Part shown: piece after piece, positions 1-50,110 of the stretch
Layout of the letters: each line of letters begins with the position of its first letter
Position numbering within the stretch: position 1 is the stretch's first letter
DNA from: an uncultured Desulfobulbaceae bacterium
Lineage (GTDB): Bacteria; Desulfobacterota; Desulfobulbia; Desulfobulbales; CALZHT01
Assembly (NCBI GenBank): GCA_945787445.1
Contig: CALZHT010000045.1
Location: 23,063 to 73,172 of the forward strand
DNA: 50,110 nucleotides
Direction: 5' to 3'
The notes under the pieces: generated by a model
What the model saw: the letters and a program-made list of their open reading frames with translations, nothing else
Told to the model about the DNA's origin: nothing
Database searches by the model: none
Made by a program: the position numbers and the translations under genes

Positions 1-53
1 CCAGTAAGGTCTCTCTAATTGGTGCAGGGAGAAAGTTATGCCCACTTGATATT

Positions 54-204
54 ATACCAAGTCGCATTCAAATTCTAATTTTGTCGCCCTCAAGGGGGGA
101 TTGAACTGAATTGGCTGCGTCGTCGGCTTCCTCGACGTATTTCATATACGCCTCCGGAGCCTCCTCCTTGCCTCCTTGTTACATCTTTGAATGCAACTTT
201 GTAT
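54..204. repeat. MITE-like inverted-repeat element, family A copy 1
   Basis: A 151-bp element with imperfect terminal inverted repeats (ATACCAAGTCGCATTCAAA at the left, its near complement at 186-204). The GC-richer core carries a palindromic TACG/CGTA centre. The reverse complement closely matches the element at 27375-27525 along its full length, with identical total length. It encodes nothing convincing. It is probably a non-autonomous mobile or repeated extragenic element; the mobilising enzyme is unknown. Confidence 0.8.
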
Positions 205-327
205 GAGGTCGAGAAGGTTCCTATGAAGAACTCTTTTTAATAATTTAGATGCCGCAAAAAAAATCAATCGGATTCGCCATATTCAATGGGGTAGTGTCGA
301 CTTTTTGCTAACCTGGAGTTATTATTA

Positions 328-1260
328 CTACTCAGTTAATCGCGTCTTCCTAGCAATGCAGGTAATATAGTCAGAAAGACAGTACTTTCGGACATGTGAA
401 GCAATTAAATGCGCCACAATATTTTTTTTCCCTTCTTTAAGATGATGAGACCAGGATTCGAATTCGATTGGTTCGTATCCGGTTTGCTCGAGGATCCTGC
501 CGAGGCTTTTCCGGTTGAACGAATATACATGCCAAGGAAAGCCAAAGTGCTTGAAATTACATTTTTTTAATCTGATTTGGCAAAGAAAGGTCTTTATGCG
601 GTCACCGATACCTTCAAAATTAGGAACCTGGATGAAAATATAGCCGCCCGGCTCGGTTAACTCACTGCAACGTTGGATTAGACGTAAGGGATCATAAACA
701 TGCTCAAGAACATCCCAAAGCATAATCCCTCTGTAAAGGTGTTCAGGCTCAAAATCCTCAAGCATAATATTATTGACAGGAAATTTAACAATATTGTGAG
801 CAATATCACAGAGGATTTTACTTGGTTCCACGCCTTCAACCTGAAATCCATTTTTCTGGGCCTCAAGGCAGAAAAGTCCCATTGCACATCCAACATCCAG
901 AATCCTGGCACTTGTGGAAAGATATTGCTTAATCATCTCTACTTTCATTCTTGAAACATTGTAACTTCTAGCACTGGATGTTTTCCATTTTTCATAGGTC
1001 CAGTCTAAATATTTTTTATGATCTTCATGGCTGAGGAATTCTGGATTTTCATAAATTGCCATCAGTGATTTTTCGGTGAAACGGGGAGAAGCGTACATGA
1101 TTTCACAGGAAGGACATTGCCAGATTCCAACTTCGTTAGAGCGTTTGAAAATCAAAGTTGGTTTAGGAGTTGGTTTGCATATAGGGCAGGAAACGGATTC
1201 CATATAACCTGAAAATGCCCCTTCTTTTAGATAATTTCCCTGGTTATGATGCTTAGTCAC
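328..1260 (-). CDS. Class I SAM-dependent methyltransferase with N-terminal zinc ribbon
   Basis: A 310-residue protein. Residues about 25-52 hold two CPxC knuckles (CPIC and CPSC), a likely zinc ribbon. Residues about 118-215 form a Rossmann methyltransferase fold: motif I reads ILDVGCAMGLFCLEA, and MLWDVLEHVYDP is the usual post-motif II segment. The family transfers methyl groups from SAM to small molecules or sugar intermediates; the substrate cannot be told here. The GTG start overlaps the end of the upstream MsbA-like gene (GTGA), so the two are translationally coupled, hinting at an envelope or glycan role. That role is an inference from context only. Confidence 0.8.
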   Translation of the reverse strand: MTKHHNQGNYLKEGAFSGYMESVSCPICKPTPKPTLIFKRSNEVGIWQCPSCEIMYASPRFTEKSLMAIYENPEFLSHEDHKKYLDWTYEKWKTSSARSYNVSRMKVEMIKQYLSTSARILDVGCAMGLFCLEAQKNGFQVEGVEPSKILCDIAHNIVKFPVNNIMLEDFEPEHLYRGIMLWDVLEHVYDPLRLIQRCSELTEPGGYIFIQVPNFEGIGDRIKTFLCQIRLKKCNFKHFGFPWHVYSFNRKSLGRILEQTGYEPIEFESWSHHLKEGKKNIVAHLIASHVRKYCLSDYITCIARKTRLTE

Positions 1261-3017
1261 GACGACACCCTCAAAAGATCTTGATCTTCTCCTGCATATT
1301 GCATTTTATGCAATGTCTCATAGACGCCCTCTTTAGTCAAAAGGGATTCATGGGTGCCTTCCTCTATAATTCTGCCATCCTGGATAATGATAATCCGGTC
1401 GGCATTTTGAATTGTTGATAATCGATGGGCAATGACAAAGGTTGTCCGATTTTTCATAAGGTTTTCCAGAGCTTTCTGGACTTCCCTCTCAGATTCGGTA
1501 TCCAGTGAAGAAGTTGCCTCATCTAAAATGAGAATGGGAGCATTTTTAAGAAGTGCTCGGGCTATGGAAAGTCGCTGCCGTTGCCCGCCGGATAGTTTTG
1601 CTCCGGATTCTCCAATTACAGTATCCATTTCATCAGGTAATTCTTTGATGAATCCTAGGGCGTGAGCGGCATTTGCCGCTTCAAGAATTTCATCTTCTGA
1701 TTTATTCAAGTCGCCATAGGCTATATTATTCCGGATTGTATCATTAAAAAGAATGGTTTCCTGGGTAACCATAGCAATCTGGTCACGGAGGGAGTTCATT
1801 GTAACTTCGCGGATATCCTTTCCATCTATCAGAATACTTCCCCCTGTTACATCAAAGAATCGGGGTATCAGGTTAACCAGGGTTGTTTTACCACCGCCGC
1901 TGGGACCGGCAATTGCCAGCAATTCGCCTTTTTTTACCGAAAGATCAATGCCGTTAAGAACCTCTATATTATTATCATAGTGAAAAGAAACATTCTGCAA
2001 TTCAATTGACTGGCCTAAAGGTGGCAATGAATGGGCGCCGGGCTTATCAATAATTTTCGGCTTTATGTCAAGAATCGCGAAAACACGGGTGGCTGCAGCG
2101 AGCCCTTGTTGGATCGTGCTGTTCATCCTGCTGATCCCCTTTATAGGCTCATAGATCATCACCAGGGCAGTGAGAAATGAGAAAAAAGTGCCTGGAGTTG
2201 AAAGGCCTTTGAGCACTTCATGGCCGCCATACCAGATAATCCAGGCTACAAATATTCCTCCCAGCAGTTCCATAAAGGAGTGGGAAAAATTTTTCACTTT
2301 AGAGTCCTTGATGATTATACGGAGTAGATTTTCAATTCTTTTCGTGAATCGGTTGATTTCATAATTCTCCATACAAAAGGCTTTTACTATACGGATGCCG
2401 CTAATTGTTTCATGGAGAATATTAGAGACATGGGCCGTTGTTTTTTGGTTTTCAGTACTCAGTTTTCTATGCATTCTTCCAAAAAGAATTATTGGAATTA
2501 ATGCCAACGGCAAAAATACCATGGACATTGAGGCAAGCTTCCAGTTCTGATAGAAAATTACTCCTAGCAAGCCAAGGACCTGAAAAGTGTCTTTGAGTAT
2601 CCCGACAAGCGCATGAGAAACAGCTGATTGAATTAATGTCACATCAGATATTATTCTTGAGATGAGTTCTCCTGTGGGAGTCTTGTGATAGTATTCAAGA
2701 GGCAGAGCTTGCAAATGTTTATATATTTTCTTTCGAAAGTCTCTGATCACGCTTTGTCCAACTTTTTCAAGTAATACCGAATAGCTGTAATAGAAAAAGC
2801 CCTTGAAAAGAAAAATTCCGACCAATGCGAGGGGGAGGATGTTAAGCATCCGGCTGTTTTGTTCGAAAAAGATTTTGTCAAGCAGAGGCTTCACCATATA
2901 AGCCTGCGCAGCGCTGAAGGCTGCAACCAAAACCATACAGATCATGGCAATGCCAAGGATTAGCTTATACGGCTTTACAGCGGTAAGTATTCGAGTAATT
3001 ATTTGTTGTTTAAACAT
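1257..3017 (-). CDS. msbA: MsbA-type lipid A/lipid exporter (ABC permease-ATPase fusion)
   Basis: A 586-residue half-transporter of the usual MsbA length. The N-terminal about 320 residues contain six hydrophobic segments (exporter type I membrane domain). The C-terminal ATPase has Walker A GPSGGGKTTLVNL, signature LSGGQRQRLSIARALL, Walker B ILILDEATSSLD and a switch His in VIAHRLSTI. MsbA homodimers flip lipid A-core across the inner membrane. Related multidrug exporters look similar, so the lipid A assignment rests on overall similarity; LpxD is encoded in this window but far away. No clear Shine-Dalgarno precedes the ATG. The methyltransferase gene overlaps its 3' end. Confidence 0.8.
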   Translation of the reverse strand: MFKQQIITRILTAVKPYKLILGIAMICMVLVAAFSAAQAYMVKPLLDKIFFEQNSRMLNILPLALVGIFLFKGFFYYSYSVLLEKVGQSVIRDFRKKIYKHLQALPLEYYHKTPTGELISRIISDVTLIQSAVSHALVGILKDTFQVLGLLGVIFYQNWKLASMSMVFLPLALIPIILFGRMHRKLSTENQKTTAHVSNILHETISGIRIVKAFCMENYEINRFTKRIENLLRIIIKDSKVKNFSHSFMELLGGIFVAWIIWYGGHEVLKGLSTPGTFFSFLTALVMIYEPIKGISRMNSTIQQGLAAATRVFAILDIKPKIIDKPGAHSLPPLGQSIELQNVSFHYDNNIEVLNGIDLSVKKGELLAIAGPSGGGKTTLVNLIPRFFDVTGGSILIDGKDIREVTMNSLRDQIAMVTQETILFNDTIRNNIAYGDLNKSEDEILEAANAAHALGFIKELPDEMDTVIGESGAKLSGGQRQRLSIARALLKNAPILILDEATSSLDTESEREVQKALENLMKNRTTFVIAHRLSTIQNADRIIIIQDGRIIEEGTHESLLTKEGVYETLHKMQYAGEDQDLLRVSS

Positions 3018-3659
3018 TTTTGATAAAGAAATGAAGAGGGTTATCGGCCCCGAGTAATTTGTATATTAAGATAGGTAAGCGCCCGCACGAATTTCTCTCA
3101 TTCTGATTTCCTTTTTTTAGGAGAAAAGTAAACAGTAACTATACCAGGGAATTTTGGAAGACCAAGATTTACTTTTAGTGATTATTAATTGTTAATACCA
3201 GATGTTTATTGCAGTTAGTGGTTTATTGCCGACATATTTGATTTCAATTTATTAATTGTATAGCGGCCTGATAAATGTGATGACTGCATGTCCATTATCC
3301 GCCAGAGACTCTTCTTCCGTTTCTTTCATGATATATAAACCAACCCAAGTCTACGGATTGTTTCATTGACTCTGATTGTTTCTCGATATTCGAAAAAGTA
3401 AGTTTATCAAGTTATCAGAATTCGGCAAAGATAAATTCTCAGGAAAATAAAATATTCAGGAAATGCAGGCATTCATTTGTCGTCAAACCACTTCCCGGCG
3501 ATGCAATGGATAGCTTCAAAATATAACACTTAATCTGTAATGGTGAGCCGGAGCATGATATTTTTTTATTGCATTTTCTGAACCTCAATTCTATTCTGGG
3601 TTTATGAGGGAGGGAAAGGGTCTTAAAGTGGATGAAAATCCATATTATTGAAGGAAGAT
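3018..3659. other. Intergenic region between divergent msbA and mraZ
   Basis: About 640 bases of AT-rich DNA with no convincing gene on either strand. It separates the divergent msbA-like and mraZ genes and should hold both promoters. A G-rich run just upstream of mraZ (3597-3621) contains several GGG triplets, but not the regular TGGG spacing of classical MraZ boxes. Confidence 0.5.
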
Positions 3660-4127
3660 GTGGTGGATTGTATTTTTGTAAGTACACATTCGGCAGTCCT
3701 TGATGAGAAATCCCGTCTTGTTATGCCGAAAGTTTTTCGCAAGGATAATTCCTCCGATATTCTGGAAAATGACTTTTTCCTAACTCCGCATAGTAGTGGA
3801 TATCTGGTTATTCGGCCTAAAACTGTATGGGACGAATTTATTGTATCGATTCGCAGCGCCACTGAATTTACTCCCTCTGAGATAAGGAAGTTTGCGAAGG
3901 AACTCTATGCCAACTCGTCAAAAATCAAACTTGATAGCCAGCATAGAATTGTTCTCAGTAAAGAGCTGCGCAAAAAATTAGCGTTTGAGGATTCATCTCT
4001 GCGGCAGAAAGTCAAGATTGTCGGACGGGGCGGATATTTTGAAATCTGGCCGGAGAACTTGTACAGGGGAGAGGAAGAATCTACATCGAGGTTGTCGGAA
4101 TACCTCGACAGGTTTGATGGGGCATGA
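3660..4127 (+). CDS. mraZ: MraZ-like transcriptional regulator
   Basis: About 155 residues, typical of MraZ. Two SpoVT-AbrB-like halves each carry the family pattern: residues 10-25 read SAVLDEKSRLVMPKVFR (compare LDxKGRxxxPxxFR), and residues about 90-110 read KLDSQHRIVLSKELRKK. MraZ forms ring-shaped DNA-binding oligomers that repress the division/cell-wall cluster it heads. I prefer the GTG at 3660 because AAGGA lies just upstream; a TTG at 3648 would add four residues. It is followed by ftsA and ftsZ but not by mraW, ftsL or mur genes, so this is not the standard cluster. Confidence 0.82.
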   Translation: MVDCIFVSTHSAVLDEKSRLVMPKVFRKDNSSDILENDFFLTPHSSGYLVIRPKTVWDEFIVSIRSATEFTPSEIRKFAKELYANSSKIKLDSQHRIVLSKELRKKLAFEDSSLRQKVKIVGRGGYFEIWPENLYRGEEESTSRLSEYLDRFDGA

Positions 4128-4185
4128 CAGGCGCGTAATGCGGCCGTATTTTTCTCAAAAGTAACTATCTCTAGTTGAACTTTTC

Positions 4186-5451
4186 GTGAGAGTTGATTTT
4201 GGCATGATCAGCAAACACACAATCATATCATCGTTGGATATTGGTTCCAGAAACATCAAATCCGTAATCATTGATGTGGATTCGGATGGGGTAACCCGGA
4301 TCATTGGCCATGGGCAGGCGAAGACAGAAGGGTTTGAGCAGGGAGTGATAACCGATGTCAACAAAATAAGCAGTGCCATACTGGATTGTGTCGAGCAGGC
4401 TGAAGACAAAGCAAGACTTAACGTAAATTCCCTGGTTGTGAGTGTTGCCGGATGCAATGTGAGGACAAAAATGAAACGCGGCGGAATCCCCATTGGGTCA
4501 TCACTGCACACAAGATCAAGGAGAACCATTACGCGTCAGGATATCAAAAAAGTTATCAAAAATGCATCCGTCGTCCCCTTGTCAACCGATTTGGAAAAAC
4601 TGCATATTCTGCCGGTGAGTTATGCGGTCGATGATCAGAAAGCGATACGAGATCCTGTACGACTCAGTGGGACAAGACTTGAAGCGGATGTAATGATAAT
4701 AACCGCATACAAGGCCATGTTAGAGACCATGAATGAGGCCATTGAAAATGCCGGATTACGGATCCGTGATTTTACCTTGGCCCCGCTTGCTACAGGATAC
4801 GCAGTAGCCAGGGAGAACGAAAGGGAAAAAGGGGTGTGTGTGGTAGATATCGGCGCTGAATATACGGCTGTTGCCATATTTCGAAACAGTGCTTTACAGA
4901 AATTATCCGTCCTTACTATCGGCGGTAATTATGTGACAAACGACATTGCTTATGGACTGTCGGTATCGTTTGAAGAGGCGGAAAACATCAAAAAAGAATT
5001 CGGATTTTGTTATCCCATATATGCGAAAGATGCAAAGATTCCTGGGACACACAGGATCAATGACTCCGAACAGCCTGTACGGCTGAGTGCAGTAATGGAA
5101 ATAATCCAATGGCGAATGGCAGATATCTTGGAGGAAATTTCATCGGTGATTAAAGCTGATGGAGGAGAGATTCCGGATGGCATAGTATTTACAGGCGGTG
5201 CAAGTCAACTACAAGGATTGATTCCTTTGGCAAAGAACATGTTGTCGTTTCCTGTGAAAGTTGCTGTGACCAGTGGATTGAGTGATTTTGGTGAACTGGC
5301 GGAAAAGGCTGAATATTCCACGGCAATCGGGTTGGTTGTCCATGAACTTAAACAGCGGCGGCAAAAGAAAATAGAAGCCAGGGATACTATGATTTCACGA
5401 TTTTATAAGAAATATTTCAGTTGGCTGGATTTGATTTTTCTAGCTGTTTAA
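4186..5451 (+). CDS. ftsA: FtsA-like actin-fold cell division protein
   Basis: A 421-residue protein of the FtsA family. It starts with the actin-fold phosphate-1 motif SSLDIGSRNIKSVI, has an SHS2-like domain (about residues 85-165), phosphate-2 VCVVDIGAEYTAVAIF and an adenosine motif IVFTGGASQLQGL. The extreme C terminus RFYKKYFSWLDLIF looks like the amphipathic membrane-targeting helix that tethers FtsZ to the membrane. The start is GTG at 4186 or ATG at 4204; neither has a strong ribosome site. It sits between mraZ and ftsZ, 47 bases before the latter. A second, canonical ftsA elsewhere in the genome is likely but cannot be seen. Confidence 0.85.
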   Translation: MRVDFGMISKHTIISSLDIGSRNIKSVIIDVDSDGVTRIIGHGQAKTEGFEQGVITDVNKISSAILDCVEQAEDKARLNVNSLVVSVAGCNVRTKMKRGGIPIGSSLHTRSRRTITRQDIKKVIKNASVVPLSTDLEKLHILPVSYAVDDQKAIRDPVRLSGTRLEADVMIITAYKAMLETMNEAIENAGLRIRDFTLAPLATGYAVARENEREKGVCVVDIGAEYTAVAIFRNSALQKLSVLTIGGNYVTNDIAYGLSVSFEEAENIKKEFGFCYPIYAKDAKIPGTHRINDSEQPVRLSAVMEIIQWRMADILEEISSVIKADGGEIPDGIVFTGGASQLQGLIPLAKNMLSFPVKVAVTSGLSDFGELAEKAEYSTAIGLVVHELKQRRQKKIEARDTMISRFYKKYFSWLDLIFLAV

Positions 5452-5497
5452 TGCCTGGAAAATGATGTTTTTAGCAAGGTGAATAAGGGGGGATCCA

Positions 5498-6772
5498 ATG
5501 AATGCAGGAAAAGAAAAGAGCTGTTTTAGAATGTGTGAGGAATCCCAGGCTAAAATTGTTGTTATCGGTGTAGGCGGCATGGGCAATAATGCGGTGAGGA
5601 ATATTGGTCAGGCAAAAATTGAAAATTTAAAGCTCTATGCGGTGAATACGGATTTGCAGGCGCTCAAATCGTGTGAAGGTTGTGAGCATATCCAGATAGG
5701 TGGCAAAAGAACAGGGGGTAGGGGAGCGGGTGGTGACCCGGAGATCGGCCGTTTGTCTGCAGAAGATGACATTGACCTTCTACGGGAATTACTGGAGGGC
5801 TCTGAAATAGTGTTCATTGCGGCAGGTATGGGCGGAGGAACCGGCACCGGCGCTGCCCCGGTCATAGCAAGGCTGGCGCGAGAAATGAATATCCTGGTTA
5901 TCGGCACGGTCACTACGCCTTTAGTTTTTGAGGGTCCAAAACGGCTAGCCCGGAGCGATATGGGGCTTGCCGAAATGCGGAGGCATGTTGATTCACTGGT
6001 AGTCATTGATAATGAAAGGCTCACCTATTTTCTTGAAAAAGAAGACGTATCATTCATGGAAGCTTTCCGGAAAGCTGATGAAGTTCTTATTCAGGGCATC
6101 AAAGGAATTACCCAGATTATTAATATGCATGGCTATGTGAATCTGGATCTTATGGATGCCAGGGCTGTTTTGAAGAGAACAGATGAGAATGACAATTCCT
6201 GCGAAGCCTTAATTGGTCTAGGCGAAGCGGAGGGAGACGACAGGGCTGTGAGGGCCGCCCTGGCCGCCCTTGAAAATCCCCTTCTTGCTAATGTTACTAT
6301 TGAAGGTGCCGGAAATCTGCTGGTAAATGTGATTGGCTGCAAAACTATTGGGTATAAGGAAGCGCAGAGCGCAATCCAGACTGTTGCCGAAAAAGCAGGC
6401 AGACAGGAAAAGGAAATCTTCATAGGTATCGTCACTGATGACAGTATGGGAGAAAAAATGAGCGTTACCGTTATTGCCACAGGTTTTGAACCTGCCGACA
6501 ATAAGAGGACTCAGAGTGCTGAAATTGAAATGCCCACAAATGGAAATCACTCCGAACCAGATTTATTACCAGACCCACCTATAATGAATCACAACAGGAC
6601 AGAACGGGGACGGCAATCAGATGACCACTTCTATTCACCGGCAATTATACGAGATACAGACATTCCCGAAACTATCACCGTGTTCGGCAAATCACCCCTT
6701 GTCCGGCGGCCTGAGTGGTCGACCCCGGCTTTTCTTAGGCGTGGAAAAAGTTTACCTACCACCGTCCCATAA
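5498..6772 (+). CDS. ftsZ: FtsZ-like tubulin-fold cell division GTPase (divergent)
   Basis: A 424-residue protein with a good ribosome site (AAGGGGGGA before ATG). The tubulin signature GGGTGTG lies near residue 110, and the T7-loop NxDxxD is kept as NLDLMD near residue 214, so GTP hydrolysis looks possible. The C-terminal peptide TPAFLRRGK matches the FtsA/ZipA-binding tail. Some usually invariant positions differ: GGRGAGGDPE replaces the usual GLGAGANPE, and VIDNERL replaces VIPNDKL. This suggests a secondary FtsZ rather than the housekeeping one. It forms an apparent operon with mraZ and ftsA and ends before a bidirectional terminator-like hairpin. Confidence 0.88.
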   Translation: MNAGKEKSCFRMCEESQAKIVVIGVGGMGNNAVRNIGQAKIENLKLYAVNTDLQALKSCEGCEHIQIGGKRTGGRGAGGDPEIGRLSAEDDIDLLRELLEGSEIVFIAAGMGGGTGTGAAPVIARLAREMNILVIGTVTTPLVFEGPKRLARSDMGLAEMRRHVDSLVVIDNERLTYFLEKEDVSFMEAFRKADEVLIQGIKGITQIINMHGYVNLDLMDARAVLKRTDENDNSCEALIGLGEAEGDDRAVRAALAALENPLLANVTIEGAGNLLVNVIGCKTIGYKEAQSAIQTVAEKAGRQEKEIFIGIVTDDSMGEKMSVTVIATGFEPADNKRTQSAEIEMPTNGNHSEPDLLPDPPIMNHNRTERGRQSDDHFYSPAIIRDTDIPETITVFGKSPLVRRPEWSTPAFLRRGKSLPTTVP

Positions 6773-6834
6773 TAAACATGAATTCCTGGGTGTCATGGTT
6801 CAGGGCTTTGTTATAAATTGAGGATAGGATTGAT

Positions 6835-6871
6835 AAATGGGTGATATCTCATATAACTGAAACACCCATTT
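6835..6871. terminator. Bidirectional terminator-like hairpin
   Basis: Perfect 9-bp arms AAATGGGTG and CACCCATTT flank a 19-base loop. It lies between the convergent ftsZ (+) and mazF-like (-) genes. Flanking A/T is modest, so its strength is uncertain. Confidence 0.45.
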
Positions 6872-6872
6872 T

Positions 6873-7226
6873 TCATACATCTCTGGGTTCGGTAAGGAGT
6901 TTTATGCCTTCACGAATTTCCAGAATTCTTTTCTTAGAAACCTGGCCTATTTTCTCCAGCAGATCACTTTTATTAATTGTAAAAATTTGTGAAATATTAA
7001 CTACGCTTTTTTTCGGCAGATTTGCCTCCCCTTTGTTAAGCAATACGTTACCTGGGGCTTTCCCTCGATTGAGATTTGAAGTGAGAGAACAAACTACGAC
7101 TGTTTTTATGCGACTTTCATTAAACAAGTTATTTTGAATTACTATATGCGGATGGCGAAATCCTGGCTCTGAGCCTCTAGGGTCACTAAGATCAACCCAA
7201 TAGATTTCTCCCTGTCTGATCACCAT
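6873..7226 (-). CDS. MazF/PemK-family toxin (endoribonuclease)
   Basis: A 117-residue protein with the MazF-fold N terminus RQGEIYWVDLSDPRGSEPGFRHP, containing the conserved GSEPGxRHP segment, and a later VVCSLTSNLNRG strand. The family cleaves mRNA at short sequence motifs when released from its antitoxin. It is the downstream gene of a two-gene unit; its start overlaps the antitoxin stop by 7 bases, the usual antitoxin-toxin arrangement. It is complete, with no obvious damage. Confidence 0.88.
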   Translation of the reverse strand: MVIRQGEIYWVDLSDPRGSEPGFRHPHIVIQNNLFNESRIKTVVVCSLTSNLNRGKAPGNVLLNKGEANLPKKSVVNISQIFTINKSDLLEKIGQVSKKRILEIREGIKLLTEPRDV

Positions 7227-7477
7227 GACTCTTGCTCAATTATTTCTTTATGCGTTTTGTGCATAGATTTAAAAACCTCTTTTTCCTTCTCAGTTGGGTA
7301 ATCTTCATACGCTTTGTTTAATTGAGCCAGCAAAGACTGACTCTCCTGCTTTTTTAAATACTCTTCTAAAGCGAGAACAAAGACCTTGCTCCGAGAAACA
7401 TGCAAGTCATGAGCTAGCTTATTGACTTGCTTAAATAAATTTTCGTCTATCGAAATTGCGGTTTTGACACTGGGCAT
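7220..7477 (-). CDS. Ribbon-helix-helix antitoxin partner of MazF-like toxin
   Basis: An 85-residue protein. The N-terminal half (KTAISIDENLFKQVNKLA followed by VSRSKVFVLALEEYL) is a CopG/RHH DNA-binding motif. The acidic C-terminal tail probably wraps the toxin. The ATG at 7477 is chosen because a GGAGG lies 6-10 bases upstream; a longer frame from 7525 lacks this. It likely autoregulates the pair by binding its promoter (family knowledge). Confidence 0.85.
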   Translation of the reverse strand: MPSVKTAISIDENLFKQVNKLAHDLHVSRSKVFVLALEEYLKKQESQSLLAQLNKAYEDYPTEKEKEVFKSMHKTHKEIIEQESW

Positions 7478-7664
7478 AATAAACCTCCACTTATTGTGTG
7501 TATCCCTATATATTACTATGCCCATTATTCACACTACAGTCAATACAAAACTACCAACTATAGTATAACAATAATCATTACCAGCTAGGGTGATAACGTG
7601 GTAAACGGGGACGCATGATAAAATGATGTTGTGTATTCCCATATTAGCTGATATGGTTTTATGT

Positions 7665-7913
7665 ATGAAGACGACCATAGAGATATCCGATCCATTATTG
7701 AAGGAAGCAAAAAAATTGTTGCACGAAGAAAACACAACCTTGCGCGCTCTTGTGGAAGAAGGCTTGCGTGACGCAATTGAGAAGAGGAAAGCGAAAAAAA
7801 GACGATTCCGTTTGCGAAAAGCCAGCTTTAAAGGGAAAGGCTTACAGCCGGATTTTCAGGGCGCCAGTTGGGAGACGATTCGTTCCGCAGCGTATAAAGG
7901 CCATGGCGGATGA
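7665..7913 (+). CDS. VapB-type antitoxin
   Basis: An 82-residue protein beginning KTTIEISDPLLKEAKKLL, the standard start of a VapB family carrying an RHH-like fold, followed by a basic linker and a C-terminal toxin-binding tail. In-frame ATGs at 7623 and 7653 would extend it, but the homologous region starts at 7665; no strong ribosome site favours any of them. It overlaps the PIN-domain toxin by 4 bases (ATGA). It is divergent from the neighbouring MazF pair. Confidence 0.8.
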   Translation: MKTTIEISDPLLKEAKKLLHEENTTLRALVEEGLRDAIEKRKAKKRRFRLRKASFKGKGLQPDFQGASWETIRSAAYKGHGG

Positions 7914-8344
7914 TCGCGGTTGACACAAACATACTTGTGTATGCGCACCGCGAGGATTCGCAATTTCAGGGACAGGCCCAAAAGTGTATTGCCGAATTGG
8001 CCGAAGGGCGTTCACTTTGGGCGATTCCATGGCCCTGCATCCATGAGTTTTTTGCCATTGTTACGCACCCTAAAATATACAATCCGCCCAGCCCTGTGCC
8101 GGTTGCCCTTGATCAGATCGAGGCCTGGCTGGAATCCCCAACCCTTGTCATGCTTCATGAAACAACAGGGTATTGGGATATGATTACAAAATTGATTTCT
8201 TCCTCAAAAATATGCGGCCCGCAAATTCATGATGCCCGTATCGCGGCAATCTGCATGCTGCATTCCGTGACAGAACTCCTCACCGCTGATCGGGATTTTA
8301 GCAGATTTTCCGGTCTCAAATCATGTAATCCTCTGGTAACCTGA
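7910..8344 (+). CDS. VapC-type PIN-domain ribonuclease toxin
   Basis: A 144-residue PIN-domain protein. Acidic active-site residues are visible as D5 (AVDTNILVYA), E45 (IHEFF), the D of IHDARIAAI and the D of TADRDFSRF, consistent with Mg-dependent RNase activity. Members cleave tRNA or rRNA (family knowledge). It is translationally coupled to the VapB-like antitoxin and appears intact. Confidence 0.88.
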   Translation: MIAVDTNILVYAHREDSQFQGQAQKCIAELAEGRSLWAIPWPCIHEFFAIVTHPKIYNPPSPVPVALDQIEAWLESPTLVMLHETTGYWDMITKLISSSKICGPQIHDARIAAICMLHSVTELLTADRDFSRFSGLKSCNPLVT

Positions 8345-8825
8345 TAGTAAAAAGCGGAAGTACTAAAAATAATTTCATCAACCCTCAATTACCTAATAAC
8401 GTGGGCTGATTCGGACAATTGTAGTCTGGTCAGGATTGATTGATCAGTTGCCCGTGGCAAACAGGAAAAACGATATTTGGCCAACCGGATATTCCCCAAA
8501 ATAAATATGAATTGAACTTTACAACATTTGGTGTATGAGTTTGTTATTTATTTAACAGCGTCCAGGAAAGCGGAAAGCATGGAAAACGCTCGGAAAACGG
8601 AATAGAAAAGCCGGGAGGTCTCATCCCGCTGAAGGGCCAAACCCAAAGTAGAGAATTAGTCCATATGTGCTCCGTAACGCATTGAACCCGACCGGGTGAG
8701 CGAAAACTTCGAGCGCGTCATAAGGGTTGCTAAATCTAAGGTATAAACTTGCAGTTGCCGCCTTCTTGTCAAAGATCTGTAGGTTATACTTTATTCCCGC
8801 TGAAGCGGGACTCGATGTTCTTTGG
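8345..8825. other. Non-coding stretch, possibly decayed group II intron body
   Basis: About 480 bases without a convincing gene. The part from about 8570 is richer in structured GC segments (for example CCCGCTGAAGGG, GACCGGGTGAGCG). It leads directly into the group II intron-like tail at 8826, so it may be the rest of a deleted, ORF-less intron. That reading is tentative. Confidence 0.3.
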
Positions 8826-8896
8826 GAACCGCCTAGTGCGGACCCGCATGCTAGGTGGTGTGGTAAGGGGGAGGGAGAACCTCCCCCTTACCCGAT
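8826..8896 (+). mobile_element. Group II intron 3' end remnant (domain V-VI like)
   Basis: Two consecutive hairpins in the form of group II intron domains V and VI. The first pairs ACCGCCTAG with CTAGGTGGT around an inner TGCGG/CCGCA helix. The second pairs GTAAGGGGGAGG with CCTCCCCCTTAC and is followed by CCGAT. The GAACCGCC/GGTGGTGTGG pattern is familiar from bacterial intron tails. No reverse transcriptase is nearby, so it is a fragment. A second degraded copy lies at 10426-10490. Confidence 0.6.
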
Positions 8897-8971
8897 TAGC
8901 TTGTTCAAGGGCCTAAGTGGGTTCTCCAGCTTCACATTGTTAAGAATGATATTTTCCCCTATTCCAATACT

Positions 8972-9403
8972 TTAAACCCCCACACAAACAACCATAATGG
9001 ATGTAACGCTTGCATTATTTATTGTGCCACTTCCATCACCATTTGAACCACCTGTCACAGCACAAGTGTGCCCTTGACTCGTGTCACTGCCATCTACCAC
9101 TTCAACCCTATAAGACTCACCATCTGTCAATGTTTTTGGAAAGATAAATAATCCATTATCATTTATAACAATTTCATCAGTACCATTATTAGTTAATTTT
9201 AAAGTACCTATAGCACCAGACACATTCCCACTTATGGTAAACTCGTGATTGCAACCAGCAAATGTAAACATCGATAAAAATATAAAAAATAGAATGCATA
9301 TTGATTGAAGAAAAAATTCGTATTTTGTTTTAAGATTTTTTCTATTACAAACTTCAGCATAAGCATCCATCAAAACTTCATTTTTCATTCCTGTTCTAAA
9401 CAT
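8972..9403 (-). CDS. Lipoprotein with a single beta-sandwich-like repeat, probably C-terminally truncated
   Basis: A 143-residue protein. The start at 9403 is supported by AAGGAAGG upstream. After a hydrophobic stretch comes a lipobox-like FAGC, then one repeat of the type 'SGxxxGxxGTLxLxNNGxDE...GxFxFPxxLxDGxxYxVxV...CxVTxGSGxxxxxxVTxIxVxC'. Such repeats normally occur in long surface proteins of Desulfobacterota and Planctomycetes. Here the protein stops right after one repeat, and the DNA beyond the stop soon becomes the intron remnant, so it may be truncated. The exact function is unknown. Confidence 0.6.
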   Translation of the reverse strand: MFRTGMKNEVLMDAYAEVCNRKNLKTKYEFFLQSICILFFIFLSMFTFAGCNHEFTISGNVSGAIGTLKLTNNGTDEIVINDNGLFIFPKTLTDGESYRVEVVDGSDTSQGHTCAVTGGSNGDGSGTINNASVTSIMVVCVGV

Positions 9404-9882
9404 GGTTAACCTTCCTTTTTTAGTTGATAAAGCTTTTATTAAATGAAACCTTACTACACTTTCAACACACATTGAAAGAGATCAATAGGATCAGTTGAAG
9501 TGGCGGAGGAATTACTGTTTACCAATAATTTATCGTTTTTAAATAAGATTCGTCTCCTTTCATATAGATTGCAACATATAAAATCGAGAAGTATGACACC
9601 TTGATTTTTTTCATCCTTTTGCCTTCTAAAGAGTTTGTAAGAAAATCTCCTTGTCTGCCATTTATTTGGTTTTAAGGCTATCTCCTGGTGGCTGCCCCTC
9701 AATTCCTGAGATAACTTATTTATTAACAAGAACTTTTTTGTCTGTGATTTCAGTTTATGCCAATACCGGACGACAAAGCCACCCGTTGCATAACTAAAGA
9801 TTGATTCTGGATACCTTGAATGAAGGGACTTGTCAAACAATGGTTACAAAAATGGTTTCAATCCAAAAAATCGGCACAAAAA
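9404..9882. other. Stretch without convincing gene
   Basis: A 128-residue open frame exists on the minus strand (9454-9840), but it opens with TTG, lacks a ribosome site and has no recognisable domain. I regard the region as non-coding or a decayed gene at the island edge. Confidence 0.35.
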
Positions 9883-9912
9883 AAGAGGCTAGCCGATTAT
9901 AGCTAACCTCTT
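9883..9912. terminator. Hairpin next to the tRNA-Leu fragment
   Basis: Arms AAGAGGCTAGC and GCTAACCTCTT (one G-U) flanked by A-run and T-run, so it could terminate in both directions. It occupies the same position relative to the tRNA fragment as the different hairpin at 17710-17751 does to the intact tRNA. Confidence 0.55.
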
Positions 9913-9977
9913 GTTTTTATTTGGTGCCCGGGACGAGAATCGAACTCGTACAGGGACAAGCCCCGAGGGATTTTAAG
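9912..9977. repeat. Distal attachment-site repeat: 3' fragment of tRNA-Leu
   Basis: This 66-base segment is identical to 17745-17810, which spans the 3' half of the intact tRNA-Leu gene plus 10 bases beyond its CCA. Identity stops abruptly at both ends (next bases ACCTT here, TCCCT in the intact copy). The fragment contains the T-arm, variable arm and 3' side of the anticodon arm only, so it is not a functional tRNA. This is the classical footprint of integration into the 3' end of a tRNA gene. Confidence 0.85.
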
Positions 9978-10425
9978 ACCTTTTAAGTTCGATCAAAAAA
10001 CTTTATTGAATTCAATAAACTACTGGTTTTACACTAAAAATGTCTTAGAAAATTTTAGAAAAAATTCTTTATTTTTGACTTTTTCCTATATTTTCCGTCC
10101 CCAGATCGTTCCCAAAAAATAGTATTGAAGGCAACTTAGTAGCCATCATTAATTTCTTCATCTGCCCAACTTTGCAAGGTAAATCTTATTCAAAGAGCCT
10201 TCCAAAGTGAAAAAAGTTATCTATACCGAAAGTTATTTTGAACAGTTGTAAATTTAAGCCTTTGGCAAGGCATCTTCAACTCGAGCGGTCAATTTTTTTT
10301 AGGGAGATATCGTCACTTTTAACGCTGCACAGTTCCGGAGGTAATACACACATTACAGAATCTCAAATCGGCCCCATGTCCAAAGGAGTCATGCACTGGC
10401 ATTGATTACAATAATTCTCCTGAAT
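9978..10425. other. AT-rich island edge without gene
   Basis: About 450 AT-rich bases inside the island beside its left attachment repeat. This is where an integrase gene is often found, but no recombinase frame or motif is visible. Confidence 0.4.
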
Positions 10426-10490
10426 GCATAGTGCGGGCCCGCATGCTAGGTGTTATGGGGCCTGGTGGAGAAAGTCCCCGACTACCCGAT
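10426..10490 (+). mobile_element. Second, degraded group II intron tail
   Basis: It resembles the element at 8826-8896: TAGTGCGGGCCCGCATGCTAGGTG is replaced by a slightly mutated version, followed by a hairpin (GGGG...CCCC) and the same end TACCCGATTA. The left half of the domain V-like helix is lost. It has the same orientation as the first copy. It lies just beyond the 3' end of the hydrolase gene. Confidence 0.45.
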
Positions 10491-10502
10491 TATATGTTTT
10501 TA

Positions 10503-11375
10503 TTATTCATTTAATTCTATGGAGCTAAGGGCTTTTTTCAGCAGTATATTAAATTCATCGGGCTTTTCCAGCATTGGAAAGTGACCTGTTTCCTCAATAT
10601 AAAAAAGTTGATAGTTTTTTATATGCTTTCTGTTTTCTTCAGGTGCTGTCGGCCATAATCTGGCGTTTATTGAGACAACAGGAACAGTGATATTTTTAAA
10701 TACTATAGCGGCTTCTCCGGTTACATACTGGCCCATATAATTACGAAAGGCACTCAAAGCAATTTCCTTTGGGGCAGAAGACATATCTTCTTTTACCCAA
10801 TTCACCAATTGTTGATCACTGCCTTCTGGAAACATTGGTGAAACAAAATTCTGTGCGGCACTTTTAAAATCAGCTTCAAAGGATTTTGTCATTTCGTCAA
10901 TTACACTTTGAGGCGTGCGCTCTGCAACATTTTGCAAGGTATCAACTCCTACAATCCCAACTACTTTTTCCGGCATTAACCTGGCCGCTTCAGCAATTAC
11001 ACCTCCTCCCATTGAATGCCCAATCAAAATTGCTCTATCAATGTTTTCCTTCTCAATAATTGCTTTCACATCATTTGCAAAGGACAACATTGAAAACTCA
11101 GATCTATCTAATGAAGAATGTCCATGACCAGCCAAATCAACTGTGATTACTTGATACTCATTTGCGAAAACAGGAATTTGCTTCTGCCAGTAACGTCCGT
11201 CGCAACTCCAGCCATGAATAAAAATCAGCGCAGTTTTGCCTTTACCGACCACATCATAGGCGATACGTTCGGAATCAAAAGACAATGCGACATCATGCCT
11301 GAGGGAAAGGTTATTGCTCGCACATCCTGATAATAGAAGGAAAGGTATTAATACAAATAATATCTGTTTTTTCAT
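10503..11375 (-). CDS. Lipoprotein alpha/beta hydrolase
   Basis: A 290-residue protein starting MKKQILFVLIPFLLLSGC, a lipoprotein signal with lipobox LSGC, so it is probably anchored in the envelope. The mature part is an alpha/beta hydrolase: oxyanion region FIHGWSCDGRYW, nucleophile elbow GHSMGGG (Ser), a late acid region and His in EETGHFPML. Substrate unknown (esters or similar). A frame extending to 11507 is open, but the signal peptide fixes the start at 11375. It is the last gene of the island operon and is separated from the methyltransferase gene by the attC-like site. Confidence 0.85.
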   Translation of the reverse strand: MKKQILFVLIPFLLLSGCASNNLSLRHDVALSFDSERIAYDVVGKGKTALIFIHGWSCDGRYWQKQIPVFANEYQVITVDLAGHGHSSLDRSEFSMLSFANDVKAIIEKENIDRAILIGHSMGGGVIAEAARLMPEKVVGIVGVDTLQNVAERTPQSVIDEMTKSFEADFKSAAQNFVSPMFPEGSDQQLVNWVKEDMSSAPKEIALSAFRNYMGQYVTGEAAIVFKNITVPVVSINARLWPTAPEENRKHIKNYQLFYIEETGHFPMLEKPDEFNILLKKALSSIELNE

Positions 11376-11393
11376 GTTTGTTCCTTGTTTGTC

Positions 11394-11457
11394 GAATAAC
11401 CATCTGAGCTGAGACGCGCGTTGTTCCAGCGCGTCGGTTTCCAGCGATTTATTATGC
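11394..11457. repeat. Integron attC-like site
   Basis: Imperfect dyad. Outer boxes GAATAAC and ATTATGC resemble the R-box consensus. Next inside lie ATCTGAGCTG and AGCGAT arms, and a central GACGCGC/GCGCGTC stem surrounds a 9-base loop, with three extra unpaired bases on one side. This is the bulged-hairpin plan of attC sites. The TAA stop of the methyltransferase gene lies within the outer box, as is usual for cassette genes. Both boxes deviate from RYYYAAC/GTTRRRY, and no integron integrase is visible. Confidence 0.45.
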
Positions 11458-12096
11458 GTCCTCGTCTTTTTGGCCAATAATATACAAGGCTTTTGTATTG
11501 TCACCAATTACCTTCGATGTTTTGATGACAAATCCAGCATCTTTCATCATTGATGCAAGGTCTTCAGGTGAAAAGGAATGCGTGTGGGCAGGAGGCTTTC
11601 CCCAGGATTTGACAAAACGAAGTCCCATCTTGATCTTCTCCCAAAGTTTCATTCCATGGTCTGTAAAGGTCACAATCACTAGGGTGCCATTTTTTCTGAG
11701 GATTCTGTAACACTCTTGAAGTAATGTGCTGGGACTTTCGACGACGTGAATCAGATTGGCTATGAAAACGCTATCTAGTGCTTCGGACGGGAAAGACGTT
11801 GCCATGCAGTTTTCTTTTTGAATTGTCACCTTGGGATGATCGCCAATACGGGTCCTTGCCACAGCGAGAAGGCTATCCGAAAGGTCGGTGGCAACCATGC
11901 TCTTTGTCTTTAGCACTATTGTTTCAGTAAATATACCTGTCCCGCAACCGAGTTCCACCAGTTCACCCAGCTCAGGCAGGCGATTTAGTTCTTGGATTAT
12001 TGCGTCACGGAGTTCTTTCCCAACAACGTACTCCATTTTCTTATCGTAGGTATCAGGAAATCTGCTCCAATATTCCTCGGTTATATTGTCACTCAA
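11452..12096 (-). CDS. Class I SAM-dependent methyltransferase
   Basis: About 214 residues. Motif I LVELGCGTGIFTETI, acidic MVATDLSDSLLAVA and motif LDSVFIANLIHVVE make a UbiE/methyltransferase-11 type fold. Substrate unknown. I favour a TTG start at 12096, because GGAGGTGA lies 5-7 bases upstream inside the longer ATG frame (12114). It belongs to the minus-strand run behind the sigma-54 promoter. Its stop codon falls in the attC-like site. Confidence 0.82.
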   Translation of the reverse strand: MSDNITEEYWSRFPDTYDKKMEYVVGKELRDAIIQELNRLPELGELVELGCGTGIFTETIVLKTKSMVATDLSDSLLAVARTRIGDHPKVTIQKENCMATSFPSEALDSVFIANLIHVVESPSTLLQECYRILRKNGTLVIVTFTDHGMKLWEKIKMGLRFVKSWGKPPAHTHSFSPEDLASMMKDAGFVIKTSKVIGDNTKALYIIGQKDEDA

Positions 12097-12118
12097 CTTC
12101 TCACCTCCAATCATCTAC

Positions 12119-12610
12119 CTATGTAAGTATTATCCCAAAAGCCAGCCCCATTCCATAAAAGAGATGGTTAGCCAAGCTGGAAATTGCAGCCCTAATGCCT
12201 TCGGGAGATTTCCTGCCAAACACTCCCAATCCCATGGATGGGTACATGAAAAAATAGGAGGCTACTGTAGTTGCTACACCATAGGTAAGAGCCCATACTA
12301 GTGACACAGCCCCTCCAACGAAGAAATCCCAACCTAGTATAAACGGTATAGCAAGGGCCACACCTATTAGGTGGTGTGTGATCCAACCATAGAACCTTTC
12401 ATTTTCTACTTGCTTCATCTCACCTGGCTGAGCATATCTAAAGCAACCGTGTGTCCAGCCTGCTGCCATCCGCCCAATGATCCTCACGTCTATTCTTATG
12501 AGCATTCCTGTCCGAGCGAAGAAGTAGTTTAGCGAATCCATCGCCAACGTGCCAAAAACTCCTGCCACAACTCCTGTTAGGAGAATATCCGTCATTTCCC
12601 CAGGCCCCAT
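12119..12610 (-). CDS. DUF2938 family membrane protein
   Basis: A 163-residue protein with about four hydrophobic segments. The pattern GTLAMDSLNYF, IGRMAAGWTHGCFRY, GWITHHLIGVALA and YPSMGLGVFGRKSPEG matches the DUF2938 family of uncharacterised inner-membrane proteins. The start overlaps the upstream Cys-rich membrane gene by 19 bases; an ATG at 12595 is an alternative. Co-directional and tightly packed with its neighbours, so probably co-transcribed. Function unknown. Confidence 0.75.
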   Translation of the reverse strand: MGPGEMTDILLTGVVAGVFGTLAMDSLNYFFARTGMLIRIDVRIIGRMAAGWTHGCFRYAQPGEMKQVENERFYGWITHHLIGVALAIPFILGWDFFVGGAVSLVWALTYGVATTVASYFFMYPSMGLGVFGRKSPEGIRAAISSLANHLFYGMGLAFGIILT

Positions 12611-13206
12611 GCTTTAGCAATCGTAGGATTCCTCTCAAGAAAAGCATTACGGATATTTTTGGGTACCTTATTGAGTGGGCAGGCAAAATTTATGCATTGA
12701 GAACAAAGAAATGTTTTCAAGGTCATGAAAAAACCAGCCACTGAGATTACATAGACAGAAAGTAAAAACCATTGATACCCCAGGACAAGAAATAACAAGG
12801 GATATCCCCACACAATGATAAAACCTCCAAGAAAGACACCCTTCTCTACAGGTGACATTGGTCCTGGCCTGTATTTCCATAACTTTAGGGAACCATAATT
12901 TGCCCAGCATTTCAGTGACTTTCCAGGTTCAGCATAATGCGGACAATGCGAACACATCACTCGAATTTCAATAAATCCAAAATAGCCAATAACCATAAAA
13001 ATCCATAGGCTCAGCATCCATCCGCTGAAGTGGTAGACACCTGCACCACCCAAAAGGAAAGATGGCAGAACAATTAATAAAAAATGAGTCAAGTCCTTTA
13101 GTGTAAAATGGCAATGAAGCTTATCTTCCACAGGACAACCTTGGCAGCTTTTTGAAACACAAGTGGCAATTGGTTTATTGGGGTCGAGGAATAACATGTA
13201 CTTCAT
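12592..13206 (-). CDS. Cysteine-rich polytopic membrane protein, unknown function
   Basis: About 204 residues. The N terminus has a Cys cluster (CVSKSCQGCPVEDKLHC), then two hydrophobic segments, a second cluster CSHCPHYAEPGKSLKC with the conserved-looking run NYGSLKLWKYRPGPMS, two more hydrophobic segments, and a third cluster CSQCINFACP near the C terminus. Three Cys clusters around membrane segments suggest metal or Fe-S binding, but I do not recognise a named family. The start at 13206 follows AGGAG; the frame remains open to 13308 without a better signal. The downstream DUF2938 gene overlaps it. Confidence 0.72.
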   Translation of the reverse strand: MKYMLFLDPNKPIATCVSKSCQGCPVEDKLHCHFTLKDLTHFLLIVLPSFLLGGAGVYHFSGWMLSLWIFMVIGYFGFIEIRVMCSHCPHYAEPGKSLKCWANYGSLKLWKYRPGPMSPVEKGVFLGGFIIVWGYPLLFLVLGYQWFLLSVYVISVAGFFMTLKTFLCSQCINFACPLNKVPKNIRNAFLERNPTIAKAWGLGK

Positions 13207-13417
13207 CTCCTGATTTCCTTTATGGATCCTGGAAGCATATTCCATTAAGGTAATCCGACAAATCGGCATCTGGAATAATCTCGTATGACACAGTTCCTGG
13301 AGCAGCACGCATGGTCATGAGTTTGAATATAAATGTATTCGGATACCTCTCGGCAATCTCCTTAGATTTGATCCTTTATTCTCGGTTTACAGATTCGGCT
13401 TCACCTTATTTATATAT

Positions 13418-14215
13418 TTATCTTTTACTTATTTCTAATGAATCACCACGCTGCATGATGTTACATTCGATTCCCAGCTTCTCCACTTCACGCTTGAACA
13501 ATTGATCATCTGCTGGGGCGATATTCTTTATCCACAAAAATGGAATGTTATAATGGCACGGAATAACCTTTTTGGGTGCTATGAGTTTCACTGCTTCAAT
13601 TGCATCAGATACATCCATTGTCCACGTATTATCACCCAGTCCACCAATAGGAATCATGAGTACATCCGGCTTCATTCCTTCCCACTCTTTTTGCAGCAAT
13701 GAATCCCCTAGGTTCACAATGGTTTTATCATCGATAATTATTTTAAAACCCATGGAACCGAGACCCGTTCTCTCTTCCGGTCCAGGGTATTTTTTCTTCT
13801 TAAACCACAGGATAGGAACGACAATTGGACCGTGTACGGATTTTATGGCTTCTATTTTAACACCGTCGAGAATGACTGACTCCCCAACATCCAACGGATG
13901 AACATTTTTGAACGATATCCAGGACGTCAATTCTTTACCGCGAGGATCTACTAGTAGTGTTTTGCCATCTTCGACTTTAGCTAAATCTTTTCCACATACA
14001 ACTTGTGCATTGCTGGCTTCCGCTACCCGATCAGATTGCCAGTGATGGTCAGGGTCACCATGGGTTATTAAAATATGAGTGATACTTTTCCATTCTGCTT
14101 TTGGAATTAGGCTACTAAAATTAAAAATCCTGAAATATTGCCCCGGGTCAATGGCAATTTTGTTCTTACCATTTTCTATTAGGAATGAATTGTAAAGAAA
14201 GTGTCTGATCTTCAT
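13418..14215 (-). CDS. Metallo-beta-lactamase-fold hydrolase (UlaG-like)
   Basis: A 265-residue protein. The metal motif THGDPDHHW, late His in SVHGPIVV, Asp in NLGDSLL and final VIPCHYNIPF are consistent with a two-metal MBL-fold hydrolase. GGAGGG lies well placed before ATG. It sits 23 bases after the SDR gene in the same operon. Substrate unknown; this subgroup includes lactonases and phosphodiesterases. Confidence 0.85.
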   Translation of the reverse strand: MKIRHFLYNSFLIENGKNKIAIDPGQYFRIFNFSSLIPKAEWKSITHILITHGDPDHHWQSDRVAEASNAQVVCGKDLAKVEDGKTLLVDPRGKELTSWISFKNVHPLDVGESVILDGVKIEAIKSVHGPIVVPILWFKKKKYPGPEERTGLGSMGFKIIIDDKTIVNLGDSLLQKEWEGMKPDVLMIPIGGLGDNTWTMDVSDAIEAVKLIAPKKVIPCHYNIPFLWIKNIAPADDQLFKREVEKLGIECNIMQRGDSLEISKR

Positions 14216-14238
14216 TTTATTCCCTCCAGTTTGATGAG

Positions 14239-15093
14239 TTAAACCTTATCCTTATTCAGTTCAAAAAAATCCCTTAGATGATATTTCCCATAAGTCGGAG
14301 CAACCATATTCGTTGCACAAACAGTCATGAAAAATTCAATCGGCCCATAGGTCTTGACCGATGTGACAGCTGTGAGCAGGCGTTTAGTTAACTCTATGAT
14401 CCACAAAGGAATTCTTGAGATTTTCGTTTTCTTGCCTTTGACATCAAAGGCGATCCTCAATATTTCATTGTGTGTAAGTATGTCTGGCCCACCTACTTCA
14501 ATTTCTTTTTCCTTCGTATTGGCTGCTTTCACACAAACTTCTGCTAAATCCCTGCCATGAATGGGATTTATCTGATACTCACCAGCACCAAAAACATATC
14601 CTTTGCCATGTTCAGCCATTTTGAGATACTCCAGCATGTCTGAAAAAAAACCGTTGGGATATACAATGGAATAATCCATGCCTGATACTTTTAACTCCTT
14701 TTCAAACCTTGACTTGGCTTGAACACATTTCAAGTCTTTCAATTTTCCTGAGTTAAACACCGAAACATAAATAAACTTTGATACTCTTTCAGTTCTTGCT
14801 TCTTGCAGAAGGTTTAGGTTAGCTTGATAATCAACATCCATATAGGTCAGGTTGTCTTTCTGCTTGGTGATACCAATGGAAGTAAAGACAACATCAATGT
14901 CTTTGCAGATGTTTTGTAATGAGCCGGGATCTGTCACTTCTCCAATAAATGCTTCATCAATAAACTGATCAAGCCCTTCGAGTTTTTGCGGATCTCTTGT
15001 TAAAACCCGTACCCAGTATCCTTGTTTCTTGAATTCCTGCACAACGTGTCTGCCGAGATAGCCTGTTGCACCTGCGATGAGCACTTTCTTCAT
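14239..15093 (-). CDS. NmrA/atypical SDR NAD(P)-binding protein
   Basis: A 284-residue protein with an N-terminal dinucleotide motif VLIAGATGYLGRHVV, a VLTRDPQKL segment that suggests NADPH preference, and the YVSVFNSG/YSIVYPNGFF positions of atypical short-chain dehydrogenases. Such proteins are reductases, epimerases or redox-sensing regulators. It is the second gene of the operon, 54 bases after the small 93-residue gene. Confidence 0.82.
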   Translation of the reverse strand: MKKVLIAGATGYLGRHVVQEFKKQGYWVRVLTRDPQKLEGLDQFIDEAFIGEVTDPGSLQNICKDIDVVFTSIGITKQKDNLTYMDVDYQANLNLLQEARTERVSKFIYVSVFNSGKLKDLKCVQAKSRFEKELKVSGMDYSIVYPNGFFSDMLEYLKMAEHGKGYVFGAGEYQINPIHGRDLAEVCVKAANTKEKEIEVGGPDILTHNEILRIAFDVKGKKTKISRIPLWIIELTKRLLTAVTSVKTYGPIEFFMTVCATNMVAPTYGKYHLRDFFELNKDKV

Positions 15094-15147
15094 TGCCTAA
15101 ACCTCTAATTGCCTTTTTCACCTTTTTTTTATATGTAACCTTCCGAT

Positions 15148-15429
15148 TTACCAATTCATCTCAACCCAGACAGAATGATTCACCAAACCGAATTCTTTTA
15201 AGGTTGAAGCGAGATGCAGACCAAGCTTACTGCCGGTATTGTCGCCATCTATTGAGTCATGAAACAAGTGAATACTGAAATCGGTATCAATCATTACCCG
15301 GCAATAAGCCTTGATTGATTCCCTGCTCGTTTCCTTGACCACATCGTCAATCAGCTTTTGCATCTGCGACTCCCATAATTCTCTATTGCTTTCAGCAGTT
15401 CTGAGTTCGATAATTTCCAAGCATTTCAT
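15148..15429 (-). CDS. Small conserved-looking protein, unknown function
   Basis: A 93-residue soluble protein: first gene after the sigma-54 promoter. It starts KCLEIIELRTAESNRE, has a long helical middle (residues 15-40) and a strand-rich C half containing DTDFSIHLFHDS and GLVNHSVWVEM. I do not recognise a named domain. The sequence is not low complexity and lies in a clear operon, so it is probably real. It could be an effector-binding or monooxygenase-like small fold, but that is a guess. Confidence 0.65.
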   Translation of the reverse strand: MKCLEIIELRTAESNRELWESQMQKLIDDVVKETSRESIKAYCRVMIDTDFSIHLFHDSIDGDNTGSKLGLHLASTLKEFGLVNHSVWVEMNW

Positions 15430-15666
15430 TTTTGTCTTTAGCCTCTTTGAACGAGTTGCCCTGAGGCTGGCTTAAAGCAACCAGCCTCTTCATTATTTCC
15501 GACATTTCATCATCAACTTGATACAGACCTTACCGGGAATCCCCGGGCCACCTCCCTCTTACGAACGGCTACCCAACCTTGATGGCCGGGGTGACGCTCA
15601 GCCGGATACCGCCGGGCGCGAACGGGTGATGACTTATGTCATTTTCTTCTTTTGCCTTTTTGTTAT
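15430..15666 (-). other. Long structured leader of the sigma-54 operon
   Basis: About 225 bases separate the predicted start site (near 15655) from the first ATG at 15429. It contains a hairpin GAGGCTGG/CCAGCCTC (15463-15488) and a distinctly GC-rich block at 15531-15640 ending in the palindrome ATGACTTATGTCAT. No ORF is convincing. The block may be an inserted repeat or a regulatory leader RNA. Confidence 0.4.
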
Positions 15667-15682
15667 TGCACTCCCCGTGCCA
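15667..15682 (-). promoter_or_regulatory. Sigma-54 (-24/-12) promoter
   Basis: On the minus strand it reads TGGCACGGGGAGTGCA. This has the GG and GC dinucleotides with correct spacing and near-perfect agreement with TGGCACG-N4-TTGCA. It points toward the 15429-10503 gene series, and a sigma-54 activator is encoded divergently. Confidence 0.85.
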
Positions 15683-15734
15683 AACATAAACATATAATAA
15701 AATCAAACAGTTAATATGAACCTCTCATTACTTG

Positions 15735-15803
15735 TTACCGTATTAGGTAATTAGTGCTTGCCGTATATGGTAACCACAGGATATAATTTGCCATATACGG
15801 TAA
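15735..15803. promoter_or_regulatory. Three upstream activator sites
   Basis: Three 16-bp sites share the plan TTrCC-N6-GGTAA: TTACCGTATTAGGTAA (15735-15750), TTGCCGTATATGGTAA (15758-15773) and TTGCCATATACGGTAA (15788-15803). They lie 50-120 bases upstream of the -24 element and directly before the activator's ATG. They are therefore the likely binding sites for its Fis-type HTH, and could also autoregulate it. Confidence 0.75.
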
Positions 15804-15834
15804 CTTGCATCACTGCAAACAGAAGGATTGAAAA

Positions 15835-17373
15835 ATGAATAAAGACGATTTCTTCCGCGAGGCAACATTAAGGATATGTGGAGATTTGAAGATTGAGGAA
15901 GCTATGAAATCATGTCTTCAATTCATGCAACAAGTAATCCCGGTGCAAAGAATGTACTTACAGAGATATGATTCAGGTTTTGGCTCAATGAGAACAATAG
16001 CGACAGCTACCTCTCAGGAATGCGATGAATTGGACCTTCTGACTCCCTTGTCCGAAGAAGCAAGAGCGTCTGCGAGTATAAAAGAACTTATTACTCCACA
16101 TGATATCTACATTTTCGATGATCCTGCAAAATACGCCATAAGCCGTGAAATGTTGGAGTTTCATAAAGTGCACTGTACTTCTCTATTGGTAATGCTTTTA
16201 AAATTGAAAGATCAGGTCTTTGGCAGCCTGGTTCTCGGTACGGATGGAACAGAAAAATATACTGAGGATCACGCTGATTTTATTTCCCAGCTTAAAATGC
16301 CTTTTGTTATTGCATTATCCAACAATCTCAAACATCGGGAACTCATTAAGCTCAAAGATTTGCTTGCTGATGATAACCGTTACTTACATGGAGAGCTCCG
16401 CCGCTTATCCGGCGATGAGATTGTCGGCGCCAATTTCGGTTTGCGAAATGTAATGACAAAGGTTCAGCAAGTCGCGGCACTCAACAGCCCGGTATTGCTT
16501 TTAGGGGAAACAGGTGTGGGCAAGGATGTGATTGCCAATACCATCCATTATTCATCTTCGCGCAGTAAAGGCCCTTTTGTGAGCGTGAACTGTGGAGCTA
16601 TTCCTGATACCTTGATCGACAGCGAACTTTTCGGGCATGAAAAAGGTGCTTTTACAGGCGCCTTGTCCCAAAAACGGGGGCGGTTTGAGCGGGCAAATCA
16701 AGGTACGATTTTTCTCGATGAAATTGGCGAACTTCCGCTTCAGGCACAAGTACGTTTGTTAAAAGTATTACAAAGTAAAGAGATAGAAAGAGTTGGCGGA
16801 GTTAAAACAATTTCATTGGATATAAGAATTATTGCAGCCACTAATCGCAACCTGGAAGAGATGGTTAAGCTTCATGAATTCCGCGAGGATTTATGGTTCC
16901 GGCTCAATGTTTTTCCCATCTGGATCCCCCCGCTTCGCGATAGAAGAGAAGATATTCCGGCATTGCTGCAACATTTCATTAGCCAGAAAGCAAGTGAATT
17001 GAATTTACCAAACATTCCAACACTATCCCAAGGTGCGATTGACTCAATCACAAATTACCATTGGCCCGGTAATGTTCGGGAGTTGGAAAATATTATAGAA
17101 CGTGCTTTGATACTCAATCCCACCGGCCCGCTGACCTTTGAAAATCTTCTTCCTAGACAAACTGCACAAACGGAAAAAACACAGGAGATAGGCGAAGACA
17201 CAGATAATCTTGACGAAATCATATCTCGCCACATTCGCTGTGTTTTATCAAAATCCCAAGGAAAAGTTAATGGCCCGGACGGTGCAGCAGCTATGCTTGG
17301 AATCAATCCAAGCACATTGAGAAACCGTATGAAAAAACTGGGGATTGATTATGGAAAAAAAAGTATGTTTTGA
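15835..17373 (+). CDS. Sigma-54-dependent transcriptional activator (GAF-AAA-Fis HTH)
   Basis: A 512-residue protein. Residues about 1-175 resemble a GAF sensor domain. The AAA+ domain has Walker A GETGVGKD (near 225), the sigma-54 contact loop GAFTGA (near 272), Walker B FLDEIGELP and an arginine-finger region FREDLWFRLNVFPI. A Fis-type HTH closes the protein (GAAAMLGINPSTLRNRMKKL). AGAAGGA lies upstream of the ATG. It is divergent from the operon with the -24/-12 promoter and should switch that operon on in response to a ligand of the GAF domain. The ligand is unknown. Confidence 0.9.
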   Translation: MNKDDFFREATLRICGDLKIEEAMKSCLQFMQQVIPVQRMYLQRYDSGFGSMRTIATATSQECDELDLLTPLSEEARASASIKELITPHDIYIFDDPAKYAISREMLEFHKVHCTSLLVMLLKLKDQVFGSLVLGTDGTEKYTEDHADFISQLKMPFVIALSNNLKHRELIKLKDLLADDNRYLHGELRRLSGDEIVGANFGLRNVMTKVQQVAALNSPVLLLGETGVGKDVIANTIHYSSSRSKGPFVSVNCGAIPDTLIDSELFGHEKGAFTGALSQKRGRFERANQGTIFLDEIGELPLQAQVRLLKVLQSKEIERVGGVKTISLDIRIIAATNRNLEEMVKLHEFREDLWFRLNVFPIWIPPLRDRREDIPALLQHFISQKASELNLPNIPTLSQGAIDSITNYHWPGNVRELENIIERALILNPTGPLTFENLLPRQTAQTEKTQEIGEDTDNLDEIISRHIRCVLSKSQGKVNGPDGAAAMLGINPSTLRNRMKKLGIDYGKKSMF

Positions 17374-17709
17374 AAAATTATACTTACCGCCATGAATATT
17401 CAGATAATACAAGCCCTAATTTCTTTTATAGCTCAAAAGCTATCTTTTCAAAAGATATCACAGTAATTATCTGATATGAATTGAACATGCTGCCGCGGTG
17501 AGCTTCAATTACTGCGATAAAGAAGTACAGCGGTTCTCATAGGTCATGGGATAATTCTGCCGAAACCATCGCATCGCGCATATACGAGGGACTAAATATC
17601 CCTTGTGCCATAGAGACAATTTTTATTTAATATCAATATGTTATGCAGTTTAAATGTTAGAAAATAATTTTTTCGTTACGAAATCGTCCCGAAAATGTTC
17701 CTAAAAAAT
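17374..17709. other. Non-coding stretch at right island edge
   Basis: About 335 AT-rich bases after the activator gene, with no convincing ORF on either strand and no recombinase motif. It lies inside the island next to the intact tRNA-Leu. Confidence 0.4.
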
Positions 17710-17751
17710 AAAAACAGGCACTTACGAAAAGTTGCGTAAGTGCCTGTTTTT
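17710..17751. terminator. Rho-independent terminator of tRNA-Leu (bidirectional)
   Basis: Perfect arms AAAAACAGGCACTTACG and CGTAAGTGCCTGTTTTT around an 8-base loop, ending in a T-run on both strands. On the minus strand it follows the tRNA 3' end directly; on the plus strand it could end the activator transcript. Confidence 0.85.
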
Positions 17752-17810
17752 ATTTGGTGCCCGGGACGAGAATCGAACTCGTACAGGGACAAGCCCCGAG
17801 GGATTTTAAG
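17745..17810. repeat. Proximal attachment-site repeat within tRNA-Leu
   Basis: Identical 66 bases to 9912-9977, offset by 7,833 bp. It covers the 3' half of the functional tRNA and the first bases of its terminator. Together they bound the island. Confidence 0.85.
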
Positions 17811-17842
17811 TCCCTTGCGTCTACCAGTTCCGCCACCCAGGC
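17755..17842 (-). tRNA. tRNA-Leu (anticodon UAA)
   Basis: The minus strand begins GCCTGGGTGGCGGAACTGG, has the anticodon loop CTTAAAA (anticodon TAA), a long class II variable arm, T-loop GTTCGATTC and encoded CCA. The acceptor stem GCCTGGG pairs with CCCGGGC (one G-U). The tRNA ends at the island boundary and remains intact, as expected when an integrated element restores the 3' end. Confidence 0.95.
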
Positions 17843-17981
17843 TAGTTTTTTATTTTCAATTTGCAGGCAATTTTTAGCACAGCGCCTGTAAAAAAGCAAT
17901 AAACTAAAGCCCAAAATCTCCTGAAATAATTCCTAAATTGAGTGTTTCAAATTTTGAAAAGAAATTTATCAATTTACTTCT

Positions 17982-19166
17982 TTAAATCCACACCCCGGGG
18001 ATTACGGTCTGGCAAAATTTACACTTGTCTCCGTCCATATTAAAGGTGGGCATGTAAAAGCCGTGGCGTTCAATGAGGAGTTCTTTGCAGTTGTGGCAAT
18101 AGGTGTTATTGCCCTCGTGGCCGGGGACGTTGCCGATATAGACGTACCGGATGCCTTCCTGCATGGCTATTTCGCGGAAACGGATAAGGGTGGAAAGCGG
18201 GGTGGGAGGCAACCGGTCCAGTTTGTATTTTGGGAAAAAGCGCAGGAAATGTAAGGGGTAATCAGGCCCGAGGTTTTCGAGGATCCAGGTGCACATCCGT
18301 TTGACCATGTCGGGGTCGTCCACATAGCCCGGCACCACCAGATTGGTCATTTCAAAGTGGATGCCATGATCGTGCATGGTCATGAAGGTATTGAGAATCG
18401 GTTGCAGCCTGCCGCCGTTCAGTTTGCGGTATATTGCATCACTGTATGATTTAAGATTGACGTTTGCGGCGGAAAGCACCTTACAGAGTTCGAGCAGGGG
18501 CTTTTTATTTATATAGCCGTTTGAGATCCAGCAATTATGTATTCCTTTTTCATGGGCCAGCCGGGCCGTATCGATCATGTATTCGAAATAAGTGATGGCT
18601 TCGGAATATGTGTAGGCAATGGACCGGCACTCATATTTCACAGCCTCGCTTACCACTTCCGCTGGAAAGAGCTCCTCATGCCTGACCTCATGGGGCTTCA
18701 TCTGGGAAATTTCCCAGTTCTGGCAGTTGAGGCAGCGGAAGTTGCAGCCCGTGGTGGCGATGGAGAATACTTTGCTCTGCGGCTTGAAATGAAAAAGCGG
18801 CTTTTTTTCAATGGGATCGATATGCACGGCGCAAGGGTTGCCGTAGGCGAGGGAATACAGGGTGCCGTTATGGTTAACCTTGGAGCGGCATACGCTTCTG
18901 TCGCCCGGGGCCAGCACGCAGCGGTTGGGACAGATGCCACAGGCAACCGAGTTGTTTTCAAGCTTGCTGTATAAAAAGCCTTCTTTGGACCACTTCCAGA
19001 TTTCCTCCGGCGCGTCGCCCTTGAAAATAGTGCCCTTGATGTCGGCTGGTCCTGATGTTTCACCTTTTTGCTCGGCAAAGGGCCACAGGGCATGGGCAGG
19101 GGTGGCGGAACAGGCAAGAATTGCAGCGCTTGCCGAGAGGAAATGACGTCGGTTACATGGTTTCAT
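17982..19166 (-). CDS. amrS: AmmeMemoRadiSam system radical SAM enzyme with Tat-like leader
   Basis: A 394-residue protein. The N terminus NRRHFLSASAAILACSATPAHA carries a twin-arginine motif, hydrophobic core and AxA cleavage site. Then follow CGICPNRCVLAPGDRSVC, HIDPIEKKPLFHF (family hallmark) and the radical SAM cluster CNFRCLNCQ. The C terminus has CHNC and CKFC pairs that may bind metal. The reaction is not known to me. It overlaps the upstream membrane SpeE-like gene by 14 bases and follows the Memo-AMMECR1 fusion, so all three parts of the system are present. An exported radical SAM enzyme would be unusual. Confidence 0.88.
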   Translation of the reverse strand: MKPCNRRHFLSASAAILACSATPAHALWPFAEQKGETSGPADIKGTIFKGDAPEEIWKWSKEGFLYSKLENNSVACGICPNRCVLAPGDRSVCRSKVNHNGTLYSLAYGNPCAVHIDPIEKKPLFHFKPQSKVFSIATTGCNFRCLNCQNWEISQMKPHEVRHEELFPAEVVSEAVKYECRSIAYTYSEAITYFEYMIDTARLAHEKGIHNCWISNGYINKKPLLELCKVLSAANVNLKSYSDAIYRKLNGGRLQPILNTFMTMHDHGIHFEMTNLVVPGYVDDPDMVKRMCTWILENLGPDYPLHFLRFFPKYKLDRLPPTPLSTLIRFREIAMQEGIRYVYIGNVPGHEGNNTYCHNCKELLIERHGFYMPTFNMDGDKCKFCQTVIPGVWI

Positions 19167-21297
19167 TGGCAGTACCCACTAGGAGCAGGCTTATTGTTTT
19201 CAGGCCGATAAGGCATATGGTGGCCCAGATTATTCCCAGATAGGGGATAAGCACCACGCTGGTAAGCAGAGTGCCGCAGGCAGCGCCGATCAAGTCAGCG
19301 GAAAAGACTCGCGTGGCTGCCGGATTATCACCGCCGCGCAGAAAAAGGGCTACTGGGAACTGGCAGCCACAGGCAAGGGAGACAATAAAACCGAAGAGCA
19401 GAAAAAAGATCACCGGCAGTCCGTCGCCAACGAGATATACCATGAGGAGGAAAATACCCAGCATGGCTATCAAAAGGATGTCGGTGGAGAGCAGGATCTG
19501 CCTGCCCCTGCTGCTCCATTTGTCCCCCAGCCAGGCGCCCGGCAGCAGGCCGGCCAGAAAAACTGTGACGATCAACCCTATCTGCAGATAAATATATCCG
19601 AAAAAAATCTGAAAAGCGAAGATTACCAGAATTTCGCATCCCATGGTCATGGCTCCGGTTGAAAAGAGGACAAATTCTTCCCGGGTTATCCTGGTCATAT
19701 AGATGGCGAGCAGAAGGACCAGGGCACTAACAAAAGTGATCGGTGAGGTGGAAAATTTGGCAAACCACTGGGAGAACATGATACGCATGAGATTGGGATT
19801 GAGGTCCGAGTTTTTCGGAGAAGAAGTGTCCATGAGATCATTGAGTTGGGTTATCCTTTCCGTAGTGACATTGCCGTAATAAAAACCGCTGATGTAGTAA
19901 GTGGAAATCCCCTTTTCAATAAGCTTCTGGGGGATGTCAACGGAAAGAGGTTTGGCGCTGCAAAGGAAATAGATGGTTTCGCCCGGCAGCAGGAGGACAT
20001 GGTTGAAGTATTCCTTTACAGTGGTATACAGGACGGAAAGTTTCCGCCGTTGCGGCTCGCCCAGATAATTATCATATCCCTCCATGCTGAAAGAAAATAT
20101 GCCGTCCGGTTTTAGCCGATCCTTTGCCAGGGCAAAGAAACGATCGGTATAAAACCGGTTGATCTGAAAGGTCTCCGGCTCCGGCAGGTTAACAATTATG
20201 GCATCATATGTTTTCAGGGTCTGATTCAGCCAGGCGCGGCCATCCTGGTGAATGACATTGAGGTTTGGGATATTTTTGAGCAATCCATAGTGAAATTCCA
20301 CTGTTGTCATTTCCGGATCCAGCTCGAGGTAATCAATGGACTCCGGCTGATGCTTTGCAAGTTCGGCAAGCATGCCGCCCACCGCGGAAATCAGCAGAAT
20401 GTTTTTGGGATTTTCAATCTGGGCCAGGGGATAATGGATGGCCTGCTCAGCCATGCTGACATTCTGGGTGCTGAAAGTCGGTGAGCCGTCATTGAATAAG
20501 GTGTACTGCTCCTGGTCCTGTACCACCGTGATGCGGCCGTATCTGGATTCCCGGTAATGCACGAGCTTTCCTTTCATGGGGACAAGAGAGGGCTTTTCCA
20601 GGAAGATCCCGGCAATAAGGGCGAGCAGAGACATCATGGTCCCTGCCAGGACAGCCGGACGGAAACGTTTTTCGGAAGGGAAAAGACGCCAGGCAAAAAA
20701 AAGCAGCAACAGATTGGCAAAGAAAACCGCCTGCATGGGTGAGACAAGATGAACAAGGGTAAAGGAAAAAATGGCGCCTCCAGCGACATCGCCCAGGTTG
20801 TCTGCCATATACACAAAGGTGCCAGGGTAGTCTTTATTATCAACCCGCAGGACAAATAAGCTGTAGGGCAGGAGGAAACCCAGGAGCAGGCCGAACGGCA
20901 TGATGGTGAAAAAAGAATAGGCAAAGGTCGGGTAGAATCCCACTGAGGTACCGTGGATGAAAAAAATATCCCGCAGAATACGGATGGCAAGGATCATTAA
21001 CGGGGAGATAGCTATAAGCAGAAAGCTCAACCACGCAAGTTTTGCAACGGAAGGCGTTTTTCCTCTCCTTGTTACCAGCCGGGCAAGAAGGGTGCCCATG
21101 CCGCCCAGGATCAGCCAGTTGAACAAAATCAGGGCAATGACAAATTCATTGCCCTGAAACTGGGCAAGAAATTCACGGATAAGCAGGAGTTGGGTTACCA
21201 CCGACGATATGCCGGTGGCGATCACCACTCTGATAATGGCACGTTCATTTGTGGCGGTCTTGGTTGCAACCAGATTGGTGATGCTGTTCATGACCAT
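19153..21297 (-). CDS. Polytopic membrane protein with spermidine-synthase-like domain
   Basis: A 714-residue protein. The N-terminal about 230 residues hold roughly seven hydrophobic segments. A central Rossmann domain (about 280-460) has ILLISAVGGMLAEL, LELDPEM and VNLPEPETFQINRFYTDRFF. The C-terminal about 200 residues hold further membrane segments. The glycine-rich GGGDGG of true spermidine synthases is not conserved (SAVGGM), so aminopropyl transfer should not be assumed; binding of SAM or a relative is plausible. It lies between the Memo-AMMECR1 fusion and the radical SAM gene and is coupled to the latter. The ATG could be at 21297 or 21291. Confidence 0.8.
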   Translation of the reverse strand: MVMNSITNLVATKTATNERAIIRVVIATGISSVVTQLLLIREFLAQFQGNEFVIALILFNWLILGGMGTLLARLVTRRGKTPSVAKLAWLSFLLIAISPLMILAIRILRDIFFIHGTSVGFYPTFAYSFFTIMPFGLLLGFLLPYSLFVLRVDNKDYPGTFVYMADNLGDVAGGAIFSFTLVHLVSPMQAVFFANLLLLFFAWRLFPSEKRFRPAVLAGTMMSLLALIAGIFLEKPSLVPMKGKLVHYRESRYGRITVVQDQEQYTLFNDGSPTFSTQNVSMAEQAIHYPLAQIENPKNILLISAVGGMLAELAKHQPESIDYLELDPEMTTVEFHYGLLKNIPNLNVIHQDGRAWLNQTLKTYDAIIVNLPEPETFQINRFYTDRFFALAKDRLKPDGIFSFSMEGYDNYLGEPQRRKLSVLYTTVKEYFNHVLLLPGETIYFLCSAKPLSVDIPQKLIEKGISTYYISGFYYGNVTTERITQLNDLMDTSSPKNSDLNPNLMRIMFSQWFAKFSTSPITFVSALVLLLAIYMTRITREEFVLFSTGAMTMGCEILVIFAFQIFFGYIYLQIGLIVTVFLAGLLPGAWLGDKWSSRGRQILLSTDILLIAMLGIFLLMVYLVGDGLPVIFFLLFGFIVSLACGCQFPVALFLRGGDNPAATRVFSADLIGAACGTLLTSVVLIPYLGIIWATICLIGLKTISLLLVGTANETM

Positions 21298-21416
21298 GGA
21301 CTGAAATTACCCCATGATGAAATTAATCCACTTTGACACAAAAAGATGATGCAATGGCCTGGATTCCAGAGTCCGGGATATTGGAGAGGGTCATCATGAA
21401 ACAGATAAATGAATAT

Positions 21417-22916
21417 TCATCGTCCGGATATTGGTTTCTCCTCTGCAAAATACTGAACCTGATAGGTTTCCACTTGTAAGGTACCAGTCCGCCATGCGTC
21501 CGTCGGCAGCCCTGCTTTCCGGCATAAGGCGGCGAGGAAATCCTCCGTCCTGGGCAACTGGCTCCATACCTGGGGCAGAAAAGTAGCGCTCATAAAGCCC
21601 TGGCGGATGATCACGCCATCCACGGTTGGCCGGAGTTTCTGGAGAAGATCGTGGCCATCAGTATATGCAAGGGATTTTGGTTCGGTCAGTACAGACACTT
21701 CAATATCAATCCTGTCCAATTCCTCCGGGGTTAACGGCCTGAATCTGGCGTCATTGAAAGCCGCATTTATGGCATTACGCTGTACTCCGGCTACCACGGA
21801 CTCGGATGAAGTCAGGCTGCCGATACAGCCTCGCAATTGACCATTGATATGGAGCGTGACAAAGGTGCCGCAACACGTAGTAAAATCTTTGTCAGTAAGA
21901 AATTTTTTCAAGGATTCGGATTCGTTCCCATCGACTGTGCCGCCGAGCTTTTCAGTTATCGTTTGCCGGGCGAGTTTGACAAGCGCTTTGCCTTGATGAT
22001 CGTCAAAAAACTTTGTCGCATCTTCCATATTTGCCTCTCCATAAAAAGCAATGGCAGCATAGCCGACCACCTTTGATTTGCTGCCGGCAGTATCACCGCT
22101 GTTGGAGTAATGAAGCAGAACAGCCTGCCAGTTTAGGCGTTTTGCAATATCTACCAGTATCATTACCGGATTTGCGCCGCATGCACAGTTTTTTTTCGCA
22201 AGCCCGCTGGAGTCAAGCTGCAGGATTCGGGTAATGGTTTGGAGATCTTTCGTAACCGCCCGGTCATATGGCAGGTAGTGGGACAGGTCGGAGCTTGCCA
22301 CCAGGAGTGTTTTGTTGTCGAGAAGCGGATAGATGGCATCAGCTGTTCTTTTTATGTTGCACGACCCAATGACAACCGGTATCAGTTTGAAGTTACCTAT
22401 ATACACTTGCAGAAAAGGAAGAATTACTTCAAGCGAGTGCTCCGCGCGGTCGGATGCTGTACTTGTCATGAAATGAGGATTTTTTCGCAGTTGGACAGCA
22501 TCATCCGAGAGGTTTATGTTCCCCAGTGGAGTACCATAGGCTTCAACATTGGATACTGCAGGGGAGGGAAGGCCTACCCTGTGGTCCGGGCCGAGTAGGA
22601 TAACTTTTGCATGACTCCCTGGGCTAATCACCCTTGAGGCATGGGCAGTTGTCAATCCGGAATAGATGTACCCTGCATGGGGGAGGATGAGAGCTTTAAG
22701 GGTTTTGCCGGCCGGGATTTTTATGGGTGTATGTTGCGCCTGCTCTGTATGCCTAGAGATTTCTTGGAGGAGTTTCTCTTTGTTGGCAGGATAAAAAGCA
22801 CCAGCCCAGACAGGTTTGCGGAGCCTAGCACCGGAAGATCTGTCAGGATCGGACAGCCCCCAAAGCAGGAAAAAAGAGAAAAGAATAATGAAAATGGAGT
22901 TGCTAGCCCTTTTCAT
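21417..22916 (-). CDS. Memo (AmrB) - AMMECR1 (AmrA) fusion protein with signal sequence
   Basis: About 499 residues. MKRASNSIFIILFSFFLLWG is a signal peptide or anchor. Residues about 35-295 are a Memo domain: AGAFYPANKEKL, ILPHAGYIYSG with metal-ligand His, GPDHR, DLSHYLPY and CGANPVMI. Residues about 305-495 are AMMECR1: CGTFVTLHINGQLRGCIGSL, then AAFNDARFRPLTPEEL and IEVSVLT. The two domains are often separate genes; here they are fused and seem exported. The start at 22916 is chosen for the signal peptide; the frame is open to a GTG at 22970 that lies inside a repeat. It heads a three-gene minus-strand group. Confidence 0.88.
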   Translation of the reverse strand: MKRASNSIFIILFSFFLLWGLSDPDRSSGARLRKPVWAGAFYPANKEKLLQEISRHTEQAQHTPIKIPAGKTLKALILPHAGYIYSGLTTAHASRVISPGSHAKVILLGPDHRVGLPSPAVSNVEAYGTPLGNINLSDDAVQLRKNPHFMTSTASDRAEHSLEVILPFLQVYIGNFKLIPVVIGSCNIKRTADAIYPLLDNKTLLVASSDLSHYLPYDRAVTKDLQTITRILQLDSSGLAKKNCACGANPVMILVDIAKRLNWQAVLLHYSNSGDTAGSKSKVVGYAAIAFYGEANMEDATKFFDDHQGKALVKLARQTITEKLGGTVDGNESESLKKFLTDKDFTTCCGTFVTLHINGQLRGCIGSLTSSESVVAGVQRNAINAAFNDARFRPLTPEELDRIDIEVSVLTEPKSLAYTDGHDLLQKLRPTVDGVIIRQGFMSATFLPQVWSQLPRTEDFLAALCRKAGLPTDAWRTGTLQVETYQVQYFAEEKPISGR

Positions 22917-22958
22917 ACAATATCTTTTTTGACACACTCGCAAAAACTTTAAATTCAA

Positions 22959-23026
22959 CACAGAGGACACAGAGTAAAACTTTATACTTTCAAGCAGTTA
23001 CCTCTGTGAACTCCGTGTCCTCTGTG
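22959..23026. repeat. Dispersed-type inverted repeat (CACAGAGGACAC...)
   Basis: CACAGAGGACACAGAG (22959-22974) is repeated inverted, with one mismatch, as CTCCGTGTCCTCTGTG (23011-23026), with CCTCTGTG between. This sequence type recurs in many environmental bacterial genomes as an extragenic repeat (from memory). It lies upstream of the Memo-AMMECR1 gene and may form part of its leader. Confidence 0.5.
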
Positions 23027-23204
23027 GTACAAAAAGACTTTTTACGATTTCATTATTTTTAGGAATTATATATTGTGGCCCAGTAGATATATCCTTTATA
23101 TTTTCTATATTGGGCATGGAACTCTGTCAAATGAATTTGTAATGGGATACCCGAAGAATCCAGTTGGGCAGTTGGGTAAATAAACCTATTGGGGAGAAGG
23201 AATA

Positions 23205-25400
23205 ATGTTACCAAGAAGAGCATTATGGATTACCGGTTTTGCTTTCGCCATGCTGTTTGTGTCGGTGGCAGGAAAGGCTTGGGCAGTTGCTCAGTTTTCC
23301 GCAGATCTGGTCATGACCAGAGAAGGCAAGGAGAGCGTTGGCAGGTTTTTTTTCAAAGAGTCTCATTACCGCATGGAGGTTGAGGAGAACCAGGCAACCA
23401 TTGCCGTGATCGTGGACCAGCAAAAGAAAATCACCAGAGTGGTTAATCCGAAAGAAAAAAAATATATGGAGATGCCTTCAGACAGCTTGATAAGCCTGAT
23501 GAATGATCCTTTTCAATCCATTTTGGTTGCCGGCAGTAAATATAAGGAGGTGAACAAAGGATCCGAGGATATTCAAGGGTACCCCTGTGAAAAAATGGTT
23601 TACCTGGCCTTGGAAGAAATCGTATACACGGCGTGGTGGTCTCGTAAGTTCAATATGCCCTTGAAAATCATCTTCAACAAGATGCGAAAAAATTCCGCCG
23701 AACTCAAAAATATTAAGGAAACTGATCTGGATAGCAGTCTTTTCAAGATTCCTACCGGGTATACCAAGATGGAGAAACCGAAGAAGGAGCCCGCTAAGGC
23801 CGCGGCAAGGCCAAAATCGGCAATTTCTTCAACCTTGGCGGTCGATGCTCCCATCGGCAGAAGGATTACCAAGGGCGGTGCATTGCAGATCACGGTTGAT
23901 CCGGAAAAACAGATCACCCTTGTGCTTACAAACGAAAGCATTGAAGAATCCGTGGTCACCATCAGTGCCACCTTGCAGGGTAAACCTTTCACCGCCCGTT
24001 CCCTGCCAAAAAATGCTATTACCCTGCAACAATCCAAAAGCAAAGAGATTTCCTTTGCGGAGAAGCGCAACCCGGACACCATTGTTGTCAAAATCGATAA
24101 AGGCCTGGTTTATGCCCGTCTGGACCAGGAACTCCCCATGTGGGCCAAGGAAAAATCCCAACAGAATTTTTTGGGCCCTGGTGGTGGTATAGGATTCTTG
24201 ACTAAACCGGGTAGGAAAATCGAGTGCACAGTCATTGCAGACAGCCAGGACCAACCGGAAAGTAAGTTCACGATTACCTTCTTCAAAGGCACATATAAAG
24301 ATGCAGTGGTGAAGGAGGATATTGTTCTTAAAAACGGTGCAACCAAGACCTGGGAGTTTACAGCGGATAAGGGCATTGCTTCGGGACAGGTTGACATGAA
24401 AGAGGGAGATATAAAATTCAGCCTCTATCAGCCTGCTGAAACAAAGGGAAAGAAGGCAGACATGAGAGCTGCCTCCATAAAGGAGGTTCAGGAGTTTTCC
24501 GTGAACTTTCCGAGCGGGGCCGGCAAAAGGGTCGATCCGGATAAGCACCTGGTGGTCAGTGTTACGGGGAGCTCTGCGGCAAAGGGTACTATCAATCTGT
24601 ACCGCGGGGTGCAAGGGAAGGAGAAGATAAGCACAGAAAAATTTGCTCTGCAGAAGGAGGAAAGCAAATCCTGGAAATATGCCAAAGAAAAGCAAATTAC
24701 TAAAGTGAGTGTCTTTGTGATGAAGGGCTCTTTTACGGTACGGCTTGACCAGTCGCCAAATGCCGCGCTTCCGGAAACTGTCGCAGCTCCGGCAAGTCGC
24801 CCGGTTGCCAAGCCTGCCGGCATAACTGTAGCATCCCCTCCCAGTCCACCTGTTTCCAACTCGAAATTATCCGCAGGCCTACAAGTCGAGGCTCCTGCAA
24901 TCGTTGCCGCCGGTTCTACTTTTCAAGTGAGCTGGCAGGGTCCAAATAAACCAAACGACTATATAACCATCGTGCTGGCCACTGCAAAGGATTCTGAATA
25001 TCTGAATTATACCTATACTGCAAGCGGCAGCCCGGCAAACCTTCTAGCCCCGACAAAGCCTGGTGACTATGAGGTGCGATATGTTTTGGACAAAACCAGG
25101 AAACCTCTCGCCCGCACCCCGGTCAAAGTAACATCAGTGGCAGCCAGAGTTGAAGCCCCGGCCACGGTTAATGCCGGAGCGAATTTTAAGGTGTCCTGGG
25201 AGGGCCCGAATTACAGCGGCGATTACATCACCATAGTGCCAAAAGGTGCTAATGATAGCCAGTACCTGAGCTATGCCTATACCACCAATGGGGCACCGGC
25301 CGCCTTGCAGGCTCCTGAGAAGCCTGGCGAATACGAAGTGCGGTATATAGTCGATCAGTCCAAAACTGTAATCGGCCGGACAGCGGTATCGGTCAAATGA
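23205..25400 (+). CDS. Secreted multi-domain protein: DUF4412/LolA-like N terminus plus beta-sandwich repeats
   Basis: A 731-residue protein. The signal peptide ends at AGKAWA. Residues about 28-190 resemble DUF4412/LolA-type lipid- or substrate-binding domains (FSADLVMTREGKESVGRFFF; later KMVYLALEEIVYTAWWS). A Lys/Pro/Ala linker follows. The middle about 210-520 contains beta-rich segments. Two C-terminal repeats of about 85 residues begin VEAPAIVAAGSTFQVSWQGP and VEAPATVNAGANFKVSWEGP and end PGxYEVRYxxD; this repeat type is common behind von Willebrand A domains in envelope proteins. No VWA domain is present here. Function unknown; location probably periplasmic or outer surface. Confidence 0.78.
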   Translation: MLPRRALWITGFAFAMLFVSVAGKAWAVAQFSADLVMTREGKESVGRFFFKESHYRMEVEENQATIAVIVDQQKKITRVVNPKEKKYMEMPSDSLISLMNDPFQSILVAGSKYKEVNKGSEDIQGYPCEKMVYLALEEIVYTAWWSRKFNMPLKIIFNKMRKNSAELKNIKETDLDSSLFKIPTGYTKMEKPKKEPAKAAARPKSAISSTLAVDAPIGRRITKGGALQITVDPEKQITLVLTNESIEESVVTISATLQGKPFTARSLPKNAITLQQSKSKEISFAEKRNPDTIVVKIDKGLVYARLDQELPMWAKEKSQQNFLGPGGGIGFLTKPGRKIECTVIADSQDQPESKFTITFFKGTYKDAVVKEDIVLKNGATKTWEFTADKGIASGQVDMKEGDIKFSLYQPAETKGKKADMRAASIKEVQEFSVNFPSGAGKRVDPDKHLVVSVTGSSAAKGTINLYRGVQGKEKISTEKFALQKEESKSWKYAKEKQITKVSVFVMKGSFTVRLDQSPNAALPETVAAPASRPVAKPAGITVASPPSPPVSNSKLSAGLQVEAPAIVAAGSTFQVSWQGPNKPNDYITIVLATAKDSEYLNYTYTASGSPANLLAPTKPGDYEVRYVLDKTRKPLARTPVKVTSVAARVEAPATVNAGANFKVSWEGPNYSGDYITIVPKGANDSQYLSYAYTTNGAPAALQAPEKPGEYEVRYIVDQSKTVIGRTAVSVK

Positions 25401-25568
25401 ACGGAAAACAGGTGACAGGAGTCAGAAGACAGGAGAAAGAATTATGAGGGCTGAGGACTAGGGGATCAGGACTAAGGGCTTAGGACTAAGGAGTGAAACC
25501 AGAAACTTCAGAGGCTTTATGGGATTGCAATTTGCTGCCTTAGTGCCTTTCTGTTCCCTGGCCCAATA
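25401..25568 (+). other. Short non-coding stretch with GGACTAAGG-like tandem words
   Basis: Between 25446 and 25493 the words AGGACTAGGGG, AGGACTAAGGG and AGGACTAAGGAG recur. This is a tiny irregular tandem repeat without coding potential. Confidence 0.5.
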
Positions 25569-25605
25569 AAAAAAGCCCTAAGGACTTTCACCTTAGGGCT
25601 TTTTG
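25569..25605. terminator. Bidirectional rho-independent terminator
   Basis: Arms AAAAAGCCCTAAGG and CCTTAGGGCTTTTT are perfectly complementary around a 7-base loop. It serves the secreted protein gene (+) and the convergent HesB-like gene (-). Confidence 0.9.
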
Positions 25606-25616
25606 TGGTCTTAGTC

Positions 25617-25880
25617 TTAGTGGCAGATTTGTTTTCTATCAACCGCAATTGCTGCTTCCGTAATGGTGCCGCTTTTTTTCAACAGCTCATTGTCGACCAG
25701 GAATGTTAACTCATCAACAGAATATGTTTCGTCATTATCTTTTGGCTCATCCAGAGCCAATCCAAGGGAAGGGCCTGCTCAGCCTCCCTGCATCAATGCG
25801 ACCCGCAGGGCAGAATCTATTTTGTTCTGCTCCATGTAGTCCTTCAGATTTTTTGCTGCCATCTCTGTAACTTCCAGCAT
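25617..25880 (-). CDS. HesB/IscA-like selenoprotein (in-frame UGA = Sec34)
   Basis: An 87-residue frame that ordinary ORF calling breaks at TGA 25779-25781. It starts at ATG 25880 behind AAAGGAGG and ends TAA 25617. It reads MLEVTEMAAKNLKDYM, then LRVALMQGG-Sec-AGPSLGLALDEP and on to a YSVDELTFLVDN segment. The Sec sits where IscA/HesB proteins have the conserved Cys of GGCSG. A known HesB-related selenoprotein family has exactly this substitution. A SECIS-like hairpin follows 18 bases after UGA. The downstream half remains in frame and homologous, arguing against a pseudogene. The usual C-terminal CGC is reduced to a single Cys86. The role is probably in Fe-S or redox chemistry. Confidence 0.88.
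25742..25760 (-). promoter_or_regulatory. Bacterial SECIS-like hairpin
   Basis: On the minus strand TTGGCTC-TGGAT-GAGCCAA forms a perfect 7-bp stem with a 5-base loop whose second base is G. The loop begins 25 bases after the UGA, within the usual range for bacterial SECIS elements, and lies inside the coding frame as expected in bacteria. Confidence 0.75.
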
Positions 25881-26280
25881 GGCGTTCCTCCTTTCAAAAA
25901 ATGTTAAATATAATAAGGTACTAAAATTGGACGAAGGTTAAGTATATTAAAAACTACTAAACTGTTTTTATTTTAAGATTGAATGGTAAATAAGTCAATA
26001 GGGAATGATAAGCGAGATCTATTTTTTAAGAATATTTACTATTATTATCAGTTGATTGCAAAGAAATTCTCTTAATTTTTTTGTGTTGCTCCCGATAAGG
26101 TTAATGGATAGCCACGGGACCGGAATAACAAATAATGGAGGGCAAAGAAAGAGAATACGAGTTTGTTTACGTCCCTCTAATATCAAAAAGGTGTTGTATT
26201 GATTACTCATTTTTTATTATAACCGTATTTGTATATTGTGATTCAGTGAAGAGCTTTTAGATGGCTAAAGAGGGAGGTTC
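25881..26280. other. Intergenic region
   Basis: About 400 AT-rich bases between the divergent HesB-like and phosphofructokinase genes. No convincing ORF. It must contain both promoters; AGGGAGG precedes the phosphofructokinase ATG. Confidence 0.5.
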
Positions 26281-27375
26281 ATGAAAAAAATCGTCATTTC
26301 CACCGGTGGAGGAGATGCCCCGGGCCTTAACGCCGTTATCTACGCGGTTGTTAAAGCGGCAACCTATCGCGGTTGGGAGGTTTACGGCAGCAGGTGCGGG
26401 TATCTCGGTTTTCTTGACCCTGATGAGATGATCCGTTTGACTCCTGAAAAAGTTGAAGATATCACACCGACCGGCGGTACAATACTTGGTTCGACAAACA
26501 AGGGAAATCCTTTTGCCATGCCGGTGGAAAATTTAGCGGGCGAGATTCAGATCCGGGATGTTTCCGAACGGGTCATGAAAAATTTTAACCGCATGGGATT
26601 CGATTGTCATATTGCGGTCGGCGGCGATGGCAGCCTTGAGATCGCGCACCGGTTTGCCGTGGAAAAGGGGATGCATGTCATCGGGGTGCCCAAGACCATT
26701 GATAATGATCTGGAGGCGACCCAGCGTACCTTTGGGTTTGATACGGCGGTCTCAACCGCGACTGAAGCGCTTGATAAACTTCATTCCACCGCCAAATCCC
26801 ACGACCGGGTCATGGTTGTTGAGGTCATGGGCCGGGATTCCGGCTGGATTGCCCTCAATTCCGGGATTTCCGGCGGCGCCGATGTCATCCTTATCCCTGA
26901 ATTCCGTTTTGATATTGACAAGGTCTGCGCCAAGATCAATGATAATGAGCTGCATGACAAGCATTACGCCATTGTCGTGGTGGCGGAAGGCGCTTCTGCC
27001 AAGGATGCCGATGTGATCTGCAAGCCGCAGGATAAATGCGAAATCGGCAGACAGGAAGTACTTCTCGGCGGGATAGGCGAATGGGTTGCTGATGAGATTC
27101 GCAAAAGGACGGATAAGGACACCAGATCCCTGGTGTTGGGGCATTTACAGCGAGGTGGTTCACCCACCACTTTTGATCGTCTACTGGCCTTGCGATTCGG
27201 CGCTGCAGCGGTTCGATTGGTCGAAACGGAAACTTATGATCACATGGTGGCCCTGGTTACACCTGCCATGAAGCCGATTCCCCTTGAGGAAGCCATCAAA
27301 TCCCGCAAAAGAGTGCCGGCGGACAGTGACAAGTTATTAACCGCCCGGGAAATAGGCATCTGTCTGGGCGACTGA
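26281..27375 (+). CDS. pfkA: 6-phosphofructokinase
   Basis: A 364-residue PfkA-family protein that phosphorylates fructose 6-phosphate. It has the N-terminal GGGDAPGLNAVI, the phosphate-donor site GGDGSLEIAHRF, the catalytic motif PKTIDNDLE and GHLQRGGSPTTFDR. The Gly in GGDGS favours ATP, while the Lys in PKTIDND (Gly in typical ATP enzymes) is seen in pyrophosphate and 'mixed' long-clade enzymes, so donor use is uncertain. The stop codon TGA abuts the family A repeat element that starts at 27375. Confidence 0.93.
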   Translation: MKKIVISTGGGDAPGLNAVIYAVVKAATYRGWEVYGSRCGYLGFLDPDEMIRLTPEKVEDITPTGGTILGSTNKGNPFAMPVENLAGEIQIRDVSERVMKNFNRMGFDCHIAVGGDGSLEIAHRFAVEKGMHVIGVPKTIDNDLEATQRTFGFDTAVSTATEALDKLHSTAKSHDRVMVVEVMGRDSGWIALNSGISGGADVILIPEFRFDIDKVCAKINDNELHDKHYAIVVVAEGASAKDADVICKPQDKCEIGRQEVLLGGIGEWVADEIRKRTDKDTRSLVLGHLQRGGSPTTFDRLLALRFGAAAVRLVETETYDHMVALVTPAMKPIPLEEAIKSRKRVPADSDKLLTAREIGICLGD

Positions 27376-27525
27376 TACCAAGTTGCATTCAAAGAGGCAA
27401 CAAGGCGGCAAGGAGGAGGACCCGGAGGCGTATTTGAAATACGCCGAGGAAGCCGACGACGCAGCCAATTCTGTTCAATCCCCCCTTGAGGGGGACAAAG
27501 TTAGAATTTGAATGCGGCTTGGTAT
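27375..27525. repeat. MITE-like inverted-repeat element, family A copy 2
   Basis: A 151-bp element with termini ATACCAAGTTGCATTCAAA and the complement of the other end TTTGAATGCGGCTTGGTAT. The core holds the palindrome GGCGTATTTGAAATACGCC. It is inverted relative to the copy at 54-204 and nearly identical over the full length. It sits exactly between the phosphofructokinase stop and the convergent HNH gene and could act as a transcription terminator. Confidence 0.85.
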
Positions 27526-27527
27526 GA

Positions 27528-27845
27528 TCAGCCCTGCTTTCCTTTGTCTAAGGCATCCATGTATTCTTCCCATTCCTGCGGAAGCATGGTTTTTTTCTTG
27601 GTGTTGCAACTTTTGCACGCTGCTGCCAGGTTTGACTTGATGCTCGATCCACCCCTGGCCAACGGGACAATGTGATCCATGGTCAGTTCTTGCCGCGGAG
27701 TTCTGCTACGGCAATAGTGACATATCCCTTGGGCAATTTTGTTCTTCCACCAGCGAGTTTTGCGAAGTTCGCGGGCCTTGGCCTTTTCCTTGCGGATAAA
27801 GATATCATCAACCCCGGTAAAGGCAAAGAATGGATCATCAATCAT
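27528..27845 (-). CDS. HNH endonuclease-like protein
   Basis: A 105-residue HNH protein. The zinc-binding pairs CHYC and CKSC frame the HNH core MDHIVPLARGGSS...NLAAACKSCNTKK. It lacks a separate specificity domain. Its ATG overlaps the folC stop (4 bases), so it is co-transcribed with uvrD-folC, an unusual linkage. Similar small HNH proteins are common chromosomal genes of unknown substrate. Confidence 0.85.
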   Translation of the reverse strand: MIDDPFFAFTGVDDIFIRKEKAKARELRKTRWWKNKIAQGICHYCRSRTPRQELTMDHIVPLARGGSSIKSNLAAACKSCNTKKKTMLPQEWEEYMDALDKGKQG

Positions 27846-29215
27846 ACCACTAGTTCTCCCAAGAGAATTTGGCGGGCCGCACCGATCAGGTAGAGGGACC
27901 CGGCAATGCAGATGAGGTCGTCAGGGGATGCCAGGCCATGGGCCTGGTCAATTGCATCCATCACTGAATCCTTTAGCAATGCGCGGGATTGAAATTGCGG
28001 CTCCAAAGCATCGATCAACTGGGCCGGCGAGGCTGAACGCTCATATTCCGGCATGGTGAAAATAATGGTGTTACACAACGGTGCTATGGAACCAAGGGTG
28101 GTTGAAAAATCCTTGTCAGCCATGCTGGCCCAGATCAGGATACACTTGGCATAGGAAAAATTATTCTGCAGGGCATGTACCAAACCGGCCACGCCGGCAG
28201 GATTGTGGGCCCCATCCAGGAGAAAGCGCCGCACCCCGGTATTGTCACTATTTGGCTGTTCCGGACAGGAGACCTTTTGCCAGGTGTTGGTTGTCTTTTG
28301 AGATTTTATATCTTCTTTTTCCAGGCAAAAATATTCAAGCCTACCGGGCCAGGTTATTTGGTTGAGGCCCTTCCTGATAACAGATTCCTCTATGGTAAAG
28401 TTATGCTGGCCAAGAATCTCCATGGCAGCAAGGGCCAAGGCGATATTTTTTGCCTGATGGGTGCCCGGCAGAGTAAAGGTGAGGCCTGCGAGTCCGGACG
28501 GATTGTCCTTGAGACCTTTATAGTTCCAGGTATGGTCATGGCCGGGAAGCATAAAAAAATCACGGTCCAGCAAAGAAAGGGGCGCCTTATATTCCTGGCA
28601 GGTTTTTTTAACTACCTCCATGCTCACCTCGTCATCAACGCCTGAAATGACCGGTACGCCCGTTTTGATGATGCCGGCCTTTTCGTAAGCCACTTGGGCC
28701 AGGGTGTCGCCGAGGTAGGCTTCATGGTCCATGGAGACGTTGGTGATAACACTGACCAGTGGAGTGATCACATTGGTGGCGTCAAGACGGCCTCCAAGTC
28801 CCACTTCCAAAATAGCAACATCAACCTTTTCCTGGACAAACCAGAGCATGGCCAGGACAGTGGTGAATTCAAAATAGGTGATCTGCCTGCCTCCCAGCAT
28901 ATCACGGATGCGGCTGGCCAGTGCGGCAAAATCTTCTGTGGAAATATAGGTATCATTAATCCGAAAACGCTCGCGTACCGAACTGAGATGGGGAGAGGTA
29001 TACAATCCCACCTTGTAGCCGGCCTGAGAAAGGAGGGTAAGCAGGGTAATAGCAACCGAACCCTTGCCGTTGGTGCCGGCAATGTGGATATAGCGCAGGT
29101 CCTGGTGCGGATTGCCAAAACTATCCAGAAAACCGGCCATGCTGTCCAGGCCCAGCTTTATTTTGAAAAACTGGAGATTGTCAAGGAAGGCCCAGGCCTC
29201 CTCATAGTTCATCAT
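27842..29215 (-). CDS. folC: Bifunctional folylpolyglutamate synthase/dihydrofolate synthase
   Basis: A 457-residue Mur-ligase-family enzyme that adds glutamate to dihydropteroate and folates with ATP. The P-loop IAGTNGKGSVAIT, SPHLSSVRERFRI, the FEFTTVLAMLWF segment, VGLGGRLDATNVI and ITNVSMDHEAYLG are characteristic. The C-terminal domain has RFLLDGAHNPAGV. The start ATGATG lies immediately after the TAA of the upstream helicase gene, with GGAG inside that gene. It is a complete, normal-length gene. Confidence 0.93.
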   Translation of the reverse strand: MMNYEEAWAFLDNLQFFKIKLGLDSMAGFLDSFGNPHQDLRYIHIAGTNGKGSVAITLLTLLSQAGYKVGLYTSPHLSSVRERFRINDTYISTEDFAALASRIRDMLGGRQITYFEFTTVLAMLWFVQEKVDVAILEVGLGGRLDATNVITPLVSVITNVSMDHEAYLGDTLAQVAYEKAGIIKTGVPVISGVDDEVSMEVVKKTCQEYKAPLSLLDRDFFMLPGHDHTWNYKGLKDNPSGLAGLTFTLPGTHQAKNIALALAAMEILGQHNFTIEESVIRKGLNQITWPGRLEYFCLEKEDIKSQKTTNTWQKVSCPEQPNSDNTGVRRFLLDGAHNPAGVAGLVHALQNNFSYAKCILIWASMADKDFSTTLGSIAPLCNTIIFTMPEYERSASPAQLIDALEPQFQSRALLKDSVMDAIDQAHGLASPDDLICIAGSLYLIGAARQILLGELVV

Positions 29216-31432
29216 TTACAGGATCTCCAGCTTGGCGTAATCAAGATGTAGGATTTTTCTGCCGTGGCGCTGGAAAAACACATCAACCCGGCGGGGACCG
29301 AGAACCTTTTCAATCTTTCCTTCGCCGAAAAAGGGATGGTGCACTGTTGTGCCTGCAGCCAGTTCCCCATCGGTAACTTTCTTTTTAAATCGCTGGATTG
29401 CCGGTTGGCTGAAGGAGGTTCGAGGCGCGTTTTTCTGCCGGAGCAGGTCATGGGGGATGTCTTCCAGCAATGGTGATATCCTGCCGAGGCTTGAAAGACG
29501 GTCCGCGGACATGACCTCCCTGGGATAGATGAAATGAAGTTCTTTTTTTGCCCTGGTAGCCGCTACATAAAGGAGCCTGCGTTCCTCTTCTTGTTCCTCG
29601 GGTAGATGCGATTGCGCGGCAGGAAACTTGCCTTCCGCCAGATGGATGATAAATACCGTATCCCATTCAAGACCTTTGGCTGAATGCACGGTGGAAAGAA
29701 TAAGTTTATCTGCAGCCTCCGACAAATTCTCTGCACCCCGGGATTCGGGCGGGTCCAGGGCCGTATCGTCAATAAAGGCCTGCAGGCTGGCGTACCCATT
29801 AATAATATCCCGGATCTGATCGAGATCGCGGCTCCGGCGGGGATAATCATCATGGTAAATTCGTTCAAAAACAGGGCGGTAATATTCCACCACCAGGTCA
29901 AACAACGATACCGGGGACAATCCCGGCTTCTGCAGAGACAAGAGCATATCGGCTAGATTCTCTACTCCTTTTTTCCAGCTATTGCGGGCAGGGTAGTTTT
30001 TAAGTGCCGTAAACGGTTCTTCATTCTGTTTAATTGTATTCAGAATGGTTTGCGCGGTTTTTGGTCCGACTTTTTCAAGTTGCAGTAGGATCCGGTTCCA
30101 GGAAAGATTGTCTTGTGGATTGGCAAGCACCCGGAGATAGGCCAGAACATCTTTGGTGTGGGCCGATTCCGTCAGTTTCTGTCCACCCCGCTTTTCAAAG
30201 GGGATCTGGTGGTTGGCCAGCTCCAGCTCCAGCTTAAAGGAATGGAAGCTGGACCGGAATAATACCGCCATTTCGCCATAGGAAACACCCTCTTTGTGGC
30301 GGGCCATGATATTGTCCACCACATAGCGGGCCTGGTCCGCTTCATTCCGTGCTGCGAAAAGTCGCGGTTTATCAACCCCTGCAATATTGCTGAACAGGGT
30401 CTTGGTATATTTTTCCTCTGCCCTCTCAATAATGGCGTTGGTGACTGCCAGGATAGATTGGGTGCTCCGGTAATTTTCCTCAAGCCTGATGATTTTCGTG
30501 TTAGGAAAAATTTTGGGAAAGTCCATGATATTGCGGAAATCAGCACCCCGGAATGAATAAATTGATTGCGAATCATCGCCCACCACCATGACATTGTTGT
30601 GGGAACTGGCGATAAGCCGGACAATCTCGGCCTGGATGGGATTGGTGTCCTGGTACTCATCAACCAGTACATACTGGAAACGGTTTGCAATCTCTTCACG
30701 CACATCCGGGAATCGGGCCAGGAGTTTCTTCCAGTTGACCAGCAGGTCGTCATAGTCCATCAAGCCGTGTTCGATCTTGAATTTCTTGTAGTGGTCACGG
30801 ATGAGGAGGATTTCGTCCAGATATTCCGCCAGGTGATTGTAATGGTCCAGAACTACATTTTCCAGTGCAATATTTTTATTCACTGATCTGCTGAACATAT
30901 TGATGATCAGCCGTTTGGTGGGGAAGCGCTTGCCCGCTCCGCCAAGATTGAGGGACGACTTGATTAGGTTAACTATGCCCTGGGCATCGGCCTGGTCCAG
31001 GATGGAAAAATTGGCGGTGTACCCGAGTTTATAGCCATGCCTGCGCAACAACAGGTTGGCTACGGCATGAAATGTGCCGCCCAACACCTGTTGGCAGGAA
31101 TCGTCAAGAATTGCGCTGGCACGGTTGAGCATTTCCTGGGCTGCCTTCCTGGTAAAGGTCAAGAGCAGGATATTTTCCGGAATGATCCCCTGTTCCAGCA
31201 GGAATGCCACCCGGTACACCAGGGTGCGGGTCTTGCCGCTGCCAGCCCCGGCAATAACTAGCACCGGCCCTTCTGTGGTCGTAACCGCTTCGTATTGGGC
31301 AGGATTCAGGTCTTTCCGGTTAAACAAAGGTTGTTTGGAATCCTGCGAGGTTTTATTGGAAGAAAACAGTGACTGTTGCATGGGCGCCAATGTACCACAG
31401 GCCAGGAACTCCCGCAATTTTATTAGTCTCAC
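29216..31432 (-). CDS. UvrD/PcrA-type superfamily I DNA helicase
   Basis: A 738-residue 3'-5' helicase of the UvrD/Rep/PcrA group. Motif I AGAGSGKTRTLVYR, motif II LVDEYQDTN, motif III GDDSQSIYSFRGA, motif IV RLEENYRST and late motifs LSTVHSAKGLEWDTVFI and RRLLYVAATRAK are in order. The C-terminal about 50 residues (GTTVHHPFFGEGKIEKV) form the PcrA-type RNA-polymerase-binding Tudor-like tail. The start is GTG at 31432; an ATG at 31381 is an alternative. It acts in repair and replication-fork restart. First gene of the uvrD-folC-HNH operon. Confidence 0.9.
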   Translation of the reverse strand: MRLIKLREFLACGTLAPMQQSLFSSNKTSQDSKQPLFNRKDLNPAQYEAVTTTEGPVLVIAGAGSGKTRTLVYRVAFLLEQGIIPENILLLTFTRKAAQEMLNRASAILDDSCQQVLGGTFHAVANLLLRRHGYKLGYTANFSILDQADAQGIVNLIKSSLNLGGAGKRFPTKRLIINMFSRSVNKNIALENVVLDHYNHLAEYLDEILLIRDHYKKFKIEHGLMDYDDLLVNWKKLLARFPDVREEIANRFQYVLVDEYQDTNPIQAEIVRLIASSHNNVMVVGDDSQSIYSFRGADFRNIMDFPKIFPNTKIIRLEENYRSTQSILAVTNAIIERAEEKYTKTLFSNIAGVDKPRLFAARNEADQARYVVDNIMARHKEGVSYGEMAVLFRSSFHSFKLELELANHQIPFEKRGGQKLTESAHTKDVLAYLRVLANPQDNLSWNRILLQLEKVGPKTAQTILNTIKQNEEPFTALKNYPARNSWKKGVENLADMLLSLQKPGLSPVSLFDLVVEYYRPVFERIYHDDYPRRSRDLDQIRDIINGYASLQAFIDDTALDPPESRGAENLSEAADKLILSTVHSAKGLEWDTVFIIHLAEGKFPAAQSHLPEEQEEERRLLYVAATRAKKELHFIYPREVMSADRLSSLGRISPLLEDIPHDLLRQKNAPRTSFSQPAIQRFKKKVTDGELAAGTTVHHPFFGEGKIEKVLGPRRVDVFFQRHGRKILHLDYAKLEIL

Positions 31433-31805
31433 AGTTAAGGTTAATACTCCTGCCTTTCAGACAGGCGGCTTTAGCTCGTATTTGTTATTTTCGTGCTCGT
31501 GCTCGTAATCGATTTTCCTTGTATTCATAATCAAACGCACAATGCTTCCTTTTCGTTGTACGATTACAATTACGCTCACGAGCACGATGCAAACGGCTCT
31601 ATTTGATCCGTATCCGGATTTTCAGTCTTTTTCATTCAAAACCGCCGTCTTTAGATGGAGGTTGTTGAGCTTTCCAGGCATCAGGTAATTTATTGCGTCT
31701 TACTAAGGATATAGTGGAAGGAGTCGAGACCTTTTGCCCACCATATACGGGGGAACTTTTTTTCCCCTATGAGGTCGTACCTACCTATATCTTTTTCTTT
31801 ACTGG
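31433..31805. other. Intergenic region with imperfect inverted repeat
   Basis: About 370 bases between divergent helicase and MscS-like genes. An imperfect dyad pairs TCGTGCTCGTGCTCGTAATCG (split by my limit: 31491-31511) with the region 31561-31587 (CGATTAC...CACGAGCACGA). It resembles dispersed intergenic repeats and is not coding. Confidence 0.5.
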
Positions 31806-34145
31806 ATGGTCTTTTATATGACCAAAAGGATGCTTATGAACATGTTTATCCATATTTTTTCAATAGTTACCCTCATTGTCGTGCAACTAGTATTTTCACC
31901 GCAGTCGTATGCTCAGCAACAGAAACCGGCGGAAGTTCCACAAGCAACGGCTGTCTCAACGATAAATTCGGAGAGTATTGCAGGCAGAATAAAGGAAATC
32001 AGAGAGAAATTAGAGGTGGCCGAAACTGCAGAGAACGAGGAAACCGCTGCCCGGTTCGGAATAACCTTGACCAAATTGCAGGAGCATAATGCCAATCTGC
32101 GAGAGACGGAGGCCATTTACCAGCAGCAGCTTACTTCTTTAGAAAGACAATCCTCATTGGCAAAAGAAGAACAAAACCTCGATAAAAAGCTGCAATCCTG
32201 GCAAGAAAGCCTTGTTGCTCAGCCTCCCCCTTATAATCTAAGTACCTACGACAGCCTTCTCGACGAACTGACAACAACCACCCGGCAGGAGCAAACCATA
32301 AATGCTGGTTTGAAAGAAACAAAGAAGCAGTTGGAAGAGGCAAAAGCCGAAATCGGCCGGACCGGGCATAAGGTTCGGGAAATCGAAGAGGAGATCCAAC
32401 AAGAAAAACAAACCGAAAAGTCTTTGCCGCAGCTTTGGATCTTGGAATACACGAAAGCGGAAGATGAATTGGCCCAGGCTGTCCTTGATCTGTTACGTAT
32501 CAACCTTGAAAACAAGACCAGGGAACTCACCCTCGTGCAGATGCAAAAGGAAATCACCCAAAGACATGTTAACTGGTTCAAGTCGAATCTGGATTTCGAC
32601 GCAACCGACTTGCAGAATCGTCTTGATATCTTGGCGGAACAGAGAGTAAAACTTCAATCCAGGGTTGAAACACTGCGGCAGGAACAAAAAGGAATAGAAA
32701 ACGCCTGGTTAGACGCCCAAAGTGAATTTGATGTGGCCCGGGGTGCTGACGAAGATGTCAAGGAAAGAGCGTCGGCCATGCTCAAAGCGCGTGAAGCCTG
32801 GCGGGAAACCTACCAGGAGGTATTGGAGCAGACCGAGAACATGCTGCTTTTTCTGAATCAAGAAGAACAAGTCTGGCAACGCCGGTATTCGTTGCTTGAA
32901 AAGGATATTGATTATGAAGAACTTGATAAATGGCAGCAGGCAACAACTGAACAAATCGAAAGAATTAACCGCAATATAATTACAAAAGATAATTATCAGC
33001 AAGATTTACAGGCCGAAATCGCAGCTATCCAGAAGCAACTCTCTGAAAACGGTATGGGTGCCGTTATTGCGCAACAAATAGAAACGCAGATAGCTGCTCT
33101 CAATAAAATGGCGGATCGTAATTTTGAATACTTGACGCTGCTCCAGCGCGCCCGTGAAATAGAACAGCGTTTCCTCAATGAAATTGATGATACGCAACAG
33201 AATGTGGCCCTCATGAAAAAGATTCATTGGGTCGGGGAAAAAATAGAGTCCATCTGGGAATATGAACTCTGGGTGGTTGATGAACGGTCCGTGACGGTTC
33301 ATAAAGTAGTGGTCGCTCTCTTTATCCTCATTGTCGGCATGCTTCTGGCAAGATGGTTCACCCAATATCTGGTCAGACGAATCCTGTCGCGAACCCGCTT
33401 GGATGAAAATGTCACCGCAGCAATGGAGAAGATGCTCTATTTTTTCGCCCTGCTTGTCCTGCTGGTTTTTGCATTGCAGTCTGTCAATATTCCCCTGGCG
33501 GTTTTTACTCTATTTGGCGGCGCCATTGCCATTGCTGTCGGTTTCGGCGCCCAGAAACTGCTCAATAATTTTGTCAGCGGCTTCATCCTCTTGGCGGAAC
33601 GGCCGGTCAAAATTAACGACATGATCGAGGTGGAAAACAATTTCGGCATAATCGAAAAAATCGGCATGCGATGCACCCGGGTTCGCACCCCCGGTAATGT
33701 TCATATCCTTGTGCCCAACAGCAGTTTTCTCGAAAAGAATATTGTCAACTGGACATTGTCCGACCACGAGATCAGGGGAATTGTAAAAATTGGGGTGGCC
33801 TATAATTCAGATCCGCGGGAGGTGCAACGAATCATGCTTCAGGCAGTGCAGGAGCATGAAAGGATATTAAAAAAGCCTGAGCCGGAAGTGTTTTTTGATG
33901 AAGTGGGTGAGAGTTCTCTCAATTTTACTGTATTTTTCTGGGTGAGAATGAATAAACTGGTCCTTCTGGAACAACGCACCATTGAGAGCGATGTCCGGTA
34001 TCGTCTCATCGAACTGTTCCGGGAAGCAGGTATTGAGATGGCATATCCCCAACGCGATCTCCATTTGGATACATCCAAGCCATTGGATTTACAGTTGGTC
34101 GGCGCGCAGCCTCCGATTATGATGGATAGCGTGCGACTCCTATAA
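31806..34145 (+). CDS. Large MscS-family mechanosensitive channel with periplasmic coiled-coil domain
   Basis: A 779-residue protein. The N-terminal signal sequence ends near SYAQQQ. Residues about 45-490 are strongly helical and coiled-coil with many Gln, Glu and Lys, as in MscK/DUF3772-type channels. Membrane segments lie at about 500-610, with pore helix LFGGAIAIAVGFGAQKLLNNFVSGFILL, then the MscS beta domain (RPVKINDMIEV...GIIEKIGMRCTRVRTPGN) and a C-terminal cage. It probably releases solutes on membrane tension. Start candidates in frame are 31806, 31818 and 31836; the last follows AAAAGG. Monocistronic. Confidence 0.85.
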   Translation: MVFYMTKRMLMNMFIHIFSIVTLIVVQLVFSPQSYAQQQKPAEVPQATAVSTINSESIAGRIKEIREKLEVAETAENEETAARFGITLTKLQEHNANLRETEAIYQQQLTSLERQSSLAKEEQNLDKKLQSWQESLVAQPPPYNLSTYDSLLDELTTTTRQEQTINAGLKETKKQLEEAKAEIGRTGHKVREIEEEIQQEKQTEKSLPQLWILEYTKAEDELAQAVLDLLRINLENKTRELTLVQMQKEITQRHVNWFKSNLDFDATDLQNRLDILAEQRVKLQSRVETLRQEQKGIENAWLDAQSEFDVARGADEDVKERASAMLKAREAWRETYQEVLEQTENMLLFLNQEEQVWQRRYSLLEKDIDYEELDKWQQATTEQIERINRNIITKDNYQQDLQAEIAAIQKQLSENGMGAVIAQQIETQIAALNKMADRNFEYLTLLQRAREIEQRFLNEIDDTQQNVALMKKIHWVGEKIESIWEYELWVVDERSVTVHKVVVALFILIVGMLLARWFTQYLVRRILSRTRLDENVTAAMEKMLYFFALLVLLVFALQSVNIPLAVFTLFGGAIAIAVGFGAQKLLNNFVSGFILLAERPVKINDMIEVENNFGIIEKIGMRCTRVRTPGNVHILVPNSSFLEKNIVNWTLSDHEIRGIVKIGVAYNSDPREVQRIMLQAVQEHERILKKPEPEVFFDEVGESSLNFTVFFWVRMNKLVLLEQRTIESDVRYRLIELFREAGIEMAYPQRDLHLDTSKPLDLQLVGAQPPIMMDSVRLL

Positions 34146-34591
34146 TTTTGTGGTTTTCCCTACTTGTTCAGTAAATGTGTTGCAGGTTTTGCATCCTGTG
34201 TTTGTGAACACGATCAGCACTATATTCTCCGCGGGTTACGCTTCGCGTGCGCATGCGGCCGCGGGGAGCTTCAAAAACGGTTTTTCACCGGCGGAACAAT
34301 CCTTTCTCCGGTCCGGCTTGCCTGCCGTCTCCCTCCAACCTGGCAGCCCAAGTATACATTTTTCGTAGCGCCTGACGTCGGTCAACCCCTTAGCCAATGC
34401 GAGAACCTGATCCCTAAAAAAATATTCGGTATTGTATAGCAAATTGTTGACATGGCACTTTTGCTTACGATATGTAACAAATTATAGGTATTATTTGCAT
34501 TTGGGAAGAAATCAGGACCCAAGACGTTACAATTTATTTTTCCAATACGCTACGCTAATTTCAGTATCGCAAACATGGTGAGGAGGGGCCT
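34146..34591 (+). other. Upstream region of patatin operon with possible sigma-70 promoter
   Basis: No gene seen in these 446 bases. TTGACA at 34447-34452 is followed after 18 bases by TATGTA (34471-34476), a plausible -35/-10 pair giving a leader of roughly 110 bases. GAGGAGGGG directly precedes the patatin ATG. Confidence 0.4.
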
Positions 34592-35761
34592 ATGGCATAC
34601 GTGCACATGAATCGTGAAGAACATTTCCGCAATGACGGGCAACCGAAACGTATATTGGCCCTTGACGGGGGTGGATTGCGTGGCATTCTGACTCTTGGTA
34701 TTTTAGCGAAGATCGAAGATATCCTGCAACAGCGGCATGGGAACAGTAGTGATTTTCGCTTATGTCACTATTTCGACTTGATTGCCGGAACATCAACTGG
34801 AGCGATAATTGCCGCAACTCTGGCAAAAGGGTGGACAGTTGAACAGATTCGTCAAAAATACATGAGCCTTGGCGAACGTGTTTTCGAAAAAAGCCTTTTT
34901 CGAATGGGATTTTTCCGGGCCAAATACGACGAAAATAAGCTCATCGAAGAACTGAAAGAGGTGTATGGTGATGCTACCAAGCTGGGCAGCCCTGAACTGC
35001 AAACCGGCCTGCTCATTATGGCAAAACGCCTTGATACAGGAAGCCCCTGGCCGGTCAGCAACAACCCAAAAGGCAAATACTTTGATTCGCGTCCAGGCGG
35101 CACGATCGGTAACAGCGAGTATCCCCTGTGGCAGGTGGTGCGGGCATCAACCGCTGCCCCGGCGTATTTTGATCCGGAAACCATTACTATCGTTGAGAGG
35201 ACCGGCTACAAAACAGTGGAAGGTGATTTTGTCGATGGTGGCGCCAGTCCATTCAATAACCCTGCATTACAGGCCTTTATGTATGCTACCATGGATGGTT
35301 ATCGAATCGGATGGCCGACCGGCGCTGATAAGCTCTTCCTTGTTTCGGTAGGTACTGGGGCTGCTGACCCGGAGGTGAAAAAGGCAAACATCACGGCAAA
35401 ACAAGCAATTGCAGCACTCCTCTCGCTAATGGATGATTGTGCTTCGCTGCAAGAGACCATGCTGCAATGGATGACAACTAGCCATACTGCCCGGGAAATC
35501 GATCGAGAACTGGGTGACCTCCGACATGACCTCGTCGCTGGGGCCCCATTGTTAGGATACTTGCGGTACAATGTTGATCTTAGGAAGGATAGTGTCCAGC
35601 AGTTGGACCCAAGTTTGACCGATGCGAACGTAATCGATTCTCTCAGTGCGATGGACGCCCCTGAAAATATGGCTGTACTTCACCGGCTTGGTGTTTTGGC
35701 TGCCGATCGGGATGTCAAAGATGAGGATTTTGCTTCACTGTTCGATCTACCGGCAGTGTGA
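34592..35761 (+). CDS. Patatin-like phospholipase
   Basis: A 389-residue cytoplasmic patatin. The oxyanion loop is DGGGLRGILTLG (near residue 26), the nucleophile elbow GTSTG (Ser near 68), and the second dyad residue lies in VDGGASPFNNPA (Asp near 213), so it looks active. Patatins cut membrane phospholipids and serve as toxic effectors in several bacterial immune systems (CBASS CapV). No cGAS-like synthase is present here, but a TIR/deoxyribosyltransferase-like TPR protein follows two genes later. Strong ribosome site. First gene of the putative operon. Confidence 0.9.
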   Translation: MAYVHMNREEHFRNDGQPKRILALDGGGLRGILTLGILAKIEDILQQRHGNSSDFRLCHYFDLIAGTSTGAIIAATLAKGWTVEQIRQKYMSLGERVFEKSLFRMGFFRAKYDENKLIEELKEVYGDATKLGSPELQTGLLIMAKRLDTGSPWPVSNNPKGKYFDSRPGGTIGNSEYPLWQVVRASTAAPAYFDPETITIVERTGYKTVEGDFVDGGASPFNNPALQAFMYATMDGYRIGWPTGADKLFLVSVGTGAADPEVKKANITAKQAIAALLSLMDDCASLQETMLQWMTTSHTAREIDRELGDLRHDLVAGAPLLGYLRYNVDLRKDSVQQLDPSLTDANVIDSLSAMDAPENMAVLHRLGVLAADRDVKDEDFASLFDLPAV

Positions 35762-35800
35762 AACAAGAACGTTTTTGAATTTTTGAATATGGTACGCGCT

Positions 35801-36190
35801 ATGACAGTTCGCCACCGCTATAGAAAGAAAGCCGATCAATTTGTTGTTGCCGTTCAGGTAAACCTGGACACGGCCGGATTCACCTTTCAGAAATGGGGCG
35901 CCGAGCAGAGGTGCAAACAAGGGGATTGGCTTGTTAATAACCATGGGGATGTCTATACAGTCGACAGTGAAGTATTCGCAAAAACCTATCGTGAATTAAG
36001 CGCAGGAGTCTACGTCAAGACCACCCCGATATGGGCCGAGGTCGCAAACAAGCCTGGAAGTGTGCAGACAAAAGAAGGGCAATCCTTTTACAAGGCAGGA
36101 GATTACCTGGTCTACAACAATAAAGATGGCACGGATGCTTACTGCATCAGCGCAGACAAGTTCGAGTTCATGTATGAACTGGATGAATAA
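35801..36190 (+). CDS. PGDYG-like small protein
   Basis: About 130 residues made of two similar halves: KWGAEQRCKQGDWLVNNHGDVYTVDSEVF and TKEGQSFYKAGDYLVYNNKDGTDAY (positions about 29-57 and 88-112; key residues GDWLV and GDYLV). This matches the PGDYG motif family of unknown function, often found in mobile or accessory loci. The start is uncertain: ATG 35801 keeps the usual YRKK opening, while TTG 35783 and ATG 35789 are also in frame; none has a clear ribosome site. It follows the patatin gene closely. Confidence 0.65.
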   Translation: MTVRHRYRKKADQFVVAVQVNLDTAGFTFQKWGAEQRCKQGDWLVNNHGDVYTVDSEVFAKTYRELSAGVYVKTTPIWAEVANKPGSVQTKEGQSFYKAGDYLVYNNKDGTDAYCISADKFEFMYELDE

Positions 36191-36400
36191 AGAAAGCACT
36201 AGTCGGCCAAAGCCATATACCATAGGGTAATTTTATCTTTACTTTCTGCTGGGCGTAATCTTGCACAATTAAGTCAGAGTGTATCAGGTTTTGGCGAGTT
36301 GCGGGAACCAGTTTTTTCAGAGGCAGGTTAAGAGGTCTGCCCAAAATTTGGCGCCCGAGTCGAATGCAACGGCCATTATGGGTATACCATGGAGGTTGAT

Positions 36401-37702
36401 ATGAATAATGCAGAGTCACAAGGAAAAAACGTTTGTTTCGTTGTTCAAGGCTTCGGTGAAAAGACGGACTTCACCACGGGCCGGAAGTTTAACCTTGATG
36501 CATCGTATGGAGTCATCAAGGAAGCAGTCGAAGAGGCAGGTCTGCAATGCATACGGGCCGATGAGATCCAGCACTCCGGTGTCATAGATGAGCCTATGTA
36601 TGAAATGATTTATCAAGCCGACCTTGTCATAGCCGACCTCTCCACGTATAATGTCAACGCTGCCTATGAGTTAGGCGTGCGATATGGCCTGAAGCCTTTC
36701 GCCACCATTATTGTGGCAGAGGAGGGACTCAAAAATCCCTTTGACTTCAGTCATATTGTTATCCGTCGGTATAAGCACCTGGGCGAGGATCTTGGTTATG
36801 CTGAGGCGCATCGTTTCAAGAAGGATCTCAAGGAAGCAATTATTGAGATCACCAACGCGCAGCAGACAGATAGCCCTGTATATACATTCTTAAAGGACTT
36901 GCAGCCCCCGGTTGAAGAAAGGGAAAACCAGGCAATTCGTTTTGCAGCCACAGAAGCTGAGGGAGAAGCGTCGTCTGAACCGATCCTCGATCAAAGCGTC
37001 AAGACACTCCTTGACCAGGTACACGCTGCAAAGAAGAAGGGTGATTTCGCTTCGGCCAAGATTTTCTTGCAGGCTATCCTGCAGATGCGTCCAAATGATG
37101 ATTATGTGGTGCAGCAGTTGGCATTGGCGACATACAAGAGTGAGTCGCCAAATGCCAAGGCAGCGTTGGAAGAGGCTCTTGATATCCTCAAGAAACTTGG
37201 TCCGGAAACCAGCAACGACCCTGAAACCTTAGGGCTGTGGGGCGCGGTCCATAAACGTTTGTGGGATTTGAGCAATGAGGCAACATTCCTGGATGAAGCC
37301 ATCGCCGCCTATGAAAGAGGTTTCTACCTCAAACAGGACTACTACAATGGGATCAATTTTGCATTTCTTCTTAATGTTCGGGCAGCAGTGGAAGAGCAGA
37401 CAGGAAACCATGCCGAAGCGATCGCTGATTTCATAACAGCTCGCCGGGTTCGCAACGATGTGCTGCAAATTTGTCAAAATGCTCTTGAGTCTGGAGTGCA
37501 GTCAGAGGCAGACAAGTATTGGATCCTCGCCACCATGTGGGAGGCTGCTGTTGGGCTTGAAAACGAAGCGGAAGTATCAAAGTGGGAAAGGCAAGCTGAG
37601 GTGGCGGCAACCGAGGACTGGATGCTGGGAAGTACCCGAACGCAACTGAAGAAACTCCAAGGACTACTTGCAGAATCACCCTTAAGACATCTGCGGGATT
37701 AG
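36401..37702 (+). CDS. TIR/deoxyribosyltransferase-like domain fused to TPR sensor (TRAFs-binding/TPR-S type)
   Basis: A 433-residue protein. Residues about 10-150 form a Rossmannoid domain: NVCFVVQGFGEKTDFTTGR, then ADLVIADLSTYNVNAAYELG, with the Asp, Asn and Glu pattern of nucleoside 2-deoxyribosyltransferase/TIR-like hydrolases. Residues about 200-433 are TPR-like helices matching the TRAFs-binding/TPR-S domain used as a sensor in bacterial conflict systems. The ATG at 36401 is preferred because GGAGG lies 6 bases upstream, inside the longer 36389 frame. With patatin it suggests an effector-sensor immune module (inference). A damaged duplicate follows at 38258. Confidence 0.8.
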   Translation: MNNAESQGKNVCFVVQGFGEKTDFTTGRKFNLDASYGVIKEAVEEAGLQCIRADEIQHSGVIDEPMYEMIYQADLVIADLSTYNVNAAYELGVRYGLKPFATIIVAEEGLKNPFDFSHIVIRRYKHLGEDLGYAEAHRFKKDLKEAIIEITNAQQTDSPVYTFLKDLQPPVEERENQAIRFAATEAEGEASSEPILDQSVKTLLDQVHAAKKKGDFASAKIFLQAILQMRPNDDYVVQQLALATYKSESPNAKAALEEALDILKKLGPETSNDPETLGLWGAVHKRLWDLSNEATFLDEAIAAYERGFYLKQDYYNGINFAFLLNVRAAVEEQTGNHAEAIADFITARRVRNDVLQICQNALESGVQSEADKYWILATMWEAAVGLENEAEVSKWERQAEVAATEDWMLGSTRTQLKKLQGLLAESPLRHLRD

Positions 37703-37818
37703 AGAGCCAAATTGGTTAAAAATGGTACAAAGGATATCCATCTGATGTCCGGTTTTTAATAAATTGAAATTATACAGAAAATTTTATGGAAAGCATAACG
37801 TGACTACCCCGCCTTTTA

Positions 37819-37852
37819 TTTATACATAGCGACATAAGTCGCTATGTATAAA
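37819..37852. terminator. Perfect 15-bp stem-loop
   Basis: TTTATACATAGCGAC and GTCGCTATGTATAAA flank the loop ATAA. It could terminate the patatin operon, although no long T-run follows, or be an operator. It lies 117 bases after the TPR gene. Confidence 0.5.
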
Positions 37853-37962
37853 AGTCAAAAGCAGACTTGCTCCTTAGTCTTGACTCCTGATGGGCAACTT
37901 GGAATCCGGAGTGTAATAAATTCGCCCTTTAAGTGACATCGAAATAAGGAGGTTCAAACGTA

Positions 37963-38244
37963 ATGATCGTTTTTAAAATATTATTTCTACCTCTGTGGGG
38001 GCCGATTTTAGCCCTTTGGTGGGTATCCGCTCTTATTTCGGCGCCATGGCGAATGCTTTTTTATGGAGATAGTTTTCATGGTAGGATTTCCAATTTTCAG
38101 GCGAATAGGCCTGGGTGCTTAGGGGGACTTGGCATGATTCTCTTGATCCCCTACACACTCCCATCGTCCGTTATTTACTTGATTATGGTCGCTCTCAGCG
38201 GGCCTTTTCGTCGATGGATATTTGGGGGTATTGGACCAGACTGA
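37963..38244 (+). CDS. Small two-helix membrane protein
   Basis: A 93-residue protein with AAGGAGG before ATG. Hydrophobic segments at about 4-26 and 52-78 with positive ends predict two membrane helices; the middle reads YGDSFHGRISNFQANRPG. No known family recognised. It is wedged between the intact TPR gene and its decayed copy. Small membrane proteins are frequent in defence loci, but no function can be assigned. Confidence 0.6.
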   Translation: MIVFKILFLPLWGPILALWWVSALISAPWRMLFYGDSFHGRISNFQANRPGCLGGLGMILLIPYTLPSSVIYLIMVALSGPFRRWIFGGIGPD

Positions 38245-38257
38245 AGTAACGCACTCA

Positions 38258-38917
38258 GGTGAGAAGACCGACTTTACAACAGGCCGAAAGTTCAACCTTG
38301 ATGCGTCCAAATGATGATTATGTTTTGCAGTAGTTGACATTGGCGACATACAAGGGTGAGTCACCGGATGCCATGGCGGCGTTGGATGAGGCTCTTGATA
38401 TCCTCAAGAAACTTGGCACGGAGACAGCAATGACCCTGAAACGCTGGGATTGTGGGGTGCGGTCCACAAACGTCTGTGGGGTCTGAGCAATGAGCGGTCC
38501 TTCCTGGACGAAGCCATCGCAGCCTATGAGAGGGGTTTCTGCTTCAAGCAGGACTATTACAATGGGATCAATTTTGCATTCCTTCTTAATGTTCGGGCAG
38601 CTGTGGAAGAGCAGACAGGTAACCATGCCGAAGCAATCGCTGATTTTGTAACAGCTCGCCGGGTTCGTAACGATGTGCTACAATTTTGTCACAATGCACT
38701 TGAAGCGGGCGTGCAGTCAGAGGCCGATAAGTATTGGATCCTCGCCACCATGTGGGAAGCTGCTGTTGGGCTTGAAAACGATGCGGACGCATCAAAGTGG
38801 GAACACCAAGCTGAGGAGGCGACAACCGAGGACTGGATGCTGGGAAGTACCCGATCGCAACTGGACAAACTCCGGGAGCTACTTGTTATATCACCCTTAA
38901 GACTTCTGCGGGATTAG
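38258..38917 (+). pseudogene. Decayed tandem copy of the TPR-sensor gene
   Basis: 38258-38302 matches the N-terminal coding region of the intact gene (GEKTDFTTGRKFNLDA), then jumps directly to the segment encoding MRPNDDYV. The missing 586 bases of the intact copy are bounded by the same GATGC word at 36498 and 37084, so the deletion is consistent with short-homology recombination. Next come a CAG-to-TAG stop (TTGCAGTAG near 38325) and a 1-base deletion near 38430. The rest (38450-38917) stays open and similar to the end. Homology runs about 50 bases past both stop codons. Confidence 0.85.
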
Positions 38918-39145
38918 CGAGCCAAGTTGATTAAAATATGGGACAAAGAATATCCATCTGATGTCCCATAATTAATCCATTCCTTCGAGATCATAGCGGG
39001 TGCTGACAATACATCATTCTGGTTCCCGACCAAGGGGAAATATGGCCAAGAGTCTTATGGTTTGGGGCGGTATCCATGGCCGAGATTACGGCGTTTTTTG
39101 TTCCCAATCCTCTTCGTAAGTTCCTCTCCTCTAATGTCATAATCT

Positions 39146-40168
39146 CTAAGTTGACAGTTTCTCCATTTGGTGAACAAGTGCTTTCGTAGCCTTTGCGTAA
39201 AAGCTCTTCTTTGCCTCTAACGATGTATAGTTTGCACGGATTGTCTCGTCATCAGATGGTAAATATTGAGTATCCTTCAACCAGTCCTCATTTTGCCAGT
39301 CAGCCTTTTCAAGGATCAAAGGAAAGATCACCAGTTCCTCTTCTTCTCGTCTGCGGCATAGTTCCGGCACCTCATGTTTCGGGATGAATTCAGATTCAAA
39401 GAAGTTTTTGCTAATCAGTACGATAGCGAGATCCCTATTGCGAATTTGCCACATTAAATCATCAAACCAAATATCACCACAAACTAGCCCTTTTTCCCTG
39501 TGTTGATCGTACCATAGCGAAATATAGTGTTTGTCTCTTAGTTCAGATTCGATAGATTCTAGGAGTATATGTAGATCTTCTTTGTCCTCGTCCTTGTGTG
39601 CGTAACTGATAAAAATACCCCGTAACCAGGCAAGCGATTCCAACGGAGGGTCCAGAGCTTCAAGGAACTCTTGGACATATTCAACAAGATCATGCGACCA
39701 AGCTTCCTTCTTCATACGCTCAATCAGTTCACATTTGACAACCCAGTGCTGGTAAACTAAGTCGCGAAGTATTGGCTTCACTCGAGGGTCCTTGGGATCT
39801 CTGCCCCACGGCTTTGCGGTTTCGACTTTTGCAATCTGGGCCTGTAAGTCAATTGTCTGGACGATTAACCAGCAGTGCTCTAGCTCCTCATTAGAGAGGA
39901 CTTTCTCAGTCTCTCGTTGCATCACCAGCTCTTTCAATTCCGCAATAAGATCGATTTCCGCCTGGAAAATATCATCTATGTCCGGCCAAACAGTGTTCCA
40001 CCACTTCCATGTATACTGCTTTCGGCATTTGAACTGTGTCTGCTGTCTCTTATACTTTATAACGCGCTTGGATATGCGCCCATGAGCTCGCCCCAATTTA
40101 GAGACTAGCAGGTCGTCGCAGTGCACTTCGAATTCCTTCGCACTGTCTTTAAGCTGATTTTTTGTCAT
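39146..40168 (-). CDS. TIR-domain protein with novel N-terminal region
   Basis: A 340-residue protein. The C-terminal TIR domain (about 184-300) starts GIFISYAHKDED, has LWYDQHREKGL, then IVLISKNFFESEFIPKHEVPEL, where a Glu in the latter segment is the likely NADase catalytic residue. The N-terminal about 180 residues are helical, Lys/Trp-rich and not recognised; they may recognise a trigger or oligomerise. Bacterial TIR proteins commonly destroy NAD during phage defence (family knowledge). The ATG at 40168 follows GGGAG; the frame is open to 40231. It lies 141 bases after the 440-residue gene on the same strand. Confidence 0.85.
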   Translation of the reverse strand: MTKNQLKDSAKEFEVHCDDLLVSKLGRAHGRISKRVIKYKRQQTQFKCRKQYTWKWWNTVWPDIDDIFQAEIDLIAELKELVMQRETEKVLSNEELEHCWLIVQTIDLQAQIAKVETAKPWGRDPKDPRVKPILRDLVYQHWVVKCELIERMKKEAWSHDLVEYVQEFLEALDPPLESLAWLRGIFISYAHKDEDKEDLHILLESIESELRDKHYISLWYDQHREKGLVCGDIWFDDLMWQIRNRDLAIVLISKNFFESEFIPKHEVPELCRRREEEELVIFPLILEKADWQNEDWLKDTQYLPSDDETIRANYTSLEAKKSFYAKATKALVHQMEKLST

Positions 40169-40309
40169 AGTAATGATCTCCCGATGTACACCGCGACCTT
40201 GCACTCTCTCACGGTGTCTTATCGACAACATTATTTGACAATTCTAAGGAGTGTACAATTGTTTATAAATCGACATTTCCTTTCTCTTTTTAACATTTAT
40301 GTCCCGCTG

Positions 40310-41632
40310 TCAGCTCTTTTTTTTCCTTGTCCGAGAAGGGCGAACTGGTGAACTCAGTAACCAATCGAATTCTTCAATGTCTTGAGAAAGACGGTCCACA
40401 AGGTTCATCTTGCCTTGGAGGTTCTCCCTTAATTCCTCTAATCGAAATGCCTCTTTCATGTAATCATACAACTTCGACATCGCATCCCCTGCAATCATAT
40501 ACAGACCTGGATCCTCGTAACTCGTGGATAACCAGTATCTCAACTTTATAAGTTGAAGCACTTGATCTTCTTGATTGAGCCGCCGTCCTTCCCTCAACAT
40601 CTCACGCATTTGTTGCAACGTGTTATCAAGCTCCCTGTTCATCATAATGAGCATATGCCACCTGGAGCGGACGAGTTCACAGACATTTAGGATATCTGGT
40701 AACAGAAAGCTTGCAGGTTGCTCAAACCTGTCTCGACAAATACAGAGTATTGATCTTCGGGAAAAGCGGCAGTAAAGTCGGCTGTCTATATTCTGATTGA
40801 ATAATCCTGGGATACCCCCTGGGGTTGGCGGATCGACGTATGATGGCTCCAATCTTAGCCAATTGTTGCGATCTTCAGCCTTTCCAAGCGAACGAAACAA
40901 AATCGGCGCCAAATAATGTTCATATTGTCTAATCCGTAACATTTTTAAGCGTGCAGGATCTTTTTCTCCTATTTCTTCTACTTCACAGAAGGTCTCCGCG
41001 ACCTCTTTTTCAACCTCTGCTACGGTGACTACGAACGGGCTCTGCACTTCTTTATCTTTCTCAATGTCAATGAAATCTAAAGAAGATTTCTCAAGCCACC
41101 TCAAATTTTTATTACTACGAGCACAGAGATCCTTAACGGTGTCGAAAAAAATATCATAGATCCTTTTCGGCGGCCCATTTTTCATTTTCAGCATATGCTG
41201 TTGAGAGGGGTCGCCATTCTGCTTCAGACGCCCTACAAGACCCAGTGCGTGTAATATGTCTTCTGTTTTGAGGTCGCGACCGCGAGGTGACTTCATAGTG
41301 ACACGTATCGTACAGGTGCCTGCTGTACAAAAAAGTCGAATGAGTTTGCCAACCTCTACCTCGATATCTTTTCCCATTCGGGCTTTAACTGGAGAATAGT
41401 CAACATAAGCACAGCATGACTCGAACTCGAGATGCGGCATAATCCCTTTCCTACAATCTGGGTCACCTATCAGAATGCGCGGTTTAGATGTAATTAAATC
41501 CTTCAACGATGTCGGGTCCAACACGAAACCACCGAAATCATTTTTCGGGGCAAGGCTTAGGGAGTATACGAAGTACACTGTCGCCTTTTTGCACCAAAAT
41601 TCTTTTTTCTCTAAATTTGTCTGGCTATCCAT
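40310..41632 (-). CDS. Large soluble protein of unknown family, partner of TIR gene
   Basis: About 440 residues, no membrane segment, no recognised domain. The N-terminal half is mixed alpha/beta (VYFVYSLSLAPKNDFGGFVLD; HLEFESCCAYVDYSP; CTIRVTMKSPRG). The C-terminal half is helical with a basic end (SPVRPSRTRKKKS). I choose ATG 41632 because GGAGG lies 10 bases upstream, while the longer GTG frame at 41701 lacks a ribosome site. The conserved gene order with the TIR protein suggests a sensor or adaptor, but this is inference only. Confidence 0.7.
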   Translation of the reverse strand: MDSQTNLEKKEFWCKKATVYFVYSLSLAPKNDFGGFVLDPTSLKDLITSKPRILIGDPDCRKGIMPHLEFESCCAYVDYSPVKARMGKDIEVEVGKLIRLFCTAGTCTIRVTMKSPRGRDLKTEDILHALGLVGRLKQNGDPSQQHMLKMKNGPPKRIYDIFFDTVKDLCARSNKNLRWLEKSSLDFIDIEKDKEVQSPFVVTVAEVEKEVAETFCEVEEIGEKDPARLKMLRIRQYEHYLAPILFRSLGKAEDRNNWLRLEPSYVDPPTPGGIPGLFNQNIDSRLYCRFSRRSILCICRDRFEQPASFLLPDILNVCELVRSRWHMLIMMNRELDNTLQQMREMLREGRRLNQEDQVLQLIKLRYWLSTSYEDPGLYMIAGDAMSKLYDYMKEAFRLEELRENLQGKMNLVDRLSQDIEEFDWLLSSPVRPSRTRKKKS

Positions 41633-41761
41633 TGCATGTAAGCCTCCAAGATATTTATGGGGTTGTTCCGGATTATCGATCTGGAAGTCCTTTACTAGCA
41701 CTTGAGTTGCAAGGAGTAATTGAACAATTATTAATGGATAGGACTTCGAATTTCAATCCCA

Positions 41762-42532
41762 TTAACTATAATCATCTATAATCTGCTTTCTGATATTCCT
41801 TCTCGCTTCCAGGAACTGCTCCGTGTATTTTGTCTCGGCGCCTCGTGGCCTGGGAAAGGGAATAGTATGATCCGGTTCCAGCTGCCCGGCGGACATTACC
41901 GTGAGCCGATCTCCCAGAATCAGGCCTTCCTCAATATCGTGGGTTACGAACAGGACAGCGACCTTATGCCGTTCCCAGAACTCTAACAGCCACGTTTGCA
42001 TTAGCTCTCTGGTAAAAATATCCAAGGCCCCGAAAGGCTCATCCATCAAAACAATTTCCGGGCTTGCTGCAAATGCCCTTGCGATCGCAACCCGTTGCTT
42101 TTCTCCCCCTGAAATCTCATATGGAAAAGAGTTGCGAAGATGTTCAATCCCCATCTCCGACAAGAGTTTCTGCACTCGATCGTTCGGCGAATTACCCATC
42201 TCTGGTTTTCGGCTGGAGGAATTAACGCTACCTTTCTGCTTTTCTTCTTCAGTAACACCCATCCAAATGTTTTTCTCCACTGTCAGCCACGGCAACAACA
42301 AACCCTCCTGGAAAACCATCCGTATCCGGCCTTGCCGGCGCAGAGTCCCAGAGTATTTTACCAATCCTGCCACAGCTTTAAGGAGGGTCGTCTTGCCGCA
42401 GCCGGATTTGCCGACAATGGTAACGAACTCACCCTGTCTGACACGCAGGTTTACTCCCGTTACCACCTCCAGTTTGCCGAAGCGGACATTGAGATCCGCG
42501 GCTTCTACTGCAAAACCCTGCGAGATTTCCAT
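41762..42532 (-). CDS. ABC transporter ATPase (SsuB/TauB/NrtD type)
   Basis: A 256-residue ATPase: Walker A GKSGCGKTTLLKAVAG, signature ISGGEKQRVAIARA, Walker B EIVLMDEPFGALD and switch FVTHDIEEG. The family energises uptake of sulfonates, taurine, nitrate or thiamine precursors. AGGAG precedes the ATG. Third gene of the binding protein-permease-ATPase operon. Substrate cannot be told from the sequence. Confidence 0.9.
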   Translation of the reverse strand: MEISQGFAVEAADLNVRFGKLEVVTGVNLRVRQGEFVTIVGKSGCGKTTLLKAVAGLVKYSGTLRRQGRIRMVFQEGLLLPWLTVEKNIWMGVTEEEKQKGSVNSSSRKPEMGNSPNDRVQKLLSEMGIEHLRNSFPYEISGGEKQRVAIARAFAASPEIVLMDEPFGALDIFTRELMQTWLLEFWERHKVAVLFVTHDIEEGLILGDRLTVMSAGQLEPDHTIPFPRPRGAETKYTEQFLEARRNIRKQIIDDYS

Positions 42533-42578
42533 GGTATTCTCCTAACTTTCATTCTGGCAAGGTCATATATAGGCATTG

Positions 42579-43346
42579 TCATTGTCGCGCGTGTTCCAGC
42601 CACGGAAAGAAGTGATGTGAGCTGCGGATAAAGGTGTAATCCGTCAAAAAGGCCAGCAGGCCCAATTCCAATAATCCAAGGCACATCAGGTCCATACGGA
42701 ATACAATATGGGCAATTGATATGCGATACCCGATGCCGTTGCTTGCCCCTATCCATTCTGCTACGAACAGCATGATATAGGCCATAGCAATGCCGTTACG
42801 AATGCCGGCCATGGTGAAGGGTACTGTGGATGGGATGACGATATTTTTATAAAAAGACCATGTTGATAACTCGTAACATTTTGATAGGTCCAAATAGGTT
42901 CTGTGTACCAGACCGGCTCCCTGATGTGTACTCACCCACACTGGAAAGAATACCCCGCTGGCAATAATTATGATCTTGGAAGTCTCATTGATGCCGAAGA
43001 ATTGGATGAAAAGCGGAGCCAAAGCAACCGCAGGCAAGGCACGCCACATGTGCAGGACAGGGCCTATTGTGTCGCTAAATAAGCGTACACGACCGGATAC
43101 TACACCTGTCAAAGCACCAAGAAAGGATCCGATCAGCAGGGCCGGAAAGACCCGCAAAATACTTGTCCATAGATCCCGCCACAGAAAACCTTTATTATTT
43201 CCATCGATAGCCGCCTGGATGATACCGCTGGGAGCCGGAATGATCGTGTCAGTAAGCCAGCCAAACCATCCCGCCATCTGCCACAGCAAGACAAACGACG
43301 CAATTGATATGGCTTGCTGGGGTACTGACAATGAAAAAAGACGCAT
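42579..43346 (-). CDS. ABC transporter permease (SsuC/TauC type)
   Basis: A 255-residue inner-membrane permease with about six hydrophobic segments and the cytoplasmic EAA-like loop around STWSFYKNIVIPSTVPFTMAGIRNG. The N-terminal part has PSGIIQAAIDGNNKG, typical of the family. It lies 8 bases after the binding-protein gene and 46 before the ATPase. Confidence 0.9.
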   Translation of the reverse strand: MRLFSLSVPQQAISIASFVLLWQMAGWFGWLTDTIIPAPSGIIQAAIDGNNKGFLWRDLWTSILRVFPALLIGSFLGALTGVVSGRVRLFSDTIGPVLHMWRALPAVALAPLFIQFFGINETSKIIIIASGVFFPVWVSTHQGAGLVHRTYLDLSKCYELSTWSFYKNIVIPSTVPFTMAGIRNGIAMAYIMLFVAEWIGASNGIGYRISIAHIVFRMDLMCLGLLELGLLAFLTDYTFIRSSHHFFPWLEHARQ

Positions 43347-43354
43347 CTTCAGCC

Positions 43355-44356
43355 TTATTCAATTTTATACGCGGAGCGTTTGACGGTTGACAACTTGTTA
43401 CTGATAACCGACTGTAAATCCTTTGTAACAGGTTCCTTGCCATCAAGCAAAGTCTTTTGCAGCCACTCTATTTCTGTAGTTAACATAGGAAGCAGGCGTG
43501 GGGATATTTGAACCTCGAAGTGAATCTCATCATAAAAGCTCTTTACTTCCTCAACGCTGAGGTTGAGTAAATCGGCAAGAATCTCCTGCGCCTGAAGTGT
43601 ATTCGATTTGATGAAATCATCGGCGCGTACGAGAGCACGCAGTATTTTTATTGCTTCCTCCTCGTTGTTCTCAAGATAGCTTTTTTTTGCCACCAGGATC
43701 ATTTTATACGTCCAATATTTTTCAGCATCATCTGTCAGGATTACGACTCGATCACCAAGCTCGGATTGAAGCCTGTAAACGTGGGGCTGCCAGGTAATAA
43801 CCGCGTCAAGATCACCTCGGTTGAAGGCCGACACGGCATCTTGCGGCTTGAGATTCACCAATTCGACCTGCTTTGGGTCTATGCCTTGATCATCAAGATA
43901 CTTTAAGACGAAAAGATGTATGTTTACACCAAATAACACTCCCAATTTCTTCCCAACCAGGTCTTTTGCTTCGGTGACACCATGGTCGCGCCGCCCGAGG
44001 ATTTTTATAGCACGAGTCGGCTCCGCAATTTCTGATAGAATCGATACGTCATCGGAAGCGAAGAGAGTATGAGCGACGTTCATTTCTACAACCACACCAT
44101 AGTTAACACCACCTGCATTTACAGCATCCATAGCGAACTTACCCGCCGACGTATGGCTCATCTCGACATTCAGGCCTTCGTCTCGAAAAAAGCCCATTTT
44201 GTCGGCCACCGGAATATGGAGATTATTCGCTTCGATCGGATCCATGATCCTTACAACCTTTGCGGAAACCTGGTCCGGACTCTTTTCCTTCATGGTGGAA
44301 TAGACAACTACTCCCACGGCAAGAATAACTACTAAAATGCTTACAATTTTCTTCAC
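43355..44356 (-). CDS. ABC transporter substrate-binding protein (SsuA/NMT1-like)
   Basis: About 334 residues: a hydrophobic N-terminal anchor (KKIVSILVVILAVGVVVYS) without a lipobox Cys, then an NMT1/SsuA-type periplasmic binding fold: MDPIEANNLHIPVADKMGFF, VNYGVVVEMNVAH, KDLVGKKLGVLFG, FNRGDLDAVITWQP. A GGAGGG that overlaps an upstream ATG frame suggests a GTG start at 44356, although the frame is open to 44386. It binds the importer's ligand, which is unknown. Confidence 0.88.
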   Translation of the reverse strand: MKKIVSILVVILAVGVVVYSTMKEKSPDQVSAKVVRIMDPIEANNLHIPVADKMGFFRDEGLNVEMSHTSAGKFAMDAVNAGGVNYGVVVEMNVAHTLFASDDVSILSEIAEPTRAIKILGRRDHGVTEAKDLVGKKLGVLFGVNIHLFVLKYLDDQGIDPKQVELVNLKPQDAVSAFNRGDLDAVITWQPHVYRLQSELGDRVVILTDDAEKYWTYKMILVAKKSYLENNEEEAIKILRALVRADDFIKSNTLQAQEILADLLNLSVEEVKSFYDEIHFEVQISPRLLPMLTTEIEWLQKTLLDGKEPVTKDLQSVISNKLSTVKRSAYKIE

Positions 44357-44693
44357 TTTTCCCTCCATTTCAAATTCGGGTACCATTTTATGATACGAGT
44401 GGGTAGATAAATATAAAAAAGTCGCTTTTCAAAAGGTGGTGATGTATGCCAACAGCTTCAGGTTCCTAGCTTTGCCCATTAATACTCTGACATCCTGACA
44501 TCGTCAAATAATATATGAAAAAAACTCGTAGTATTAAAGCTTGCCGTGGCCTCTGTTGAGCTGGATTTCGGCTTGGCTGCAAAAAGCTGCGGGGGAGCTT
44601 TAATAATTTAAATTGCCAATTCACTAGAGATTTACAGAATAAAATTTTAATTGTTAGGTTTGATGCTTCAATAATAACAATGCAGAAAAAACT
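44357..44693. other. Intergenic region
   Basis: About 340 bases between two minus-strand units. A small hairpin AAAGCT/AGCTTT around GCGGGGG lies near 44583-44601 (tail of the upstream unit). No ORF supported. Confidence 0.4.
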
Positions 44694-45594
44694 TCACTCT
44701 AGAATGATGGTCTGACCGTGCTGGAGGATGCGAAATTCCTCTGCCGGAATGCTTTGCTCCTTTCTTGCCTTTTTCAGCCTCTCCGGGGGCTCGTCAAGGG
44801 GTTCGTCAGTCAAGATGAACGTTCCCCAGTGGATGGCGACGGAAAGTTTTGCACCCACATCCTGGTGGATTTTTATTGCTTCTTCGGGATTGACATGATG
44901 CTTGGCCATGAACCAGCGTGGTTCGTAAGCGCCGATCGGAATGGCTCCAATGATTGATCGGTGTTGCAATTATTCGCATACCATCGAATTCGCGCTCTTC
45001 CCACCAGTCAAGTTCAAGCACGTTATGGGCACCTCTTTTGCGCATCCACTTCCCCAGGCCGAGCGGCACACAGAACAGGGTATCTTTGCCGCCTTGCCTC
45101 TGTGCCAGGCTCTCAATTGTTTGTTTGTCAAGAGAATCAAAGTGATCATGGGAGATGAGCACTATATCGATGACAGGCAGTTCTCGCAAGGCGATGCCTG
45201 GGGGGACAACCCGTTGCGGACCGGACCATTGCACTGGAGAGGCACGGTGGGAGAAAATAGGATCGGTGAGGATGTTCCTGCCTTCCAGCTGCAAGAAGAG
45301 GGTGGCGTGACCGATCCAGGTAACGGTATTTTGGAAGCGGTTATGTTGCAGAAAGTTGGGGTCGTTTTGCGCCAGGGGAAAATCATAGGACTCAGGGTCT
45401 GGAATATCCTTACCAATTCTGTCAATCCGCCATTCATGGGAAATACTGCCGGAGGTCAGACAAAAAATGAGAAAAATTGAGAGGATTCGCAATAGCTCCA
45501 CCAAAGTAAACCTTTTCCGGAATTCAAGTAACACATTCTTTGAGGCAGGAAATAATGTGATCCCGAAAATAATATAATCAAAGATTACCTTCAT
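44694..45594 (-). pseudogene. Broken metallo-beta-lactamase-fold (NAPE-PLD/UlaG-like) gene
   Basis: Two frames together match one protein. The 5' part (45594 to about 44960) has a membrane anchor, TWIGHATLFLQLEG, LISHDHFDSLD and ELDWWEEREFDGMRIIATP. The 3' part (44969-44694) has PIGAYEPRWFMAKHHVNPEEA and HWGTFILTDEPLDEPP. At the junction near 44960 the segment with the SGDTGY metal ligand is missing and the frame shifts. The second metal motif reads HDHFDS instead of HxHxDH. The protein is therefore almost certainly inactive. Confidence 0.8.
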
Positions 45595-45642
45595 TTCTCA
45601 GCTACCTTAACCTTACGAAGCATAACCTGTTGACTTTTGATG

Positions 45643-45663
45643 AAATCGTAAAAAATACGATTT
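45643..45663. repeat. Small hairpin AAATCGTA/TACGATTT
   Basis: A perfect 8-bp stem around AAAAA, directly before the longer inverted repeat at 45667. AT-rich; possibly the edge of the same element or a weak terminator. Confidence 0.4.
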
Positions 45664-45666
45664 ATC

Positions 45667-45736
45667 TGTCATTTCGAACGAACGTGAGAAATCTTTTCCC
45701 GGGGCAATGAGATTTCTCGCTGTGCTCGAAATGACA
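45667..45736. repeat. Palindromic extragenic repeat (TGTCATTTCGA type)
   Basis: 70 bases: TGTCATTTCGAACGAACG plus TGAGAAATCT at the left pairs with AGATTTCTCGCTGTGCTC plus GAAATGACA at the right. This repeat type is found dispersed in many environmental bacteria (from memory). No coding content. It lies in the 217 bases between the pseudogene and lpxD. Confidence 0.7.
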
Positions 45737-45811
45737 AGGAGTTCTAAAGCGCGAATAAAAAAATTGCTGAGTTCCAGTGGTAATCAGGTTCTGATAAGTC
45801 GGCAATGTGTT

Positions 45812-46885
45812 TCAGTCTCTCTTTTCAACTTGCCTGATGGAGGCCAATTTTTTTTCCAGGGCAGTGATCGATTTTTTGATATCCGCCAACCGATGCTGCA
45901 CCGCCACATTCTTAAAGAATTGACGCACCGGTTGCGGTGGATGGCCGGCATAGACACCCGGTATATCGATGTCGCTGATCACCCCGGCCCGTTGCACCAG
46001 CACCACATCGTCGCTGATATGCAGATGATCGAGCATGCCGGTCTGTCCACTGCATATAACCCGTTTGCCGAGACGTGTTGAGCCGGCAATACCTGTTTGG
46101 GCTACCAACAGACAATCCTCCCCCAATTCCACGTTGTGGCCGATATGACAAAGGGCGTCGATTTTGCAACCGGCAGCTATTCGCGTTTCCTTATATGTTG
46201 CCCGGTCCACGTTGCAATTTGCCCCCATTACCACATCATCACCAACGATAACCTTGCCGACATGCGGGATACGGTGGCTTTTTCTATTGCTGTCCTGAGC
46301 AAATCCGAATCCCTCCATGCCTATTACACAGCCCGATTTGATAATGCAGCGGTCACCTATCTCACAGTTATAACCAATCACCACATTGGGGTGGAGGACC
46401 GTCTTCTCCCCGATTCGCGCGCCTTCTTCTACCACCGTGTTGGCCATAATCACTGCGCGGCGTCCCAATCGAACTCCGCGACCCAGCACAGCCCCTGGCC
46501 CGATAACGGCATCCTCCGGCACCTCCACTGAATCATGGATAATGGCCCGCGGATGCACCCGGGGCCATTCCGTGTCATAGAGATTTCGGTCTCCATAGGC
46601 TTGGCGCAGAAATGCCTGTGCCAACCGCACGTTATTGCTGATCAGAACCGCTGTGTCATCGAGCCCGGAGAATTGCTCTGCCAATTGCGGAGTGGTAACA
46701 ATTGCTGCCGGAGCGGCTTTGACTGTCTGATCCACGAATTCCTTGTTGTCCACAAATACCAGATCGCCAGGGCCGCAGTCTTCAATACCGGCAATGCCCC
46801 TAACAATAGTGTCCGGACCGACCATGGACTCTATGACATTGCGGTTTTTGAAGTCAGAAAGAATTTCAGAAGCTTCTTTTCGCAT
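45812..46885 (-). CDS. lpxD: UDP-3-O-acylglucosamine N-acyltransferase
   Basis: A 357-residue LpxD of normal length. The N-terminal uridine-binding domain (about 1-105) is followed by a left-handed beta-helix of hexapeptide repeats (VHPRAIIHDSVEVPEDAVIGPGAVLG onward) and a C-terminal helix. The catalytic His lies in IDALCHIGHNVELG. It adds the second acyl chain to UDP-acyl-GlcN in lipid A synthesis. GAGGAG precedes the ATG. Unlike in many genomes, lpxA, lpxB and fabZ are not adjacent; this could be a stand-alone or extra lpxD copy. Confidence 0.92.
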   Translation of the reverse strand: MRKEASEILSDFKNRNVIESMVGPDTIVRGIAGIEDCGPGDLVFVDNKEFVDQTVKAAPAAIVTTPQLAEQFSGLDDTAVLISNNVRLAQAFLRQAYGDRNLYDTEWPRVHPRAIIHDSVEVPEDAVIGPGAVLGRGVRLGRRAVIMANTVVEEGARIGEKTVLHPNVVIGYNCEIGDRCIIKSGCVIGMEGFGFAQDSNRKSHRIPHVGKVIVGDDVVMGANCNVDRATYKETRIAAGCKIDALCHIGHNVELGEDCLLVAQTGIAGSTRLGKRVICSGQTGMLDHLHISDDVVLVQRAGVISDIDIPGVYAGHPPQPVRQFFKNVAVQHRLADIKKSITALEKKLASIRQVEKRD

Positions 46886-47018
46886 TTACCAACTCCTCTA
46901 GTCAACCGAGTGCCTGATGCGTATTTATTACGGCAGGAACTCGATAATCTGTTTTCTGAATTAGGATTTATTCCCCAAGTCAAATTGTCTGTCTGTATCG
47001 AATTATCCGCACACCATG

Positions 47019-47167
47019 ATTATACATAACGCAAAAAGTCCTATCCAGCTTGCCATGCTGTGTCACTCGCTGCGGTGCCTGCTCACAGCGCTACAAGGCT
47101 GCTCCGCCGGCTCCTCGCTCGTTCCTTGCCTGTTCAATCGGCAAGAACTTTTTGCGTCATGTATAAT
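47019..47167. repeat. MITE-like inverted-repeat element, family B
   Basis: A 149-bp non-coding element. Its ends ATTATACATAACGCAAAAAG and the matching inverted copy at 47148-47167 agree at 19 of 20 positions. The core (47060-47135) is GC-rich. Same size class and AT-end/GC-core plan as family A but different sequence. Confidence 0.75.
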
Positions 47168-47424
47168 TCCGTATGATTTATTGTCAAGATGATAATTGTT
47201 AAATGCAGCCAGAAAATTCCTGCCATAATGTATGAAAATATTAGCAGGAATTACACTTCGCGCATATCGGATTTAGCAGGCATTTGTGGTCAAGGCAAGA
47301 TGAATTTTTTCTTTGAAAAACTATATAGGCAGGGATTGTAAAGGAGCAAGGTACATATCTTGAATGATATATAATGTGCTAACAGGTTTGATTGTTTATA
47401 CAATCTTCCAACCGAGCAGCCAAT

Positions 47425-48633
47425 CTATTTTCGTTGATGTTCAAGCATGAAAATAGTTTCGAACAGGATGTCCATTGCGTTAAGCAACTGTGTATCTGAT
47501 AGGTAAGGAGCTGGGCCTAGACGCAGGATTGGTCCTCGGTAATCGGTATACACCTCCCGCTCGCGCAGCAGGTTGCATATGGAAGAGGCCGCAGGTGTGT
47601 GCAGGGCCAGGAAGCCGCCGATATCTTCACGATCTATGCTTTGGTCACGGCTGATCAGGTGAGGGTTGAGATCAGCGTCATCGAATTTCCGGGCCAGGAG
47701 ACCGATCTGGTGTTGACTGACTTCTCGGAGCAACTGCGGAGTAAGTTCATGGGCAAGAAAGAAATCGAATACCTTGGCGGCGCGGTAATGGCTGACGGGA
47801 TCATAGGTGGCGCCGGCAAAGCGCTCCGGCCCGGGTTGGTAATGCACCCTATTGGTGGTCATGTCACGGTCAAGGGAATCCAGTTCCGCAAACCAGCCGG
47901 TGATCACGGGCCGCATTTCGCATTCCAGCGGGAACCGCATGAAGCAGTTGCCTTCGCCCAGTTGGCAGTATTTGTACCCTCCGCCCACAATAAAGGCATT
48001 TTCCAATCCCAGCTTTTTAATGGAAAAGGGCACAACATTAAGCGAGTGATAGACATCCACCAGCAATTGGCTGCCGAACTTTTCGCAGCGTTCAAGGACA
48101 TAATCAAGATGCGGGGCGATATGGCCGCTTTGATAGAAAACAGACGAGACCATAACCGCCGCTGTCCGCTCATCCACTTCTGCGGCCAGTCGCTCCGCCA
48201 CTGTGGCGGCGGGGAGCGCATTAATCTTGACAACTTCGATACCTTCTTCAGCCAGACGGTCAAGCTGGCGCCGTAGCGTATAAAACTCACCGTCAGTGGT
48301 GACTATACGCGGTCGTTGTGCCAGGGGCAGGGCGGAGAGAAAGCGCACCACGAGATCGTGGGTGGAACCGCCCAGGGCGATATAGCCTTGCCGGTCATCA
48401 AGCAGATCGCTAAATCCCTTCCTTACTCGCTCCGCTCTGGCAAAGGCATGTTCCCATTTGTCATCAACATGGCGGGCCGCATCCTGCCAGGCCTCAATTT
48501 GTCCATCAAGACCGATGTCCGGCCAGGCCTGGTGCGAATGGCCGGTAAGCAGCAACCGTTCGCTGACCCTGAAGTTTGTATAATAGGGCGCCAACCCATT
48601 GGGAGTGCGATAGAGGTCATCAGGCCTGATCAT
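47425..48633 (-). CDS. Kynureninase-like PLP-dependent enzyme (class V fold)
   Basis: A 402-residue fold-type I PLP enzyme. ALGGSTHDLVVRFLSAL binds the phosphate, LLVDVYHSLNVVPF contains the Asp that pairs with the pyridine nitrogen, and GGGYKYCQLGEGNCFMRF has the Schiff-base Lys. The overall pattern resembles kynureninases, including the GWFAE segment, but true activity on kynurenine is not certain. The start ATG 48633 has no strong ribosome site. Stands alone; the nearest gene is the VOC protein 65 bases upstream on the same strand. Confidence 0.82.
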   Translation of the reverse strand: MIRPDDLYRTPNGLAPYYTNFRVSERLLLTGHSHQAWPDIGLDGQIEAWQDAARHVDDKWEHAFARAERVRKGFSDLLDDRQGYIALGGSTHDLVVRFLSALPLAQRPRIVTTDGEFYTLRRQLDRLAEEGIEVVKINALPAATVAERLAAEVDERTAAVMVSSVFYQSGHIAPHLDYVLERCEKFGSQLLVDVYHSLNVVPFSIKKLGLENAFIVGGGYKYCQLGEGNCFMRFPLECEMRPVITGWFAELDSLDRDMTTNRVHYQPGPERFAGATYDPVSHYRAAKVFDFFLAHELTPQLLREVSQHQIGLLARKFDDADLNPHLISRDQSIDREDIGGFLALHTPAASSICNLLREREVYTDYRGPILRLGPAPYLSDTQLLNAMDILFETIFMLEHQRK

Positions 48634-48697
48634 GGATCATTTTATATAAAATTTAAATATTGCAGATTGGGTCAGGGGAAAAATCCTATCTGCCCGG

Positions 48698-49060
48698 CTA
48701 GTCTGTAATAAGATGGATTATATTCGCAGGGCTTGCTATCCAGAATCCATTAAAATCATCCGGCAAAGGTTCAATTTCGTCCCTTCTTGCGATTTTGTTG
48801 TCCTTAAAATGTTGGGCTGCATCTGTTATATTATCAGTTTTTATTTCCAGCCAGATTTCCGCCTGGCTCAGGGAAGAAATTTCATCGATCCAGAGATTTT
48901 TATCGCCAAATTTGAAGGTGACGCTGTTGTATTGCTCCTGAGTATCCAGATATACTTGCTCCAGGCCCAGAATATCTCGATAAAATGCGACGCTCTGCTT
49001 GAACTGGTGGGGTGGCACCTTGATCGCTATATTCTCTCCCGGCTCAAATTTAGGCTTCAT
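48698..49060 (-). CDS. VOC-superfamily (glyoxalase/bleomycin resistance-like) protein
   Basis: A 120-residue protein with the beta-alpha-beta-beta-beta pattern of VOC folds: FYRDILGLEQVY, VTFKFGDKNLWID, EIWLEIKTDNI, DFNGFWIASPANIIHLI. Metal ligands are not obvious enough to assign activity. The ATG at 49060 follows GAGGA at 8 bases; a TTG at 49081 gives a longer frame. Upstream lies the family C repeat. Confidence 0.78.
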   Translation of the reverse strand: MKPKFEPGENIAIKVPPHQFKQSVAFYRDILGLEQVYLDTQEQYNSVTFKFGDKNLWIDEISSLSQAEIWLEIKTDNITDAAQHFKDNKIARRDEIEPLPDDFNGFWIASPANIIHLITD

Positions 49061-49093
49061 GACCATATCCTCGTTAAACAATGATAGCTAACA

Positions 49094-49284
49094 TAGTTTC
49101 CATCCGGAAACGCCCCTTTTGCGAAATCTCTGCGTCGATTTGCGGAATTACTTGTGCGACGTACTCGAGTACGTCTCCGCCCAATTCCTTAATCTCCTTG
49201 ACCTTTCGCAAAATTGTCAGTTTCCGAATTGGTAACAACTTGTTCCAGCATCCTCCAAGTCTGCGACTTTCCGGATGGGAACTA
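49094..49284. repeat. MITE-like inverted-repeat element, family C
   Basis: A 191-bp element. Left end TAGTTTCCATCCGGAAA (49094-49110), right end TTTCCGGATGGGAACTA (49268-49284), inverted with one mismatch. A palindromic centre GACGTACTCGAGTACGTC (49160-49177) resembles the TACG-centre of family A. The minus strand can be read through (88 residues) but shows no real protein. Non-coding mobile-type element. Confidence 0.75.
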
Positions 49285-49590
49285 ACATAACAAATCCATG
49301 CCGTACAGATATGGGGAAATTCTCCTTGTAAAGGCAACATGGAATATGGGCGTCATTTCAGTCAAAATCCACGGTTGCTGCAAGTGCGGGGGCGTTATTT
49401 AAGTACAGGTACATCTGCCATATGGGCCATCAACCTGATCAGTTGAACCATGTTAGGATAACATTCTACACAATCGCTTCGATCCTCACACCTGTAAAAT
49501 TTACTAGAGCCATATTATGAATGTCCTGTTGCAACCGGGTCATGCGCTGGAACAGATCCAGCGCATGACCGAAGCAGAGTCGAGGCAGAA
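49285..49590. other. Intergenic region with perfect hairpin
   Basis: No gene seen. GGTCATGCGCTGGA (49538-49551) and TCCAGCGCATGACC (49557-49570) form a perfect 14-bp stem with loop ACAGA just after the 3' end of the PEBP gene; probably a terminator or repeat, without a T-run. Confidence 0.5.
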
Positions 49591-50100
49591 TTATCTGGAA
49601 TACTGCACAGTTAATTGCGCTGAATCGATTCTGTGCCGGTGCAGGTAGAATCCCACCATGGCAGCCGAGGCGTCAGTATCAAGAGGCAGTTTGTCCACAT
49701 TCAAGGCATGGAGGGTAAACTGGTAGCGATGCGGTTTGTCTCCTTCCGGCGGGCAAGCGCCGCCATATCCGGGTTTTCCATAATCAGTCCTGCTTTGCGT
49801 GCTGCCAGCCGGTGCCAAGTTGGTGGAAATATCACCAGCATTTTCTTTTAGTTCGGTGACATCCGCCGGGATATTGAAAATCACCCAGTGCCACCAGCCG
49901 CTGCCGGTTGGGGCATCAGGATCATAAACAGTCAGGGCAAAACTTTTGGTATTTTGCGGCATGCCCTGCCACTCCAGGGCAGGAGAAATGTTTTTCCCTG
50001 TACATCCGAACCCTGAAAATAGTTGTTCCTCTGCCATTCTTCCTCCCGGTTTCATATGGGGACTTCTCAGGGAGAACTCTCCTGCTACGGATATTTGCAC
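49591..50100 (-). CDS. YbhB/YbcL-type PEBP (Raf kinase inhibitor-like) protein
   Basis: About 169 residues. The PEBP core reads FGCTGKNISPALEW, ALTVYDPDAPTGSGWWHWVIFNIP and GKPGYGGACPPEGDKPHRYQFTLHAL, with the DPDAP and GxxPPxGxxxHRY ligand pocket. Function in bacteria is unclear. A GTG at 50100 would give a complete protein starting MQISVAGEFSLRSPH, but the frame stays open to the window edge, so an N-terminal extension cannot be excluded. Confidence 0.85.
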   Translation of the reverse strand: MQISVAGEFSLRSPHMKPGGRMAEEQLFSGFGCTGKNISPALEWQGMPQNTKSFALTVYDPDAPTGSGWWHWVIFNIPADVTELKENAGDISTNLAPAGSTQSRTDYGKPGYGGACPPEGDKPHRYQFTLHALNVDKLPLDTDASAAMVGFYLHRHRIDSAQLTVQYSR

Positions 50101-50110
50101 GAAAATAACG

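What the first reader, a model, noticed from the sequence alone, without database searches (positions are those of the whole stretch)
39146..41632. Candidate two-gene TIR immune module with an unrecognised partner
A TIR-domain protein with a novel 180-residue N-terminal region is co-directional with a 440-residue protein of no known family. TIR effectors in bacteria typically act with a dedicated sensor. The neighbourhood (patatin, TIR-like TPR sensor, duplicated genes) is that of a defence island. I see no homology to the Thoeris partner or to known TIR-associated proteins, so this may be an undescribed system.
Basis: partly seen in the sequence, partly recalled or inferred. Interest (0 to 1): 0.72.

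Follow-up and report, generated by a model that had tools for sequence, protein, structure and literature searches.

The report
TIR enzyme beside an orphan gene
A bacterium carries a probable NAD-destroying TIR immune protein with an unusual front part, next to a protein that resembles nothing in the collections searched; both genes look real, but nothing yet shows that the two work together.

Summary
Two intact minus-strand genes are present: a 340-aa protein (39146-40168) with a C-terminal TIR domain, and upstream of it a 440-aa soluble protein (40310-41632) that matches no family. The putative catalytic Glu (E266) is kept and aligns with that of AbTIR and Cat1. The first ~178 residues of the TIR protein and the whole 440-aa protein are orphans: no homologue in Pfam, NCBIfam, PADLOC, PHROGs or PDB, in plasmids or phages, or in the genome samples of the order, class and phylum. 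The claim of a dedicated two-gene system is therefore untested: there is no second example in which to look for co-occurrence, the genes lie 141 nt apart, and 14 other TIR loci of the phylum lack the 440-aa protein. What recurs beside TIR genes is the other neighbour: homologues of the TIR-like/TPR-S protein lie within 3 kb of a TIR gene in 4 of 8 other genomes, in three as the next co-directional gene. The best reading is an abortive-infection NADase that senses through its own helical N-terminus, as SpbK does, in a defence island; the 440-aa gene is an accessory or a passenger. The two-gene hypothesis survives as a minority reading.

The parts
39146..40168 (-). TIR protein, 340 aa: orphan, probably helical N-terminal region (residues 1-178) and C-terminal TIR domain (about 183-310), putative catalytic Glu266
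   Evidence: PF13676 E=3.4e-10; Glu invariant in 11 aligned TIRs and aligned with AbTIR and Cat1; N-terminus unmatched
40310..41632 (-). 440-aa soluble orphan protein, the proposed partner; no transmembrane segment; long C-terminal helices in a low-confidence model
   Evidence: no family or homologue; AF2 mean pLDDT 40; highest 19-residue hydropathy 0.95
40169..40309 (-). 141-nt gap between the 440-aa gene's stop and the TIR start; holds a GGGAG ribosome-binding site and promoter-like matches at chance level
38258..38917 (+). degenerate second copy of the TIR-like/TPR-S gene, convergent with the TIR gene
   Evidence: 87-89% identical to 37084-37721, most of the N-terminal domain deleted, in-frame stop
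36389..37702 (+). intact TIR-like (DRHyd-type) plus TPR-S protein, 437 aa
   Evidence: PF20308 E=8e-27, PF13281 E=4e-9; homologues recur next to TIR genes in other genomes
35783..36190 (+). 135-aa protein between patatin and TPR-S, weak PGDYG match
   Evidence: PF14083 E=1.2e-4, below the curated cut-off
34592..35761 (+). patatin-like phospholipase resembling CBASS phospholipase effectors
   Evidence: PF01734 E=3.2e-26; PADLOC phospholipase effector E=6e-45; NCBIfam CBASS_lipase 113 bits, below its 200-bit cut-off

Best explanation
The 340-aa protein is an abortive-infection TIR NADase. Its N-terminal ~178 residues, probably a helical bundle, act as its own sensor and oligomerisation part: binding a phage component clusters the C-terminal TIR domains, which then split NAD+ and stop the infected cell, as SpbK does. 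The 440-aa protein upstream is not shown to be required; it is either an accessory or a neighbour in a variable defence island. Shown: the TIR domain, the conserved Glu, the orphan status of both other parts, the immune-type neighbourhood. Inferred: NADase activity, phage trigger, clustering mechanism, independence from the 440-aa protein.
For: TIR domain and invariant Glu. N-terminal region helical in a low-confidence AF2 model, helices 17-48, 57-88, 93-117, 130-154. [quoted passage not shown] Patatin and TPR-S next door. None of 14 other TIR loci of the phylum has a relative of the 440-aa protein within the flanks searched, up to about 10 kb, and the genome's five other TIR genes have no second copy of it.
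Against: The N-terminal model is poor (pLDDT mostly 30-70) and no sequence similarity to any solved structure was found, so SpbK-likeness is architectural only. The 440-aa gene is co-directional and shares atypical codon usage with the TIR gene, as expected if they travelled together.
Confidence: 0.45

Rival explanations
1. A true two-gene system: the 440-aa protein is the dedicated sensor or regulator, and the TIR protein docks on it through its N-terminal region, so that infection releases or clusters the TIR domain.
For: Co-directional and adjacent genes, both with good ribosome-binding sites; both restricted to this genome in all samples searched (for the TIR protein this concerns its N-terminal region); both show the lowest codon-adaptation scores of the genes compared (-0.063 and -0.030 against 0.0 to 0.13 for 18 window genes).
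Against: 141-nt gap; no second locus with the pair; other TIR genes of the phylum lack it.
Confidence: 0.28
2. The TIR gene belongs functionally with the TIR-like/TPR-S proteins next door: TPR-S senses or relays a nucleotide signal and the TIR (or patatin) is the effector. The 440-aa gene is a bystander.
For: In 4 of 8 other genomes with a TPR-S homologue a TIR gene lies within 3 kb; in three it is the immediately preceding co-directional gene, with gaps of about 15 to 135 nt; expected 0.03 under uniform placement.
Against: In the window the TIR gene is convergent with TPR-S, not in its operon, and the nearer copy is a pseudogene. The TIR types in those genomes differ (SLOG-TIR, TIR-WD40, short TIR, DUF4062-TIR). 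The uniform null ignores clustering of defence genes.
Confidence: 0.17
3. Chance neighbours: a TIR protein and an unrelated lineage-specific gene inserted between the TPR-S module and an ABC-transporter operon, with no joint function and perhaps no defence role.
For: The 440-aa gene is also co-directional with the upstream transporter genes (129-nt gap); the flanking genes tested are themselves not conserved in the relatives searched, so this looks like a variable region.
Against: TIR plus patatin plus TPR-S clustering is typical of immune islands.
Confidence: 0.1

Closest known systems
SpbK (Bacillus subtilis ICEBs1; PMC12847820)
   Different: SpbK's N-terminal bundle is 94 residues, here ~178 and without detectable sequence similarity to any solved structure; no trigger known here
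Thoeris (ThsA/ThsB)
   Same: Two genes including a TIR protein; ThsB-profile match to the TIR domain (PADLOC E=3e-10)
   Different: The neighbour has no SIR2, SLOG or other recognised domain, so no ThsA is present
TIR plus TIR-like/TPR-S gene pairs (this phylum; PF20308 family)
   Same: A TIR gene near a TPR-S gene, also true in the window
   Different: Convergent rather than operonic here, and the nearer TPR-S copy is broken
CapV-type CBASS patatin phospholipases
   Same: The patatin next door resembles them
   Different: Scores below the NCBIfam cut-off; no CD-NTase among the neighbouring genes that were scanned

Membership tests
TIR-domain NADases (TIR_2) | TIR domain above the curated Pfam cut-off | tested here: met
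   40.9 bits against a 28-bit cut-off
TIR-domain NADases (TIR_2) | conserved catalytic Glu | tested here: met
   invariant in 11 of 11 aligned TIRs; aligns with AbTIR and Cat1
TIR-domain NADases (TIR_2) | NAD+ cleavage | not testable with these tools
   needs an enzyme assay
SpbK | N-terminal helical bundle followed by C-terminal TIR | tested here: inconclusive
   helices predicted at low confidence
SpbK | sequence homology of the N-terminal domain to SpbK | not tested
   the SpbK sequence was not fetched; the N-terminus has no PDB match except a thiaminase-2 chain at E=0.71
SpbK | activation by phage portal | not testable with these tools
   needs experiment
Thoeris | ThsA (SIR2 or other effector with SLOG or macro sensor) beside the TIR gene | tested here: not met
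   the 440-aa protein matches no such domain
TIR + TPR-S pair | TPR-S gene within 3 kb of a TIR gene | tested here: met
   intact copy ends at 37702, pseudogene copy at 38917, TIR gene ends at 39146
TIR + TPR-S pair | co-directional, TIR immediately upstream of an intact TPR-S gene | tested here: not met
   convergent here, nearer copy degenerate
CorA-like proteins (considered for the 440-aa protein) | CorA profile match, GMN motif, two C-terminal transmembrane helices | tested here: not met
   no Pfam match, no GMN, no strongly hydrophobic segment; profile alignment no better than shuffled controls

The most novel reading that the evidence does not exclude
An undescribed two-component TIR immune system in which a 440-aa orphan sensor controls a TIR NADase through a new N-terminal docking domain.
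Probability: 0.25. Interest if true: 0.6.

Novelty: new member of a known kind. Interest (0 to 1): 0.33.

Why it matters
TIR effectors are a widespread immune enzyme, and what makes each one respond is set by the parts attached to it or encoded beside it. This protein has an attached part and a neighbour seen nowhere else in the samples searched, so it could extend the list of TIR triggers; but one example gives no comparative test. The side result, TPR-S genes repeatedly sitting next to different TIR genes, is more readily testable.

Tried and rejected
Weak genome hits of the 440-aa protein (E 0.005-0.01) were inspected: read by eye, the frames hit encode a beta-lactamase-like protein and a universal-stress-type protein, and the third hit runs through stop codons, so they are chance. 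The Pfam DUF6826 match (E 0.017, partial) is below cut-off. A CorA-like fold for the C-terminal helices was tested and dropped; DUF155 (RMND1) was searched in 59 genomes but gave one sequence, too few for a profile. AF2 models of both proteins without an alignment were too poor for fold searching, so none was run. The Acaryochloris plasmid TIR with a similar layout has an N-terminal half that, read by eye, looks CHAT-like and unlike ours. Pattern scans of viral and genome contigs gave no relatives; these reach close relatives only. Flanking genes tested in relatives (substrate-binding protein in 2, MscS in 7 other genomes) gave no usable orthologue, so no empty site could be shown.

Full report
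Observation. Two minus-strand genes occupy 39146-41632. The upstream one, 40310-41632, encodes 440 aa from an ATG with a GGAGG ribosome-binding site; the downstream one, 39146-40168, encodes 340 aa from an ATG with GGGAG. They are separated by 141 nt, or 78 nt if the TIR protein starts at the earlier ATG (40231). Open frames this long did not arise in 61 simulated 50-kb sequences of the region's dinucleotide composition (longest 261 codons).

The TIR protein. Residues ~183-310 are a TIR domain (PF13676, E=3.4e-10). Aligned with ten TIR domains of the same phylum, F, S, Y, W, D, S and E columns are invariant, and the E (E266) aligns with the Glu of the ELDGL-type motif in AbTIR and of Cat1. The enzyme is thus probably intact; activity was not tested. 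All 14 homologous TIR genes found in 394 other phylum genomes match only in or around the TIR domain. Residues 1-178 match nothing in Pfam (best E 0.11) or PDB (best E 0.71), and pattern scans of viral and genome contigs gave nothing. A single-sequence AF2 model makes this part helical but at low confidence.

The 440-aa protein. It has no family in four libraries, no tblastn match in plasmids or phages, none in 145 related, 394 phylum or 257 class genomes beyond three chance hits (overlapping samples), and none in contig pattern scans, which reach close relatives only. It has no hydrophobic segment strong enough for a membrane span. Its model is poor (pLDDT 40), with long C-terminal helices best predicted. 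It is an orphan; its fold is unknown.

Are they a system? For: co-directional, adjacent, both (for the TIR protein, its N-terminal part) confined to this genome in the samples searched, both with the weakest codon match to neighbouring genes (the comparison set was also the training set, so this is indicative only). Against or neutral: no overlap or tight coupling; no relative of the 440-aa protein within the flanks examined, up to about 10 kb, around 14 other TIR genes; one copy in the genome against six TIR genes.

Neighbourhood. On the opposite strand, convergent with the TIR gene, lie a patatin resembling CBASS phospholipases, a 135-aa protein, an intact TIR-like/TPR-S protein, and a decayed duplicate of the latter. 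Homologues of the TPR-S protein were found in eight other genomes of the phylum sample. In four of them a TIR_2 gene lies within 3 kb: a SLOG-TIR (G493), a TIR-WD40 (G445) and a 130-aa TIR (G180) directly upstream and co-directional, and a DUF4062-TIR two genes away (G017). Uniform placement predicts 0.03 such cases (P about 4e-9); this null ignores the clustering of defence genes, so the figure overstates the surprise. In a fifth, a clostripain-family peptidase gene sits directly downstream (G430). The pattern suggests a TPR-S component with exchangeable effectors, in line with published placement of TIR, DRHyd and SLOG domains in nucleotide-based conflict systems (PMC9503650) and of ASK-signalosome components in bacterial conflict systems (PMC8195603). 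That the N-terminal half of the window protein is DRHyd-type, and that patatin fills the effector place here, are my inferences.

Mechanism. SpbK shows that a helical N-terminal bundle plus a C-terminal TIR suffices for defence: the bundle docks on the assembled phage portal and clusters the TIR domains into active NADases (PMC12847820). The window protein has the same layout at low confidence, so I favour a self-sensing NADase (0.45) over a two-gene system (0.28), a TPR-S-linked effector (0.17) or chance neighbours (0.10). Thoeris membership fails on the missing ThsA.

Verdict. A real, probably active TIR protein with an orphan N-terminus and an orphan neighbour. It is interesting as a lead, but the central claim of a new two-gene system rests on adjacency in one genome.

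Noticed in passing
window 36389-37702; L030, L050, L051, L053: TIR-like/TPR-S genes recur next to different TIR genes in this phylum (4 of 8 other genomes within 3 kb), suggesting a TPR-S component with exchangeable effectors.
   Followed up: partly
window 36455-38981: Duplication of the TPR-S gene with its 3' flank, spacing about 1216 bp; the second copy has lost most of its N-terminal domain and has an in-frame stop.
   Followed up: yes
L052 7809-10253 (G430): A clostripain-family (C11) peptidase gene directly downstream of a TPR-S gene, perhaps another effector in this cassette.
   Followed up: no
window 44806-45594: A UlaG-like metal-dependent hydrolase ORF whose C-terminus looks frameshifted or truncated (NCBIfam PRK00685 match covers about half the profile).
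   Followed up: no
G493:C1:788440-792972: Four further TIR_2 matches within about 4.5 kb, some 12 kb from the SLOG-TIR/TPR-S pair: a dense TIR island.
   Followed up: no
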